From assembly GCF_007750395.1 (NCBI RefSeq), contig NZ_CP036281.1:2689001-2753000 (forward strand): DNA of 64,000 bases, in the 5' to 3' direction. Below the pieces are notes generated by a model. That model saw only the letters and a program-made list of their open reading frames with translations. It made no database searches and was not told the DNA's origin. This stretch comes from Polystyrenella longa (GTDB taxonomy: Bacteria > Planctomycetota > Planctomycetia > Planctomycetales > Planctomycetaceae). Shown one piece after another: positions 1 to 64,000 of this stretch (its first letter is position 1; each line of letters opens with the position of its first letter). Both the position numbers and the translations under genes were made by a program.

Positions 1-1
1 G

Positions 2-2239
2 CGGGACATTGTGATACACCCCTACGCCGGAATTCTAAGCGCTTATGGAATCGGTCTCTCCGATGTTCGCCAGTTTGCCGAACGTTCATTGCTGAGTCTT
101 TATGATAATGACTTCGAGTCGACTTTAGATTCTCTCTTCGCGGAGCTAGAGCATGAAGCAACTGCACAAGTTCTGGCGGAAGGTGTTCGCGAAGAACAAC
201 TGCAATCTCCAATAAGGTCATTAGAACTGCGTTATTGTGGTGTCGACTCGACGATTGTGGTTACGTGTTCCGAAGGCGACGGTGACTATAAAAAGCAATA
301 CGGACAACTTCATCAACAGCGATACGGTTATCAGCATCGAGAACGAGATGTTGAAGTCGTGACGGCCCGAGTAGAAGTGATAGGCCGGATGCCTCGACCC
401 GAATGGCCTGTTCAATTAGAGTCGACGGGCGAACTGACATCGTCAGAAAGAACTCCCGTTTTATTCGCTGGCAAATGGGAAACAACGTCGATCTATCATC
501 GCCGGGAATTGAAACCGGGAAATCAAATTGCCGGCCCTGCAATCGTTTGCGAACCAACAAGTACCGTCCTGATCGATCCCGGTTTTTCAGCCCGAATCGG
601 TCAGCAGGGTGAATTGCTGATTAAAGATGTCAGCCAGACGACGCAGTTTCAGTTATCCGCTAAAGAAGTCGACCCAGTTCAGTTGGAGATTTTCAATAAC
701 CTCTTCGCTTCGATTGCCGAGCAAATGGGGGTGACATTACAGAAAACTTCCTGTTCAACGAATGTCAAAGAACGACTCGATTTCAGTTGCGCTATCTTCA
801 CTCCGGCTGGTGATTTGGTCGTCAACGCGCCTCACATTCCCGTTCATCTGGGAGCGATGGGTGAAACGGTACGCCATATTTTGAAAGACAATCCTGAAAT
901 TGAACCGGGAGATGTCTTTGTCACGAACGATCCCTACCGGGGTGGTTCCCATCTTCCTGACGTCACCGTGGTGACGCCCGTGCATGACGAGCACTCAGAC
1001 GAGTTGTTATTTCTCACTGCCAGCCGCGCGCATCATGCGGAAATCGGCGGGATCGTGCCCGGTAGCATGCCACCCTTCTCTACTAACTTGGCCGAAGAAG
1101 GTGTCGTCATCCGGAACTTTAAACTAGTAGATCGGGGGGCGTCGCGTGAGGCTGAGCTACGGGCATTGTTACTTTCCGGTCCGCATCCGTCCCGGTCTGT
1201 GGAAGACAATCTTTCCGATGTTTCGGCCCAGGTCGCGGCGAATCAAAGTGGCGCAATTCAATTACTGGATCTGGTTGAACGTTATACTCAGCCGGTCGTG
1301 CAAGCTTACATGAGATTTATTCAGGAGGCCGCCGCCGCAAAAATGCGAATGGCTTTGAGAGAACTTCCTGATGGTATTTATGAACGAACAGATCATCAGG
1401 ATGATGGGTCTCCTGTCCGGGTGAAGATTACCAAACAGGGAGAATCGGCCCATGTTGATTTTACGGGAACGGGGCCGGTTCTTCAGACGAACCTTAATGC
1501 CAACCGGGCGATTGTGACTGCCGCTGTATTATATGTCTTCCGTTGCATGATTGACGAAGACATTCCGCTGAACAGTGGTGTCCTCGAACCGATTACGATT
1601 AATCTGCCCGAATGCCTGCTAAGCCCTCCCGAACAGGACCGTCCTGAAGACTGTGCCGCCATTGTGGGAGGGAATGTGGAAACGAGTCAGAAAGTCGTCG
1701 ATATCCTCCTGGGTGCGCTGGGGCTGGCGGCGGCCAGTCAGGGGACAATGAACAATCTCACTTTCGGCGATGACTCTTTCGGTTACTACGAGACGATTTG
1801 CGGAGGAAGTGGTGCGACATCCGATGCGGCCGGTACGGACGCGGTACATACGCATATGACCAATACACGCATGACCGATCCGGAAGTCTTCGAGAGACGC
1901 TATCCCGTAAGATTGTGGGAGTTCTCGGTCCGCACAGGTTCTGGCGGTGCCGGGCGTTTTCCGGGAGGCGATGGGATTACTCGACGAATAGAATTTCTAC
2001 GATCACTGAAAGTATCGATGCTCTCGGAACGACGGGGGGAATATCTTCCCTTCGGACTGGAAGGGGGCAGCCCGGGTGCGAAAGGAATTAATACCTTACT
2101 AAAAGCAAGTGAGCAAAAAACGGGTGAAGAAAATCAAACTGACCTTGGTGGAAAGTTTGCCATTGAGGTCGAACCAGGCGATCAACTGCTTATTGAAACG
2201 CCCGGCGGCGGCGGTTACTTCTTCGCAGAGGATGGATGA
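2..2239 (+). CDS. Hydantoinase/5-oxoprolinase family protein (fused HyuA C-terminus + HyuB), 5' end outside window
   Basis: Partial gene: the frame is open to the window edge, and the first residues (IVIHPYAGILSAYGIGLSDV) are mid-protein HyuA sequence, so the GTG at 11 is not a real start. About 742 residues are visible. Roughly residues 1-200 are the end of the hydantoinase A/oxoprolinase domain, and about 215-740 form a complete hydantoinase B domain (DPVQLEIFNNLF, TNDPYRGGSHLPDV, RAHHAEIGG, and GGSGA and PGGGGY near the end). The family hydrolyses 5-oxo-L-proline or hydantoin-type rings with ATP in the cytoplasm. The fused A-B layout is typical of 5-oxoprolinase (about 1,250-1,300 residues), so roughly 500 residues lie upstream. 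Substrate cannot be settled from sequence alone. It converges on the DUF1501 gene with a 28-bp gap. Confidence 0.88.
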   Translation, partial: RDIVIHPYAGILSAYGIGLSDVRQFAERSLLSLYDNDFESTLDSLFAELEHEATAQVLAEGVREEQLQSPIRSLELRYCGVDSTIVVTCSEGDGDYKKQYGQLHQQRYGYQHRERDVEVVTARVEVIGRMPRPEWPVQLESTGELTSSERTPVLFAGKWETTSIYHRRELKPGNQIAGPAIVCEPTSTVLIDPGFSARIGQQGELLIKDVSQTTQFQLSAKEVDPVQLEIFNNLFASIAEQMGVTLQKTSCSTNVKERLDFSCAIFTPAGDLVVNAPHIPVHLGAMGETVRHILKDNPEIEPGDVFVTNDPYRGGSHLPDVTVVTPVHDEHSDELLFLTASRAHHAEIGGIVPGSMPPFSTNLAEEGVVIRNFKLVDRGASREAELRALLLSGPHPSRSVEDNLSDVSAQVAANQSGAIQLLDLVERYTQPVVQAYMRFIQEAAAAKMRMALRELPDGIYERTDHQDDGSPVRVKITKQGESAHVDFTGTGPVLQTNLNANRAIVTAAVLYVFRCMIDEDIPLNSGVLEPITINLPECLLSPPEQDRPEDCAAIVGGNVETSQKVVDILLGALGLAAASQGTMNNLTFGDDSFGYYETICGGSGATSDAAGTDAVHTHMTNTRMTDPEVFERRYPVRLWEFSVRTGSGGAGRFPGGDGITRRIEFLRSLKVSMLSERRGEYLPFGLEGGSPGAKGINTLLKASEQKTGEENQTDLGGKFAIEVEPGDQLLIETPGGGGYFFAEDG

Positions 2240-2267
2240 GGACAAAAATCTTTATTTGATTGACCGA

Positions 2268-3683
2268 TCACGCCAGAATATCGTGAAGCACATTGCCATG
2301 AACATCGGTTAAACGAACGTCCCGTCCTCCATAGCGATACGTTAGTTTTTCATGGTCCAATCCAAGTTGATGCAGGACCGTCGCCCACAGGTCGTAAACA
2401 GTGCTTTTATCTTCGACGGCGTGGTAACCGAATTCATCGGTTGCTCCGTAGGTGGTTCCTCCTTTGAATCCCCCGCCCGCCATCCAGACACTGAAACCGA
2501 ATGGGTTATGGTCCCGACCATTCGACCCCTGCGAGAATGGAGTCCGGCCAAACTCGCCTGCCCAGATCACGATGGTGTCTTTTAATAGGCCACGGGCTTT
2601 CAAATCTTTGAGCAATCCTCCAATCGGTTGGTCGACCTGTTCCGACATCATTGAGTGTCCGGTCTTTAAATCACCATGCTGGTCCCATGGATTGGCAACT
2701 TGGCCATCGCCGTCATTCTGGGGTAGACAGGTTAATTCGACGAATCGAACCCCCTGCTCGACCAGTTTGCGGGCAAGTAGACATTGTCGACCGTAGTGAC
2801 GAGTCATTGGATTCTGAGCATTGAAGCCGTACATGTCGAGTGTCGACTTCGTCTCGCCTTCCAAGTTGCAGATTTCAGGCACGGCGGTCTGCATCCGGTA
2901 GGCAGTTTCATAATTTCTTACAGCGGCTTCAACTTGGGCATCGTTGCGGGTTGATTGCAGAAATTCCTGATCTAAATCCTGGATAAATGCAAGACGCTTT
3001 CGCTGCACATCGTCCCGTTCCTGAGCGTTGATGTTTCGAATGGGTTCCGCATTGTCGATAGTCATCTGCGACGCTTGATGCTGAGCGGGAAGATACCCAC
3101 TGCTCCAGAGTCCGACGCCCCCGTGCGGTGTACCGGATGGTCCGCTTTTCAGAACAACATATCCGGGAAGTTCCTGGTTCTCCGTCCCCAGCCCGTAGTT
3201 GATCCACGCACCGGCGCTGGCATGACCGATGAACGGGAAGCCGGTATGAAAGAAAAAGTTCCCTTGGGCGTGTTCGTTCACTGCACTGGTCATCGATCGA
3301 ACGACGGCGATGTCATCAATGCTTTCGGCAACATGCGGAAAAAGCGAGCTGACGGGTAATCCGCTCTCACCGTACTGTTTGAAATCAAAGGGAGAACCGA
3401 AGATGTTTCCATTGTTATTAAACTGAGTTCGTTCCACCTTCACCGGCATCGGCTTGCCGTGCATTTCCTTGAGGAGTGGTTTCGGATCGAACGTGTCGAT
3501 ATGCGAAGCTCCGCCCGACATGTAGCAAAGAATCACATTTTTTGCCTTCGCCGGAAAGTGCGGTTCTGGGGCGAGCGTGCCTGCGTAGGATTGGTCACTC
3601 ATTAGACTGGAGAGTGCCAACATCCCGAACCCGGAAGAGGCGGTCTGTAACAGTTGTCGGCGTGAAAAAATAGGATCAGTCAT
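2268..3683 (-). CDS. DUF1501 domain protein (sulfatase-like, Tat-exported)
   Basis: 471 residues. The twin-arginine motif [20 protein letters not shown] near the N-terminus predicts Tat export. The body matches planctomycete DUF1501 proteins, which have an alkaline-phosphatase/sulfatase-like fold: [62 protein letters not shown] chose the ATG at 3683 because GAGG lies just upstream and the Tat motif follows at once; a longer frame begins at 3725. It sits 54 bp downstream of the cytochrome/DUF1553 gene on the same strand. This pair recurs many times in planctomycete genomes and is thought to act together outside the cytoplasm; the biochemical role of DUF1501 is not established. Confidence 0.9.
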
Positions 3684-3737
3684 GGAAACCTCGAGGAGTG
3701 AATGTGAATCGCTACTTTGTTTCAAAAGTGGATACGA

Positions 3738-6700
3738 CTACTCGTAGTAGATGAAGTTCTTCAGATTAAAAAGCGCGTGACCGAAATCGATCCAGGCTTG
3801 CTCGTCAGCCGGTTGCTGTCCGAGAGACTTTTGCTGAGAGAGGATATTTGACAGGGATGTTTCATATTTCGAGAGTTCCGTCTGCTGTGCGCTGGTCAGT
3901 TCGGCCCGAACCAATGCGGGCGAGACGAACAGTCCCAATGAATGGGAGGACGCTTCGATTTCAGCGGGACTCAGCGCTCGATCGTAAAATCTCGCTTCAT
4001 AGATACGTCCCTTCAGATAACGGTTACTCGCGGCTGGTGAATGTCGCAAACCAAACAAGAAGTTCGAACCATCAGCGGCGAAGGGAAGCAACGGTGCTTT
4101 CTGAATCGTTTCGCCATACGGTTTTCCGTTTCGATAGCCGGTAATCTTTCCCTGCTCATCGTAGGAAATCGCAAGATGCACAGGTTCGCTAATCGCAACT
4201 TCTTCGGCATACCCTTTGAATTCGGCAGAGCGGGCATGATTGTTCGAACCGGCCAGCCAATGCTGGGGTCGTATCTCACCTAACACGATCGAGTCAAACA
4301 GAATTCCATCCTGACGTTGCAACGTCATCACGCCACTGCCCCGTTGTTCCAGATTGTCGAGTTGTACCCAGGCTTCGAACGTCTTTGCGTCAACCTGTGT
4401 CGGAACTGGTTCCGTTGAAACGTACCCTTTCCCGTCCAGTATCAACGCCCCGTCTTCGATTCGGGCAGTCCCATTGAGAGTTCCTTTAATGCCTGAAAGT
4501 TCATCGTCAGCGTGTTCATCGAACTTCCAATGGGCTATGGGGAGGGGAAGGTTGGCGATTAGTTCATCCGATAGCTCTCCCGGCAATAATCGCATTCTCA
4601 CTGGTGCAAGTATAGACTCTATCTGTTCTTCGACCTGCTGTTGCCGATTCGCCAGTTCTTCAAATTCGGAATGCAAGACCTGATACCGACTGTCGAGTTC
4701 GGAGAGGAACTCACGGGAATGCATCATTTCTTTTTCACTGGGCAAACGACCGAGAGCCTGTTCGAACATGAGTTGAATCTGAGCCTCGGGCGACAGTTCC
4801 GGGTATTCCGTTTTGATCAGCTTGATCCAGTTCGCAGCATTTTTGGATAAGGAGGGATCGTTCATCAAAGTCAGCGATTGTCCCGGGACGTTGGTTTCAT
4901 CGCGATTCCCCTTGGTGGCGAAAGGAGTGGGGGCATCAAACGTGGCTAGGAATTTATCGAGACTATTTCGTTTGATCAAACCATAGACAGAGCGTTGATG
5001 GCTGTCTCCATTCGGCTTATAACCCGGTCCGTACATCTTGAGATCAAGCTGCCCTGAGACCGCCAGAAGTGAATCGCGAATTGCTTCTGCTTCGAGCCGT
5101 CGGAGTTTTGCGTGAGACCAGTAATAGTTATCGGGATCGTTCTCTAGAGCCAGATCACTGGCAGTAATGGATCGTTTAAACGTTCCGGAAGTCACCAGGA
5201 AGCGGATCGTTCGCTTGAGAGACCAACCCTCGTTTGTGAAACGGGTTGCCAGGAAGTCGAGTAGTTCCGGATGAGTCGGTGGTTCGCCCAGTTGCCCCAG
5301 GTTGTCGGGTGTGCGCACGAGGCCGGCACCAAACAGATAATGCCAAAGCCGGTTCACAATCACTCGCGAAGTGAAGGGGTTGTCAGCACGAACAGTGTCC
5401 TCCGCCAGTTCCAATCGGCCACTTGCGTTGTCGGCGTAAGGAGTCGGGTCAACGGCATCCAGAAAACGACGTGGGATTTCCTGATTTAACTGTTTGTGAT
5501 TGCCACGCACCATCAAAGGCTGATTGACAATATCTGCTTCCATCAAACCAGGCGCCCGTGTGGGCAACGGAACCTGTTTTTCCATAGTACGGTAATTGTC
5601 CAGCAAACCCTTGAGCTTATCATTGGTCGCACTATTGGATAGAAGTCCTGAATCGACAACTTGATTCAGGAACAATGCCTGGGCATCGGTCATCTGTCCG
5701 GATTGCCAGTTGGCTATCGCTGTTTGAGTTGCCTTTTGAATCGCTCCAGCGATCTCTGCGGAAGAGGTCGCACCGTTTTCATCTATCTCTGCAATAAGTG
5801 GGCTCAGGTATTCCAGATCGAATGAGGGTGGAACTTCTGTCCCTGTTCTGAAAACGACAACTTCTCGCAGTCCGAACCAGGATCGGTTGTTTCCTGAAGT
5901 TAGAATTGCCTGGTCTTCGGAGGTGGTGACTTCGAGGTGAATGTCGTCGCCATTCCAGTATTTTAGATCGAACTGGCTCCAATCCCAGTTTTCATTGTTG
6001 ATCCGATGAACGGGATAGACGGTGCCGGATCGCGGGTAGTGCTGGACGGAATACCGGTTGAGTGCATTCTGATCGCCGACGGTTCGGAACCAGACTCTGT
6101 AGTCATCATCGAGATGAAAACGGGGAGACGACAGCACCGCCCGATGCTTGTCGGAAAGTCCGTGCGAATAAACACCAGCGGGATAAATGCCAGTGACGAT
6201 GCCGTCACCAACGGGGGAAATGCTGAATTCACCAGCGGCTGCCGGTTGCTCTGTAAGGCCGTTTCCTTCCTGGTGCCACTGATTGAAATCGCCATCTTCA
6301 GCGAGTTTCCAGTGCTGGTAATATTCTCGATCACGATGGCGTTCAAGGTGGTTTTGTTCCGATTTCCAACTGACTTCGATATCGTTCCAGGCTTTCTGGA
6401 AAGCTTCAGGATCGGAGCTTTCGCTCAACTGTTTCCAGACGTGCAGTAGTTCGCGGCGGTCCTTCGTGTTTTTTATTGACTGTATTAGTGAATCGTCACT
6501 CTCGACAAGGCGAGTGGCGATCTGCGAGGACTCGGCCTGCCATGCACTTGCGAGTTTGTCCTTGATCTGATGTTTAAGCTCCGTTAGCTCCGGTTGGAAC
6601 TTCGTCTGAACCTCTGGCAGGTTGACGTCTTTCGTTGCCGGACGAGTCGAATCGAGGATGCCGTACAACGCGTAGAAGTCGGCCTGACTGATCGCGTCGA

Positions 6701-7919
6701 ACTTATGGTTATGACATCGGGCGCAAGAGACGGTCAGTCCGAGAAATGCTTTAGAGTAGACATTAATCTGGTCGTCTGTGAAACGAACTTTCTCTTCCAA
6801 CGCATCCGTGGGGGCGAAACCATGGAAGACCATCCGCCAATGGGCGGGGCCGATGGCGGATTCGTTGATACCTGATTTGGCATCAACACGTGGGTTGGAA
6901 AGCAGATCACCCGCAATGTGTTCTTTAACGAGTTGGTCGTAAGGAATATCGGCGTTCAGTGCGCGAATCAGGTAATCGCGGTAGCGATATGCGTAAGGGA
7001 TGGCGGGGTCCCCTTCTGATCCGTGTGAGTCAGAATATCGGACCCAGTCCATCCAATGCCTTGCCCAACGCTCACCAAATCGTTGCGAGTTGAGATAACC
7101 CTCTACCAGCTTCTCGTAAGCGTTGGGCGATTCATCATTCAGGAAATAATCGATTTCTTCGGGAGTCGGCGGCAGACCTGTTAAGACAAAAGAGAGACGG
7201 CGAATCAACGTTCGCTTGTCGGCGGGTGGTGCCGGTTTCAAATTCTGTTCGTTCAGTTTTCGTTGTATGAAAAGGTCCACTGGGTGGTCGGAGTTTGTCC
7301 CTTCGATTTGTGGAACCTCGGGCGATGCGATTGGTTGGAAGCTCCACCATTGCTGGCGTTCTTTGAAAGTCTCTTCCCAACTTCCGGCGATCACTTCTTC
7401 GGCATCCTCGGGGGCTTCACGCGGGTCCGGAGCCCCCATCTTAATCCAGGTCGTAAACTGTGCTATCGATTCGTCAGAGAGCTGGTCTTCCCCCTGCGGC
7501 ATCTCCATGCCTTCAACTTCGTGCTTGAGAACTTTGATGAGCAGGCTTTGTTCTGGTTCTTTGAAATTGAAGAGCGGCCCCGAATCGCCCCCTTTGATCA
7601 ATGCTTCGCGGAAATCGAGCAGCAAGCCTCCTTCGGCACTTCCTCCACTTTCGTGACAGGCATAGCAGCTTTCGACGAGCACGGGACGGATATGGTTTTC
7701 AAAGAATTCAAGTTGCTCGGCCGGAATCTTGTTTGTGGCGTCCGCTTTATTGTCTTTGACCTCTGCCTGATCTGCTTCCTGCGCGTGGAGCGAGTCTTCG
7801 CGTGTATTGGAAAACAGGCTGAATAAACTTAAAGAGAGGCCGATCGCCAGTAGGATTATCGTCTTCCCTGCTGGAAGGCTGAGCCAGGTTTTATCTCGTT
7901 GCGGGTAGGAAGGTGGCAT
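3738..7919 (-). CDS. PSCyt1/DUF1549/DUF1553 cytochrome-type protein with LamG domain
   Basis: About 1,393 residues. An N-terminal hydrophobic segment (GKTIILLAIGLSLSLFSLFS) predicts export. Visible order: planctomycete cytochrome C domain (about 70-165, with CYACH heme motif); DUF1549 (about 210-430, VDLFIQRKLNEQNL, LTGLPPTPEEI, second CxxCH as CARCH); a long middle with coiled-coil-like stretches; DUF1553 (about 840-1100, NPFTSRVIVNRLWHYLFG, TPDNLGQLGEPPTHPELLDF); a LamG/concanavalin-like domain (about 1165-1310, HWKFDEHADDELSGIKGTLN). The ATG at 7919 is preferred over an upstream TTG at 7925 because AAAGGA lies 7 bases before it. It follows the IclR gene by 62 bp and precedes DUF1501 by 54 bp, so the three are probably one operon. 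Presumed periplasmic redox/carbohydrate role; substrate unknown. Confidence 0.9.
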   Translation of the reverse strand: MPPSYPQRDKTWLSLPAGKTIILLAIGLSLSLFSLFSNTREDSLHAQEADQAEVKDNKADATNKIPAEQLEFFENHIRPVLVESCYACHESGGSAEGGLLLDFREALIKGGDSGPLFNFKEPEQSLLIKVLKHEVEGMEMPQGEDQLSDESIAQFTTWIKMGAPDPREAPEDAEEVIAGSWEETFKERQQWWSFQPIASPEVPQIEGTNSDHPVDLFIQRKLNEQNLKPAPPADKRTLIRRLSFVLTGLPPTPEEIDYFLNDESPNAYEKLVEGYLNSQRFGERWARHWMDWVRYSDSHGSEGDPAIPYAYRYRDYLIRALNADIPYDQLVKEHIAGDLLSNPRVDAKSGINESAIGPAHWRMVFHGFAPTDALEEKVRFTDDQINVYSKAFLGLTVSCARCHNHKFDAISQADFYALYGILDSTRPATKDVNLPEVQTKFQPELTELKHQIKDKLASAWQAESSQIATRLVESDDSLIQSIKNTKDRRELLHVWKQLSESSDPEAFQKAWNDIEVSWKSEQNHLERHRDREYYQHWKLAEDGDFNQWHQEGNGLTEQPAAAGEFSISPVGDGIVTGIYPAGVYSHGLSDKHRAVLSSPRFHLDDDYRVWFRTVGDQNALNRYSVQHYPRSGTVYPVHRINNENWDWSQFDLKYWNGDDIHLEVTTSEDQAILTSGNNRSWFGLREVVVFRTGTEVPPSFDLEYLSPLIAEIDENGATSSAEIAGAIQKATQTAIANWQSGQMTDAQALFLNQVVDSGLLSNSATNDKLKGLLDNYRTMEKQVPLPTRAPGLMEADIVNQPLMVRGNHKQLNQEIPRRFLDAVDPTPYADNASGRLELAEDTVRADNPFTSRVIVNRLWHYLFGAGLVRTPDNLGQLGEPPTHPELLDFLATRFTNEGWSLKRTIRFLVTSGTFKRSITASDLALENDPDNYYWSHAKLRRLEAEAIRDSLLAVSGQLDLKMYGPGYKPNGDSHQRSVYGLIKRNSLDKFLATFDAPTPFATKGNRDETNVPGQSLTLMNDPSLSKNAANWIKLIKTEYPELSPEAQIQLMFEQALGRLPSEKEMMHSREFLSELDSRYQVLHSEFEELANRQQQVEEQIESILAPVRMRLLPGELSDELIANLPLPIAHWKFDEHADDELSGIKGTLNGTARIEDGALILDGKGYVSTEPVPTQVDAKTFEAWVQLDNLEQRGSGVMTLQRQDGILFDSIVLGEIRPQHWLAGSNNHARSAEFKGYAEEVAISEPVHLAISYDEQGKITGYRNGKPYGETIQKAPLLPFAADGSNFLFGLRHSPAASNRYLKGRIYEARFYDRALSPAEIEASSHSLGLFVSPALVRAELTSAQQTELSKYETSLSNILSQQKSLGQQPADEQAWIDFGHALFNLKNFIYYE

Positions 7920-7981
7920 GGTCAAATCCTTTGGGACACGCTGACTGGAGGTCGTCGTCGAGGCGGGAGGAGTAATCTGTA

Positions 7982-8824
7982 TCAGGATTGTTGTTTGAAT
8001 TCTTCGGAGGCAAGTCGCGCTCCTTCTTTTACGATTTCAGCCGTTATCGCCCATTCATCTTCAGGAATGCGAGAGGCGGGTCCGGCGATGGTGAGTGCGG
8101 CGACGGGGTGACCGTGCCGGTCGACAATGGGAGCGGCGATGCAGTGGATCCCCTCCAACCCTTCGGCCCGGTCTACGGCGTACCCTTGTTTCCGAATCTG
8201 TTTGAGTTCTTTATGAAATTCGGTTTTGTTGCTGATCGTCGTCTTCGTGAACTTTTTGAATTTGATTCGATCCACTAAGGCGACCTGCTCCGTTTCCGAT
8301 TGAAAAGCAATAATCACTTTTCCAGGAGCATTGCTGTAACAGGGGCAGCGAGCACCGATGTCGACAGAGTATTTAAACGGCTGAGTCGACAGAAGCTGTT
8401 CGATCATGACCATCTCGGTTCCGATGAGGCAACAGAGTTGGGTCGTCTCGGAGGTGGCATCGCGAATCGTCCGCATCGGCCCGATGGAACACTCGTGCAA
8501 ACTGCGGCCCTGCGACTGGGGTTGGCCGAGCAACAGAAAACGGTTCGTCAGGAAGAATTTCTTGGTTCGCGGTTCTTTGCTCAGGTAACCGAGTTCGACC
8601 AGCACATTGGCGATGCGAAACGAAGAGGCCGTAGGGAATTGCAGCTCTTCACTCAACTGCGTGACCGTCGCCCCTTCGGGCTGCTGCGACAGATATTCCA
8701 GCACCGCCAACCCTCGCTGCAAATTGGGGGCCTGCGATTTCGTCGTCAGTAACTCGTCACCAATAGCCATAGAAGGACTCGCACAGGTTCCAGAATTATC
8801 AAGGTTGAGGATGCGTGATTTCAC
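7982..8824 (-). CDS. IclR family transcriptional regulator
   Basis: 280 residues if the GTG at 8824 is used; the ATG at 8770 (MAIGDELL) is an equally plausible start. An N-terminal winged-helix segment (LQRGLAVLEYLSQQ, TVTQLSEELQFPTASSFRIA) is followed by an IclR effector-binding domain (LIGTEMVMIEQL, YSNAPGKVIIAF, YAVDRAEGLEGIHCIAAPI, HPVAALTIAGPASRI). IclR proteins are ligand-responsive repressors or activators of neighbouring catabolic genes and often regulate themselves. It is the first gene of the minus-strand block with the cytochrome/DUF1553 and DUF1501 genes, so it may control them. Two palindromes cover its 5' end. Confidence 0.9.
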   Translation of the reverse strand: MKSRILNLDNSGTCASPSMAIGDELLTTKSQAPNLQRGLAVLEYLSQQPEGATVTQLSEELQFPTASSFRIANVLVELGYLSKEPRTKKFFLTNRFLLLGQPQSQGRSLHECSIGPMRTIRDATSETTQLCCLIGTEMVMIEQLLSTQPFKYSVDIGARCPCYSNAPGKVIIAFQSETEQVALVDRIKFKKFTKTTISNKTEFHKELKQIRKQGYAVDRAEGLEGIHCIAAPIVDRHGHPVAALTIAGPASRIPEDEWAITAEIVKEGARLASEEFKQQS

Positions 8825-8853
8825 AAGTGAAAACTATTTCTTATGTGAAATAG
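8819..8853 (-). promoter_or_regulatory. Two adjacent palindromes at the IclR gene start (candidate operator)
   Basis: TTTCACAAGTGAAA (8819-8832) is a perfect 6+6 inverted repeat, and CTATTTC/GAAATAG with a 6-base spacer (8834-8853) is a perfect 7+7 one. They abut and cover the GTG start and the region just upstream. AT-rich palindromes with GAAAT half sites are typical IclR-family operators, so autoregulation is a reasonable inference. Binding is not shown. Confidence 0.5.
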
Positions 8854-8870
8854 TAAATTCCGGGGCGTGA

Positions 8871-9173
8871 GATGTCAATGAGAAATGGTGGTGTGGAGGG
8901 GATGCGTTGCTGGTTAGATCGGATGCCAAGAATGCTTCGGCTGGCTGCTCCAGTATTACTACCGCAACGCGGCGTAAAAACGACTTCGCTCGCTGACCAC
9001 AATTATAGTGATTCTCGCTACCGTTGGGCTCGGAAGGTCATTATAGCGTCGAATCTGATAGCAGCGTTCAAGTCGTCAAACAGATCTCGTTCGAAATATG
9101 CCACTCTCCAGAAATATATCCGCTTGGAATCACTCTTTTTCAACGTCGGCTGAATATTCATACGATACGGGCA
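8871..9173. other. Intergenic, no gene seen
   Basis: About 300 bp between the IclR operator region and the first accessory gene. Open frames here have no recognisable domain and no convincing start. It must hold the IclR promoter on the minus strand, but I cannot place it. Confidence 0.5.
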
Positions 9174-9608
9174 TCATTCCATGAAGTCGGCAATTACTGC
9201 TACTTCATTACCGTTAGTACGAATGACTTCCACAAGCTTCTTAATTTGCTCTTGATATTCTTCTTTATGTGCATCTGTTGTCTGTTCAGCACCTATTATA
9301 ATAGGATAGAATAAAAATTCCGGAAAAATAGCTGTTTTAGAATTAGGTCTATTCTCATTCAGCTCAACTGAAAAATTTCCAACTAGGCTATCAATATCCC
9401 AAAATGAATACCCGTTAGTATAAACAAGCTTGCCTTCTAACTGCGTCATAACTAAGTCGGCAAGGTTATTGCAAGATAATTTGCTATCAACATATAGCTC
9501 ACACCAATTTATAGCTGCCATAGCTGCCATAGCTGTCACTTTCTTAGTTCGACTTTCCTGATTGATCTTGCCAGTGTAACTTCTGTAGTTGCAAAACCGT
9601 TTAAGCAT
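9174..9608 (-). CDS. Hypothetical protein, accessory patch
   Basis: Not recognised. About 144 residues from the ATG at 9608; the frame also opens at a TTG at 9614, and an internal ATG near MAAMAAINWCELYVD is possible. No signal peptide or membrane segment. It has aromatic/acidic patches (YTNGYSFWDIDSLVGNFSVE) and a charged C-terminal helix (HKEEYQEQIKKLVEVI). The coding sequence is AT-richer than neighbouring core genes. Its first six codons (MLKRFC) lie inside the 253-bp repeat that recurs about 790 bp away, so this 5' end is either borrowed from the repeat or not the true start. Size and setting recall immunity-type accessory proteins, but nothing proves that. Confidence 0.5.
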   Translation of the reverse strand: MLKRFCNYRSYTGKINQESRTKKVTAMAAMAAINWCELYVDSKLSCNNLADLVMTQLEGKLVYTNGYSFWDIDSLVGNFSVELNENRPNSKTAIFPEFLFYPIIIGAEQTTDAHKEEYQEQIKKLVEVIRTNGNEVAVIADFME

Positions 9609-9842
9609 ATTCAACGTAGAGGCGACTTAGCAGCCCGTTGAAAACCCCAACTTCGGCTTCGTTGGCAGTCGATCGTGCCGGTGATTCTCATGGGTGCTGG
9701 AAAGGGTTGGAATTCGGTGGAGGAACGTTGTGCACGGGCAACGAATCCGTATGGCTCCGTTAACCATTGCGATTGAATTCGATGGGAGAGAAGATATCAA
9801 TTGAGAATTCCGGCGCGTAGGGAGAAATTCAACGGGCTGTTA
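9590..9842. repeat. 253-bp direct repeat, copy 1 (holds 215-bp element 9628-9842 with terminal inverted repeats)
   Basis: Near-identical to 10379-10631, with only a handful of substitutions by eye. The inner 215 bp begin TAGCAGCCCGTTGAA and end TTCAACGGGCTGTTA, inverted repeats with one mismatch here. This looks like a MITE or other non-autonomous element. About 38 bp upstream of the inverted repeat are also duplicated, including the start of the 9174-9608 gene. No transposase is encoded in it. Confidence 0.85.
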
Positions 9843-10253
9843 ATTCTTGATTCTGTCTTTAAGTAAGTTGACTCGTTCCTCAACTATCGACCATACCTCC
9901 TCAAATACTCCTAAACTAACACCCGCTAGTTTCATTTCATTAAGTCCATATACTTGACAGGTACATTTATGGCCTTCATACAATACTGACAATATTCTAG
10001 TTTCCTGACTCGAACACGGTATCTCGATATTGTTCGGTAGAATAGTAAAAAATTCAAATCTACTGACATCAAATGGCATGGAATCATGCAAATCACTTTT
10101 GATTATAATTTCATCTTCAGCCAGACTAAATGTCTCTACAAACTTTTGGCCGTTACATTCCTTCAACTGATAACACCAGAATTTCTCTTCCGGATAATCA
10201 TAGTAGCCTGGGCTCATTCTCGCCTCCACTATTACTTTATCCTTTTTAGACAT
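9840..10253 (-). CDS. Hypothetical protein between the two direct repeats
   Basis: Not recognised. 137 residues from the ATG at 10253, chosen because AAGGA precedes it by about 10 bases; the frame is open back to 10337 but that extension is low-complexity hydrophobic and looks non-native. Soluble and mixed-charge, with EARMSPGYYDYPEEKFWCYQ near the N-terminus and an amphipathic C-terminal helix (VWSIVEERVNLLKDRIKN). The stop codon TAA falls in the last bases of repeat copy 1, so the repeats bracket this gene almost exactly. AT-rich like its neighbour; probably acquired. Function unknown. Confidence 0.55.
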   Translation of the reverse strand: MSKKDKVIVEARMSPGYYDYPEEKFWCYQLKECNGQKFVETFSLAEDEIIIKSDLHDSMPFDVSRFEFFTILPNNIEIPCSSQETRILSVLYEGHKCTCQVYGLNEMKLAGVSLGVFEEVWSIVEERVNLLKDRIKN

Positions 10254-10378
10254 GGCGTACTTTTCCTTAATTCTATTAATCGTAAGGATAAAGAATTTGA
10301 ACATAAATAATGTAGTTGTCCGCGTGTTTTTGCTCATCAGAATTGATCAGTTCTCAAAAGTCCTTTCTTAGAGGCAGG

Positions 10379-10631
10379 TGCAAAACCGTTTAAGCATATT
10401 CAACGTAGAAGAGACTTAGCAGCCCGTTGAAAACCCCAACTTCGGCTTCGTTGGCAGTCGATCGTGCCGGTGATTCTCATGGGTGCTGGAAAGGGTTGGA
10501 ATTCGGTGGAGGAACGTTGTGAACGGGCAACGAATCCGTATGGCTCCGTTAACCATTGCGATTGAATTCGATGGGAGAGAAGATATCAATTGAAGATTCT
10601 GGCGCGTAGGGAGAAATTCAACGGGCTGCTA
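10379..10631. repeat. 253-bp direct repeat, copy 2 (holds 215-bp element 10417-10631 with perfect 15-bp terminal inverted repeats)
   Basis: Second copy of the 9590-9842 repeat. Here the ends are a perfect inverted repeat, TAGCAGCCCGTTGAA and TTCAACGGGCTGCTA, 215 bp apart end to end. In this copy the MLKRFC start meets a stop after nine codons. Same orientation as copy 1, about 0.8 kb away, consistent with duplication or two insertions of one element. Confidence 0.85.
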
Positions 10632-10774
10632 GGGAGAGGTTTGAAGATTACCGTCGTCATGTGAATAAACACGGTAAATAACTGTCGTCAGCATTATAAG
10701 AGGTAATGGAGTACTTTAATTATGCAGACTGCTAACATGCAGATGAGTTTATCCGAGCAACAAATAAAGGTTCG

Positions 10775-11587
10775 TCAGGAAGAACCGTTGGATGAGCAGT
10801 TCAAAAACTCGTTTGGCATAATGGCCAATCGAAAACCAAGAAAATCAAATCGGTCCTTCGAACTTAACTCACATCTTGCTGCAGACCTTAGACCTCCATA
10901 TTTGGGTTCAGTATGATATCCGCCCCCCCGGATCATATGTAGACTGTCATTCGATATACCGCACCAATCCTTTTGTGGTTTTATAGGATAATCATCAAAT
11001 CCATCGACGCACCATTCTGCCACATTTCCATGAACATCATAGAGACCATACAAATTTCGTTTCTTCTCACCGACAGGATGGATGCTTCCAAAACTGTTGT
11101 TTTTGTGCCATGCGACGTCATCTAAACACTGATTTGAATCACCACAGAAATAACGGGAAGAGGTGCCAGCACGACAGCTATACTCCCACATTGCTTCTGT
11201 GGGTAACGAAAATGCATATCCTTCAGGTAGTTGATTAGAGTATCTCTCATTCAAATTATCGCAGAATTTCATGGCATCATACCAAGTTACCCCAGTTACA
11301 GGATGATCAAGTATCTTGCTGGATAACGCGCCAAAACTTGTGTGGAAGTCGGAAGGTATCGATTTCCCAGAGAGAGCGTAGTACTCCTTTCTCGATACTG
11401 GATATAGTCCCATGAAAAAGTCAAAAGACAATTCGCAGCTGAAATATCCCTCAATATCATTGTCTCGGCCTACTTCGTTTTCAGGACTCCCCATCATAAA
11501 TGTGCCCCTTGAAATCTTTCTCATCAGTAGATGTTCAGTACCACCACTCTTTGAGATATATCTAAATCGCATGCTAAGGCCATTCAC
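10775..11587 (-). CDS. SUMF1/formylglycine-generating-enzyme-domain protein, uncertain 5' end
   Basis: 270 residues from a GTG at 11587. The FGE-sulfatase fold is evident: RGTFMMGSPENE, a VTGVTWYDAMKFCDNLN segment, SLPTEAMWEYSCRAGTSSRYF, LYDVHGNVAEWCVDG, MIRGGGYHTEP, FDFLGFRLA. The paired active-site cysteines of true FGE are not evident in the usual C-terminal position, as in most bacterial SUMF1-domain proteins, so a binding or regulatory role is as likely as sulfatase maturation. The frame stays open upstream to about 11693 with protein-like sequence but no ATG, and no ribosome site marks the start; it may be 5'-truncated. It lies in the accessory patch beside repeat copy 2. Confidence 0.75.
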   Translation of the reverse strand: MNGLSMRFRYISKSGGTEHLLMRKISRGTFMMGSPENEVGRDNDIEGYFSCELSFDFFMGLYPVSRKEYYALSGKSIPSDFHTSFGALSSKILDHPVTGVTWYDAMKFCDNLNERYSNQLPEGYAFSLPTEAMWEYSCRAGTSSRYFCGDSNQCLDDVAWHKNNSFGSIHPVGEKKRNLYGLYDVHGNVAEWCVDGFDDYPIKPQKDWCGISNDSLHMIRGGGYHTEPKYGGLRSAARCELSSKDRFDFLGFRLAIMPNEFLNCSSNGSS

Positions 11588-11771
11588 ATAGTCACTTGGG
11601 ATTAGTTTCGAAACCGTTAAGGTATAGCGATCAGAAGGACTATTGTAATAGAGAGTCCAGGAAATGAAATGTCGAGCAACCGATTCAGCACTTTAAGGTA
11701 TTTTGGCTGGTTTCATGTAGATAGCCTATTGTGATTCTCAAGTCAGACTCTTCTTCATTTCTTCTCTTACA

Positions 11772-12416
11772 ATGTATTTCGAAGATGATGTTGCCATGAA
11801 TCAATGGAAACCACTTATCACAGAAGCATTTAAGGATGTAGCGTATCCGGGTGATGATCTCATTAAGACTTTTGGATCCGATGCCTCGGACTGGAATGAT
11901 ACCTGGCTTCTCTTCAAGGGATGTTCATGGCAAGAAATGCCGGTTGCGGAGTTTCTGCAATGTGATACTCCTCTGCCAGATCTGTCACAGGATGGGTTTC
12001 ATTACTATTTGCCTGCCTTACTCATTGCCAGTCTTGATGATTCATTTGAGTTGAACCTGGATGTCGCTTCGATGATCACTTTCCATTTGTCTCCCAAGGC
12101 AAACATGGATCCTGCTCTCCAATGTGAGATCGATCGATTGACCGCCAGGCCTTTTCTTTCGAGAGTGTGGCAGAGTCTCTTTTCGAGAGACACTGACCAT
12201 GTCATACAAGTCCTGGGTGCATGTCATCATTATACAGTGGTATTCTGTAGTCGAATTATGTCTCTATCACCACAACAGAGGAAAGTGGTCGCACAAGTAT
12301 TGCAGGAATTCGCAGACAGACAGTGGGAAGAATTGAACGACGTGGAAGAAACCATTTCAATTCTCTATGCCGGACTTTCATATCCAGGCTGCGTGAATGA
12401 CAATGACAGCAATTAA
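11772..12416 (+). CDS. Hypothetical protein (DUF6714-like)
   Basis: 214 residues, or 206 if the in-frame ATG at 11796 (MNQWKPLI) is used; no clear ribosome site decides. The N-terminal half (DVAYPGDDLI, LLFKGCSWQEMPVAEFL, GFHYYLPALLIASLDD) resembles small bacterial proteins I associate with DUF6714, recalled from memory and not searched. The C-terminal half is helical and ends with FADRQWEELNDVEETISI. No signal peptide. Divergent from the SUMF1 gene across about 185 bp. Function unknown. Confidence 0.6.
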   Translation: MYFEDDVAMNQWKPLITEAFKDVAYPGDDLIKTFGSDASDWNDTWLLFKGCSWQEMPVAEFLQCDTPLPDLSQDGFHYYLPALLIASLDDSFELNLDVASMITFHLSPKANMDPALQCEIDRLTARPFLSRVWQSLFSRDTDHVIQVLGACHHYTVVFCSRIMSLSPQQRKVVAQVLQEFADRQWEELNDVEETISILYAGLSYPGCVNDNDSN

Positions 12417-12563
12417 ATGAAAGCCTGAGCTTAGTCACGTTTGGCGAAACGAAGGATGTTAATGACTGACATATGACGAAGAAGGCCTATTGTCAGATGC
12501 TACCATTACAGTACACATGGATTTGAAATCTCAAAACTACTTCGGTTAAGACAGTCTCTCAAG

Positions 12564-13124
12564 ATGACACGTCGCAAAAAAAGAATACTTGGATGCAGTG
12601 CAACAGTCCTGTTGTCTGGAACGATCCTTTGGATCGGTTTAACAGGGATAAATAGAGTAAATCAGAGCGAGATCGGAACAGGAGAAGTTGTTCCAACAAC
12701 TCTCCCTGATGAAGCTAATCGAGTAACTCATTCAGATGGTTTTTCGATGATATCACCGCCCGGTTGGGAAGTTTCCATTACTGAATCTTCAGATACGGTA
12801 CGAATGATGGATTTAAGAGTGTCGAAAAATTACTCAAAACAAAATTCATCAATAGTCATTGAATCAAGGCCTGTGATTTCTAATGATCGTGTAGCACAGC
12901 CAGCAGGAACTGAAGAAATAAACTTTAATAACCACAAAGCGTATTGGCGGCAAAAGCTGAGTCAACAAGTGAGTTCGGGGACATTAATGTTCACGGAGAA
13001 TGGTTATCATTGGGACATAACGATTTACCATCGAGATAAGTACGGCATCCAGAAAGATGAAATGCCTGAATTCTTCTGGGAGTATCTCAATACCTTTCGT
13101 AGTAATCCAGTAAAAACTCAGTGA
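12564..13124 (+). CDS. Exported or membrane-anchored hypothetical protein
   Basis: 186 residues. A basic start (MTRRKKR) then a hydrophobic segment (ILGCSATVLLSGTILWIGLT) predicts a signal anchor. The remainder is a single extracytoplasmic domain with the feel of small PsbP/DcrB-like proteins: FSMISPPGWEVSI, a central beta region, HWDITIYHRDKYGI, and a C-terminal helix FFWEYLNTFRS. The PPGW motif and closing helix are what suggest that fold; the match is weak. It stands alone between the accessory patch and the GntR gene. Confidence 0.6.
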   Translation: MTRRKKRILGCSATVLLSGTILWIGLTGINRVNQSEIGTGEVVPTTLPDEANRVTHSDGFSMISPPGWEVSITESSDTVRMMDLRVSKNYSKQNSSIVIESRPVISNDRVAQPAGTEEINFNNHKAYWRQKLSQQVSSGTLMFTENGYHWDITIYHRDKYGIQKDEMPEFFWEYLNTFRSNPVKTQ

Positions 13125-13165
13125 ATTCTTCGTTAGCACGCTGAGAAAAGCCTTGCAAACACCTC

Positions 13166-13849
13166 TTAAATATAGCGTGTGTTCGTTTTCAAATAACGCG
13201 TTGAGCTGAGCAGGTGGAACTTCATGGCGGCACCGGCGGTGTCGGCGAGTTTCTGTTCGAGGGCGGAGAGGATTTCCAGGTGCTCGTGGTATTCCCGTTT
13301 CAGAATGTCGGGGGCGTCACTGGAATAAGAATAGGTGAGCAGCTTGAAGCTCATGCATTTACGGATCGATTCCTGCAGAGGCAGGTTACCGCATGCTTCG
13401 GCGATGGTGATGTGGAGTTGGTAGTCGAACCGGTTGGCGGAGTCTTTCCAGTTTTCTGTCTTCGTCGGGTCGGCTGCGTCGGCCAGGTTTCGTAATTCGG
13501 CCAGTTGGGCTTCGGTCAGTCGGTGGGCCGCTTTTTCCGTTGCCGGGGGTTCGAGCAGAATGCGAAGCTCGTGAATGTCCATCAACCAACGTTCCGCGCC
13601 AGGAACGACGGTCGCCCGGTGGTTTTTTTCCTGAATGACGATACCATCGTGTAGCAACCGGCTGAGGGCCTGCAGAATGGGGGTCCGGCTGAGATCCAGT
13701 TCCCGCGCTAATCGCGTACTCTTCAATTCCGTACCAGCAGGAAGTTCACCGCTGATAATCTTGTGAAGAATCTGGTAGTAGGCGGTCTCGGTCAGCGTCG
13801 AATCCGAATTGAGCTCGACCGATTGCGACGTGCTGGCTGCTGGGTTCAT
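13166..13849 (-). CDS. GntR family transcriptional regulator (FCD/FadR-type)
   Basis: About 227 residues from the ATG at 13849; the frame extends to 13951 but the winged-helix domain begins after MNPAAS. N-terminal GntR helix-turn-helix (YYQILHKIISGELPAGTELK, STRLARELDLSRTPILQALS, RLLHDGIVI) followed by an all-helical FCD ligand domain (IHELRILLEPPATEKAA, FDYQLHITIAEACGN, EYHEHLEILSALE). Such proteins repress catabolic or metabolic genes until a small acid binds. It is divergent from the FAD oxidoreductase at 14029 across about 180 bp and might control it. Confidence 0.88.
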   Translation of the reverse strand: MNPAASTSQSVELNSDSTLTETAYYQILHKIISGELPAGTELKSTRLARELDLSRTPILQALSRLLHDGIVIQEKNHRATVVPGAERWLMDIHELRILLEPPATEKAAHRLTEAQLAELRNLADAADPTKTENWKDSANRFDYQLHITIAEACGNLPLQESIRKCMSFKLLTYSYSSDAPDILKREYHEHLEILSALEQKLADTAGAAMKFHLLSSTRYLKTNTRYI

Positions 13850-14028
13850 GAAGATCAGAGAATTCAGGAGTAGATTGATAGAAGTGTTCAATACGGGCAG
13901 ATTAAAACTGCCGTATCTTGTTATCATCCGCTTTGAGCGGGACAAACGCAACCGACAGTCTGTCGATTCAGTTGCAACACGAATAGGCCAATGGTGAGCG
14001 GGAACGGCTTCAAGGATAGAATCACTTC

Positions 14029-15120
14029 ATGTCAGCGTCGGAATTTGATTATCTGATCGTCGGCCAGGGAATCGCCGGGAGCTGCCTGGCGTGGGAGTTA
14101 TGGCGTCGCGGGAAATCGTTCCTGTTGGCCGATCCATGCCCATTTGTGACTACGTCCAAGGTGGCGGCGGGGCTGATGACGCCGGTGACAGGCCAACGGC
14201 TGGTTCCCAGTTGGCGATTTCTGGAGTTCCGCAATGTCGCTCTTCCGTTCTATCGGGAAATCGAGAAGGTAACAGGCCGGGGCTGCTGTCGCGAATTCAC
14301 GATGTTGCGGCTCTTTCAAAGTGAACGGGAACAAAACCTGTTTGCAAAAAAGCGAGAAGAGTTAAAATCGTATGTCAGTCCTTCCTCAAGCCGACTGGAA
14401 ATCGATTCCGATAAATTGAATGCCCCCTGGGGTGGTTTCGAGATGCCGCTGGCGGGCCAGTTGCAGACAGTTCCCTTTCTGGAAGCGACTCGGGACTTCT
14501 TCCTGAAACAGGAGAGGTACCGGGAGTTGAGTCTTGATATGGAGCAGGACTTCGACCTTTCTTCGGCGGATAAAGTCTATGTAGCGAAGCTGGACTCCAC
14601 ATTCGGCCGGATTGTTTGCTGTCAGGGAGTAAAGGGAATTGAAACAGAGGGGGTAAACAATTTACCATGGAAGCCAGCCAAGGGCGAAATCCTCACTTTA
14701 CACATTCCGGGTTTGCAGGAAGAGCGGGTCGTGAATTCAGGAGTCTGGTTAGTACCCCTGGGTGAAGATCGATATCGGGTAGGTTCGACATATGAATGGC
14801 AGAACCTAGATCAGGAGGTGACTGAGGCGGGACGGGACGAAATAGTTCGCCGGTTGCAGTCCTTCTTGAAGTTGCCATTTATGGTTATTGATCAACAGGC
14901 TGCCGTTCGTCCCGGCTTGGAAGATCAGAAGCCCGTAGCAGGCTCGTTTCCCGACGAACCTCGATTGGCGATTTTGAATGGGTTGGGGTCCAAGGGAGCT
15001 TTGATGGCTCCCTGGCTTGTCCAACAACTGGTGGATCATCTGGAGTTCGGAACAGGTATGGATCCTGAAGTGAACTTCGCGACAAGATTGAATAAGAGTT
15101 TGAAGAAAACGGATTGCTGA
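14029..15120 (+). CDS. FAD-dependent oxidoreductase, DAO fold, MnmC(o)-like
   Basis: 363 residues. An N-terminal dinucleotide-binding loop (YLIVGQGIAGSCLAWEL) is followed by KVAAGLMTPVTGQRLV, which aligns with the post-Rossmann segment of the MnmC oxidase domain. Near the C-terminus LNGLGSKGALMAPWLVQQL closely follows the GLGSRGL..APL signature of MnmC. MnmC(o) converts cmnm5U34 of tRNA to nm5U34. The stop overlaps the start of a YtqB/MnmM-type methyltransferase gene by one base (TGATG), so the two are translationally coupled. A glycine-oxidase-like role in amine metabolism is the alternative. AAGGA lies about 12 bases before the ATG. Confidence 0.8.
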   Translation: MSASEFDYLIVGQGIAGSCLAWELWRRGKSFLLADPCPFVTTSKVAAGLMTPVTGQRLVPSWRFLEFRNVALPFYREIEKVTGRGCCREFTMLRLFQSEREQNLFAKKREELKSYVSPSSSRLEIDSDKLNAPWGGFEMPLAGQLQTVPFLEATRDFFLKQERYRELSLDMEQDFDLSSADKVYVAKLDSTFGRIVCCQGVKGIETEGVNNLPWKPAKGEILTLHIPGLQEERVVNSGVWLVPLGEDRYRVGSTYEWQNLDQEVTEAGRDEIVRRLQSFLKLPFMVIDQQAAVRPGLEDQKPVAGSFPDEPRLAILNGLGSKGALMAPWLVQQLVDHLEFGTGMDPEVNFATRLNKSLKKTDC

Positions 15121-15683
15121 TGCGGTTAACAGAACAAGCTCATGAAATCATTCGAAAATCGATGCTGCCTGGCGATGTCGTGATTGATGCGACCGCCGGA
15201 AATGGAGTCGATACGCAATTTCTGGCGGAACAGGTTGGTCCTGAAGGGCGCGTCTTTGCTTTTGACATCCAGCAAACGGCGATCGACCAGACCGCCCTGC
15301 GGTTGATGAATGCCGACCTGGCTCAGGTGACTTTGGTCTGTGCCTCGCACGCAGAGATGTTTGAATATGTCCCCCCAGAATTTCACGGCATGGTGAATGT
15401 GATCATGTTCAATCTGGGATATTTGCCGGGGGGGGATAAGTCCTGCATCACTAAAACAGAGACGACTTTGCTCGCCCTGGAGCAATCGCGGCAACTATTG
15501 GCACCCGGTGGGCTCATCACGGTGCTGCTCTATCCCGGACACGAAGGGGGCGACAAAGAAGCCGCCGCTGTTGAAGAATGGTGCGGTGAGTTGGGCGAGG
15601 AAGAATTCGAAGTCGAAAGTTTCACTGTCGAAAATCCGGAAGCCCCGCGGTTGTGGGTTCTCGTTCATCGTGGCGATTCCTGA
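15120..15683 (+). CDS. mnmM: YtqB/MnmM-type class I SAM methyltransferase
   Basis: 187 residues from the ATG at 15120, which shares its A with the TGA of the preceding gene. It carries the family's DATAGNGVDTQFLAE SAM-binding loop, FDIQQTAID, FNLGYLPGGDK and LYPGHEGG, all in order, and matches the family length. YtqB was shown to be MnmM, which methylates nm5(s2)U34 of tRNA to mnm5(s2)U34 in Gram-positive bacteria that lack MnmC. Coupled to an MnmC(o)-like oxidase, it could complete the pathway from cmnm5U to mnm5U. The gene symbol rests on family resemblance. Confidence 0.85.
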   Translation: MRLTEQAHEIIRKSMLPGDVVIDATAGNGVDTQFLAEQVGPEGRVFAFDIQQTAIDQTALRLMNADLAQVTLVCASHAEMFEYVPPEFHGMVNVIMFNLGYLPGGDKSCITKTETTLLALEQSRQLLAPGGLITVLLYPGHEGGDKEAAAVEEWCGELGEEEFEVESFTVENPEAPRLWVLVHRGDS

Positions 15684-15725
15684 ACGGAATATAATCTCCG
15701 GCGTTTCAAACGCAGCGATTTATCA

Positions 15726-16397
15726 TCAGCGGTTCAAAGTAACCATTGCCAGTAGATCGTCGTCGACATTCTGCAGGGTCCATTCGCCCCACTGGCGGAG
15801 GTCTTCGTCACAGTAAATTGCCGACCAGCTTCCGGTTTCATCCTGCTGAACGGTTATCTGCTGTGGATTGAATCCCTCAATATTCTGGTTCGCCGCTTTA
15901 TAGGTCGCTTCTTTGAAGGCCCAGATTTCGCTGGCGGCTTTTTGTGGGTTTGTCTGACTTTGAACGAGCTGTTTTTCGGAGTCGTTCATAGCCCAGTCAA
16001 ATTGCCTGGGAGTAATGTTGCCAGGAGTAATCAGGTCGATGCCTACGGTCTCACCGGTGTTTTCAGTCCAGGCGGCGGCGATATGATGATCGCTGTGGGA
16101 AAGGCTGAAGCATCCGGGGAGAATATTTCCGTCCTGAGAAATTTGTGGACGTATCCCCTGCCCTGAAGCATTTCGGGTCTGAATCGAAATGGCTGCTGGG
16201 TCGATATTTCGCTCTTTCAGGAGGAGCAGACGAAGGAGCTTCCGTCCCGCTAACCAGGTTGTGCGGCGATGTTCGGCCCGCAAGGGGGCAAGTTCAGCGG
16301 ATTCCGCTGGAGAAAGGAGTTCCTCCAGGTCGGTCAGGCCGTGCTGTTGCCACTCGCTTTCGAGCTGATTAAACGTCATAATCCTTAAATAGGGCAC
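15726..16397 (-). CDS. 4'-phosphopantetheinyl transferase (Sfp type)
   Basis: 223 residues. The Sfp/AcpT signature residues are present: RRTTWLAGRKLLRLLL near the N-terminus, SLSHSDHHIAAAW, VGIDLI (Mg2+-binding Asp) and WAFKEATYKA (catalytic Glu and Lys). The enzyme transfers phosphopantetheine from CoA to acyl- or peptidyl-carrier proteins. A GTG start at 16397 is favoured by GAAGG six bases upstream; an ATG at 16379 is the alternative. It converges on the methyltransferase gene with a 42-bp gap. No polyketide or peptide synthase is nearby, so the target carrier protein is unknown. Confidence 0.9.
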   Translation of the reverse strand: MPYLRIMTFNQLESEWQQHGLTDLEELLSPAESAELAPLRAEHRRTTWLAGRKLLRLLLLKERNIDPAAISIQTRNASGQGIRPQISQDGNILPGCFSLSHSDHHIAAAWTENTGETVGIDLITPGNITPRQFDWAMNDSEKQLVQSQTNPQKAASEIWAFKEATYKAANQNIEGFNPQQITVQQDETGSWSAIYCDEDLRQWGEWTLQNVDDDLLAMVTLNR

Positions 16398-16585
16398 AAA
16401 ACGCCTTCGTTTCCTGAGGAGAGCTCAATTTTGCCGGTCTGACCACGGGTTGTTTCGAGCCGGATTCTAGACTCAGAATAGAGAATTCTGCGTTTCCCTC
16501 CAATATCAGTGACGCTCCGGCGAAGATCTGGCAGATGGAGGGCTAGGTTTATTGCGCAGGGTAGGCGTTTTTTGGGGCGACATCA

Positions 16586-17290
16586 ATGTCGTCTTCTTCT
16601 GAGATCGGAACAACCGTGACGCAATTAAAGGACAAGGCCATCAACGAGGTCGAACCTACAGATAAAATCGTTCCCGAACGGCAGAACAGCGAGTTCTGGC
16701 GGAAGTCGCTGCACATGCTGCCCGGCTTGCTACCCTTCTGGCTGACGACGCTTCCTCATGAGGATCCACTGCAGCGGCACTCTTTGGTCTTCGTTACGGT
16801 GATCGCAGTGGTTCTGACGTTGCTCTTTATCGTGCTACAGCGCGTGGTCCGTCGCAATAATGAATCCGACTTCCTGCTGACGACGCTTAGCTACCCGATC
16901 ATTGTTGTCGGAAGCCTGTGGTTATTCCCGGGTAAAATTGAATTCGCCTGCGTGATTGTCGTTATTCTCGCCTTCGGGGACGGGAGCGCGTTTATTGGTG
17001 GCAAAAGATGGGGCCGTAAAAAGCTTCCCTGGAATCCAGATAAATCGTGGGCGGGCTTTTTCTCATTCATCGTAGTAGCAGCCCCTATGGCGACTTACCT
17101 GTTTTATCAGGTTGCGGATAATCCCTCTGTTTCTTTGTCTAACTCCCTAATTTGTGCAGTAACGGCAACTGTACTGGCAGCTATTGCCGAATCGATTGAT
17201 ACCAAACTGACGGACAATCTCCGTGTGGGATTAGCGGCCGCGCTGGGAGTGATTGGCTCCTGGTTTTTGCTCGTTCCGATGCTTGGCTAA
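16586..17290 (+). CDS. Integral membrane CTP-dependent lipid kinase/cytidylyltransferase-like protein
   Basis: 234 residues with about six or seven membrane segments after a 40-residue cytoplasmic N-terminus. RKSLHMLPGLLPFWL opens the membrane domain, as in the dolichol/phytol kinase and Dgk1 families, and LAFGDGSAFIGGKRWGRKKL followed by DKSWAGFFSF is the conserved cytoplasmic loop of this CdsA-related superfamily. It likely phosphorylates or activates a polyprenol, phytol or diacylglycerol at the inner membrane; the substrate cannot be read from sequence. It stands alone, with a hairpin about 40 bp after the stop. Confidence 0.75.
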   Translation: MSSSSEIGTTVTQLKDKAINEVEPTDKIVPERQNSEFWRKSLHMLPGLLPFWLTTLPHEDPLQRHSLVFVTVIAVVLTLLFIVLQRVVRRNNESDFLLTTLSYPIIVVGSLWLFPGKIEFACVIVVILAFGDGSAFIGGKRWGRKKLPWNPDKSWAGFFSFIVVAAPMATYLFYQVADNPSVSLSNSLICAVTATVLAAIAESIDTKLTDNLRVGLAAALGVIGSWFLLVPMLG

Positions 17291-17794
17291 ATCCCCCAAA
17301 CGGGAACTCTGCTATTGCTGGCTGATGCGAATCCCTTTCCAAACAGGGGTTCGCAGGCTAGTAAAACTGGTAGCAGAACCAAGTAGGTCTTCGTTCAGGG
17401 ATTTGTTCTATAGGTAGATTCTGCCGGAAGAGACGAAGTTTTTTAACTCATTTCCGCGACATGCGAAAAAGCGACCGTTTAATCTGGAGCGACTTTAACG
17501 GATTTGACGATTTCTCATATGAAGAGTATTTTCATATTTGTAGAATCGGGAGTGTTTGCTAGAATCGAGTTTCGGTTGAAATAGAAACTTATTCTCAACA
17601 CTTCAATTTTTCAGAATTCTCTCACTCATTTCTTCCTGTAATTTCACGCGGAATTTGTTCTCCTTAACTAGTAAGTGACGAGTAACTTCCGTAAAAATAA
17701 ACAGGTCAAATAAACGAGCGTCATCTCACTCGTTGCAGATATTCTGATACGTAAATTCCAGACTCTCCGTTTCTGGTTGGCAAGGAGGCCAAAA
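17291..17794. other. Intergenic region before rimI, with one hairpin
   Basis: About 500 bp. GCGAATCCCT and AGGGGTTCGC (17327-17354) form a 10-bp stem with one G-U pair and an 8-base loop, a possible terminator for the membrane kinase though it lacks a T run. Near 17516-17540 ATATGAA/TTCATAT is a short inverted repeat. No gene is seen; the rimI promoter must be here. Confidence 0.5.
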
Positions 17795-18331
17795 GTGCGT
17801 GCGGACAATATTTCTGAGCATTTAGACGTCCAGATTCGTTGGCTCATTCGTCGAGACATGCCTCAAGTTCTCGACATCGAGCAAACGAGCTTTGAACAAT
17901 CTTGGACCGAGGAAGACTTTCTCTGCTCCCTTCGTCAACGCCACTGCATCGGCATGGTTGTAGAACTCAATGAAGAAATCATTGGGTTTATGATCTACGA
18001 GCTACACAAAGTCAGCCTTCGGGTGCTTAACTTTGCTGTTGCCGAGCCATATCGTCGACATGGGATCGGCATTCAGATGATTCAAAAACTGATCGACAAG
18101 TTGTCTCAACAGCGTCGCAGTGAAATTGATCTGACAGTTCGAGAAACAAATCTGTCGGCCCAATTATTTTATCAGTCACAGGGATTCAAGGCTGTTAACG
18201 TATTGCGGGGCCATTACCCCGATACGGATGAAGACGCCTACCTGTTGCGATATCAACTACTGGACGTTCCCGATTGGTTGCCCTTTGAAGGGGTTCGCAA
18301 TCGGCTTACCGCCTATAAAGATGCCGCTTGA
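17795..18331 (+). CDS. rimI: GNAT N-acetyltransferase, RimI-like (ribosomal protein S18 alanine acetyltransferase)
   Basis: 178 residues from a GTG at 17795, which is set by a near-perfect AAGGAGG six bases upstream. GNAT fold: RWLIRRDMPQVLDIEQTSF at the start, as in RimI; the acetyl-CoA loop YRRHGIGIQMIQKLI; EIDLTVRETNLSAQLFYQSQ; GFKAVNVLRGHYPDTDEDAY, matching RimI's YY/N..EDA ending. RimI acetylates the N-terminal alanine of S18. Closely related GNATs are hard to separate, so the substrate is inferred. A strong terminator follows. Confidence 0.82.
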   Translation: MRADNISEHLDVQIRWLIRRDMPQVLDIEQTSFEQSWTEEDFLCSLRQRHCIGMVVELNEEIIGFMIYELHKVSLRVLNFAVAEPYRRHGIGIQMIQKLIDKLSQQRRSEIDLTVRETNLSAQLFYQSQGFKAVNVLRGHYPDTDEDAYLLRYQLLDVPDWLPFEGVRNRLTAYKDAA

Positions 18332-18374
18332 AGGCGTAGTCGTGGTCTTAAGCGACACTACCACAATTGAATTC

Positions 18375-18404
18375 AAAAAAGGGACTCTCCGGAGTCCCTT
18401 TTTT
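18375..18404 (+). terminator. Intrinsic terminator after rimI
   Basis: GGGACTC/GAGTCCC stem with a four-base loop (18381-18398), followed by six Ts and preceded by six As. Confidence 0.9.
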
Positions 18405-18486
18405 AATTGGTCTGATCACTTCTTGTTGCTAAAGTAGCCTCTGTTGAATTTTTTGCAGGTCCGACTTTGTACACAGGATATGATCG

Positions 18487-18699
18487 ATGGAATGCCCCAA
18501 TTGCGGCGAACAAATCACCGCTATTCACACCGGAAAAAGTGTCTATTTCAAGTATTTCCGGGGGAAAATGACGACGTGGGAGTCGCTCTTTCAGCAGGCC
18601 GCTGATTTCGCGACCCAGCAGGGAGAGGGTAATGTTATCTCGATTTCACATTCTGAGGATCATAAGGATGGCGTTATTACCGTCTGGTACTGGGGGTAA
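18487..18699 (+). CDS. Small CPNC-motif protein, hypothetical
   Basis: 70 residues. It opens with a single zinc-knuckle half (MECPNCGEQITAI); no second CxxC is seen, so a full zinc ribbon would need dimerisation. The rest is soluble with QQAADFATQQGEGNVISIS and ends VITVWYWG. AGGA about 8 bases before the ATG supports the start. Followed after 3 bp by a possible 47-residue frame and then a small membrane protein, so these may be one transcript. Function unknown. Confidence 0.6.
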   Translation: MECPNCGEQITAIHTGKSVYFKYFRGKMTTWESLFQQAADFATQQGEGNVISISHSEDHKDGVITVWYWG

Positions 18700-18702
18700 T
18701 TC

Positions 18703-18846
18703 GTGAACTCGAGCGAAATGAATGATCGTTTGTCGGATGGCAACCCCTTGGATGATGAATCATCGATAGATCATGTATCACCGGAAGGTTCCCCAGAACA
18801 GGAGTTGAAGCCTGGCAGGAGAGATCATGCTACTCGAGAAGCTTAG
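18703..18846 (+). CDS. Possible 47-residue acidic peptide
   Basis: GTG-initiated frame, very polar (NDRLSDGNPLDDESSIDHVS), starting 3 bp after the previous stop and ending 27 bp before the next gene. The only support is its tight spacing between two plausible genes; it has no recognisable domain. Low certainty. Confidence 0.25.
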   Translation: MNSSEMNDRLSDGNPLDDESSIDHVSPEGSPEQELKPGRRDHATREA

Positions 18847-18873
18847 AACATCGTTTCAGACACAATTACGGGC

Positions 18874-19092
18874 GTGAATGTCCGGAAAAGTGATAATGTA
18901 TTTCAGGCGAAGGTCATTGTCGTCTGTGTATTTCTGGGATGCGCTATTGGGGCGATTATTGGCGAGAAAATAGACATTCTGATGTGCTCTCTGGCGGGAG
19001 GATTTCTAGGTATGGTTGTTGGTCTTTTCGGAAGTGGTTTTTACCTGATGGTCTCTCGGGCACGGAAACACTTGCGTGGGGACCACAATTAG
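18874..19092 (+). CDS. Small two-helix membrane protein, hypothetical
   Basis: 72 residues from a GTG at 18874. Two hydrophobic segments (VIVVCVFLGCAIGAIIG and LAGGFLGMVVGLFGSGFYLM) with glycine spacing that resembles glycine-zipper proteins, and a basic tail (SRARKHLRGDHN). Likely inner-membrane. Unrecognised. It lies about 400 bp before rpsA and is probably not co-transcribed with it. Confidence 0.45.
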   Translation: MNVRKSDNVFQAKVIVVCVFLGCAIGAIIGEKIDILMCSLAGGFLGMVVGLFGSGFYLMVSRARKHLRGDHN

Positions 19093-19500
19093 GCCAAAAT
19101 CCCTGTTAATTACGGGTTAAAATCGAGATTCAGGCTGTTTTTGAAGGTCTATCGCTGGCAGTAGAATTGCTGTTTCTGCTATATTTCGCCCTTCGACTGG
19201 TGCCGTTTAGCTGCGATCTGTTTCGCACAGGTAACTGGTCCTGAACCCTTAACACCTGATTCTACTCCGCTTCACCTCTTTTCGAGCTCCTGTCCCTTCC
19301 CGTTGTAAGCCAGCTTTGATTGGTCCTCGGTGAACGTTTCTGGCAGCCTTGTTGCAAGCAGTTGAGTAGAAGTTTGGGAAGAACGCTCCAGGCTACGTGA
19401 GCCAAAATGCCGTACCTGTTGAGCCAGTCCTCTTTTTGCTGGAAGTTCTCCTGAGTATTCCATCAGGTTGTCATTAATTGACAGACTGGAATTTTTTAGA
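19093..19500. other. Leader region of rpsA, no gene seen
   Basis: About 400 bp holding the rpsA promoter and leader. I see no clear riboswitch or S1-autoregulatory fold. Confidence 0.4.
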
Positions 19501-21471
<1,971 letters not shown>

Positions 21472-21516
21472 TCATTCTTAACCGTCACCTTGGTGGCGGA
21501 GGAATAATCATAAACG

Positions 21517-21554
21517 CAGCCTGCTTTCAGAAATGAAGGCAGGCTGTTTTTTTT
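21517..21554 (+). terminator. Intrinsic terminator after rpsA
   Basis: CAGCCTGCTTTC/GAAGGCAGGCTG stem (12 pairs, one G-U), 6-base loop, followed by eight Ts. Confidence 0.9.
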
Positions 21555-21760
21555 ATACTGACTTAAAACCAGACGATCGCTCTCTTTGCCAATCGACTTA
21601 CCCAAGATTGCTTCAATCCTCTTCGGTGACTTGAATAGACTTTACAAACCGTCCCCATGTAGCTGATTCAAGGTTCTCAAGAGCATTCCATTAACATTAA
21701 CCAGTGCATTGCATTAAATCGTAGCCGGTTTTGATGGCGCAATATCACGGTGTCTTGAAG

Positions 21761-21900
21761 AACTGCCGTACTTAATCCGTCACGGAGAACTGATCTTAGT
21801 TCTATAACCCATTCCAGATAAACGTAGCGTATTCTGGCGGAGCAGCCTGCTGTTTTAAAGGCTTTGAGCCGCCACACTTATTCTGGACAGGATCTAGAAC
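21761..21900 (+). ncRNA. Candidate structured element, copy A
   Basis: Shares with 55155-55314 an ACGGAGA-led hairpin (AGAACT/AGTTCT, 21786-21803), TTTTAAAGG-CTTT, and a terminal block ACTTAT-TGGACA-GATCTAGAA. The terminal hairpin (21880-21893, GGAC loop) keeps its pairs despite base changes, including a U-G pair only on this strand. It lies between the rpsA terminator and the end of the PAP2 gene. Could be an RNA or a decayed repeat; tentative. Confidence 0.3.
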
Positions 21901-23186
21901 CGTGTATCGAACATGATTCCTGAGCTACCTTGCACCGGATCGATGTAGGGGTAGTAAGTCACGTTTTCGTACTGGTCAAGATGCCGCGCTGCAATGGTTT
22001 TACCGATGACACATCCGAGTGCAGCGCCGAAGAGGACATCGGAGAGATCGTGGTCGCGTTCGTCAAGACGGCTCCACCCGATCAATCCGGCAACGGCGTA
22101 AGCGGGAGCTCCTGCTTTCCAGCCATAGTATTCTTCCACCACGGAGGCCATCGCAAAGCTGCTGGCGGTGTGGTAGCTCGGGAAGCCATATTGGCCATCA
22201 TTCCAGTCGTTACTGGGGCGGTCCGTATTGGCTACCCCCTTCACGGCCAAAGTGGTCAGGCTTGTGACGGTATAGGCACTAATAAGAGCTTTACTGAAGT
22301 CATGAAGTTCCGCATCTTCCTGATAGAGACTCCATCCGTAGATCCCAAACATTATCGGAATTTGAACCTGAGGTTCTCCTAGTTTTCCGAGGAATTCGGA
22401 GCCTCGTCCCCAGCGTTTGGGATGTCGCGCTGTATTTTCTCGTACTTCTCCGTCGACGTCCTGACGAATTGCGATCGCCCCACCAAGGGCAATACCAAGC
22501 ACGATCAGGTTATCCCGGTTTACAACGGCTTTTGCGTCATCCCACAGCATTGGAATGAAGTCGTGAGCGTCTTCTTTGAAGGAGAGGCAGTGATGGGAAC
22601 CGCAGGGACTGGAATAGGGTTGTGTGAAGACTTGATCCGGGTCATGCAGGTAGTTGTCTGCTGAACTTTCTGATTGCGAATACGCACTCTCTGTAAAAAC
22701 ATACTCAGCCGCTGTGGGGGGGGCGGAGGCCAGGGAATGATATCCGGGGGCTTCAAATCCCGTCATTGGCGTATAACGGTCAGAAGCAGTGGCTACGCTT
22801 AAAGATTCAACAAGTGGATCGTCGTTTCCGTTTCCAAAGAGCTCTTCTACAGTCGTATAAGCACCGACGGGAGGTCGCTGATCAGTAGGATCGAAGTAAA
22901 CCGTGCTGACATTGTCTATTAGCGAAATCGGTCTTGAAGCTGGAGGAACATTTTGTGGTTCCAATCCCGAAGCGAGAGCCGATGCCAAATCTGATGGTTG
23001 CGACCAGATCCCGATGTCATTTGAAACGAAAGCGGTCCCTTCAAAAGCGGAATCGAAGGGTTCATCAGCCCAGCTTTGCGAGTTTATTCCAATAAGGTTG
23101 ACCAGGAAAGTTAGTCCGAGAAGTACCCGCCACGCACCAGTGTGGCACGCTAGACCGGGTTTTCTCTCGCTGGTCGTCTGGAACAT
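21894..23186 (-). CDS. PAP2-superfamily membrane/exported phosphatase
   Basis: 430 residues. A signal peptide (WRVLLGLTFLVNLIGINSQS then WADE) leads into about 200 poorly conserved residues, then a PAP2 (type 2 phosphatidic-acid phosphatase) domain in the C-terminal half. The three catalytic motifs are present: KGVANTDRP, PSYHTASSFAMA and SRLDERDHDLSDVLFGAALG. It dephosphorylates lipid phosphates or similar esters outside the cytoplasm. The N-terminal extension is unusual for a bare PAP2 enzyme. Monocistronic. Confidence 0.85.
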   Translation of the reverse strand: MFQTTSERKPGLACHTGAWRVLLGLTFLVNLIGINSQSWADEPFDSAFEGTAFVSNDIGIWSQPSDLASALASGLEPQNVPPASRPISLIDNVSTVYFDPTDQRPPVGAYTTVEELFGNGNDDPLVESLSVATASDRYTPMTGFEAPGYHSLASAPPTAAEYVFTESAYSQSESSADNYLHDPDQVFTQPYSSPCGSHHCLSFKEDAHDFIPMLWDDAKAVVNRDNLIVLGIALGGAIAIRQDVDGEVRENTARHPKRWGRGSEFLGKLGEPQVQIPIMFGIYGWSLYQEDAELHDFSKALISAYTVTSLTTLAVKGVANTDRPSNDWNDGQYGFPSYHTASSFAMASVVEEYYGWKAGAPAYAVAGLIGWSRLDERDHDLSDVLFGAALGCVIGKTIAARHLDQYENVTYYPYIDPVQGSSGIMFDTRF

Positions 23187-23708
23187 AAAACGAAACTCTT
23201 GACTATTTTATCTGGAATCCGTGTTCGGAAACCTTGGAAATAGAAAGGTGGGAGTCTGCAAATAAACGGTTGTATTTGAAGGAACAAGGAGAGCTTAGTG
23301 TGTTAAGCATTCAGGCTGAGCAAATGGAAGATCATGGAGTCTACATGCACTGTCCCCGGTCTTATATCGTCTGATCGAATTCTGGTTGTGTAGAGAATCT
23401 GTATAGCCCAGGGGAAACACTCAAAAACGATTTTGCCGATATGTAAATTTCCCGATTTTTCGGAGGAGGTGTTTAAAGTAAGAAAGGGGGATGGATCGGT
23501 TGAAATCTCGTGGCGAGAAAGTTCTCATGAACGTACGAACTTGCGGACATCTCTTCTGATTAATCGATTTCGCCGCTTCGGTTTGTTTAAAAATCAGGAC
23601 TTTCAGGCGTTTTACCTCCATTCAACGTATGAATTACTGACAACAACCCCCTCCTCACGTCTATAAAACATGTTTCTGCTTCCAATTCTGGATTAGAAAG
23701 TCTGCACC
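23187..23708. other. Intergenic, no gene seen
   Basis: About 520 bp between the divergent PAP2 and MoxR genes. Short frames on both strands here show no family resemblance. Promoters for both genes are expected. Confidence 0.5.
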
Positions 23709-24650
23709 GTGTCTACCACGATTCAAAGTATGTTGGAGTCACTTGAGGCCGAGTTAGGGAAAATTCTCTTAGGGAAACCCGAACCAATTCGGCTGGTTTT
23801 GATTGCGATGCTCTCTGAAGGGCATGTTTTACTGGAGGATGTACCTGGGGTAGGCAAAACCTCGTTGGCGAAAGGGGTTGCGAAAATCTTCGACTGCGAT
23901 TTCAAGCGATTGCAGTTTACGCCCGATATGCTGCCCAGTGACATTCTGGGGTCGAGCGTGTTCCTCTCCAATACATCAGAATTCGAGTTCCGCAAAGGAC
24001 CGATCTTTACCAATGTGCTGTTGGCGGATGAAATTAATCGGACCACTCCGCGAACACAAAGTGCCCTGCTCGAAGCAATGGAAGAACATCAGGTTAGCGC
24101 CGAAGGGGTTACTTACAAATTAGAAAAACCGTTCTTTGTGATCGCGACTCAGAACCCGTTTGAGTCGGAAGGAACTTATCCTCTTCCCGAAAATCAATTG
24201 GACCGTTTCATTATCTGCACCGAGATCGGGTATCCCCAACGGGAAGTCGAGAAAAATGTACTGAAATCTCATCGGGCAGGTAGCTTGCTCGATGCTGATC
24301 TGCAATCAATTAGCACCGATTCCCTGCTGGAAATGCAGAGGCAGGTTCGCGAGGTTCAAGTCGATGATTCGATCTATGACTATTTGCTCGACATCGTTGA
24401 GGCGACACGAAATCATGAGCAATTACGAATGGGCGTCAGCACACGGGCTGCGTTAACCTTTTATCGGGCTGCGCAAAGTCTGGCCTTCATGGAAGGGCGA
24501 GATTACGTTATTCCCGATGATATTAAACAGTTGGCTATCCCCGTGCTGGCGCATCGGGTTGTCTGCCGCGGTTTCGTGCGCGAAGGCCAGCGGGATAAGG
24601 CTAAAGAAGTCATCCGCCAGATTCTCGAAAGCACCTCAACCCCTGCGTAG
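23709..24650 (+). CDS. MoxR-family AAA+ ATPase
   Basis: 313 residues from a GTG. Complete AAA_3 module: Walker A DVPGVGKTSLAKG, pore-loop region LQFTPDMLPSDILGSSVF, Walker B VLLADEINRTTPRTQSALLE, sensor 1 FFVIATQNPFESEGTYPLPE, arginine-rich QLDRFIICTEIGYP, sensor-2 segment VSTRAALTFYRAAQSLAF. MoxR ATPases act as chaperones for metal/cofactor insertion, usually with DUF58 and von Willebrand A partners. No such partner follows here: the next gene is a DsbD-N-like protein 340 bp away. Confidence 0.93.
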   Translation: MSTTIQSMLESLEAELGKILLGKPEPIRLVLIAMLSEGHVLLEDVPGVGKTSLAKGVAKIFDCDFKRLQFTPDMLPSDILGSSVFLSNTSEFEFRKGPIFTNVLLADEINRTTPRTQSALLEAMEEHQVSAEGVTYKLEKPFFVIATQNPFESEGTYPLPENQLDRFIICTEIGYPQREVEKNVLKSHRAGSLLDADLQSISTDSLLEMQRQVREVQVDDSIYDYLLDIVEATRNHEQLRMGVSTRAALTFYRAAQSLAFMEGRDYVIPDDIKQLAIPVLAHRVVCRGFVREGQRDKAKEVIRQILESTSTPA

Positions 24651-24990
24651 CTAACTTACGGGGCAGGATGGGTGGTTTTGTTCACTGGTCCGATGCCGGA
24701 CTGGACCCTCAGTTGGAGATGAATTAGAATCTCTTCTAGTGGGTTAACTGATTATGTGTTGTTTCCATTGGACCGTTGTGTCTGTGGATTCGAGCAAACT
24801 GCTCCCTGGCTGGTCGGAGCATTGAAACTTTGATGAGAATACGAATTGTTCTTTACTGGAGAACCTGTATTGAATAATCCGTCAGTCCCTCACCGTCTTC
24901 TGTTGAAGCAACTATGGAAAGTCGCAGTGAAGCCGCATCGGGATGGAGTCCCTCTTCGCTTTGCTACGGCCAGAACTAAAGGATGAATGC
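24651..24990. other. Intergenic, no gene seen
   Basis: About 340 bp between moxR and the DsbD-N-like gene. GGTCC and GGACC around 24688-24708 could pair weakly. Nothing else supported. Confidence 0.4.
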
Positions 24991-25533
24991 ATGTTTCGGA
25001 CCGCTACTCTGCTTGCTGTTACCCTCTTACTGACGACTCAGCTGATGACGAATACGGAGGGCTTGAATGCCGCTGAAAAAGCCAGCAAAAGAATCAAACC
25101 TCAAGTCTTCCTGGAATACAACAAGCTACCCGCCGGTGGCAAATGCCGAGTGATCATGGAAGTTCAGGTTGAAAAAGGCTGGCATATCAACGCGAATCCC
25201 GCAGAGCCTGACCTTCTGATTCCCACCACCTTTTCGATCAAGTCGGCGCAAGGGATCAAATTGACGGACGTCAAATATCCCAAACATCACGTAATCTCCA
25301 TTGAAGGCGTCGGTAAAGCGAACGTTTATGATGGAAAAATCAGAATTTCCGGAATTTTAAATGTTCCGTCTTCCGCCGCGGGTTCAGTTGATGAACTTCA
25401 ATTGGTTGTCAATTATCAGGCCTGCGATGATCGCAGCTGTGAACGACCGGATGTGGCGACGATCAAAGGGAAAATCCCAGTGGTTGCTTCTGCCAGCGAG
25501 CTAAAGAAAACCAACCCGGAATACTTTGATTAA
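24991..25533 (+). CDS. DsbD N-terminal-domain-like secreted protein
   Basis: 180 residues from the ATG at 24991, which has AAGGA 7 bases upstream; the open frame extends to 24943. A signal peptide (TATLLAVTLLLTTQLMTN) is followed by an immunoglobulin-like DsbD-N domain: GWHINANPAEPDLLIPT, IKLTDVKYPKHHVIS, YDGKIRISGIL, and NYQACDDRSCERPDVATI, whose C-x5-C pair matches the redox-active cysteines of DsbD-alpha. In DsbD this domain passes electrons to periplasmic partners. Here it lacks the membrane and thioredoxin domains, so it is a stand-alone version that needs another reductant. Confidence 0.8.
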   Translation: MFRTATLLAVTLLLTTQLMTNTEGLNAAEKASKRIKPQVFLEYNKLPAGGKCRVIMEVQVEKGWHINANPAEPDLLIPTTFSIKSAQGIKLTDVKYPKHHVISIEGVGKANVYDGKIRISGILNVPSSAAGSVDELQLVVNYQACDDRSCERPDVATIKGKIPVVASASELKKTNPEYFD

Positions 25534-25545
25534 GACAAGTTCAGT

Positions 25546-25624
25546 CTGTAAGTTGCTCATAATTAACAACTTACAGTGTTGAGTTGCGGAAAGTCCCGAA
25601 TGTCACAATTTCGGGGTCTTTCCG
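25546..25624 (+). terminator. Two hairpins after the DsbD-N-like gene
   Basis: CTGTAAGTTG/CAACTTACAG (25546-25576) is a perfect 10-bp stem. CGGAAAG.CCCGAA / TTCGGG..CTTTCCG (25587-25624) is a 13-pair stem with a small internal loop. No long T run follows either, so termination is likely but not certain. Confidence 0.5.
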
Positions 25625-25927
25625 ACTTTCATTCGAATTACAAGCTATCCTTGTGATAATCGAGATCACGAGCCCTACGGAATACGCGCCAACTTCGCTC
25701 TGGTTTTCACCACGTTAAAGATGTCTGGATAAAATACTTCGGTTTGACTTTTTTACCGTTACGCCGAAACCGCTGTTCAGAAAGATGACGTTCGCCTCTG
25801 ACTTATTAGTTTAAGCGCAAAACGAGTCGTCTCCTGGCAGGGATTTTGCGATTACCGTCCTACGTTTGCCACTTTCGTGTTGCGCTCAGAAAATCTCCCC
25901 ACTCTAACAATTATTGGAATCACAAAG
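25625..25927. other. Leader region of pyk, no gene seen
   Basis: About 300 bp. No riboswitch or clear promoter boxes recognised. Confidence 0.4.
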
Positions 25928-27442
25928 ATGGAAGCTTCCGTCGACAATTCTGCCAGCACTAATCCAGGTTCTGTTGTGCATGAACGAAAAGAATATCTGG
26001 AATCGGTACTCGCCAAAACGAAAATTATTGCGACGGTAGGTCCGGCCTCGGAGTCTGTCGAACAGATTCGGGAATTGGTTCAGGCAGGAGCGGACCTGTT
26101 TCGTCTCAACTTCGCACATGGTACCCACGAATGGCTTGAGGGTATTCTGAAAAACATCCGCAAAGTATCCAAGGAATTGGGACGTCCGATTGCTGTTCTC
26201 GGCGATTTGAGCGGTCCTAAAATTCGTCTCGGCGTATTACCTGAAGAAGGTTTCTGTTGTCAGGCGGGCGGGCGTTTTGAATTCATCCGTAATCCGGACC
26301 CCAACGATCCCACACGACTGACTTGTACTTACGAATCATTGATTGACGACCTGCAACCAGGCGATCCTGTAATTCTGGCCGACGGCACGGTTCATATGCG
26401 TGTCGTTGAGAAACCTGAAGGTCAGGACAAAGTTGTCTGCATCGTAGAGCAGGCAGGATGTATTCGCAGTCGACAGGGAATTAACTTACCGGGAGCGAAA
26501 CTCAGTACACCTTGTCTGACCGATAAAGACCGGGAAGACCTGACTTGGGCTTTGAATAACCGCCTTGATTTCATCGGTCTCAGCTTTGTTCGCGAGGCAA
26601 ACGACATCGACATGCTGAAGCAGGCGATTGAGGATCACAATCCAGAGTATCGCCCTTCCATCGTCGCCAAAATTGAAAAAACCGAAGCGATTGATGATCT
26701 TGATGGCATTCTCGATCGAACCGACGCCGTGATGGTGGCTCGTGGTGACTTGGGTGTCGAAGCTGATATCGCCATTGTACCACTGTTGCAAAAAGACATT
26801 ATTCGCCGCTGTAACCAACGACGTATTCCCGTGATTACTGCCACACAAATGCTGGACAGCATGCACACCAGCGAATTGCCAACTCGAGCTGAAGCGAGCG
26901 ACGTGGCGAATGCGGTTCTTGATGGAACTGACGCTGTCATGCTTTCCGGTGAAAGTGCGATCGGCCAGAACCCACGCAAAGCGGTTTCTACAATGAGCCG
27001 TATCTGCCACGAAGCGGAGCAGTTTATTAAAGCTCATGCTGCGGACGAAGTTTCTCATCCGTCCTCTTCAAAAGCGACCTTGATCACGGAAGCCGTTACT
27101 TTAGGCGCCTTTATGGCAGCGGAAAAACTCAACGTGGAAATGATCGCGGTGGCAACCCACTCTGGTCGTACTGCGATGGCTCTTTCTAAACAGCGAAGCC
27201 AAGTGCCGATCGTGGCATTAACAGACAACTATCACACTGCTCAAAAGATGTGCCTCTACTGGGGCGTCATTCCCCTTTACACACAAGTTGTCGGCAAAAC
27301 GCCCGAGCGACTCCTGCAGTATGTTCTCGATTGGAGTACCGATCACAACCTGCTGAAATCGGGTGACCGCGTGATCGTCTTGGGATCAACCGCTTGGACC
27401 GAACCTGGTCAGAACATGATGCAGGTACACGCGGTGAAGTAG
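25928..27442 (+). CDS. pyk: Pyruvate kinase
   Basis: 504 residues from the ATG at 25928 (MEASVDNS). Glycolytic enzyme: phosphoenolpyruvate + ADP to pyruvate + ATP in the cytoplasm. Hallmarks in order: TKIIATVGPASESVEQI, LFRLNFAHGTHE, VLGDLSGPKIRLG, the B-domain lid (about 100-195), IVAKIEKTEAIDDLD, DAVMVARGDLGVE, the ATQMLDSM segment, DAVMLSGESAIGQNPRKAV, and a C-terminal allosteric domain (about 375-504). Length is normal. A strong terminator follows before the next gene. Confidence 0.97.
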   Translation: MEASVDNSASTNPGSVVHERKEYLESVLAKTKIIATVGPASESVEQIRELVQAGADLFRLNFAHGTHEWLEGILKNIRKVSKELGRPIAVLGDLSGPKIRLGVLPEEGFCCQAGGRFEFIRNPDPNDPTRLTCTYESLIDDLQPGDPVILADGTVHMRVVEKPEGQDKVVCIVEQAGCIRSRQGINLPGAKLSTPCLTDKDREDLTWALNNRLDFIGLSFVREANDIDMLKQAIEDHNPEYRPSIVAKIEKTEAIDDLDGILDRTDAVMVARGDLGVEADIAIVPLLQKDIIRRCNQRRIPVITATQMLDSMHTSELPTRAEASDVANAVLDGTDAVMLSGESAIGQNPRKAVSTMSRICHEAEQFIKAHAADEVSHPSSSKATLITEAVTLGAFMAAEKLNVEMIAVATHSGRTAMALSKQRSQVPIVALTDNYHTAQKMCLYWGVIPLYTQVVGKTPERLLQYVLDWSTDHNLLKSGDRVIVLGSTAWTEPGQNMMQVHAVK

Positions 27443-27482
27443 AGCTGCCGCACTGGATTGTTTATAAAAGAGAATTGTTTAT

Positions 27483-27523
27483 AAAAGGGACCCGTTGTGA
27501 GTATCGCAACGGGTCCCTTTTTT
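27483..27523 (+). terminator. Intrinsic terminator after pyk
   Basis: Perfect 11-bp stem GGGACCCGTTG/CAACGGGTCCC with a 9-base loop, followed by six Ts. The downstream oxidase therefore probably has its own promoter or relies on readthrough. Confidence 0.92.
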
Positions 27524-27555
27524 ATCATGTCCATCACTGCTACGGAGAAGGCTCT

Positions 27556-28689
27556 ATGCCACGTCCGATATTCGACTGTGCTGTAATCGGACTAGGTGGC
27601 GTCGGAAGTGCCGCCGCTTATCATCTTGCGCGGCGTGGAGTGAATGTACTCGGGTTGGAACAGTTTACTCCAGCTCATGATTTGGGTAGTTCTCATGGTG
27701 AAACTCGCATTATCCGGCAGGCCTATTTTGAACATCCCAATTACGTCCCGTTGATTCTCAGGGCGTATGAGTTGTTCAAGGAGCTGGAGGAGACGTCAGG
27801 AAAACAATTGCTGCAGCAATGTGGATTGCTTCTTGCCGGTCCACCGGAAGGAGAAACGATACAAGGGGCACGATTGGCTCAGCATTTACATCAAATTCCA
27901 TTGGAGTCTGTGCGTGCGGCCGATTGGGAAGATCGCTTTCCCGGGTTTCGCATCCCCAATGGATTCGATGTTGTCTTCGAACCGGTCGCGGGTTTTCTTC
28001 ATGTCGAAGAGACAGTGCGGACACATCTTGATGAAGCACAAAAAGCGGGAGCTGATCTCCGTTTCAATATTGAAGTTATAAACTGGCGTAAAGAAGGTGA
28101 TCAGTTCGTCATTACCACCGAATTCGAAGAATTCATCGCACACAAGCTCATCGTCACTGCGGGGGCCTGGACGAGTGAATTGTTGAATTCACTCAACGTT
28201 CCATTGCAGGTGCGTCGTGTCGTGCTCTGTTGGAACAAGGTTCAATCGGATTGCTACAATCTGTCTCAGGGAGGGAGCTGTTTCTTCATGGAAACAGCTC
28301 TGGGTGAGTTTTATGGTTTTCCGTCGCTCGATGGCCAAAAGCTGAAACTGGCAGAGCATGGCGGAGGACTCGACATCGCAAATCCTGACGAGTTAATTCG
28401 TACGAAGTTGGCTGGCGATGGTGATCGAGTGGCTCAATTCATTGAGAGCTTCATGCCGCAGCTCAAGCCTCAGTCGGAGCGGCAAGCCGTTTGTATGTAT
28501 ACATTATCGCCCGATCATCATTTTCTGGTCGACGAACACCCCGATATTACTGGAATCTATCTAGGTGCCGGCTTTTCAGGTCACGGGTTCAAGTTTACTT
28601 CCGTCTTAGGGGAAATTCTCGCTGATCTGGGAAGTGAAGGACGGACGGAGCATCCGATCGACTTTCTGCGGTTGTCCCGCTTCGAGTGA
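27556..28689 (+). CDS. Sarcosine/N-methyl-L-tryptophan oxidase-like FAD enzyme
   Basis: 377 residues from the ATG at 27556, preceded by GGAGAAGG. Monomeric sarcosine oxidase/MTOX family: CAVIGLGGVGSAAAYHLARR for FAD, a LGSSHGETRIIRQAYFEHP segment typical of the family, KLIVTAGAWTSELL, and CMYTLSPDHHFLVDEHP, which holds the cysteine that carries covalent FAD in MSOX. It oxidatively demethylates N-methyl amino acids to yield formaldehyde and H2O2. The exact substrate is not known. Monocistronic. Confidence 0.9.
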   Translation: MPRPIFDCAVIGLGGVGSAAAYHLARRGVNVLGLEQFTPAHDLGSSHGETRIIRQAYFEHPNYVPLILRAYELFKELEETSGKQLLQQCGLLLAGPPEGETIQGARLAQHLHQIPLESVRAADWEDRFPGFRIPNGFDVVFEPVAGFLHVEETVRTHLDEAQKAGADLRFNIEVINWRKEGDQFVITTEFEEFIAHKLIVTAGAWTSELLNSLNVPLQVRRVVLCWNKVQSDCYNLSQGGSCFFMETALGEFYGFPSLDGQKLKLAEHGGGLDIANPDELIRTKLAGDGDRVAQFIESFMPQLKPQSERQAVCMYTLSPDHHFLVDEHPDITGIYLGAGFSGHGFKFTSVLGEILADLGSEGRTEHPIDFLRLSRFE

Positions 28690-28907
28690 GATCAACCTGT
28701 TGAACTTCTGGGGACTCTGTTGTTGTTCGGACGGCTAAACCATTGATGGAGACCGTTTTTCTCTTTTGATACATTCGTTGAGGTATAAGTTAGGGCTAGT
28801 CACCTTATCGACAAACGGACTATGATATAGTGATCTGGGCCCGTTTTCGCTTTCCTGTTTGTCTTCATACGGGAAGGCTCCGGTGTAAATTAAATAGGAA
28901 AGATAAG

Positions 28908-29405
28908 ATGAAGCAGAAAAAAACATTATGTATGGGGCTGGTTCTCGGAGTGCTCGCAGGGATCACTGTTTCCTATTGCCTGCCTTCGCAGCCAACCAAA
29001 GCGAGCACCGTCGACCGGGCGGAGAAGTTCATCATGGCGACCTGTCCTGTGGATGGTTCATCCGAAGCAGTATTTGTTCTCGATCTACTGTCGGGGCAAC
29101 TTCGAGGAGCCTGGTTGAATCCTCGTAGTGGTCGATTCACCAACTTCTACTCTTACAATATTGCTGGCGATTTCAACATCGACCCTGCAGCGGGACAGCC
29201 ATCCTTCACGTTGACTACGGGCGTCGCCAGCTTGCCGAACACGGGACGTGCCCAGAATGGTAATGGGGTTATCTACGTCGCCGAATTGACCACGGGTCAG
29301 GTTAACGCCTATATGCTGCAGTACAATACGAATCAGAACCAGCAGAATCAGCAGGCACCGATCACTCGGCTCGATAGCTTCCCATGGCGAGCTGTCCTGG
29401 AGTAA
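28908..29405 (+). CDS. Exported planctomycete hypothetical protein
   Basis: 165 residues from the ATG at 28908, set by AGGAAAG upstream. N-terminal signal anchor (LCMGLVLGVLAGITVSYCL). The mature part begins with an ATCPVDGSSEAVFVLDLLSG segment, then LRGAWLNPRSGRFTNFY, YNIAGDFNID and GVIYVAELTTGQVNAYML. From memory this pattern (a repeated D-x-LTG-x-L motif) recurs in a multicopy family found in planctomycetes, with unknown role. A bidirectional-looking terminator separates it from the convergent synthase-like gene. Confidence 0.65.
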   Translation: MKQKKTLCMGLVLGVLAGITVSYCLPSQPTKASTVDRAEKFIMATCPVDGSSEAVFVLDLLSGQLRGAWLNPRSGRFTNFYSYNIAGDFNIDPAAGQPSFTLTTGVASLPNTGRAQNGNGVIYVAELTTGQVNAYMLQYNTNQNQQNQQAPITRLDSFPWRAVLE

Positions 29406-29433
29406 GCTAGAACTCAGTTAAACTGAGAATTTT

Positions 29434-29466
29434 AAAAGCCACGTTCTTTTCGGAGCGTGGCTTTTT
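29434..29466 (+). terminator. Terminator between convergent genes
   Basis: AAAAGCCACG/CGTGGCTTTT stem with a 12-base loop and a T run on the plus side; A tract upstream may serve the minus strand. Confidence 0.8.
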
Positions 29467-29492
29467 CGATTGATGGCTGTTCGAGAAGCAGC

Positions 29493-30557
29493 CTAGGACT
29501 GGGTGAACAGTTGGGAAAGTTTGTCGTCCGTGACCTTCTCCCCTTTGGGAAGTTTCTTGATGAGATCCAGAATGTGAAGAACTTGCTCGTCTTGTGGAGA
29601 GTGTCCCAACTCTTCCAGGCGGTGGGCAACCGCACGTTTGCCACTGTGTCGACCGATGACCAACTGGATTCCGGAAGCCCCCACCAGTTCGGGGCGATAC
29701 GGAAGGTATGTGTCCGGGTTCTTCAATAATCCGTCCTGATGAATGCCTGCTTCTGTCGCGAAGATATTCTCCCCAGAGACAGGTTTGTTAGGGCAGATGG
29801 AAAGTCCTAATTGCTCTGAAACCAATTGGTTGACGGGAAGCAAATTTTCCGTTTTGATTTTTGTTGTGCAACTATATTGTTCAGAGTGAATCCGCAATGT
29901 CGTCGCGACTTCTTCGAGGGGCGTGTAACCGGCGTAAGGGCCGACCCCGAGAATCGAACAGTCGAGACTTTGAATTCCCTGAGTGGCGGCGATTAAACTA
30001 TTGGCCATCGAGACTCCCATATCATGCCGAAATCGACAGCCCAGTTGTCGTTTATCTGACTGCCGTGGCACGATCTGTTTCAGGATTTGTTCCGTTTGAT
30101 GCGGTAACAGGCTTCCTGAACGATCTGTCAAAATGAGTCTATCAATCCCCTGTTTCTCAGACGAGATAAGCGTCTCTGAAGCGAGAGCCGAGTTGATATC
30201 GACTTCACATTCGACTCGTAAGCAACTGGATGTTCTGAGGCTGTTAAAATCTGCCGTGGCGGAGCTATCGTCAAGATTCATGAAGCGAATCGAGTACTCT
30301 GATCGTTGCGTGTTGGCGATTCGTTCTATTAGTGAACCCGGATCCGTCACAGCGAAGATGATCTCCGCAGAGGTGACGGCCGAACAGAGTGAAGCAGCAG
30401 TTTCGGGTTCAATTAACAGTTCGTCGGGAATCAAAATCGAGTCGACGTTCAAAGAATCAATCGCGCTCACGATTCTAATAAGTGCGTCCGAAGAAACTCC
30501 ATCCGGATTTGTGCGTTTCAATCCCCAAAGGGTGACGTCGCATATTGAGAGTTGCAT
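29493..30557 (-). CDS. Homocitrate/isopropylmalate-synthase-like protein with degenerate active site
   Basis: 354 residues, roughly the length of homocitrate synthase's catalytic and linker regions. The second half is clearly of the family: NIFATEAGIHQDGLLKNPDT, LPYRPELVG, VIGRHSGKRAV. The first half has lost key residues. Where the family has D-T-T-L-R-D-G near the N-terminus, this has DVTLWGL (7-13). The metal-binding H-x-H-N-D motif reads RFRHD (175-179). So the divalent metal site and catalytic Arg appear absent and it is probably not an active acyl-CoA synthase. It is about 100 bp downstream of an enolase-superfamily gene on the same strand. ATG with AGGAA 11 bases upstream. Confidence 0.75.
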   Translation of the reverse strand: MQLSICDVTLWGLKRTNPDGVSSDALIRIVSAIDSLNVDSILIPDELLIEPETAASLCSAVTSAEIIFAVTDPGSLIERIANTQRSEYSIRFMNLDDSSATADFNSLRTSSCLRVECEVDINSALASETLISSEKQGIDRLILTDRSGSLLPHQTEQILKQIVPRQSDKRQLGCRFRHDMGVSMANSLIAATQGIQSLDCSILGVGPYAGYTPLEEVATTLRIHSEQYSCTTKIKTENLLPVNQLVSEQLGLSICPNKPVSGENIFATEAGIHQDGLLKNPDTYLPYRPELVGASGIQLVIGRHSGKRAVAHRLEELGHSPQDEQVLHILDLIKKLPKGEKVTDDKLSQLFTQS

Positions 30558-30656
30558 GAAACTGCGGTTCCTGTGAAAAGCGTTGTAAGTTCTCTCTGAA
30601 TCGGATCGATAATCAATTGAACAGATACTGAATTGGACAGAAAAATAAGTGGCCTC

Positions 30657-31850
30657 TCAAGTCCAATTCTGTTCCTGAAGTTTCAGGCGGTTGATGGCGT
30701 CGGTATCGATCTCGACTCCGAGGCCAGGGCCTGTCAGTTCAGGAGCCTTACCCCCCCATCCGAATGTGATGTCTCGTTTGATTAAGTTTTCCCGAACAAG
30801 AAAGCGGTCATAGCTTCCTTCCAGATGTTTTATACCTGCAACGGAGCAGGCGAAATGCCGTCCGGCAGCGGAGAGGATTCCGGTCTCTCCTACCATGCAA
30901 CCAAGTTGATAGCCAATGCCAGCTTCGTGAGCGATAGCGGCGATTTCGAGACAATTCAGAAATCCTCCACCCTTGGAGAGCCGGATATTAAACAGCTGAC
31001 AAAACTGTTCGTCCGCCGCCCGTCGTGCATCGGAGGGACTGCATAGGGACTCATCCAGCATGATGGGAAGTTGACAATCTCTATTCAGCCCGGCCAGTTG
31101 GTCGATTTCGGTGTGAGGGAGCGGCTGTTCAATTGAACTGATCTGGAATGGGGCGAGTTCCTGAGCTTTGTGCAGCAACTGGTCGCGGTTCCAGGCTTCG
31201 TTGGCGTCAATTCGCAGGTCAACGCCCTGCCCCATCCAACGGCGAACGCGACTGAGTAGTTCTACATCGTTGATTCCCTTCGCGCCCACTTTGACTTTCA
31301 CATGTTGGAAACCGAATAGCCGGTACAGGATGGAATTTAAAACCTGTTTCCTGCGAGACATCGAAGTGATGGCGACGCCGTATCGAATTTCCTTGCGATT
31401 CTCATGGATGGAGGAGGCCGGTTCAAATTTGGCAGTGACTTCGGAGAGAGGTACGTTCCAGTACCGAGTGGCGGCATCGAGAATGGCAATTTCGATCGCG
31501 CAGCGGAGAGAATTGCCAAAGCAGTCCCGATCGCTGGTTGCGGGTGGTTCTATTGTGACGGGACGGGTAAGTTCGAACTTTTTCAATAGATCGAACAGTT
31601 CCGACCAGTCAGACCAGTCTATACTGAGTTGGTCTTTTAACGAACTGACCTGCCACTGTTCCCAGGTGGTCTCGATTGTTTCGCCTGTGACATAATGGCG
31701 AGGCAACCCTTCACCCCAGCCAACCGTACCGTCCTCCAATTCGCAACGAATGAGAACAGTGTCGTTATACCGTCGCGCATAGGATGCATGCCGAATCTCT
31801 TTTTTCAGCGGGATGCGGACTAGGTAGGCAGTGAGGTTTTGGATACGCAT
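30657..31850 (-). CDS. Enolase-superfamily enzyme, muconate-lactonizing subgroup
   Basis: 397 residues. N-terminal capping domain (YLVRIPLKKEIRHAS, TVGWGEGLPRHYVTGE) and a barrel with the MLE-subgroup catalytic set: KVKVG (first Lys pair), three metal ligands in RIDANEAW, SSIEQPLP and IMLDESL, and the second Lys in NIRLSKGGGF. Candidate activities are dipeptide epimerisation, o-succinylbenzoate synthesis or muconate cycloisomerisation. There is no menaquinone cluster nearby and no dedicated peptidase, so the substrate is open. Located between the pseudo-HOA synthase and the NAD epimerase on the same strand. Confidence 0.85.
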   Translation of the reverse strand: MRIQNLTAYLVRIPLKKEIRHASYARRYNDTVLIRCELEDGTVGWGEGLPRHYVTGETIETTWEQWQVSSLKDQLSIDWSDWSELFDLLKKFELTRPVTIEPPATSDRDCFGNSLRCAIEIAILDAATRYWNVPLSEVTAKFEPASSIHENRKEIRYGVAITSMSRRKQVLNSILYRLFGFQHVKVKVGAKGINDVELLSRVRRWMGQGVDLRIDANEAWNRDQLLHKAQELAPFQISSIEQPLPHTEIDQLAGLNRDCQLPIMLDESLCSPSDARRAADEQFCQLFNIRLSKGGGFLNCLEIAAIAHEAGIGYQLGCMVGETGILSAAGRHFACSVAGIKHLEGSYDRFLVRENLIKRDITFGWGGKAPELTGPGLGVEIDTDAINRLKLQEQNWT

Positions 31851-31906
31851 GGAAAAAGACGACTTGTACTTTCAGATTGGAAGGCCCCGAGATTAGCGAG
31901 TGCTTG

Positions 31907-32920
31907 TTACGTTAATCCCTGCTCTTTGAACCAGTTCATCGTACGCTGCATGCCTTCCTGGAAGTCGATCTGAGGATCGTAGTCGAGTTCCTTTTTTGCT
32001 TTCTCGATACTGTAATCGAGATTCAAACCGAGAAACTTGATGCGGGCGCTGGAGAGAATTGGAGCTTCTGTTTTACCGAGCGCGCGGTAGACTTTTTCCA
32101 GGACGGTCGCCAGCACTTTGGCGACCCCCAGAGGCACATGTTTCTTGGGTTCGGGATAACTGCCTAACTCGGCGATGCGGTCGATGAATTCTTTTTTGGA
32201 GACAAGTCGTCCATCCGTCACATTAAATCGTTCGCCGATGACGTCGTCGTTTTCAATCGCTTTAAAGATTACTTGAATCAGATTCCCGACGTAGACGTTG
32301 TTCATCAGCTTTTCGCCCGAACCGAGAAAGGCGAATTGTTTCGATTTCAGCTTTTCGAAAATTCGTGGCAGAACGGTTCGGTCGCGAGGACCGTAAACAA
32401 AACCGGGTCGCACAACGACTGCGGGAAGTTGCTTCTCTTTGACGTGGTCGAGGACTTTCAGTTCGGACTCGACCTTGGTCAGTGTGTAACCGTCGATTCC
32501 TTCTTTGTTGGGTGGTTCGGATTCGTCCGTACCGTGATGATCGCGAGCCTGGTAGACACCGAGTGAGCTGATGTGGACAAACTTCTTCAACGTGCCATTC
32601 TGCTCGGCGGCTTGCAGCAATGTTTCGAGGCCATCGACATTCACGGAACGATAATCTTCGACTGGTCCCCAGTCCCCGACTTTCGCGGCGCAGTGCACGA
32701 CGACAGTGGCGCCTTCAACGCCCTTCTGGAGCGACTCTGCGTGGGTGAGATCTCCCGTGACAATGTCGACATTCCATTCCTTCAGAAAGTCTGCTGATGA
32801 ACTACTACGCGCCAGGGCGCGGACGGGGATATTACGTTTTCGACATTCTTCCACTACATGGCTGCCAACTAAACCAGTGGCGCCAGTGACAAAGACGAGG
32901 TCGTTTTCAGTCAGATTCAT
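31907..32920 (-). CDS. NAD-dependent epimerase/dehydratase (extended SDR)
   Basis: 337 residues from the ATG at 32920; an upstream extension to 32965 is unlike the family. The Rossmann loop VFVTGATGLVGSHVVEECRK binds NAD(P), VVHCAAKVGDWG follows, the catalytic Tyr/Lys lies in YTLTKVESEL, and VRPGFVYGPRD is typical. It resembles 3-beta-hydroxysteroid dehydrogenase/HpnA-like epimerases that act on sugar nucleotides or sterol/hopanoid-like substrates. Cytoplasmic. It heads a minus-strand run with the enolase-family and HOA-like genes, gaps 57 and 100 bp. Confidence 0.87.
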   Translation of the reverse strand: MNLTENDLVFVTGATGLVGSHVVEECRKRNIPVRALARSSSSADFLKEWNVDIVTGDLTHAESLQKGVEGATVVVHCAAKVGDWGPVEDYRSVNVDGLETLLQAAEQNGTLKKFVHISSLGVYQARDHHGTDESEPPNKEGIDGYTLTKVESELKVLDHVKEKQLPAVVVRPGFVYGPRDRTVLPRIFEKLKSKQFAFLGSGEKLMNNVYVGNLIQVIFKAIENDDVIGERFNVTDGRLVSKKEFIDRIAELGSYPEPKKHVPLGVAKVLATVLEKVYRALGKTEAPILSSARIKFLGLNLDYSIEKAKKELDYDPQIDFQEGMQRTMNWFKEQGLT

Positions 32921-33149
32921 CTTCCTGCTTTCAATGTGCCTGTCGCCTGGTCGACAGGAGATCAAGTCTGATCGTGGTTCAGGTGCTGAGGATGTTTATT
33001 GCATCAGGACTGTTTTTAGACTAATTTCGCTAACAATCCTAGGGCTCTTGCCCGTTGAAATCGATTTCCACCAGAGCGTTAGAATGTGCCGGATTTGTTC
33101 GGTTTCTACTGTCTTCAGATCCTTCTACTAATGGAAATTGCTCCCTCTT

Positions 33150-34043
33150 ATGAAGTCTCCTGACGAGTACGCTGAACACGGCCAGAGCAATCACTGCCAG
33201 GCCGAACGATTTACCACTTCGGACGGGTATCGACATTTCTACCGGCATTGGCCAGCGGTGGGAGAAACACGCGGGCTGTTGCTCGCGATTCATGGGATAC
33301 AAAGTCACTCTGGCTGGTATGGGTACTCCAGTCAGAGATTGGCAGAAGCGGGGTACGAGGTCTATTTCCTGGATCGGCGGGGTTCCGGGTGTAACTTCAG
33401 ATCGCGCGGTCACGCACCCCATCAGGATCGACTCGTTTTTGATGTTGTTCAGTTCACATTGGAAATTCAGTACCGGCATCCGAACTTACCGCTGACACTA
33501 CTTGGTCTGAGCTGGGGTGGGAAACTGGCTGCTGTCACGGCGAGTCGTTATTCACATCTATTTAACAGGCTAATCTTGCTGTATCCAGGTTTGAGAGCCC
33601 ATGTACGGCCCAGTTGGTTTCAATTGTTGCAGCTGAAGCTGGCCGAGTGGGCCGAAGTCGAGCATAAAAAAGTACCGGTTCCGTTGAGCGATCCGTGTCT
33701 GTTTACGGATGATCCCGAATCTCGCGTCTTTATTCGGCAGGATCCCTTGATGCTGGAAGAGGTGACGACCTCCTTCCTCTTTGCGAATCGGCCGTTCGAC
33801 CATGAGAGCAGACAGGCAGCCTTGGCCCGTCAGTTGACGATGCCGAGCCTGTTAATGCTGGCTGGTAAGGATCGCATTATCGATAATCGCGAAACCGAAA
33901 TGTGGTTCCGGACTTTGCCGAACCCGCTCAATGAATTGCGGGTCTACGAAGACGCCGCACATACTCTGGAATTTGAGCCAAACCGGGAGACGATTTTTTC
34001 GGATTTGATCGACTGGCTATCTCGAACGGATTCCCACTTATAG
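33150..34043 (+). CDS. Alpha/beta hydrolase, monoacylglycerol-lipase-like
   Basis: 297 residues from the ATG at 33150. Serine aminopeptidase S33/Hydrolase_4 fold: LLLAIHGIQSHSGWY oxyanion region, VYFLDRRGSG, nucleophile elbow LLGLSWGGKLAA (Ser), acid in LAGKDRIIDN (Asp), and AAHTLEFE (His). No signal peptide, so cytoplasmic. Probably a lipase or esterase for monoacylglycerol-like substrates. Divergent from the NAD epimerase; a hairpin lies between it and tRNA-Phe. Confidence 0.87.
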   Translation: MKSPDEYAEHGQSNHCQAERFTTSDGYRHFYRHWPAVGETRGLLLAIHGIQSHSGWYGYSSQRLAEAGYEVYFLDRRGSGCNFRSRGHAPHQDRLVFDVVQFTLEIQYRHPNLPLTLLGLSWGGKLAAVTASRYSHLFNRLILLYPGLRAHVRPSWFQLLQLKLAEWAEVEHKKVPVPLSDPCLFTDDPESRVFIRQDPLMLEEVTTSFLFANRPFDHESRQAALARQLTMPSLLMLAGKDRIIDNRETEMWFRTLPNPLNELRVYEDAAHTLEFEPNRETIFSDLIDWLSRTDSHL

Positions 34044-34236
34044 ATCAGCGAAAGCCGTTTGGTGGCGCGAAGAGTAGCTCTATCTCTTGGTGGGATAGCA
34101 GGTTAGATGTAATCGTCAAAACCGGCAATTGGCTCAGATGGAATTTTAATCGTTTCGAATTGATCAGGTTCTGTCGCTTGCAGCAGGTGAACTGATCGCT
34201 TATATTGCTACTTCGCTGTTGCGGCAGCGGCAATTG

Positions 34237-34261
34237 CAAGTTGTTTGAAACCAACAACTTG
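34237..34261. other. Hairpin upstream of tRNA-Phe
   Basis: CAAGTTGTT/AACAACTTG perfect 9-bp inverted repeat with a 7-base loop, 27 bp before the tRNA. No T run. It could be a terminator remnant for the hydrolase gene. Confidence 0.4.
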
Positions 34262-34288
34262 AGACCGTCTGACGGTTCCAATTGCTTC

Positions 34289-34361
34289 GGGCAGATAGCT
34301 CAGTTGGTAGAGCACAGGACTGAAAATCCTGGTGTCGGGGGTTCGATTCCCCCTCTGCCCA
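34289..34361 (+). tRNA. tRNA-Phe (GAA)
   Basis: Cloverleaf is complete: acceptor GGGCAGA/TCTGCCC, D arm GCTCAGTTGGTAGAGC, anticodon arm CAGGA-CTGAAAA-TCCTG with GAA, T arm GGGGGTTCGATTCCCCC, discriminator A. CCA is not encoded. A 15-bp-stem terminator follows within 10 bp. Confidence 0.97.
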
Positions 34362-34366
34362 CTTCA

Positions 34367-34405
34367 AAACCCTCTTAAACGCCAGTCGTTTAAGAGGGTT
34401 TTTTT
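34367..34405 (+). terminator. Intrinsic terminator after tRNA-Phe
   Basis: Perfect 15-bp stem AAACCCTCTTAAACG/CGTTTAAGAGGGTTT with a 5-base loop and T run. Confidence 0.92.
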
Positions 34406-34460
34406 ATTGGATCGACGCATCTGAAACAGGTCGCTACGAAACTTCCCGGCTCAATAATGC

Positions 34461-35807
34461 TTAAGCCCTTGGGCGGATGTTCCAGGTGAATGCGAGCAGG
34501 AAAATGGAGAGAAGTGTGCATCCCACAATACTATACAGGATGACTTCCCAGCCCTGCTCGACTGCTCCGAGTTCAGTGTAATAGTGAGAGATCGCCCCGA
34601 AGCCTTTGGCTTGTACGGTTCGTCCAATGTACCCAAAGAGACCGACGAACCCGGCCGCGACTCCGACTGCTTTTTTCGATGTCATATCAAGTGCGGCAAC
34701 CCCCAGCAGCATGACGGGCGGATAGACGAAGAACCCAATCACGGCCAGGCAGAACATATCGATGCTTAATTTACCGGCGGGATTATAAAGGATTCCCAGA
34801 AAGGCGAGCAGAATGGGAATCATGCAGAGAAGGCTGACCATTCCTCTTCGGCCGCCCACACGGTCGGAGAACCAACCGATGAGCAGTGTCGATGGAATTC
34901 CTCCGAATTCCAGAACGAGAATTGCGATTCCGCCATCTTCAAGAGAGGCTCCTTTAACTTCTCGCAGGTAAGTTGGTCCCCAGTCCAGCATGCTGTATCG
35001 AACGATATAAACAAAGAAATTGGCGAACGCGAACAACCAGAGTTTGGGGTTGTTCAGCACATTGTTGATAAAAAGTTCGCGGGTGGTTAGCTCTGTTTCG
35101 TGGAGATTTTCACGAATGGCCGGGTTGATGTAATCGTCGTTGTACTCTTCGATCGGGGGTAAACCGACCGATTGGGGAGTATCTTTCAGCGTCAGGAATA
35201 AAAAGAGCGATCCGACTAACGCAATGGCCCCGGGAACATAGAACGCGGAACTCCAACCCCAGTGGAGGGCGGATTGAGCAGCGATAATACCTGCCACACC
35301 CCCGCCGATATTATGAGAGATATTCCAAATGGCGAAAATAGAGCCTCGTTCGCGAATGCTGAACCAGTGCCCTATTGATCGTCCGCTGGGAGCCCAACCC
35401 ATGCCCTGCACGAATCCGTTGATCGCCCAGAGTGTCAAATGCATCGGGAAATTCTCTACAGCACCGAACAGAAAATTGCAGCAGGCTGTGAGTAGTAAGC
35501 CAAATGCCATAAACTTACGGGCGTCGCTTCTGTCCGAGAGTGAACCCATCAGAAGCTTGCCCAAGCCGTAGCTGATCGCGCTGATCGCGAGAATATCGCC
35601 GATCATCGATTTATCGTATGCAAGTGCCCCCTGCATTTCCTTGGCGACTGCGGATAGATTGTTGCGAACCAGGTAAAAGGTGCCGTAACCAATGAAGGTT
35701 GCCGAGAGGATCTGCAACCGTAATTGAGGATATAGTCGGGCGACTTCTTCTTTTGATTTTTGCGGCTGAGGGGGAGCGGGTTTGAAATAACTGGGAAGAA
35801 TAGACAT
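34461..35807 (-). CDS. MFS transporter, GlpT/UhpC organophosphate:phosphate antiporter type
   Basis: 448 residues from the ATG at 35807 (MSILPSYF); 35828 is an alternative upstream start. Twelve hydrophobic segments. Family signature FYLVRNNLSAVAKEM near TM1 (R-N-N), then YGLGKLLMGSLSDRSDARKF in the TM2-3 loop, INGFVQGMGWAPSGRSIGHW, SHNIGGGVAGI and DRVGGRRGM. GlpT-type carriers import glycerol-3-phosphate or hexose phosphates in exchange for phosphate at the inner membrane. An exported glycerophosphodiesterase at 62165-62992 could feed it, though the genes are not linked. Confidence 0.9.
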   Translation of the reverse strand: MSILPSYFKPAPPQPQKSKEEVARLYPQLRLQILSATFIGYGTFYLVRNNLSAVAKEMQGALAYDKSMIGDILAISAISYGLGKLLMGSLSDRSDARKFMAFGLLLTACCNFLFGAVENFPMHLTLWAINGFVQGMGWAPSGRSIGHWFSIRERGSIFAIWNISHNIGGGVAGIIAAQSALHWGWSSAFYVPGAIALVGSLFLFLTLKDTPQSVGLPPIEEYNDDYINPAIRENLHETELTTRELFINNVLNNPKLWLFAFANFFVYIVRYSMLDWGPTYLREVKGASLEDGGIAILVLEFGGIPSTLLIGWFSDRVGGRRGMVSLLCMIPILLAFLGILYNPAGKLSIDMFCLAVIGFFVYPPVMLLGVAALDMTSKKAVGVAAGFVGLFGYIGRTVQAKGFGAISHYYTELGAVEQGWEVILYSIVGCTLLSIFLLAFTWNIRPRA

Positions 35808-35965
35808 TGAAGTGAAACCCGCGGGCAAGGGTTAATGATGTGTGAAGGGTTTGGGGAAACTAGCAGAATCGGATAGAGTTCACAATCAACTTGCTCGAGG
35901 AAGACAGTCGATGGAAGCCAAGGAAGCGTTTTGAACCAGGAACCAACAGAAAGGTATGTCGTAAC

Positions 35966-36880
35966 ATGAAACGGATTGTCTCTCTGTTGCCTGCCGCCAC
36001 TGAGATCGTGTATGCATTAGGGTGTGGAGCGAATTTAGTTGGCAGGTCCCACGAATGCGACTACCCGGCAGCGGTTCAAATGTTACCCGTTTGCACCCTC
36101 TCGCGAATCGACGCCTCACAGTCAGGAACAGACATTCATGAAAACGTGACCGACCTTCTCCGGGAAGGTGAATCGTTATACGAAGTCGATTACGAGTTGA
36201 TCAAAAGCCTGCAACCGGACGTGGTGATCACACAGGCTCAATGCGAAGTGTGTGCGATCAGTTACGTAGAAGTCGCCTGCGAACTGAGTCCACTTATTCA
36301 GAAGGGAATCGAGTTGGTCTCGATGGAAGTTTATCGATTGGCTGATTTATGGAAGCAGGTGAGATCGATCGCGTCGTCGCTGGCTTGCGATGATACCGCC
36401 GAGCGTTGGATACAGTCCGCCGAAGAACGCATTGATCGCATCGCTAGACAGCAGGGGGCAAACACGTCCAAACCGCGAGTTGCTTGTATTGAATGGTTCG
36501 ATCCGTTAATGGCCGCCGGAAACTGGGTTCCCGAAATGGTGGAGTTGGCCGGAGGAGTGAATGTTCTCGGTCAACCGGGAGAACATTCTCCCTGGATGAA
36601 CTGGGAGGAACTGTTGGCTGTGGATCCGGATGTTATCGTGCTGTTGCCTTGCGGATTTGATTTGGAACGGTCGCGAAAAGAGGCGGAGACACTACTTCAG
36701 AATGAACATTGGAGCCAATTACGCGCGGTGAAAAACGATGCCGTTTATGTGACTGATGGCAGTCAGTTCTTTAATCGCCCCGGTCCTCGTTTGGTGAATT
36801 CCATCGAGATTCTTGCTGAAATACTGCATCCGGAGGCGATTAAGGGAGATCACCAGGGGATTGGTTGGTCGTCCTTTTGA
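35966..36880 (+). CDS. BtuF-like corrinoid/TroA-type binding protein, no signal peptide
   Basis: 304 residues from the ATG at 35966. Opens directly with the BtuF-type domain: MKRIVSLLPAATEIVYALGC, GRSHECDYP, LQPDVVITQAQCEVCAIS, VACIEWFDPLMAAGNWVPEM, GVNVLGQPGEHSPWMNWEEL and DPDVIVLLPCGFDLERS. BtuF delivers cobalamin to the BtuCD importer. Here no signal peptide precedes the domain, so it may be cytosolic, as in a known subset of related proteins. No BtuC or BtuD is next to it. Substrate may be a corrinoid or another metal chelate. Confidence 0.8.
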   Translation: MKRIVSLLPAATEIVYALGCGANLVGRSHECDYPAAVQMLPVCTLSRIDASQSGTDIHENVTDLLREGESLYEVDYELIKSLQPDVVITQAQCEVCAISYVEVACELSPLIQKGIELVSMEVYRLADLWKQVRSIASSLACDDTAERWIQSAEERIDRIARQQGANTSKPRVACIEWFDPLMAAGNWVPEMVELAGGVNVLGQPGEHSPWMNWEELLAVDPDVIVLLPCGFDLERSRKEAETLLQNEHWSQLRAVKNDAVYVTDGSQFFNRPGPRLVNSIEILAEILHPEAIKGDHQGIGWSSF

Positions 36881-37035
36881 TTACCTGTCTCTGCTGAAAA
36901 TCAATAGTGCATACTGGCATCCGCTCGGACGAGCGTGTTAAACTTGATGACTTCCTTTTCTTACCTGAACTAAACTTACCTGCGCCGCCAGCTTGCTGGC
37001 CCTGCCCGCGCTCTCGATAATCCGAACGAAGGAAA

Positions 37036-38232
37036 ATGACTATGAAAATGTTATTGACCAGCTTGCTGGTTCTGGGATTGAGTTCTCAATTGCTCGCTGA
37101 GGAAATCAGCTGGAAACGTACGGAACTGGATTCAGCCTTTCGTTCGGAAGGAGTCACGACCGCCGATGTGAACCGGGATGGTTTACTCGATGTGCTTTCG
37201 GGGGATGTCTGGTATGAAGCCCCCGGCTGGACGATTCATGAGATCGCCAAACCGGGCGAATACGTCGCGGGCGTGGGCTATTCGGAGAGCTTCGCTAACT
37301 TCAGTTATGATGTGAACCAGGATGGTTGGGAAGATTACATTATCGTTGGCCATCCCGGTAAACCTTTCTTTTGGTACGAGAATCCCCAGAACAAAGAGGG
37401 GCATTGGAAGAAGTACGAAATCTGGCACAGTGGCTGTAACGAGTCGCCCATCTTTGAAGATGTCACGGGCGATGGCATCCCAGAACTGATTGTCGGTTCG
37501 CAGCCTGAGTCCCAGTTCGGATACATTGAGATCCCCGCCAAAGACAAAGCCACAGATAAGTGGGTCTTCACGGCCGTCAGTCGTCCGGGTGATCCAGGAA
37601 CTAATGGTTCCCATCGTTATTACCATGGTAATGGTGCAGGCGATCTGAATCAGGACGGTTTGATCGACATCCTGATTCCCCACGGTTGGTATCAACACCC
37701 TGCCGAAGATGGCGGCGAATGGGTCTTTCATCCTTACACATTGGGCAAACCGGGAGAAGAGAACCCTCTGCCTGCCGCCAACCTGCACGTTCAGGACTTC
37801 GATCTGGATGGCGACCAGGACATCGTGATGAGTTGTGCTCATGCTTACGGAGTCTGGTGGTTTGAGAATTTAGGTTCAGAGAATAACGACCAGTTCGAGT
37901 ACCACTTAATTGATGAATCGTTTTCTCAAACTCATGCACTGGAGTTTTATGACATCAATGGTGATGGCCAGAAAGACCTTGTGACGGGTAAGCGGTTCTA
38001 TGCTCATAACGGGAATGATCCGGGCGGCAAAGACGAAGTTGTGATGTTCTGGTACGAAATCAAACGGAAAAAAGGTCAGGCTCCGGAATTCATCCCTCAC
38101 GAAATCGTCGCGGGCCGGGATACGGGTGTCGGAACGCAGTTCCAGGTCCGTGATTTCAACGGTGACGGCCTGTACGATATTATCCTGGGCAACAAAAAAG
38201 GGGTGAACCTGTTAGTGCAGGAGCGGGACTAA
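37036..38232 (+). CDS. Exported FG-GAP/VCBS repeat protein
   Basis: 398 residues, or two fewer if the ATG at 37042 is used, which leaves better spacing from AAGGA. Signal peptide (MLLTSLLVLGLSSQLLA). At least six VCBS/FG-GAP units with calcium-loop motifs: DVNRDGLLDVLSG, DVNQDGWEDYIIV, DVTGDGIPELIV, DLNQDGLIDILI, DFDLDGDQDIVM, DINGDGQKDLVTG, DFNGDGLYDIILG. These make a beta-propeller in the periplasm or on the surface. No catalytic residues are evident. Monocistronic. Confidence 0.88.
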   Translation: MTMKMLLTSLLVLGLSSQLLAEEISWKRTELDSAFRSEGVTTADVNRDGLLDVLSGDVWYEAPGWTIHEIAKPGEYVAGVGYSESFANFSYDVNQDGWEDYIIVGHPGKPFFWYENPQNKEGHWKKYEIWHSGCNESPIFEDVTGDGIPELIVGSQPESQFGYIEIPAKDKATDKWVFTAVSRPGDPGTNGSHRYYHGNGAGDLNQDGLIDILIPHGWYQHPAEDGGEWVFHPYTLGKPGEENPLPAANLHVQDFDLDGDQDIVMSCAHAYGVWWFENLGSENNDQFEYHLIDESFSQTHALEFYDINGDGQKDLVTGKRFYAHNGNDPGGKDEVVMFWYEIKRKKGQAPEFIPHEIVAGRDTGVGTQFQVRDFNGDGLYDIILGNKKGVNLLVQERD

Positions 38233-38449
38233 AAGGAAGTGGAGCCAGAGAGTTTCACGAGTGGCGTCGAACAAGTTCCGGCGTTAGACTCGGCCTGGTT
38301 GGGATTTTCTTCCCGAATTAAGTCGATAATCCGGATAACTTTACGGAAATTCGAGTCCTAAAAACTTGCCGACGTCGTCGGAAATGACTATTCTAGGCCC
38401 CTCTGAGGCGATCCGGCCTTTATCGGTCCGGATAATCGCCTCATCCGCA

Positions 38450-38534
38450 GCCCAAGTGGCGGAATTGGCAGACGCGCTAGATTCAGGTTCTAGTGGGGGT
38501 TAACCCCGTGGAGGTTCGAGTCCTCTCTTGGGCA
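38450..38534 (+). tRNA. tRNA-Leu (CAG)
   Basis: Acceptor GCCCAAG/CTTGGGC, anticodon arm CTAGA-TTCAGGT-TCTAG with CAG, long variable arm (TGGGGGTTAACCCCG) and T arm GGAGGTTCGAGTCCTCT, discriminator A. Class II tRNA, no CCA encoded. A terminator follows 10 bp later and the region after it is accessory. Confidence 0.96.
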
Positions 38535-38544
38535 CTATGATATC

Positions 38545-38580
38545 AAAGGACTTACGTCGATTCGGCGTGAGTCCTTTTTT
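38545..38580 (+). terminator. Intrinsic terminator after tRNA-Leu
   Basis: AAAGGACTTACG/CGTGAGTCCTTT stem with one G-U pair, 9-base loop, and six Ts. Confidence 0.88.
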
Positions 38581-38712
38581 ATTTGCCTTGAGAGAATTGG
38601 GAACACTCTTGTTTTCTTGTTGGTATCTCTGTTGTGGTCAAACGTGTAGTTTAGGCCCCTCTCACCGACACCTTCTAAACACTCCGATCACTTACTCGTA
38701 TCGGAGAATTCA

Positions 38713-39099
38713 ATGTCTCAATTCCCTACTTTATCGCTCATCCCCACGGGAACTCCAGAGCATCCACGCTTCGTAATTTGCAAGCTACCTCGTCTATATT
38801 GGACCGGTACCGATTGGAGCCCTGAGCTGAAGGCCGCCCTACTCTTTTCTGATCAACAGGTCGCCGGTAAAGCTGCATTCGAGCTCCTGTCAAAATCGTC
38901 AGAAAGTAGTAAGAAGTTTCGATTCGTAGCCCCGATTGAGGTCGAGGTGCGGGCTGATGATGTTCTTGATCTAATCGATCTGCAAGTATGGCTCATTAAT
39001 GCATCCCGTCTCTATGTTGACTACAAGAAAGCGGGACTGCCAAACGCCACAGCATTATTATCGATTGATTGGACTGAATTGAAGGAGGTAGAGGAATGA
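38713..39099 (+). CDS. Hypothetical protein, first of an overlapping pair
   Basis: Unrecognised, 128 residues, soluble. CGGAG precedes the ATG by 7 bases. A central VEVRADDVLDLIDLQVWLIN segment is helical and amphipathic. The stop overlaps the next start (ATGA, 39096-39099), so both are probably made together. Confidence 0.6.
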   Translation: MSQFPTLSLIPTGTPEHPRFVICKLPRLYWTGTDWSPELKAALLFSDQQVAGKAAFELLSKSSESSKKFRFVAPIEVEVRADDVLDLIDLQVWLINASRLYVDYKKAGLPNATALLSIDWTELKEVEE

Positions 39100-39395
39100 A
39101 GAAGCTGATTCCAATTTTTGTATTGGTAGGAGTGGCTGTCGTTTATGGTGCCCAAGAAGCTCCGAAACCGAAAGGCATCTTCTCGATGCTCACTGCTGGT
39201 CAGTCAGTGGACCTTAAGAATGAAGGGGCGGCGTACACGATCTGTACTTATGATGGCGATGCACCGACGAGTCATACCGTTCTTGAGGTTGGAGAAGATT
39301 ACGTCGTGTTACGAGATATCTCCGGTGTTACGGAGACGGCGGTGCCAGTTTACTCAGTGAAGTCAATTGAGAAGGTGAAGCTGAAGTTGGAGTGA
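39096..39395 (+). CDS. Small exported hypothetical protein, second of the pair
   Basis: Unrecognised, 99 residues. A signal peptide (LIPIFVLVGVAVVYGAQ) then a beta-rich domain (AAYTICTYDGDAPTSHTVLE, EDYVVLRDIS, AVPVYSVKSIEKV) suggestive of a small barrel. Start overlaps the upstream gene by four bases and GGAGG lies within the upstream gene end. Confidence 0.6.
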   Translation: MKKLIPIFVLVGVAVVYGAQEAPKPKGIFSMLTAGQSVDLKNEGAAYTICTYDGDAPTSHTVLEVGEDYVVLRDISGVTETAVPVYSVKSIEKVKLKLE

Positions 39396-39570
39396 ATGCA
39401 GATAAAATGGAATTAGGCGTGATATTTGGTCTCGGAATTCGCCAATATCAGTATGAAATAATAACTGGACTCCACTTCATTTGAGAATGACTATCTGCTT
39501 CAGTGATGAGGAGTTGTTCAATCAGGGAGTTTCCAAGGTAAACATTTAATCTGAACTGTGTGGTCAACTG

Positions 39571-39861
39571 ATGGCACCCACTCGATCACGGACAATCAAA
39601 TTTCTCTCTATAGGGTCGATAGTCTTTGGAAGCATGGCCAATGTCTGCACCATGCTTTTTCTTCTCTCGCCGAAGGAGGGCATAGCTGTTTTTATGGCTT
39701 ACTCACTATTTGGATGCATTGGATCTTTAGTAATCGGTGTGATACTGGGGATTCTGGGCCTCCTCTTCAGTAGAGGGAGGTCAAAGTTTGCGTATGTTGG
39801 TTTGATTGCCAGTGCTTTTGCACTTCTCTGCCCCATCTTATTCTTCTGGAAGGGTCTATGA
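39571..39861 (+). CDS. Small membrane protein, hypothetical
   Basis: 96 residues, about three hydrophobic segments (FLSIGSIVFGSMANVCTMLF, SLVIGVILGILGLLF, YVGLIASAFALLCPILFF). No ribosome site is obvious. Unrecognised; part of the run of small genes after tRNA-Leu. Confidence 0.5.
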   Translation: MAPTRSRTIKFLSIGSIVFGSMANVCTMLFLLSPKEGIAVFMAYSLFGCIGSLVIGVILGILGLLFSRGRSKFAYVGLIASAFALLCPILFFWKGL

Positions 39862-39975
39862 GATAGGAGAATCAATTTAGAGCCTAGCTTGGCTGAGGCG
39901 ACAATCGTTGATGAATTTCTGGAGCGATGTTGATCGTTCAGACTTGAAAACTAATGAGAACAATAAGGAAAAAGC

Positions 39976-40293
39976 ATGGCACGAAAACTGACTCAGTTTA
40001 TGACGAGTTCTGTTGACGGTGTGGTACAACGCCTTGCGTTTATGCTTGCGTTTATCGCTTCAGGAGTGCTCTGCTACCTCGTCTATATGACCGCCAAGGC
40101 TTCTGTGCCGACGCCGGTGAATGGAGCCGCTGGAGGTTGGCTGATTCTGTGCTTCTCCCCGTTTTGGCTCGGAATCTGCCTGCTGGCTGTCCTCTCTGGG
40201 TACAAACTGGGTGGAACTTGGCGTGTTGTCGGCTGGCTCCCATTGCTGTCAGGACTGCTTGGTAGCCTGTTGATCAACCAGATGTTCTCTTAA
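39976..40293 (+). CDS. Small membrane protein, hypothetical
   Basis: 105 residues with three hydrophobic segments (LAFMLAFIASGVLCYLVYMT, WLILCFSPFWLGICLLAVLS, WLPLLSGLLGSLLI). AAGGA precedes the ATG by about 6 bases. Unrecognised. Confidence 0.55.
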   Translation: MARKLTQFMTSSVDGVVQRLAFMLAFIASGVLCYLVYMTAKASVPTPVNGAAGGWLILCFSPFWLGICLLAVLSGYKLGGTWRVVGWLPLLSGLLGSLLINQMFS

Positions 40294-40412
40294 TCCGTTG
40301 CCTCATTCGAATAACAGAATCAAGAGAAAGGAATACTAATCATGACTTGTACACGATTCGCTTTCGGGTCGCCTAACCGTTTCCCGAATACGGTGACTGA
40401 AGGGTAATCGAA

Positions 40413-40790
40413 ATGAATCCACGACAGCATTTACTGTTGCTCCGATTTCTCCGTCTACTGTTTTTTGGACTGGGGGTCATTCTTCTGCTTCCTCACATCA
40501 GTGTTCAGGAAGACGTTGTGGACTTTAAGACTGCATTAAGACTATTAGCAGGGCTTGCGTTGATGTTCATTCCTTACGTGGTTGTGTCGAGAATCATTCC
40601 TGCTCGTTGCCCAAAGTGTGGGAAAAAAGCTTTTGTGGAGACGAAGTGGCATACACCTAGCCCAGATGAATCTGACTACTCAAATTCTCGAATTAAAGCC
40701 TTCCATTGGAGATGCAGTTCATGTGGTGTAGTCGAGACAATACCGTCGAGCGTTATTGACAATCTGATTCCACCATTCGTTCAGGGTTGA
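40413..40790 (+). CDS. Membrane protein with C-terminal zinc ribbon, hypothetical
   Basis: 125 residues. Two N-terminal hydrophobic segments (FLRLLFFGLGVILLLPH and LLAGLALMFIPYVVVS) and a C-terminal two-CxxC ribbon (RCPKCGKKAF and WRCSSCGVVE), which probably binds zinc on the cytoplasmic side. Unrecognised beyond this layout. Confidence 0.55.
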   Translation: MNPRQHLLLLRFLRLLFFGLGVILLLPHISVQEDVVDFKTALRLLAGLALMFIPYVVVSRIIPARCPKCGKKAFVETKWHTPSPDESDYSNSRIKAFHWRCSSCGVVETIPSSVIDNLIPPFVQG

Positions 40791-40863
40791 ATCTCTGACT
40801 AATGGATTTTCTTTGTTGAATTGGACCGTCGCCTCAAAGGTGATTCCCACTTTGCCACTCCGA

Positions 40864-41115
40864 TTACAGGTCGTCAATTGGCCTTCGTCTCCTTTTGAAC
40901 TTCCACACGCCGACAATTGTCCCCGGTATCCAGCCTAGAATTAAAGTGGACAGGAAGAATACCGGGATCGGCCCCATACCTCGAAGACCGCTTGGTGCTG
41001 ATGAATTGAGCAAATACTCCATCAAGAGTGAGAGAACGATTAGTATTGCCCAAATCGACACTCCAAAAATCAATGAGGTGATGAATCTCTTTTTTGTGTC
41101 ATTTTGATCGGGCAT
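40864..41115 (-). CDS. Small membrane protein, hypothetical
   Basis: 83 residues, two hydrophobic segments (FITSLIFGVSIWAILIVLSL and PIPVFFLSTLILGWIPGTIV) and a basic tail (WKFKRRRRP). Opposite strand to neighbours. Unrecognised. Confidence 0.45.
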   Translation of the reverse strand: MPDQNDTKKRFITSLIFGVSIWAILIVLSLLMEYLLNSSAPSGLRGMGPIPVFFLSTLILGWIPGTIVGVWKFKRRRRPIDDL

Positions 41116-41408
41116 ATTGAGTCTCGATGGAAAGGTGAATATACCATCACTTTCGCATATTCAGAGTGAACTTGCACTCTGAAAACAGGCTCCGGCGATT
41201 TTTCGAAAAGCACATAGGAATATCGCTTTCAGATATGAACCGAGTTTTTTCTAAGGGGAACTATAAAGAAAGTGCAACGGAGTCGCTTCAAAGCCGGGGG
41301 TGGGGTGTCTGATTTCAAGCGGAGTATTCGGTTACATTAACGACATTCTCAAAGTATCTGGATTCTATCACGTGTTCGGTGTGACATTCAGCATCACGGG
41401 GCGTTGAG

Positions 41409-41675
41409 TTGAAACTTCCTGAATCGCGTCTAAGAGAAGTACTCCATTCTGCCCATTTGGTTGATTGGTTCAATCAGCTACCGGACGATTTGGGTTCACC
41501 CTCGAACTGTGTGTATGTCCTGGGCAGCAGCGTGCTGAAAATCTTCTGTGACAAGCACAGTGATCGTTCTCGTCGTGAGAGCGAAACATTGAGTTTATTA
41601 GAGTACGAAGATGTCCTGACGACGGTTGTCGAAAATAAAGGCAACTTCCGACAGGAGAATCGTGGCTCGTTATGA
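41409..41675 (+). CDS. N-terminal part of an aminoglycoside-phosphotransferase-like kinase (split)
   Basis: 88 residues in this frame, ending TTA TGA. The sequence looks like the N-lobe of an APH-fold kinase (NCVYVLGSSVLKIFCDKHSD, RRESETLSLLEYEDV) with the beta-strand Lys in LKIF. Its stop overlaps the ATG of the C-lobe frame by four bases (ATGA). In intact APH proteins these are one chain, so this is either a single-base frameshift or a coupled split gene. Confidence 0.55.
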   Translation: MKLPESRLREVLHSAHLVDWFNQLPDDLGSPSNCVYVLGSSVLKIFCDKHSDRSRRESETLSLLEYEDVLTTVVENKGNFRQENRGSL

Positions 41676-42319
41676 GGCGATTGCCGGGAGTCATTGCACA
41701 TGATTTCGACGTGAATCCCACCGAGTCCTCAGTCCATCTCGCAGAACAACTTGGAAAGCTGGCTACGCAATTACATCGAATTCAGACGCCCGGATTTGGG
41801 ACGTGGATTCGCGACCCAGGTATCTCTCTGCTTGATGAACATCGCCGACGTCGGAATTGGTTGATCACACTTACTCGCCAATCGAGATGCTTGCATGCGT
41901 CATTGCTCAGGCAAATTGAGGTGAAGTTTATGGAATTAGAGGAGGCTCTGGAAAGTGCTCCCTCGTCACCCGTTTTGGTCCATCGAGATTTTCAGCCACG
42001 TAATATTCTGGTTGACTCAGAATGTCAAATTACGGGACTCGTCGATTGTGAATCTGCGGGTGGAGGCGACCCACTGGAAGACTTTAATCGGATAGGACTC
42101 AACTGGGAATCCCGTGCCTTCGCGGTATTTTGCCAATCCTATCGGCAGTCGGGAGGTGATTGGGGGAACGAGGCGAATAAACGATTTGCTTATTACGTCC
42201 TGTTCTGGGCTACGAATATTATTGGTAAAGTTGGTGAAACTCATCCTGAACTGCTTCCGCAGGCCGAGACTGCTGTCGAAAGAATTCTCGCGGAGGAATT
42301 ACCTGACTGTCTGGTGTGA
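41672..42319 (+). CDS. C-terminal part of an aminoglycoside-phosphotransferase-like kinase (split)
   Basis: 215 residues. Catalytic APH motifs are intact: the loop VHRDFQPRNILVD with its Asp and Asn, and a metal-binding Asp in LVDCESAGGGDPLEDF. The opening MRRLPG corresponds to the hinge after the N-lobe in family members. The other lobe lies in the overlapping upstream frame. Substrate unknown: the family covers antibiotics, homoserine, choline and sugars. Confidence 0.7.
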   Translation: MRRLPGVIAHDFDVNPTESSVHLAEQLGKLATQLHRIQTPGFGTWIRDPGISLLDEHRRRRNWLITLTRQSRCLHASLLRQIEVKFMELEEALESAPSSPVLVHRDFQPRNILVDSECQITGLVDCESAGGGDPLEDFNRIGLNWESRAFAVFCQSYRQSGGDWGNEANKRFAYYVLFWATNIIGKVGETHPELLPQAETAVERILAEELPDCLV

Positions 42320-42325
42320 CTTAAA

Positions 42326-42790
42326 TCAGCACGTCACCGGTTTCTCGTCAATTGGTGGTGAGTTCAGGCTCCGAATCAACGTGAGAATTCGTAGTAGCAA
42401 TACGATACCTATGACCGAAAGCACGAAGTGCCCACTCAAATCTTTGTCGCTCCACTCAAAGATCCATTGTAGGTTCTGTTGCTCTCCCTTTGTGGCAATT
42501 TCCGGACCGACGTATCGCATGTGTAGTGCCACAGCTAAGATCGTCACCGGAATCAGAATGTCGTAGCGATAGTAGGGTTTTACACGGAGCCATCTTCTTC
42601 GCATGCAGTAGGATTCAACTGCATTAAAAATCTTGAAGAGGAGTACAATACCCAGAATTCCGATGACCAACATTCCACCCGCGAGACCGGGGACATTGAA
42701 ACTCGATGTCTCCGTGTGATACTCGAACTTGATACAGGCGAGAAATATTAATGCGATCGAGATAAGCGGGAATTGCTTGATTGTGTCCAT
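42326..42790 (-). CDS. Multi-pass membrane protein, hypothetical
   Basis: 154 residues with about four hydrophobic segments (FPLISIALIFLACI, GLAGGMLVIGILGIVLLFKI, YDILIPVTILAVALHM, HFVLSVIGIVLLLRIL). No domain recognised. Convergent with the split kinase, gap 6 bp. Confidence 0.55.
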   Translation of the reverse strand: MDTIKQFPLISIALIFLACIKFEYHTETSSFNVPGLAGGMLVIGILGIVLLFKIFNAVESYCMRRRWLRVKPYYRYDILIPVTILAVALHMRYVGPEIATKGEQQNLQWIFEWSDKDLSGHFVLSVIGIVLLLRILTLIRSLNSPPIDEKPVTC

Positions 42791-43011
42791 GACGTAATTC
42801 TTTTACTTATGGGATGACTGCGCGTCACTCTATAACAGAGGAAGATATTTCTGTAAGGAAGTTTGATCTTGTACGCACTTAGGTTGGTGAGGTTAGGTGA
42901 GTTTCGCAGCGATAAGTTTCATGCGGTTTGCTATCATCTGCTTCTCGGCTGATTTAAGATGAGGTGCGTTTATTTTAACGGGTTCATTCATACTAGTAGC
43001 GTGGAAAACAG

Positions 43012-44286
43012 ATGGTCTTGAAAACTTTCAATATGAAATTAGTGGTGTCGATGGTCTGCCTCGCGGGGGTGTGCGGGCAGGTCTCGTTGGCGAATGAGCT
43101 AAGTGCGGCGGAACTATTGCCAGTGGAGAAAAAGTTAGGACAGGCCTGGGAGGTTTCCTGGAAGCGGTTCTATCGAGACGATACGCATTTGTTCTATGAC
43201 TACTTGATCAGCTATGAACCAGGGAAGGAACTGGCGCATCTGCCGACGAAGGAAGAGGTCCAGCAGCAGAATCCGAATGAATGTGGTTACGGCACTGGCA
43301 TGGAAGACGGAATGATCTCCGGAGGGGTGATGCTCTCGATGATTCTGGATCGTGCTGCGGTGACGGGCGAAGAAGGATTGAAAGAACGTGCATTTGATGC
43401 TTATCAGGGAATTCGTGCGTGCGTTACTGAAGAAGGGTTTGTCTCACGCGCGATCTGTCATGAAGATTTGAAAAGCTTCTATCCGAATTCCTCTCGCGAT
43501 CAATATACGCACGCCGTGCATGCTCTCTGGCATTACGCCGACAGTCCTATGTGTGGTGTCGAAACAAAAGCGGAGATCGGTCAGCTCCTGTCGCGGATCG
43601 CGGATCGGATGACGCGCAATGTGATTCCGGAGAATAACTATGATTCTTTACGGGCCGATGGTTCGCGCGACACTCGGGGGATTAGCCGGATGTGGAATGT
43701 GAACTCGCATGAATGGTCGCGGTTACCAATGATTTATGCAGCCGCCTGGGACGTAACTGGAAAGCAGGAGTATCATGATTTATGGCGGAACTACATCGGC
43801 GAGGCAGTTCAGAAATCTCGTCGTGTGCCGAAAGCGGAGTCGACCTATGCCCTGCTCCAGATGCAAATATCGCTGGAAATGCTCACCAGTCTGGAAACGG
43901 ATCCCGCATTAAAAGATACCATGCAAGAAATCCAAGCAGGAATCGCGGAGGAGTGTCAAAGCCGAGCCCTTCACGCGAATGAGGCAGCGAAGCAGTTGGA
44001 CCTGACGATGCTTTGCGGGGACTGGCGTACCACATTGGGACTTTCCCACAAGGGAAAGTATCGGGGTGTCTGGTATACCATTCGCGAATGCGGGGAGGCG
44101 TCGCTGGCGCAGCTGGGAAATGAGGCGGTACTCACGGATGAACAACAGGAGGTTTTGAACCAATCAATCTGTCGACTCGATTACGATCAGGTATCGAGCA
44201 ATGGGATCTTCTTTCTTCAAGCCGCGTACTGGAAAAATCGAGCTCATGAAGAGCTGAAGCATAAAGCTCTGAAGGTTGTGAAATAA
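43012..44286 (+). CDS. Exported protein, six-hairpin-like, hypothetical
   Basis: 424 residues, or 417 from the ATG at 43033 (MKLVVSMVCLAG), which gives a cleaner signal peptide. The helical pattern (GYGTGMEDGMISGGVMLSMI, YTHAVHALWHY, SHEWSRLPMIYAAAWDVTGK, HDLWRNYIGEAV) resembles (alpha/alpha)6 glycoside hydrolases or related uronate enzymes. No family-specific catalytic pair is firm. Convergent with the peroxidase gene; a 12-bp-stem hairpin lies between. Confidence 0.6.
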   Translation: MVLKTFNMKLVVSMVCLAGVCGQVSLANELSAAELLPVEKKLGQAWEVSWKRFYRDDTHLFYDYLISYEPGKELAHLPTKEEVQQQNPNECGYGTGMEDGMISGGVMLSMILDRAAVTGEEGLKERAFDAYQGIRACVTEEGFVSRAICHEDLKSFYPNSSRDQYTHAVHALWHYADSPMCGVETKAEIGQLLSRIADRMTRNVIPENNYDSLRADGSRDTRGISRMWNVNSHEWSRLPMIYAAAWDVTGKQEYHDLWRNYIGEAVQKSRRVPKAESTYALLQMQISLEMLTSLETDPALKDTMQEIQAGIAEECQSRALHANEAAKQLDLTMLCGDWRTTLGLSHKGKYRGVWYTIRECGEASLAQLGNEAVLTDEQQEVLNQSICRLDYDQVSSNGIFFLQAAYWKNRAHEELKHKALKVVK

Positions 44287-44315
44287 GAGAACGTGAGATA
44301 CGAAGATTAAAAACA

Positions 44316-44344
44316 CAGGACTTACCCAACGAGGGTAAGTCCTG
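44316..44344. terminator. Hairpin between convergent genes
   Basis: CAGGACTTACCC/GGGTAAGTCCTG perfect 12-bp stem, 5-base loop. Symmetric and without a long T run; probably terminates both converging transcripts. Confidence 0.65.
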
Positions 44345-44368
44345 CCAAGCGGATTGGTGTCAAACAAA

Positions 44369-46573
44369 CTAACCAAGGAGACCGCTTATGTATCTCCGAA
44401 ACGCTTCATCGAACGCCGCTGCCGATATCCTTCCGTCGTTATTGCGTTGATTAGAGCTTTTGGACTCTCTTTCCTGACTCGCCAGCTGAGCTTCACGACG
44501 GTTGCGATCACGGCTCTTTTGATCCTTTTCTCGCCGGTCGTTATCTCGCTTATCATGAGGATTGCTCTTCTCCACTGGACGAGTACTTTGGACGATAACT
44601 CGTTCGACGTTCTGATAGTTGACTTTCACTTGGTCAGCGAAAGCGACGCCATCAGTATTCGAGAGCTGTTGCCGCCCCGGAATGCTGCGGAAGACCAACT
44701 GGTCACCATTCCCATTGGCATAGACATCGATATCCAACACACCCAGATCACTCGATTCGGAAAGATCGACGACGAAGCGAGAGTTCTGATTATTCGCTCC
44801 CACGAGTTTGATCTTAGAGATCTCACTGAGCGGTTGCTCCGCCACCACCTGTCCAGCTTGAATGTCTCGAACAATCGCCCGGTTTTCGTCGATGCGGAGA
44901 GCGAGGTTAGTCGAAGTCTTGTTCGCATCAGCTTTGTAGTAAAATACCGACGGGTCGTAGAAGACATTCGTTTGCAGGTTCTCGACATCCGAATTGCGTT
45001 CGATAATGTCGGCCAGCGTGGTCGTTTCAATTTCCAGGAGTTCCTCTCCGTCGAATTGATTCTGGTACCACAACCGGTCTCCATCACGAAGACGAGTGAA
45101 CTGATCGACGAGGACAGTCTGGACAAGTTCTCCCAGATTGGATCCTTCGACATGATCTTCCGCCAGACCTCCTACCCAGACGTCGATATTATCGACTGAA
45201 CCGTAAACCTCTTCGAGCTTCTGTTGCAAATCCACATCGGAAGTTATGTCGGCAAAAGAGGTGACCGGGGCGAGCCCCAAGTCGACGCGGGCCTGATTGT
45301 AGTCGGGCAGACCATGATCACGGCCTCGTTGAATATTAAGCGAAGCGAGATCAAAGCCCCCTGCTCCAGGGGCTCCAAACAGGAAATTCCGGACATCGTC
45401 GACGATCTGTGTATCCAATTCCTGGGCTGTGTTTGCTGCTGCGCCTTGGAGGATGGAATCGATTCCGTTCGCCGTAAGCTCTTGAGGAGCGAAGAACGCC
45501 TGGCTCAGAGACAAATTACCTTCTTCCGCTACGGAGCCATCCGAATCCAGGCGGAGTAATTCCGAAGAGAGAAGGCTATGTCCCAACCGGTAAGCAGTGG
45601 TGGAGAAGATATTACTGATGCCCGGGTTCACGGTGGAGTCGTAACCGATGTAATCACTCAAGGCTCCTTCCCCCAGTAATGCTGGCAGGAATTCGTTATA
45701 AGTGATCGCCTGAATCTCAGCAGTGACAATGCGACGCGCTTCCTGGTAGATTTGCTCGTCGCTGAAACTGGGGTTCTCTGCTGCGATTTCATCGGCGAGA
45801 CGATTATGTTCACGAACGAAGATCGTGTGCATTGAAGTTAATGCCGCGTTTTCATTCGCACGAATATCGCCTGCCAGGAATAGAGACGAACTGGTCCCTC
45901 CCGCATTTTCCAGCCCGACATCATTGAACGGAAGGAGATCACCTTCACTGGTTTTCAACTTGCCATCCTGGAATGTTCGGAGAGCTGCAGCCCGTTCTTC
46001 ATCGGAACCGTAGACGACGGAACCATCGATGAAGGCAGTGATCTGGTTGATCTGTTGTCGCACATTGTCTGTCGACGTGCCGGTTTCTGGATCAAAGACG
46101 GACCGGTTAAAATCAATAACGTCATCTCCGCTTCCATCTGGGTCAAATGAGGAATCACCCAGGGGAACCTCAATGTCAAAGGCTTCCAATGGATCACCAT
46201 TCTCGGTTAAATCGATATCGTGGTCGATAAACTGGCCCCAGATCCACGCGATGTCCGAGAGATGTTGAGCATTGAGATCATTTGTTTCTTGAGTGACGAG
46301 TGCGTTACTGACTTCTCGTGCACTGGGACGATCTTCTCCTGCAGGAGTTGATATTCCATCGCTATATTCAGCAGAAGTCAGCCTGATTAATTCAGTATCT
46401 GTTGCACCCCACTCCTCGTTTAATTCGTTATTACCAACGCCATCGATGGAAGCGGTGACAGAAGAGAGCATGGTTCGCTCTTCCAGTTTCTCGAGAGCGC
46501 CAGTGGCCATCATCGATTTCCGTTTGCGAATGGAATTTCTCCAGCGGAATGGTAGCAAATTGGTGTTCATCAT
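44369..46573 (-). CDS. Animal-type heme peroxidase, exported
   Basis: 734 residues. Near the N-terminus LEKLEERTMLSSVTA is the LExR-x-LLS-type motif common at the start of planctomycete surface proteins. The peroxidase domain runs from about 85 to 500: WIWGQFIDHDIDLT (distal His), LFLAGDIRANENAALTSMHT, IFVREHNRLADEI, TTAYRLGHSLLSSELL (proximal His), and SLNIQRGRDHGLPDYNQARV. From about 540 comes an extra domain, then a highly basic Lys/Arg/Asp tail (about 665-710). Uses H2O2 to oxidise substrates outside the cell; the partner is unknown. Confidence 0.9.
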   Translation of the reverse strand: MMNTNLLPFRWRNSIRKRKSMMATGALEKLEERTMLSSVTASIDGVGNNELNEEWGATDTELIRLTSAEYSDGISTPAGEDRPSAREVSNALVTQETNDLNAQHLSDIAWIWGQFIDHDIDLTENGDPLEAFDIEVPLGDSSFDPDGSGDDVIDFNRSVFDPETGTSTDNVRQQINQITAFIDGSVVYGSDEERAAALRTFQDGKLKTSEGDLLPFNDVGLENAGGTSSSLFLAGDIRANENAALTSMHTIFVREHNRLADEIAAENPSFSDEQIYQEARRIVTAEIQAITYNEFLPALLGEGALSDYIGYDSTVNPGISNIFSTTAYRLGHSLLSSELLRLDSDGSVAEEGNLSLSQAFFAPQELTANGIDSILQGAAANTAQELDTQIVDDVRNFLFGAPGAGGFDLASLNIQRGRDHGLPDYNQARVDLGLAPVTSFADITSDVDLQQKLEEVYGSVDNIDVWVGGLAEDHVEGSNLGELVQTVLVDQFTRLRDGDRLWYQNQFDGEELLEIETTTLADIIERNSDVENLQTNVFYDPSVFYYKADANKTSTNLALRIDENRAIVRDIQAGQVVAEQPLSEISKIKLVGANNQNSRFVVDLSESSDLGVLDIDVYANGNGDQLVFRSIPGRQQLSNTDGVAFADQVKVNYQNVERVIVQSTRPVEKSNPHDKRDNDRREKDQKSRDRNRREAQLASQERESKSSNQRNNDGRISAAAFDEAFRRYISGLLG

Positions 46574-47304
46574 CCTTCTCCTTGTTCAGAACCTCGGCGC
46601 GCAAATGGGGCGACTCGATGCCTGATGAGGAAATCGAGGTCGTAGCGGACCAGATTCGTAAAGAAATGAGTTGGAGCAGCACCTGAACTTCTAAGAGAAA
46701 TCAATACGATTCGCGTGAGACGAGGACGCAACGATTCCACTAAGGGAGGGGCAGGAGCTGCCGGGCAAAGAAATGACTAAGGAGCCCGCAAGAAGTGCTG
46801 TCAATCAACGATCAGAATGATCGCGATAACAGCGTGGCCGAAGAAAACGAACGCTTTCGTCAGCCGGTCAAAAAAGAAAAAGTCCGAGAAGGATCAGAAA
46901 GGAGAACAAAGGCGTGATGAAAAAAAGTTAATTGGTAACTAGGTGGTAATTCATGTTGACTAAGTCTGGATACCATTTGGGAAATCCTGAATGAGAATTC
47001 ACTTCGTGAAACCTGTTAAGGAACTTCCTTATGGGGTGAGTTAAAAATAAATAGATTGCATGAGTCAGTGTATGATTAGCCAATGTAAGAAACGTAAAGA
47101 GATTTCGATAATCAACAAAGAAATCTGAAAAACAGATAGATACCTGCTGTTGTTATGAACTGGTGGGCTGTCGTTTACCTCTGTTTCGTTTATGATGGAA
47201 TCCCTTCCAGATCTTTGACAGAGGATACGAAAGTATTTCGTCTTCCCACTCGCTTGTCATTATTTCCTCATTGATTCTTCGTTCGAAATGAAAGCCTTTA
47301 TTTG
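46574..47304. other. Intergenic, no gene seen
   Basis: About 730 bp between the divergent peroxidase and NHL genes, AT-rich towards the right (46,900-47,300). No coding frame, tRNA or clear repeat is seen. Promoters for both genes are expected. Confidence 0.5.
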
Positions 47305-48426
47305 ATGGGAACTACACCATTACGATTCTATTCCATTAGACGATTTGTCCTTTCTGGCTGTTGTATCCTACTAACGATTTCACTCTCACTGGCAGACGAT
47401 TCTGCCACAATCGAGACCATCGCTGGTACTGGAGAATCGGGAGTCGTGCCAGTGACTGGACGCGCAGTTGAGGTTCCGATTGGAAATCCATTTGGAGTTG
47501 AGCTTGGGCCTGATGGTGCACTCTACATCTGCGAAGTCGATCACCATCGGGTACGTCGGCTTGATTTAGAAACGGGTCAACTGACCACATTCGCGGGGAC
47601 AGGCAGGAAGGGTTACGCAGGAGATGGCGGACCGGCGACGACCGCCCTCCTGAACGAACCGTATGAAGTTCGATTTGATACGAACGGAAATATGTACTTC
47701 GTGGAAATGCAGAATCATCTGGTTCGACGCGTTGATCGTCAGACGGGAATCATCTCGACGGTCGCGGGCTGTGGTGAAGAAGGTTATGGGGGTGATGGAG
47801 GCCCTGCCCTGGAAGCCAAGATGAAACGACCACACAGTATTGGGCTGGATGAACAGGGAAAGCTTTACATTGCCGATATTGGAAATCATCGAATTCGTGT
47901 TGTTGACTTAAAGACAGGAACCATTAATTCACTCGCTGGCAATGGAGCCAAATCACTACCCGTCGATGGTGACGTGGTTCGTGGGAAACCGATGCTGGGG
48001 CCACGCGCTTTGACGGTAGAAGGTCGAACGCTGTGGATCGCGCTTCGGGAAGGACACAGTGTCTGGAAACTGGATCTTGATTCTGAAGTCATTCAACATG
48101 TCGCGGGAACTGGGAAAAAAGGATTCAGCGGCGATGGTGGCCCCGCTCTTCAGGCAACCTTCAATGGCCCCAAGGGAATTGCCGTGGGTCCGAAAGGAAA
48201 CATTTTTGTAGTCGATACGGAGAATCAGGTCATTCGTAATATTGATCGCGAAACCGGAACCCTAACAACGGTCGCAGGACGAGGCCCGAAATGGCGAGGA
48301 CCGGAGGGAGATCGCGGGCCTGCGACTTCAGCAAGTATGAATCGTCCCCATGGGATTTGTGTGGGCCCGGATGGAACGATCTACATTGGAGATAGTGAAA
48401 ACCATCGGGTGCGTCGTGTTCGCTGA
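47305..48426 (+). CDS. Exported NHL-repeat beta-propeller protein
   Basis: 373 residues from the ATG at 47305. Signal peptide (RFVLSGCCILLTISLSLAD). Six NHL blades with the recurring pattern AGTGxxGxxGDGGPAxxAxxxxP: ETIAGTGESG, TFAGTGRKGYAGDGGPA, TVAGCGEEGYGGDGGPA, SLAGNGAK, HVAGTGKKGFSGDGGPA, TVAGRGPKWRG. A periplasmic six-bladed propeller; binding or scaffold role. The glycosidase-like gene follows after 80 bp and may be co-transcribed. Confidence 0.88.
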   Translation: MGTTPLRFYSIRRFVLSGCCILLTISLSLADDSATIETIAGTGESGVVPVTGRAVEVPIGNPFGVELGPDGALYICEVDHHRVRRLDLETGQLTTFAGTGRKGYAGDGGPATTALLNEPYEVRFDTNGNMYFVEMQNHLVRRVDRQTGIISTVAGCGEEGYGGDGGPALEAKMKRPHSIGLDEQGKLYIADIGNHRIRVVDLKTGTINSLAGNGAKSLPVDGDVVRGKPMLGPRALTVEGRTLWIALREGHSVWKLDLDSEVIQHVAGTGKKGFSGDGGPALQATFNGPKGIAVGPKGNIFVVDTENQVIRNIDRETGTLTTVAGRGPKWRGPEGDRGPATSASMNRPHGICVGPDGTIYIGDSENHRVRRVR

Positions 48427-48506
48427 ATAGGCTGACCTTAATATTGTCTAATGCTTCTGTGGAACTGCCCGAAATCAAGACTGTTGTTGTAAGGAAGAAG
48501 AGAGTA

Positions 48507-51110
48507 ATGAATCGAATAGGGAAGACGATCTCGTTTGTAGCTCTACTGCTTTGCAGTGGAGTGCAGCACGGAAGATTGCTGGCCGCTAGTTTCAATGATG
48601 TGATGATCACCTCAACGGCAGTGGATAACGAGGTTGTCCCCCGGTATCAGGCAATTCTGCAATCAGAAATTCAACGATACAGTGCTGTGCCGGTGGTGAT
48701 TAAAGGAAAAGGCGAATCGATTGGGAAAGTTGCTCCTCACGGACTCGTGGTCTATCTCCATACGTCAGCTTCATTAGCAGAACGGCAGATTCAATACGAT
48801 GGAGGGATTCCGTCGGAGCGGGATCCCGGACCGGAAGGTTTTGTACTGGTCCAGAATGGCAATGAAACGCATATTATTGGTGTTGATACTCGTGGGGTAC
48901 TGTATGGTATTGGCGAGTTGTTGAGACAACTCGAATTCCAGAAAGACTCTATCGTCATTCCGGACGATCTAGAAATAAGATCAGCTCCTGCCTTTGAGGT
49001 ACGCGGCACAGGAGTCAGTCAGGGCCACACCATTACGGAACTGACTGGTTCTCGAAAGTGGACACCAGAAGAATGGGAACGGGCCGTGGTGGGGTATGCT
49101 CTGGCAGGAGCGAATACCTTTTCTATTGGACATGACGCCAACGAAAAGAGCCCGACCTATCAATTCATTCGTGGTCTGGGGTTAAAAGTACTTTTGTCTA
49201 TGAACCCGAATTCGGGGGCTCCTGCCGACAAACCAGAATGGGAGGCCCAGGAAGCGATTGGTCGTCACGGTTATCTTTGTCTTTCAGTGCCTGAAGCCCG
49301 CGAGTACAAATTGATGATTGAGGAACGTCGCTGGCGAGATTTAGCGCCTGTGGATTACGTCCGATTGAAATCGGGTGATGGCGGAGGATGTGAATGCGAA
49401 CTCTGCCGCCCTTATGGTGCCGTCTACATTGAAATGTGTCATGACATTGCCGAGATCATTCATCGCTATCAACCCGAAACTGAAATCTTTGTTTTAAATC
49501 AGAAGCTCGACAATGATGGCGATCTGGCAATCTTTAAATACTTACGAGAGCATCCTGAACCCTGGCTGCGGGCGATAGCAGTTGGTCCGGGATCGAATGC
49601 GATGGGTTGGATGCCTGGACGACGTCAGGATCATCGTATGGATCTTTTCCGTTATCCTGCTTTCGGGGCGATGGATCGCTATTACCGCGAGATGTTGCAA
49701 CAGATGCCGCCTCAGCATGATCTCGTGTTCTTTACAGACATCACTCATTGGGTCTATGCACAGAACGGATTGATGGGGCACTATATGTTGCCCGACCGAA
49801 ATCACAATGTTCCTCCCACAGCGGATCATTACATTTATGATCGCAAACCGGATCGGGCAATGTATCGTGTTTACAATCGACGTGCCTTTAATGCACGTCC
49901 CGAGGCCTATTACGACTTCTTTAGAGAGTCGGAGCGATACGGCATTGGCGATGTGACCTACTCCGAGGGCAATCACGATCATTTCAACAACTGGATGTGG
50001 CAACGGTTATTGTGGGCGCCCGATGTAGCTCTGAGAGAAATAGTTCTTGAATACTGCCAAACGTTCTTTGGACTTGAAGCGGCTCCCTTGATGGTCGACG
50101 CGATCTTTCAGTTTGAGCGAAATATGCAAATACCAATCGAGAAGAACAAGGGGATTCAGGAATTCGCCAATCTCGTGGAGAGAGCGGGAATGAAAATTCC
50201 GAAGAACCGGTTACAAGCAGACTGGCTCTGGAGACAGTACCAGCAGCGGGCTTATACGGACCTGTATATTCAAGCGGATGTAAGGGCACAGGAAGAATTG
50301 CTGTCAAAGATTAAAAATCTGGCGGAAGAGGCCGTCTCCTCAAACGAAACAAAATCCAAATTACAGGAAATCAACGGACTGTTGATCGCTGGACCACAGT
50401 TGCCGAAAGAGGCAACGGACTGGGTGAAGAGATCGCATCAACTTGGTCGTGAGAGTGATCGAATCTACGGTGTGCAAATCGCGGGAATGTATAATCTTAA
50501 ACAGGATTATGTGGGGTTGGGCTGGTATACCGACCAAATCGAAGCGGCAAGCGTGGCAAAAACAGAAGAGGCCCGGTCTATTCTGCAGAATATGATCGAT
50601 TATGAAATGAAGCGTGTCGATGCACTTTACGACGATGTAGGAAATCCCGATAACTCTCCGCATGTTACTTACGGCTGGCCGTATGACGGTGGCTTCTTTG
50701 ATAAAACCGTTAAGAAGTCACAGCGAGTCTGTGCCTACACCACCAACGAGGAACAAGGGGTCACTTTGGAGTACAAGGACCTCGATCCAGAGGCACAGTA
50801 TGTCGTACGGATGACCCTCGCCCGACCTGTCTACAAGGAGCGGTACCAGGGTTTCCATTCGCAACAGCAGGAAAGTATATTTGCTGACGATGTACCTCTT
50901 GTGGAAAATATGACGTTACCTGAATTTACTCCCCGTCAGTTTGAATTCGAAATTCCGCGTCAATCAACTGTGGATGGAAAACTGAAACTGTGGTGCCAGA
51001 AACAGGACAGAATCGGCGAAGGAGATCTGGGGGACGTGACAGTGTGGCGGAATACAGGTGGATGGGGAACGTTGTTATCCGAAGTCTGGTTGTACAAAAA
51101 GGCGGAATAG
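48507..51110 (+). CDS. Exported glycosidase-like protein (GH67/DUF4838-type layout)
   Basis: 867 residues from the ATG at 48507 (MNRIGKTISFVALLL). Signal peptide, then an N-terminal alpha/beta domain like that of GH20/GH67 enzymes (YQAILQSEIQRYSAVPVVIK, GFVLVQNGNETHIIGVDTRG, VLYGIGELLRQLEF), then a TIM-barrel-like part with LKSGDGGGCECELCRPYG, whose close Cys motif resembles DUF4838 proteins. The C-terminal part is helical then beta-sandwich (about 700-867). Probably acts on plant or algal polysaccharide glycosides; the catalytic residues are not assigned. Confidence 0.65.
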   Translation: MNRIGKTISFVALLLCSGVQHGRLLAASFNDVMITSTAVDNEVVPRYQAILQSEIQRYSAVPVVIKGKGESIGKVAPHGLVVYLHTSASLAERQIQYDGGIPSERDPGPEGFVLVQNGNETHIIGVDTRGVLYGIGELLRQLEFQKDSIVIPDDLEIRSAPAFEVRGTGVSQGHTITELTGSRKWTPEEWERAVVGYALAGANTFSIGHDANEKSPTYQFIRGLGLKVLLSMNPNSGAPADKPEWEAQEAIGRHGYLCLSVPEAREYKLMIEERRWRDLAPVDYVRLKSGDGGGCECELCRPYGAVYIEMCHDIAEIIHRYQPETEIFVLNQKLDNDGDLAIFKYLREHPEPWLRAIAVGPGSNAMGWMPGRRQDHRMDLFRYPAFGAMDRYYREMLQQMPPQHDLVFFTDITHWVYAQNGLMGHYMLPDRNHNVPPTADHYIYDRKPDRAMYRVYNRRAFNARPEAYYDFFRESERYGIGDVTYSEGNHDHFNNWMWQRLLWAPDVALREIVLEYCQTFFGLEAAPLMVDAIFQFERNMQIPIEKNKGIQEFANLVERAGMKIPKNRLQADWLWRQYQQRAYTDLYIQADVRAQEELLSKIKNLAEEAVSSNETKSKLQEINGLLIAGPQLPKEATDWVKRSHQLGRESDRIYGVQIAGMYNLKQDYVGLGWYTDQIEAASVAKTEEARSILQNMIDYEMKRVDALYDDVGNPDNSPHVTYGWPYDGGFFDKTVKKSQRVCAYTTNEEQGVTLEYKDLDPEAQYVVRMTLARPVYKERYQGFHSQQQESIFADDVPLVENMTLPEFTPRQFEFEIPRQSTVDGKLKLWCQKQDRIGEGDLGDVTVWRNTGGWGTLLSEVWLYKKAE

Positions 51111-51162
51111 AGAGTACACTGACCGAAGTAACTAGATCGCTCTAAGAAAGCCCGCATCCAGT

Positions 51163-52743
51163 ATGTCGATATCCTCGTCCAGTCTGCCTCCCTCTCGCCG
51201 AAGAGGAACTCATCTTCCGGAGTGGTTCTACAAACACCCTGTGCTGGTAACTGGCGTGTCGATCTTCATACCACAGTTGATCGGAAGTTGCTTTAACATC
51301 GCCTACAACGCGGTGCACGTCGAGCGGTTACTCACCACGGATCAACTGGGGCTCTTTTACAAAACGGTTGCGATCTATAACGTGATGGTCTATCCGGCAG
51401 CATTGATCGTCTGGTGTTGCTTACTTCGATATGTGAGACGGACTTACCTCCAGATTCTTTCCGGAGAAATGCTGGAGACGCATGAACTGGAAACGGCCCG
51501 GCGAGTCGTGATCAATCTTCCCTGGTATGGAAGCGGTTATGGCGCCCTCGGTTGGTTTCTCTGTATTCCGGTGTTTCTGGGATCCCTCGCATCCCATGAA
51601 ACCCCACTCGATCCTCGGGTTTATGCTCTGCTTCCCATTTCATTTGCGGTTTCGGGATTAATTGCATCGACGCACTCATTCTTTATTCTGGAAATGTTGG
51701 CTCAAAAATTACTGTACCCGGTCTTTTTTCAACAGGGATCCCCCTCCAACACGTCTGGAGCACGCCCGCTCTCTTTGCGTGCTCGCGGTTTGTTATGGGT
51801 ACTGTCCGCAGGTGTGTGCCCGATTATTTCATTACTCCTGTTGCGACTTGCCCCACAACAAGAGCCTGAATTTCCCTGGTTCGAAATCTCGGTGGGAGTG
51901 ATCGGAATCGTCTTCGGACTGACAACAGCATGGTTGGGAGGACGCTGGATTACACGCCCGGTGGAAGATCTGCGGGATGCATCGCGACAGGTTTCCGAAG
52001 GAAATCTCGAGGCTCGAGTCGATCTGCTGAGAGCCGATGAATTTGGACCATTGATCGATGAATTCAATCATATGGTCACCGGTCTGAGAGAAAAGGAACG
52101 CGTTGAAGAAACCTTCGGTCGTCATGTTGGTAAACAGGCAGCCCGAATGATTCTGGAAGGAGACCTTGGTGCTCGTGGATTCGAAACGCAGGTGACGATG
52201 ATGTTCGTTGACATTCGTAGCTTCACCTCACGATGCGAAAGCACTTCTCCTCAGAAAATTGTCGAATTGTTGAACCGGTTTCTGACAGAGATGGTTGAGA
52301 TCGTCGAATCTTCAGGTGGAATGGTAAACAAATTCCTAGGAGATGGCTTTATGGCCATCTTCGGTTTAACTTCGCAGCCCGAAGTGCAACAAAAAGAGGC
52401 TGTCGAGGCGGGACAGAAGATGCTCGCTCGGTTGATCGAGCTGAACGAACAGCTGAAAGCGGAGGGAACGGTTCCGTTGGAAATCGGAATTGGTCTCCAT
52501 TCGGGTCCAGCAATTGTCGGTAGTATTGGTTCCCCGCGCCGCATGGAATTCACAGTGATTGGCGATACGGTGAATGTCGCTTCCCGCGTCGAGTCTCTGA
52601 CTAAACAGTTGCAATCGCCCTTCCTGATAACCAACGCGACCCGCGAAGGACTCAATAAGGAATTTCTCTGCACGCCGCATCCACCGCAGGAGGTTCGTGG
52701 ACAGAGTGAGCATCTGGTCGTATGGAGTGTTACTCTTGATTGA
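51163..52743 (+). CDS. Membrane class III adenylate/guanylate cyclase with HAMP
   Basis: 526 residues. About six hydrophobic segments in the first 260, then HAMP (WLGGRWITRPVEDLRDASRQ) and a class III cyclase domain (about 340-510). Metal Asp residues in FVDIRSFTSRCE and VNKFLGDGFMAIFG; FTVIGDTVNVASRVES supplies the substrate-binding and transition-state residues. Makes cAMP or cGMP in the cytoplasm in response to a membrane-sensed cue. Purine choice is not certain. Starts 52 bp after the glycosidase-like gene on the same strand. Confidence 0.9.
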   Translation: MSISSSSLPPSRRRGTHLPEWFYKHPVLVTGVSIFIPQLIGSCFNIAYNAVHVERLLTTDQLGLFYKTVAIYNVMVYPAALIVWCCLLRYVRRTYLQILSGEMLETHELETARRVVINLPWYGSGYGALGWFLCIPVFLGSLASHETPLDPRVYALLPISFAVSGLIASTHSFFILEMLAQKLLYPVFFQQGSPSNTSGARPLSLRARGLLWVLSAGVCPIISLLLLRLAPQQEPEFPWFEISVGVIGIVFGLTTAWLGGRWITRPVEDLRDASRQVSEGNLEARVDLLRADEFGPLIDEFNHMVTGLREKERVEETFGRHVGKQAARMILEGDLGARGFETQVTMMFVDIRSFTSRCESTSPQKIVELLNRFLTEMVEIVESSGGMVNKFLGDGFMAIFGLTSQPEVQQKEAVEAGQKMLARLIELNEQLKAEGTVPLEIGIGLHSGPAIVGSIGSPRRMEFTVIGDTVNVASRVESLTKQLQSPFLITNATREGLNKEFLCTPHPPQEVRGQSEHLVVWSVTLD

Positions 52744-52981
52744 TTCTGGAACAGATCAACCGTTTAAACCTGACCGAGTAACTCTGCCCAAGAGATATGT
52801 AAGAACCCATCCTGAAGCCTGGTTCGGCTGTATTATCTTCTGCATAACAAGAGCGAATTAGACCCCTCAGCGGGTTTCAGGAGCGATTAAATAAAAGAGC
52901 CCGCCAACCCAAAGTCGGATCAGCGAGGCTCTCAGCTTTGCGATACTAAATTTTCGCTACACTATCTGCTGCTCTAAATCA

Positions 52982-53329
52982 TCAGGGCGATTCAGGGTCT
53001 TGGAGGTTTTGATGCCGTGTGATAATCAGGGTGTTCGAAGGGTCTAACTTCAACGCCTGATCCAGCGGGATGACCACTTCTTTACCATCCCGACGATCCA
53101 ACCCAATCACTCCTTTTGCAGTCGGCGTTTCGGAAGCAAAGTCCTTGAGTTCTTCCTGCATAATGGTTTTGATCGTTCCATCTTCGAGTTGAACTGTGAC
53201 GTACCAGGCTGTCGGGTAACCGACATCGTCCACGGCGTGGTACTCGTTGCATCCGACGAAGACAAACAGCAGGCAGGCAGCGAGGTATCGTTTTGAAGTG
53301 CCACAACAGGTACTATCGAAAAACGTCAT
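52982..53329 (-). CDS. Small lipoprotein, hypothetical
   Basis: 115 residues. Signal with lipobox ([13 protein letters not shown]), Cys about residue 27. The remainder is a small beta domain ([37 protein letters not shown]). Unrecognised. Its ATG overlaps the stop of the DUF1559 gene (ATGA), so both are one transcript, probably under the upstream cobalamin riboswitch. Confidence 0.7.
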
Positions 53330-54258
53330 CGGGCCAAAGTCCCCATTTCGGAGTGAAGTTTACGTCGGATATCGAACAACCGGTTATGATCCATCGGACC
53401 GAACCAGCCGATGTTGAAATCAATCGGCTCCGCACCGTACCATGACGAACCACTTTCCGACATTCGTGCAGGCATCACTGAGCCATCGGCCCAACCAATC
53501 ATTGCTAATCCTGCGTGGCGAAAGTGAATCGACGGATTAGGCCGGAACCCTGCTTCAACATAGGTAGGAGTCCAGTTGTCGACCCAAAAAGGAGGATGAA
53601 TGAGCCCGTATTCAATAAGATGAGGTTCGGGCTGTTCTATGCTCGTGACTGCGAACGCCGCATCAGAGAAGGCAACCACTCGCTGCAAACTATCGATTTC
53701 GTTGATGTGCGCGGACTCAATCAGGCTTTGGGGATAAGGGTTTTTCCAGTCAGTTCCACCCAGATAAGAATTGTTGTAACCGTATCCTCCCGATCCCGCT
53801 TCGAAGGCACTCGCATCTTCATTCAAGTTGCTGAATACCCCAATTTCTGGACAGCGTTTGATAGCACCGTTTCCTTCCATGAACGGAGCCAGAGGTCCTT
53901 TGCTGGAATTGAAAGCGGTAGTGCCGTCGGCAGTCTCACGCACGCCGTGCCAGCGGGTCGTTCCTCCGAATCCGACGTGTTGATCGGGGGCGGCGGGTGG
54001 CCAGTAGCCGCGCCAGTTATCCATATACAAGTGGCAGGCGAGCGTGATTTGCTTCAGGTTGTTTCGACATTGTGTCCGGCGAGCCGCCATCCGAACATTT
54101 TGCACTGCTGGGAGCAGTAGTGAGATCAGAATCGAAATAATGGCCACGACAACCAACAGTTCAATCAACGTAAATCCGCTACGCGAATTTGAATCCACAG
54201 GCTGATTAGCGGCGGAACGGATGGGCTGCTTAGACTCTTTGTGTCTGTAAATAGGCAC
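53326..54258 (-). CDS. DUF1559 pseudopilin-like protein
   Basis: 310 residues from a GTG at 54258 with GAGG seven bases upstream. A type IV prepilin-like N-terminus ([20 protein letters not shown], cleavage after G) and a C-terminal H-x9-DG motif ([13 protein letters not shown]) define the planctomycete DUF1559 family, present in many copies per genome. The body includes [19 protein letters not shown]. Likely processed by a prepilin peptidase and placed in the cell envelope. What is unusual is the cobalamin riboswitch about 315 bp upstream in the same transcript. Confidence 0.9.
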
Positions 54259-54573
54259 GACAATACCTCGTTGTCTGTGAGAGAGAACATCACCCTCTCA
54301 AGAGTTAGACCACGAGGTCGATTCGATGTCAGTAACGCCGTAATTCTTCACGGTAACAAACTTGAGTTACCGAACTACCCATGTTAATTCTGGTGCTAGT
54401 GAGAAGAATTATGAAATAGTCTCCGCATTGTTACACGGGACATTCCTGAGGTTGAGCTTCTGCTGGAAAATAATTAATTGTTTACAGTTAAACAGCCAAT
54501 TAAACAGAATGTCAACGTCAACGGTTAAAGCGCTATTTGCCTCGAATAGACCGTTGGATCCATTACGACTTCT

Positions 54574-54785
54574 GGGCAGGTCTCCTGGCTTCCAGATCGT
54601 CCTACTAGCTACGACCTTCCCGCTGTTCTCAGCAGTGGTTTGGGGATCTCAGTCACTCTGTTAAGAGGACGATTTCCCCGGTAGCGTTCGTACCTGGTTA
54701 CAGTGGCGGGACCGCAACGGACTTACACCGTTTTCCCTATTCTCTCACTCCGCAACAAGCAGAGCGAGCACCCAAGTCTGCCCTG
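54574..54785 (-). promoter_or_regulatory. Cobalamin riboswitch
   Basis: Read on the minus strand, all canonical boxes appear in order: GGGTGCTCG (54773-54765), AATAGGGAAAACGGTG (54741-54726), the B12-box region CCCGCCACTGTAAC (54710-54697), AACCACTGCTG (54640-54630), GGGAAGG (54621-54615), and GCCAGGAGACCTGCC (54589-54575). This is the RF00174-type AdoCbl aptamer. It lies in the leader of the DUF1559-lipoprotein operon. The expression platform between 54573 and 54259 is not resolved. Confidence 0.93.
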
Positions 54786-55322
54786 ATCCTACCGTTCACG
54801 CGAAAAATGTCAATCAACTGAAGAACGCGAATTCAAATACAATGGGGGACCATTTCAGAATCAAAACCTAAATCGCTTTCCACTTTGGATTTACTCCGAT
54901 TGATAACGTTGCTTACTCCGTCAAAAAATCCCCTTCTTTCAGCCGGTAATACGAATTCTTTCTGCGATTGGACACCAGATTTCTGTGGTCTCTTCACCAA
55001 GCGGATAGTCTAGAAATTCTGGTTTGTCGGGTGTTTGACGTGTGTACAGGCTTGTTTGGCGTTAAATTTTCTTTCGTTTGACAAGATTATGACTCAAAAT
55101 TGAACTAGGGCCTGCCCTCTCACTTTTACTTGCGCCGTCCACTCTCCAGAATTGAGCAACAACGGAGAGACCAGTCTCTCCTTAGAGGATTGATGGCTCG
55201 CTGATCAGGAATGCGAAGCCATAAATCGACGAGGGAATTGGCAACGCACGTCGACTTTTTAAAGGACTTTCGCGTCCAGAAGCCACCAAACTTATCTTGG
55301 ACAAGATCTAGAATACGCACCT
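54786..55322. other. Intergenic region between riboswitch and ATPase
   Basis: About 540 bp. It should hold the promoter for the riboswitch transcript on the minus strand. The right part contains the candidate element described at 55155-55314. No gene is supported. Confidence 0.5.
55155..55314 (+). ncRNA. Candidate structured element, copy B
   Basis: Partner of 21761-21900. ACGGAGA starts a perfect 8-bp hairpin GGAGAGAC/GTCTCTCC (55164-55181). TTTTTAAAGGACTTT and the ACTTAT-TGGACA-GATCTAGAA block follow, with a GGAC-loop hairpin (55294-55307). It ends about 9 bp before the ATPase start codon, so here it would be the 5' leader. Tentative. Confidence 0.3.
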
Positions 55323-56822
55323 ATGAAGTTACAACAGTTTCTCGAACATCACGGTCTGCAGGAAAATCCGTTCGCTGAAGAGGATGCGCAGTCCGATCAT
55401 ATTTTTCAGCGGTTTTGTCTTTCGGCCACACATCACCCGGCTTGGGACAAAATCTATGGCAATCCCGAGCATCCCTCTACCTCGGTTGTCTTCGGAGAAA
55501 AAGGGGCAGGCAAGACCGCCCTTCGGTTGCAGATTGTAGAAGAACTCCAGAAATGGAATGAAGAACATCCCGAGGAAAAAGTTTTCATTCTGGAATACGA
55601 CAATTTCAATCCCTATCTGGATACTTTCCGCGATCGACTGCACGGGCGGAATCGACGCCCGGAGCGGGTTATCTCGTATTGGCGGTTGTGGGACCATATG
55701 GACGGAATTCTGTCCATCGGTGTTAATCATCTCTTGAATACGATTACCGGTACACAAAGTTCTGATGTAAAGCAGACATTCGATCAGGAAAAGCTCTCTC
55801 GGCTTTCACGACTGGAGCGACGAGACCTGTTGCTCCTGGCCAGCTTTTATAACCACTCGCATGATCAACCCTACAAAACCCGCTGGCACCAGTTGCGCAA
55901 ACAGCTGAAGTTCTCTTGCTGGAAGTCATCACTCGATTGGGTGATCGCTACAATTTTGACCATCGCGACCGTGGTCGGATTGTTCTGGTATGGAGTACAG
56001 GATCTGACCTATTGGTACTGGGTCGGGCTTGGCACGATGTTGTTTATTTTCTGGCTACCTTGGATATTGCGGCAAACGGGTTTGTGGTGGCGCTGCTGGC
56101 AGATATCTCGACAGATCCGTATCTTTGATCATTCGCCAAACCTGTTGCGTAAAGTTCTTTCCTGCTTTACTCGGGATGAGATCCAGGGCCAACCGATGCC
56201 GCATAAGGATCGCAGTGACGACCGATACGAGTTGCTGCGCAAATTCCAGAACATCCTGAAAACGCTGGGGTTCAAGAGTATTGTGATTCTTGTTGACCGA
56301 ATGGATGAACCCCACTTGATCAACGGAAACGCAGAACGGATTCGCGATCTGCTCTGGCCAATGTTTGACAATAAATTCCTCAAACACCCCGGACTCGGAT
56401 TCAAAATGTTGCTGCCGGCCGAGGTGGTGTACTATCTCAATCGCGAAAAGGACGAGTTTTACGAGCGTTCACGATTAGATAAACAGAACTTGATTATGTC
56501 CCTCGAATGGACGGGTGAATCTCTGTTTGATGTCGCTAACGACCGCATCCGGGCATGTGCCTCCAGTGGTAACGAACTTGTCTCAACGTTGTCGATCTCG
56601 GATTGGTTCAAAGAAGATGTCTCGCGTGAAGAACTGATCCGTTTGTTTGCACAATTGCGGGTTCCTAGGCATTTGTTTAAATTCCTGCATCGGTTGCTTG
56701 TCGAACATTGCCAGCGATACACTGATGACAGTCCCGATTGGAAAATCAATCACGAAGAGTTGAACACATCATTTATGCTGTATCAACGCGAACAGAAATC
56801 GGTCGAAGCCTCCAGTCGTTAG
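55323..56822 (+). CDS. KAP/ExeA-like membrane P-loop ATPase
   Basis: 499 residues. HHGLQENPFAEEDAQ is reminiscent of ExeA-type starts. Walker A is VVFGEKGAGKTALRL, and IVILVDRMDEP resembles the Walker B of KAP-family NTPases. Two membrane segments (VIATILTIATVVGLFWYGV and WVGLGTMLFIFWLPWIL) sit between the two motifs, the hallmark of KAP proteins, which are membrane-associated and sometimes linked to phage or defence functions. The C-terminal part (about 340-499) is helical. No obvious partner gene. Certain as an ATPase, uncertain as to role. Confidence 0.75.
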   Translation: MKLQQFLEHHGLQENPFAEEDAQSDHIFQRFCLSATHHPAWDKIYGNPEHPSTSVVFGEKGAGKTALRLQIVEELQKWNEEHPEEKVFILEYDNFNPYLDTFRDRLHGRNRRPERVISYWRLWDHMDGILSIGVNHLLNTITGTQSSDVKQTFDQEKLSRLSRLERRDLLLLASFYNHSHDQPYKTRWHQLRKQLKFSCWKSSLDWVIATILTIATVVGLFWYGVQDLTYWYWVGLGTMLFIFWLPWILRQTGLWWRCWQISRQIRIFDHSPNLLRKVLSCFTRDEIQGQPMPHKDRSDDRYELLRKFQNILKTLGFKSIVILVDRMDEPHLINGNAERIRDLLWPMFDNKFLKHPGLGFKMLLPAEVVYYLNREKDEFYERSRLDKQNLIMSLEWTGESLFDVANDRIRACASSGNELVSTLSISDWFKEDVSREELIRLFAQLRVPRHLFKFLHRLLVEHCQRYTDDSPDWKINHEELNTSFMLYQREQKSVEASSR

Positions 56823-56879
56823 ATCACTAATGCCGTTCGATCACTACTACTGCCCGTTTCTTTTTTGGATACAAAACTG

Positions 56880-57857
56880 ATGTCGACCGAGGATTCTCAA
56901 TCGCTGTCTCGCCGGACTTTGCTGGCAACAGGAGGTGCAATGGTGGCTGGTTCATTTCTTTCCGGCGATAAGTCCGCTCAGGCGACTGATCTCCCGGCGA
57001 AGCCGAAACCTTCGGTTAATGATTTCCGCTACTGCTTGAATACCAGTACGATTCGGGAGCAGGACCTCGGTATCGAGAGGGAAATCGAGATTGCCGGCGA
57101 GTTAGGTTACGACGGAATCGAACCCTGGATTCGTCAACTCGATAAATATGAAGCCGAAGGAGGATCACTCAGCGATCTGCGGAAGCGGATTGAGGACGCC
57201 GGTCTCACAGTCGACAGCGCCATCGGATTCGCACGGTGGATCGTCGATGATGAACAGGAACGTGCTGCGGGCCTGGAGCAGCTTAAAGTCGATCTCGATA
57301 AATTACAGCAAATCGGAGGAACCCGCATCGCAGCTCCTCCCACGGGGGCGACGAATGGCCCTGCCTTGAATCTATTGCAAGCCGCTGAACGGTACCGGGC
57401 GATTCTGGATATTGGCCAGCAGTTTGGGATTATCCCTCAATTGGAAGTCTGGGGCTTTTCGGAAAATCTATCACGCGTGGGGGAATCAACCTTCGTCGCC
57501 ATGGAATCGGGGCATCCCGATGCTTGCCTGCTTCCGGATGTTTACCACATCTACAAAGGGGGCTCCGATTTTAATTCGCTCCATATGCTGGGGCAGAAGG
57601 CCATTCATGTGTTTCACCTGAATGATTATCCCGCCAATCCACCACGCGATTCGATCAGCGATAAAGACCGTGTCTTTCCGGGGGATGGTGTCGCTCCGCT
57701 TTCGGCGATCTTCCGCAATCTACACGAAGTCGGTTTCCGGGGAACCTTCTCGTTGGAGCTTTTCAATCCAACCTATTGGAAACGGGATCCCGTCGAGGTG
57801 TCCCGTGAAGGCCTGGACAAGATGAAGACTTCCGTGCAAACAGCATTCGAAGCGTAA
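56880..57857 (+). CDS. Tat-exported xylose-isomerase-like TIM barrel
   Basis: 325 residues from the ATG at 56880. Twin-arginine signal (LSRRTLLATGGAMVAGS). AP-endonuclease-2/sugar-isomerase barrel: LGYDGIEPWIRQL, GGTRIAAPPTG, IPQLEVWGF, ACLLPDVYHIYKGGSDF, VFHLNDYP, FPGDGVAPLSAIFRN and FSLELFNP. Metal-binding Glu, His and Asp of the family are present. Likely isomerises or epimerises a sugar or inositol derivative. Follows the ATPase by 57 bp. Confidence 0.83.
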   Translation: MSTEDSQSLSRRTLLATGGAMVAGSFLSGDKSAQATDLPAKPKPSVNDFRYCLNTSTIREQDLGIEREIEIAGELGYDGIEPWIRQLDKYEAEGGSLSDLRKRIEDAGLTVDSAIGFARWIVDDEQERAAGLEQLKVDLDKLQQIGGTRIAAPPTGATNGPALNLLQAAERYRAILDIGQQFGIIPQLEVWGFSENLSRVGESTFVAMESGHPDACLLPDVYHIYKGGSDFNSLHMLGQKAIHVFHLNDYPANPPRDSISDKDRVFPGDGVAPLSAIFRNLHEVGFRGTFSLELFNPTYWKRDPVEVSREGLDKMKTSVQTAFEA

Positions 57858-58006
57858 GTCTATTCTTTTCGTCTTACGAATACTCGGCTCGCCGACTTTT
57901 TAGAAATGTTGTTTGCAGACAAGTTTGCAGAGATCGAAGAGATCTCAAGAGAGAGTGGGCTAGGAAGATGCAGCAATATTATTCTGCCATCGCCCGGCTA
58001 GACGAG

Positions 58007-58075
58007 CTAGCTGGGGCACCCAAGAAGAGCTAACCGCGGCACCCGGGACGTGTTAGTCGGGGCACGCAATATGAG
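58007..58075 (+). repeat. Three imperfect 23-bp tandem repeats
   Basis: The GGGGCACCC-type core recurs at 58013, 58036 and 58059, exactly 23 bp apart (CTAGCTGGGGCACCC, CTAACCGCGGCACCC, TTAGTCGGGGCACGC). Copies diverge. It lies between the convergent isomerase genes. Confidence 0.6.
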
Positions 58076-58106
58076 GTCAGTCTGATAATGATCGTTGGGC
58101 AAAGTG

Positions 58107-59063
58107 TTACATCAGGCTGCGGACGAACTTCAAATCGCGGTCCGTCTGCTCCAGGCACTCTTCTGTCGTCAGATCCTTGAACGAGCCTCCCCCTTTGTAT
58201 TCACTATGCAATGAATACGTGCCAGTGAAACCAATGGTCTTCATCGTTTGCATAAATCGAGGCATGGGAGTAATTCCGTCCGCGACGGGACAGTTATAGT
58301 TGTCCCATTTCAGCTGGCCCTGTTCGTCACGCCCTTCTGCCTTGAACTGAAAGTTCTTGATCGAGCACAAGGCGACCCAAGGCGCGAGTAAGTCGAGTCC
58401 CTGTCTCCATCCGTCACCGGCACCTTCCAATGTCATGTGAAGAGCATCTACGTAAGCACCGACGTGATCCGGATCAATATCTTTAAGCAACTCGTACAGC
58501 ATAAAGCCATCAGAGGGAATACTGGTTCCCGAATGGATATGGACACAGGGAAGAACGTTGTACCGAGCGCATAACTGCCCTACGGACGCCAATTTCTGTT
58601 TGACCTGGTCCATCTGCTGCTGCAGGTTGCCGAATCCATTATATTTGTAATATCCCAGTTTGATTTTACGAATGCCGATGGCTTCCGCTGCCGCTAATAC
58701 TTCTTCCGCACGTGCATTAGGTTCAGTGATATCGGTGGTGAGAAACAGAATCTTCATTCCAGAGTCATCGGCGGCGCGAGCCGCCTGTTTGAGCTCCTGG
58801 TGCACATTCTGTTTGTCGGGATTGATGTGGCCATTCTTACGAACAGTTAAATCCAACCCGTCGAGACCAATCGACTTGAATCGTTGGCAGACTTCCGGAA
58901 TCGACCAATCCTGAAACGATTTCGTGAAGCAAGCCATTTGTGGCTGAGGTTTCACTTCGGTCTTATCCTCCGCGTGAAGATGACTTAGTGGCTTCAATGC
59001 ATAAGCTGCGCCTGCAGCCATCGTTGAAGCGAGGAGATGTCTCCGTGATATTGGATCGTTCAT
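58107..59063 (-). CDS. Tat-exported xylose-isomerase-like TIM barrel, second copy
   Basis: 318 residues from the ATG at 59063. Twin-arginine start (ISRRHLLASTMAAGAAYAL). Barrel motifs: IGLDGLDLTVRKNGHI, ILFLTTDITEP, IRKIKLGYYKYNGFG, LPCVHIHSGTSI, VGAYVDALHMTLEG and YSLHSEYKGGG. It shares layout with the 56880 gene but is not a close paralogue. Minus strand, 184 bp downstream of the SMP-30 gene, so the two may act on one sugar or lactone pathway outside the cytoplasm. Confidence 0.83.
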   Translation of the reverse strand: MNDPISRRHLLASTMAAGAAYALKPLSHLHAEDKTEVKPQPQMACFTKSFQDWSIPEVCQRFKSIGLDGLDLTVRKNGHINPDKQNVHQELKQAARAADDSGMKILFLTTDITEPNARAEEVLAAAEAIGIRKIKLGYYKYNGFGNLQQQMDQVKQKLASVGQLCARYNVLPCVHIHSGTSIPSDGFMLYELLKDIDPDHVGAYVDALHMTLEGAGDGWRQGLDLLAPWVALCSIKNFQFKAEGRDEQGQLKWDNYNCPVADGITPMPRFMQTMKTIGFTGTYSLHSEYKGGGSFKDLTTEECLEQTDRDLKFVRSLM

Positions 59064-59247
59064 ATCTTCACCATCCATCGGGTTAAAATCGCGAGGATCA
59101 AAGTGAACGCGCCAAAGATCAGCGCGCCGGGATTAATGTTCCGCAGAAAACTGGAAAACCCACGAGTCGGAAAAACATTCGCGCGCGAGAAGATTGGATA
59201 CCATTACTCAGCGCGCGAAGGTTGTTTTGAATTCGGAAAAAGAGTGA

Positions 59248-60270
59248 CTACCAACCAGCCCCTTTGGTTGTAGTTTCCAAACGAAGCAAGTGCGAGTCGG
59301 CGGTGATGTAGAGACTGTGGCCATCGTTGCCCCAACCGCAGTTGGCCGTGGGAACACCAGTTTCGATGACACCCAGAAGAGTCGCATCAGGAGAGAAAAT
59401 GAGGACTCCTCCCGGGCCTGTGGCAAACAGGTTACCTTTGGCGTCTACTTTCAGGCCGTCCGGTAAGCCTGGTTTCTTGCCGACTTCGTTGGTGATGTCA
59501 TAAAAGAGCTTGTCTTCGCCAAGGGTACCATCTTCATGGACCACGAACTCACGCCAGATCGCAGCATCGGGATCGGACTGGGCGACATACAATTTTGATT
59601 CATCGGGAGAAAATGCCAAACCGTTGGGACGTGTCATTTCATCGGTGAGCAAAGTCAAGGTGCCGTCGGTTGAGAGTCGATATACGCCGCAGAAATCAAG
59701 CTCACGTCGAGCGTCGTTTGCACGATCGGGAAGACCATAGATGGGGTCTGTGAAGTAAATGTCGCCGTTCGATTTCATGACGAGGTCATTCGGGCTGTTA
59801 AGCCGTTTCCCCATGTAGTTATCAATAAACGTCCGTTTGCCTCCTCCTTTGGTCAATACGGAGACACGGCGGTCACCATGTTCGCACGACATGAGTTGCC
59901 CCTCTTTATCGAGTGCCAAACCATTTGAGCCAGGCTCCAAACCGTAATAGTCGTGCCCGGTGTAACCTGACGGATTGAGGAAGACGGAGATCCCCTCCCC
60001 TTCTTTCCACTTCATCACCGAGTTGCGAGGGATATCGGAGAATAGAAGATAACCACCTTCAGCAATCCACACGGGGCCTTCCGCCCAAGTGAATCCGGAA
60101 GCCAATTTCGTAACGGTATTTTTTTGTGGGATGATGTCGTTCAGCCGATCGTCCAGTCGGATGATTTTACCAAAGCCTTTTTCAGCAGCATTTGCATTCA
60201 TCGTAAACAGGACTCCACAAAACAGCAGGACAAAGCATAGACCTGTGCACCAAGTGCGATAGTTTTTCAT
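59248..60270 (-). CDS. SMP-30/gluconolactonase-like exported hydrolase
   Basis: 340 residues with a signal peptide (TGLCFVLLFCGVLFTMNANA). Six-bladed calcium-dependent propeller: metal ligands in FTWAEGPVWIA (Glu), RLNSPNDLVMKSNGDIYFTD (Asn), and GLPDGLKVDAKGN (Asp). The family opens sugar lactones such as gluconolactone. The export signal places it in the periplasm, as for other planctomycete copies. Precedes the isomerase-like gene on the same strand. Confidence 0.87.
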   Translation of the reverse strand: MKNYRTWCTGLCFVLLFCGVLFTMNANAAEKGFGKIIRLDDRLNDIIPQKNTVTKLASGFTWAEGPVWIAEGGYLLFSDIPRNSVMKWKEGEGISVFLNPSGYTGHDYYGLEPGSNGLALDKEGQLMSCEHGDRRVSVLTKGGGKRTFIDNYMGKRLNSPNDLVMKSNGDIYFTDPIYGLPDRANDARRELDFCGVYRLSTDGTLTLLTDEMTRPNGLAFSPDESKLYVAQSDPDAAIWREFVVHEDGTLGEDKLFYDITNEVGKKPGLPDGLKVDAKGNLFATGPGGVLIFSPDATLLGVIETGVPTANCGWGNDGHSLYITADSHLLRLETTTKGAGW

Positions 60271-60408
60271 AATGATTCCATCCCGGACAATACATCAAAA
60301 GAGATCGCCACTGGTGGCGACGTAAAAGTGATGCATCCATCGTACGAAATCATTCCATAAACGCAAGCCGATGAGAACTTTCAGTACATTGCTGAAATGA
60401 TAGGGTGT

Positions 60409-61812
60409 CTAGAACTCGGCTTGAACCTGTGTACGAAATAACAAACCATCGTCGCCGACGAGAATATCGCTACTGGTATTCTGGAGTGGGCTGTCAATAA
60501 CTCGTGTGACATCGAAGGATAGACGCAGGTAAGGATTGGAGAGTGGATAGTAATTCAGGCCCGCCGCAATTTCGCGCCCGCGACCATAGAACCCATCGAT
60601 TTCTGAATATCGGGCGTTCGCGTCAAGTTTCTGGGGAATCAGAAAGCGTCCCCCTTCCACATAAAAACCATGCTGCATTAAGTCAGTCATGGGGAGTGCT
60701 GCGTCTCCTTTTAATTGTTCCAACCAGAGTAGGTAAAGTTCTGCGTCGAAACTCCAGCCTTTGTATTTGAATGCCCCATCGATGCTGTAGAAGTAGATGT
60801 CGACATCAGAAACGGTCACCCCTGGAGCAAGTGCTCCAGTGTCCGTCAGTCGTGTACCGTCGGTTAATCTGATGAAATTAGTTTCCGGCAAAGGGCTCCC
60901 TCCGGTCGCCTCCGAGGTGGGAGAATAAACAAAAGAGTGTCCGACTCGAACGAGGAGGGAATCGCGATCTTTGGCATCGTCCAGCGTATTTCCGTAATCA
61001 CCAAGCGGGTCTAAATAGCTGGTCCCCGCAAAAGTTAAGCGGTCATCGGTGCTGGTTTCGGGGAGGTTCGCTGTACGGTAACCATTCCCTACCATTAACT
61101 CATAATATGCGTTTCCCGGAAGATCTCCCACGGCCCAGATACCCACCGTCCGGTCTGGTCGAAAGAAGTCGGTGGCCATGGGGCGATCGATTAGTCGAGT
61201 ACGACGTGCGCCCAGCAACCACTGTCGGCTGGCGGAGACTTTTCGTTTTCCTACTTGAATGGAAAAAGAGTCGTCGAATTTCCACGCCCAGTAATAGTCA
61301 AAGAAATCGAGTTGATGACCACCGTCGGTGTCCCCATCAATCTGCGTGAAATAAGTAAGCCGCTCATCGAGCACATGCCCGGATAGTACCAATCGGGCAC
61401 GCTCGATATCGAAAGCATTGCGATTCTCAACAGGATGAGTGATACCGGCGTTATCAGTCCACGATTCGACATGACTATTAAAATCATGATGACGAAACTG
61501 AAACCAACCGTTGACTTTGAGCGAAAACGGCGTGTTGCTTCCATCTCCGGGAGTTAGAATGAGCCCGCGATCATATCGAATCGAACCATCGTCGATCTTA
61601 GCTATCGATGTTTCTAACCTCAGTTCTTGTTTGAGCTGCTGAAGTTCGGACGACTGTAATTGAAGCTCTCGCTCCAAATGTTCGATCCGATTTTCCGTCG
61701 CCGAGATTTCATCCGCGTGGCATTCAATCGCTAAACCCACGGCTACGGTCAGCAATGCGACCAGGTAAAACGTGGTGCGGAGCAGCATTGAATTAGTAGA
61801 CGGGACGAACAT
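60409..61812 (-). CDS. Phosphate-selective-type outer-membrane porin (OprO/OprP family)
   Basis: 467 residues from the ATG at 61812, with AAGGA seven bases upstream. Signal peptide (FYLVALLTVAVGLAI), then a coiled-coil periplasmic segment (ATENRIEHLERELQLQSSEL) and a 16-strand barrel-like domain (VNGWFQFRHHDFNSH, IERARLVLSGHVLDERLTYF, GARRTRLIDRPMATDFF). The chain ends in Phe, as outer-membrane barrels do. OprP/OprO selects anions such as phosphate or polyphosphate. It stands alone. Confidence 0.88.
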   Translation of the reverse strand: MFVPSTNSMLLRTTFYLVALLTVAVGLAIECHADEISATENRIEHLERELQLQSSELQQLKQELRLETSIAKIDDGSIRYDRGLILTPGDGSNTPFSLKVNGWFQFRHHDFNSHVESWTDNAGITHPVENRNAFDIERARLVLSGHVLDERLTYFTQIDGDTDGGHQLDFFDYYWAWKFDDSFSIQVGKRKVSASRQWLLGARRTRLIDRPMATDFFRPDRTVGIWAVGDLPGNAYYELMVGNGYRTANLPETSTDDRLTFAGTSYLDPLGDYGNTLDDAKDRDSLLVRVGHSFVYSPTSEATGGSPLPETNFIRLTDGTRLTDTGALAPGVTVSDVDIYFYSIDGAFKYKGWSFDAELYLLWLEQLKGDAALPMTDLMQHGFYVEGGRFLIPQKLDANARYSEIDGFYGRGREIAAGLNYYPLSNPYLRLSFDVTRVIDSPLQNTSSDILVGDDGLLFRTQVQAEF

Positions 61813-62164
61813 TCCAGATTCCTTACGCTACACCGTCGATCCAGGCAAATAGATTCAGCGAAGAAGAAACATTGAACGCGAATGTAGTACGCGTTCATAA
61901 TTGAAAATTGCGCGCAGTTTCGATCGGACTGGCTTCCGGTAGACTCGATTCGCTAAATAATCAACGGGTGAGGCGGGACGGAAATATATCAACGATAAGA
62001 TTCTGTTGAAAGCCCGAAAATGGGTCCCTTCTGCAGAGAACGACTGTCAAAGTGACAAATTCTGCCCATTTGGCAAATAGCCCAAACTACGCGAAGTTAC
62101 GCATGGATCGCCGGATTTCCGTCATTTAAAGGCTCGCACTGATCTGCCCTGTTTACCTTGAACA
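61813..62164. other. Intergenic, no gene seen
   Basis: About 350 bp between the porin and the phosphodiesterase genes, holding the porin promoter. Nothing else is clear. Confidence 0.5.
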
Positions 62165-62992
62165 TCAGTGAAGTCCTTTGGTTTTCAGAAACTCGATTAA
62201 CTCGTTCGGTCGATCCGACTGAATTCCAGTCGCCTTTAAAATGAGTCCCCGTTCCCAGCCCATTTTATTGTCAGAATCGCCAAGGCAATCGAACCAGAGT
62301 TCGGCACCCAGTTCGCGAGCGAGTTCCGCTTGCTGATCCGTCCAGTCACTCAGGTTTCCATCGAGTGTTTCCGGTTTGACGTCCCGCATGATTTGTTTCA
62401 GTTTCTCTTCCGTGTCTGGATGGCCCATCATGACTCGGATTTGCGGAGCATGTTGTTTGTACGCTTTCACTGTTTTTGCGGAGTAGCAATACACGATCGT
62501 CTGCTCGATCATGTCGAATTCGTTAAGAAGCCTCACCACTTGACTGATATCGGCGTTCTTATGGTCGACATAGACGCCGATCTTTCCCTGGCAGGTTTCG
62601 AGGCATTCTCGGAAAGTCGGGATTCGTGTTCCTTTCCACTCTTCTCCCCTTTTGATGCCTGCATCAAGTGACTGGACTTCCGTCAAAGTCAGTTCGGCTA
62701 ATTTACCATGCCCGTTGGTGGTTCGGTCAACGGTGGAGTCGTGCAGGACAACCAGATGTCCGTCCGCAGTCGTCCGAACATCGAGTTCGACATAATCACA
62801 GCCAATGTCGATGGCGGATGTGATCGCTGGAATCGTATTCTCAGGGAAATTAACATGATGTGCGCGATGGGCGACGACTTGGATTTGGGTGGGTTCGTCG
62901 TCTGCGAAACTGCCTTGTGAGGACATCATTGAAATACAGGCCAAACTGAAAAGTTTCAGATAATTCGCACGGAAGGAGTGAAGGGACCGCAT
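62165..62992 (-). CDS. Exported glycerophosphodiester phosphodiesterase
   Basis: 275 residues with a signal peptide (FSLACISMMSSQGSFAD). GDPD barrel: VVAHRAHHVNFPENTIPAIT, CDYVELDVRTTADGHLVVLH and DSTVDRTTNG. The usual H-R-G reads H-R-A here; the catalytic His and Arg stay. It releases glycerol-3-phosphate from glycerophosphodiesters in the periplasm. A GlpT-type importer elsewhere in the window could take up the product. Confidence 0.85.
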   Translation of the reverse strand: MRSLHSFRANYLKLFSLACISMMSSQGSFADDEPTQIQVVAHRAHHVNFPENTIPAITSAIDIGCDYVELDVRTTADGHLVVLHDSTVDRTTNGHGKLAELTLTEVQSLDAGIKRGEEWKGTRIPTFRECLETCQGKIGVYVDHKNADISQVVRLLNEFDMIEQTIVYCYSAKTVKAYKQHAPQIRVMMGHPDTEEKLKQIMRDVKPETLDGNLSDWTDQQAELARELGAELWFDCLGDSDNKMGWERGLILKATGIQSDRPNELIEFLKTKGLH

Positions 62993-63006
62993 TGATCATA
63001 GTCCAT

Positions 63007-63045
63007 GAAAAAAAGCTGTAGAGAAGGTTGTCTTCTCTACAGCTT
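63007..63045 (-). terminator. Intrinsic terminator after gltD
   Basis: Perfect 14-bp stem AAGCTGTAGAGAAG/CTTCTCTACAGCTT with a 5-base loop; on the minus strand six or seven Ts follow. Confidence 0.9.
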
Positions 63046-63089
63046 CAGAAAATATTCGGAGCAGGTCAAGAGACCTGTTTAATACGTGA

Positions 63090-64000
63090 TTAACCTGGAA
63101 GTTGGGTTGATCCCATCAGGTAGCGGTCGCATTCGCGAGCGACGCCTCGGCCTTCGTTAATCGCCCAGACGATAAGTGATTGGCCGCGACGGCAGTCACC
63201 AGCGGCGAAAACGCCATCCACATTGGTCGCGTAATTACCGTATTCGGCTTCGTAATTGGAGCGGTTGTCACATGTGACGCCCAATTGCTCGGCAACTGGA
63301 GATTCAGGGCCCAGGAAACCAAGAGCAAGGAAAACGAGGTCGGCTTTGAGAACTCGCTCTGTACCTGGAATCGGACTGAAGGGGGCCCCACCCGGAATAG
63401 GTTTGGACCAGTCTACTTCGACTGTTTTCAGACCAGTCAAATTACCCTTGTCATCGCCGATAAACTCGACCGTGGAAACTTGAAACTGTCGTGGATCATC
63501 ACCGAAGACAGCCGCCGCTTCCTCGTGACCGTAATCGACGCGGAAGATCTTAGGCCATTGAGGCCAGGGATTGTCAGCAGCTCGTTCTGTAGGTGGTTCA
63601 GGAACGATCTCCAGGTTGACCAGTGATTTGCAGCCATGTCGCATGGAAGTTCCAAGGCAGTCGTTTCCGGTGTCTCCACCACCAATTACGATAACGTGTT
63701 TATCCTTCGCAGTGATGTAGTTGTCATCTTCCAAGTTACTGTCGAGCAGGCTTTTGGTGTTCTGATGGAGGAATTCCATAGCGAAGTGGACGCCTTTAAA
63801 CTCTCGTCCAGGCATATTGAGATCGCGAGGTTTAGTCGCTCCAGTGCAAAGCACGACGGAGTCAAAATCTTTCTTCAACTGTTCCGCCTGAATGTCTTTT
63901 CCGATTTCCATATTGGTAACGAACTTGATACCCTCTTCTTCAAGCAGTGTAACGCGTCGTTCGACCACGGGCTTTTCCAGTTTCATACTGGGAATACCGT
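63090..64000 (-). CDS. gltD: Glutamate synthase small subunit (NADPH), 5' end outside window
   Basis: Partial. The last about 303 residues are present; the frame is open at the window edge with [10 protein letters not shown], which is mid-protein GltD sequence. FAD/NAD(P)-binding parts are seen: [48 protein letters not shown], and [20 protein letters not shown]. The small subunit passes NADPH electrons to GltB for glutamate synthesis from glutamine and 2-oxoglutarate. Strong terminator downstream. Confidence 0.94.

Follow-up and report, generated by a model that had tools for sequence, protein, structure and literature searches.

Two overlapping genes, one for a flavin-dependent oxidase and one for the tRNA methyltransferase MnmM, very probably form a unit that finishes the modification of U34, in which the oxidase would convert cmnm5(s2)U34 to nm5(s2)U34 and MnmM would then methylate the product. 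The pair lies in a stretch of 64,000 nucleotides (C1:2689001-2753000 of genome G000, which is one contig of 6.1 Mb and 99.95% complete), referred to here as the window. A first-pass annotation of the window had proposed that the two genes make up a mixed two-gene route to mnm5U34. That proposal is well supported by the recurrence of the pair in other genomes, where it is often fused, by the assignment of the second protein to the curated MnmM family, and by the finding of no complete mnmC in this genome.

The coordinates of the pair are given in Table 1. The one-base overlap and all of the motifs described in the first-pass annotation are present in the two genes and their products. The open reading frame list also offers an upstream TTG at position 15114 as an alternative start for MnmM, which would lengthen the protein to 189 amino acids. 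From the overlap, we infer that translation of the two genes may be coupled. No clear promoter was found (three sigma-70-like sites, compared to a mean of 1.9 in shuffled sequence). A divergent gene for a GntR/FCD-type regulator (13166-13951, reverse strand) lies directly upstream and might conceivably control the pair, and a 4'-phosphopantetheinyl transferase is encoded downstream of MnmM on the opposite strand (15726-16397). The window encodes a second DAO protein (27574-28629), which scores as an N-methyl-L-tryptophan oxidase (398.7 bits).

Table 1. Features of the oxidase–MnmM locus, in window coordinates.
Feature	Position	Strand	Basis
FAD-dependent oxidase, DAO/glycine-oxidase fold, 363 aa	14029..15120	+	Pfam DAO, 85.7 bits; AlphaFold2 fold
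MnmM (YtqB) tRNA nm5(s2)U34 methyltransferase, predicted, 187 aa from ATG	15120..15683	+	NF053511, PF06962
TGATG, oxidase stop and MnmM start, base 15120 common to both	15118..15122	+	Sequence

The second protein scored 199.5 bits against NF053511, the curated model for MnmM (cutoff, 135), which bears out its earlier description as a YtqB/MnmM-type enzyme, and it matched PF06962 in Pfam at 145 bits. Against the YtqB chain 8h0s, phmmer gave an E value of 8.6e-40 and an alignment that was gapless across residues 7 to 172. Residues Asn98 and Tyr138 of the window protein align to chain positions 101 and 141 of 8h0s, which correspond to the catalytic Asn/Tyr pair of MnmM (Asn-98/101 and Tyr-138/141) discussed in PMC9976899, and each of the two is conserved in 51 of the 52 copies that have a letter there (53 rows, including the window). 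Since MnmM is characterized in the same paper as an nm5s2U methylase, the window enzyme is predicted to methylate nm5(s2)U34 in tRNA.

The oxidase is harder to name. Pfam matched only DAO in it, and it fell below the cutoffs of two curated models, scoring 63.7 bits against the MnmC(o) model TIGR03197 (cutoff, 174.2) and 93.1 bits against the ThiO model TIGR02352 (cutoff, 250.8). None of 11 family oxidases reached either cutoff; with TIGR03197, 10 of them scored 42.4 to 85.3 bits, four close relatives of the window oxidase scored 63.6 to 85.3 bits, and L132 had no match listed. The MnmC(o) model outscored the ThiO model for two proteins (L022 and L023), and the reverse was true of L024, L025, and the window protein. 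In a phylogenetic tree, the oxidases formed one clade with support of 100/99 and a long stem, drawn from Planctomycetota, Bacteroidota, Verrucomicrobiota, Hyphomicrobiales, and one acidobacterium. A search of plasmids for relatives of the oxidase returned no match at 1e-8. Judged by the curated models and the tree, the oxidase is classed as neither MnmC(o) nor ThiO and forms part of a distinct clade. The earlier label “MnmC(o)-type” is apt in the sense that the enzyme would work like MnmC(o), and it fails as a statement of family membership, because the score is below the cutoff, the protein lacks a stretch of about 25 residues that is inserted in the aligned MnmC(o) domains, and the clade is separate. 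We rejected ThiO as the identity of the window oxidase, since its cutoff is missed widely and the genome encodes a separate ThiO (C1:1858328-1859356; 305.3 bits, above the 250.8 cutoff). The oxidase also does not resemble the radical-SAM protein MnmL: DAO is its only Pfam match, and the genome has no match to TIGR01212.

The GLGSKG motif of the window oxidase matches GSRG column for column in all four MnmC(o) domains of the alignment. The GS[KR]G form occurs in none of 25 other DAO rows, or none of 23 usable ones once two rows that are probably in wrong reading frames (L082 and L100) are set aside; 17 of the 25 have a GH-type motif instead, such as GHFRDG. Among the oxidases themselves, 49 of 61 aligned rows have GS[KRH]G, and nine of the remaining 12, all nine from Bacteroidota, have GTKG. 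The insert of about 25 residues precedes the GSRG motif in all four aligned MnmC(o) domains, but neither the window protein nor the four relatives compared with it has this insert. Arg294 is conserved in all 79 oxidase copies that have a letter at that position (81 rows, including the window). In a glycine oxidase it aligns to an arginine (chain position 315) that we take to be Arg302, the ligand of the substrate carboxylate, after subtraction of the tag.

An AlphaFold2 model of the oxidase, built from a 61-sequence alignment, had a mean pLDDT of 95.4. Foldseek placed CmiS2 and glycine oxidases at the top of its list, with iminodiacetate oxidase at rank 7 and the best MnmC at rank 23. Alignment with VIA-align gave a Z score of 35.9 over 343 residues (2.7 Å) for glycine oxidase (3if9) and 32.8 over 346 residues (3.2 Å) for MnmC (3ps9). 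The enzymes with the closest folds (glycine oxidase, CmiS2, MnmC, and the iminodiacetate oxidase IdaA) act on glycine or N-substituted glycines. CmiS2 strips an N-carboxymethyl group as glyoxylic acid (PMC11284099), and by analogy this is the same chemistry as the conversion of cmnm5U to nm5U. The fold leaves the substrate unfixed, because glycine and sarcosine oxidases have it too. MnmC1 itself is called a homolog of glycine oxidase in PMC3648344, where MnmC is said to have no significant activity on glycine or sarcosine.

These features suggest a scheme for the pathway. First, cmnm5(s2)U34 would be produced by MnmE and MnmG, whose genes lie at other sites of the genome. Its carboxymethylamino group, which resembles glycine, would then be bound by the oxidase, with the invariant Arg294 holding the carboxylate, and hydride would pass from this arm to FAD. 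Hydrolysis of the resulting imine would yield nm5(s2)U34 and glyoxylate, after which MnmM, using SAM, would methylate the amine to give mnm5(s2)U34.

Scanning GTDB genomes with two short patterns yielded 446 relatives of the oxidase. The analysis used the best 80, which are therefore the nearest relatives and not a random sample. Within these best 80 of 446, the oxidase and MnmM occupied a single open frame in 19; MnmM lay no more than 100 nt away in 31, on the same strand as the oxidase, and within 1.8 kb in 2. The other 28 had no MnmM nearby, although for three of them the downstream sequence covered was less than 1.2 kb. MnmM was found in none of the 31 DAO loci that served as controls (30 different loci, L001 and L089 being the same gene), which were examined with 1.5-kb flanks, one of them shorter. 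The pairing exceeds chance: 50 of the best 80 relatives were fused or within 100 nt of MnmM, compared to 0 of 31 controls. When start codons were chosen by script, the two genes overlapped in 22 of the 31 adjacent cases, and the overlaps were 1 to 22 nt long.

The nearest relative among the best 80 of 446 (L116, with a 58% identical oxidase) is a fusion. It has CTGATGCGGTT in frame inside the fused open reading frame, at the site of the stop-start overlap of the window. A model of this fusion protein from an alignment of the 19 fused sequences had a mean pLDDT of 87.3 and a pTM of 0.67. Pfam found both domains in all four fusions tested, and the NCBIfam MnmM model scored above its cutoff in five of six. 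In a quick tree of 85 oxidases, six changes were required to explain the fused and adjacent states, and the starred branches alone force five changes between fused and all other states. Conservation of the neighborhood, a check proposed along with the first-pass annotation, was thus found in relatives, often in the form of one fused protein. Two fusions, L141 and L157, carry a damaged motif in the MnmM half (FNPGLLPG and FHFGPLPG, respectively); L157 scores below the MnmM cutoff and L141 just above it (138 versus 135). We speculate that these two are perhaps on the way to loss of methylation.

The genome encodes MnmG (840.5 bits) and MnmE (270.3 bits; cutoff, 252.6). A complete mnmC elsewhere in the genome, which the first-pass annotation had held would speak against the mixed route, was searched for and not found: the genome contains no PF05430 match and no TIGR03197 match above the cutoff. 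It also has no match to TIGR01212, the MnmL-type model, which is an imperfect stand-in for MnmL because it is not specific and matches E. coli as well. In a genome from a different family of the phylum, a 661-amino-acid open reading frame (L220, G036:C33:23200-26200, positions 413-2398, reverse strand) joins a radical-SAM protein (TIGR01212 and Radical_SAM_C) to a PF05430 MnmC(m) domain and appears to be another mixed U34-finishing fusion.

In a sample of 149 genomes from the phylum, a single-sequence search (E values up to 1e-10) detected the oxidase in five, and a repeat with a 61-row profile (E values up to 1e-35) again gave five. MnmM scored above the cutoff in nine of the 149, and all five oxidase genomes were among those nine. 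The two genes are adjacent in four of the five (G000, G048, G069, and G137) and about 131 kb apart in G024; all five come from a single family and therefore do not count as independent cases. The two other genomes of that family (G087 and G105) had neither the oxidase nor MnmM above the threshold. The five oxidase genomes had no match to PF05430 (E values up to 1e-6) or TIGR01212 (E values up to 1e-10). TIGR03197 scored above its cutoff in 3 of the 149 genomes (G035, G079, and G040), none of which has the oxidase. MnmM does not require the oxidase, since G107 (L027) and G071 (L030) have MnmM above the cutoff without the oxidase or TIGR01212 at the thresholds used.

For the 28 relatives without a nearby MnmM, the genomes were searched for MnmM (E values up to 1e-15), PF05430 (E values up to 1e-6), and TIGR01212. 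Four had MnmM above the cutoff elsewhere, one had pieces of it below the cutoff, and one had TIGR01212 above the cutoff. Twelve encoded a stand-alone PF05430 methylase in an open frame of 218 to 265 amino acids, and these same 12 account for 12 of the 13 Bacteroidota oxidase loci. Because PMC9976899 lists Bacteroides as a group in which mnmC(m) is an orphan, this co-occurrence is by itself weak evidence. No orphan MnmC(m) was detected beside the Bacteroidota oxidases in flanks of up to about 4 kb with a home-made model of planctomycete copies, a model that may not reach Bacteroidota. We also considered and rejected a methylase as the conserved neighbor in several Gemmatales-like loci; the neighbor is a Gfo/Idh/MocA protein (by Pfam in two, with look-alikes elsewhere).

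The remaining 11 of the 28 genomes (L133, L137, L146 to L149, L155, L158, L159, L163, and L185), which are mostly MAGs of unstated completeness, had neither MnmM nor PF05430 in these searches. The oxidase can therefore occur without a known methylase; in such genomes, modification might stop at nm5(s2)U, or a different methylase might act.

How the oxidase arose bears on its label. It might be a true, fast-evolving MnmC(o), that is, the oxidase half of MnmC with MnmM as its new partner, a reading that would change the origin and the name of the protein and leave its function as proposed. The GS[KR]G motif is shared with all four MnmC(o) domains and with none of the usable other DAO rows, TIGR03197 is the better-scoring model for two family members, and the quick tree placed MnmC(o) next to the oxidase family with an SH-aLRT value of 85. 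That tree included the two wrong-frame DAO rows and other long branches, and for this reason a smaller, careful tree without L082 and L100 was built, in which the oxidase family and MnmC(o) were not grouped and long-branch warnings were raised. An approximately unbiased (AU) test did not reject a grouping of the oxidase with MnmC(o) (p 0.381), and it did not reject a grouping with ThiO either (p 0.198); the first-pass annotation had held that clustering with glycine oxidase would speak against its proposal. Against descent from MnmC(o) also stand the TIGR03197 cutoff missed by all 11 family proteins, the missing insert, and the long stem branch. We regard this origin as possible and rather unlikely.

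A different function is less probable again. The higher score of the window protein against the ThiO model than against MnmC(o), and the glycine oxidases and CmiS2 that head the fold lists, would suit a ThiO-like oxidase of small molecules such as glycine or sarcosine that is a mere genomic neighbor of MnmM. We consider this highly improbable: the genome has its own ThiO above the cutoff, the best 80 of 446 relatives include 19 fusions and 31 adjacent pairs from several phyla, and no other DAO locus of the 31 lies near MnmM. It is at least as hard to believe that the pair acts on U34 by another reaction, for example, with MnmM working before the oxidase or with another U34 side chain as the oxidase substrate. 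Such a reaction would fit the 11 oxidase genomes with no known nm5U methylase found and the indirect assignment of the oxidase substrate; however, MnmM is an nm5s2U methylase (PMC9976899), and an N-carboxymethyl amine oxidase would supply exactly the missing prior step. Oxidation of cmnm5(s2)U34 followed by methylation by MnmM is the reading that we retain.

According to the Discussion of PMC9976899, which identified MnmM, the MnmC(o)-like enzyme was unknown for organisms that have MnmM, and groups whose MnmC(m) is an orphan, among them Bacteroides and alpha-Proteobacteria, likely encode such an enzyme too. The oxidase family, which occurs in Planctomycetota, Hyphomicrobiales, and Bacteroidota and in some lineages forms one protein with MnmM, is a concrete candidate for the missing enzyme. 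On balance, we lean slightly toward the view that it is a third, independently recruited family for the conversion of cmnm5U to nm5U, present in at least five phyla, that forms a mirror-image MnmC where it is fused to MnmM and that in Bacteroidota serves as the missing oxidase partner of orphan MnmC(m) methylases. If this is true, U34 finishing would work as a plug-in system that draws on three oxidizing modules and two methylases in varying combinations.

MnmL, the enzyme credited with the step in Gram-positive bacteria, is a radical-SAM enzyme. The abstract of an article on alternate routes to mnm5s2U, by Jaroch et al. (J Bacteriol, 2024), reportedly mentions fusion proteins and calls MnmL a radical-SAM enzyme, so part of the oxidase–MnmM finding may already be known. 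The pair is described in no title or abstract opening among the literature matches listed. A table in PMC12548931 credits the nm5s2U step to MnmL, citing Jaroch et al. 2024. According to a passage in PMC7408541, the MnmC-like activity of B. subtilis needs no S-adenosyl-methionine, which is odd if MnmL is a radical-SAM enzyme.

Compared to the MnmM/YtqB enzymes of Bacillus subtilis and Staphylococcus aureus (PMC9976899), the window methyltransferase belongs to the same curated family and has the same catalytic Asn and Tyr. The difference lies in the prior step, which in Gram-positive bacteria is credited to MnmL (PMC12548931), whereas here MnmM adjoins a flavin oxidase. ThiO, CmiS2, and IdaA are among the closest folds and oxidize glycine or N-substituted glycines by flavin, but they act on small molecules, and the window oxidase scores far below the ThiO cutoff in a genome with a separate ThiO. 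In E. coli and Yersinia, MnmC joins the MnmC2 methylase to the MnmC1/MnmC(o) oxidase, and we propose the same two consecutive steps for the two domains here. The oxidases have the same fold, a similar GS[KR]G motif, and the same aligned arginine, although the oxidase of the window lies outside the curated family and does not have the MnmC(o) insert. The methylase here is MnmM and not PF05430, the window has two overlapping genes in place of a single protein, and the fusions that we found run oxidase-methylase, whereas MnmC runs methylase-oxidase. The best reading of the pair is that it would be a mirror image of E. coli MnmC built from other modules.
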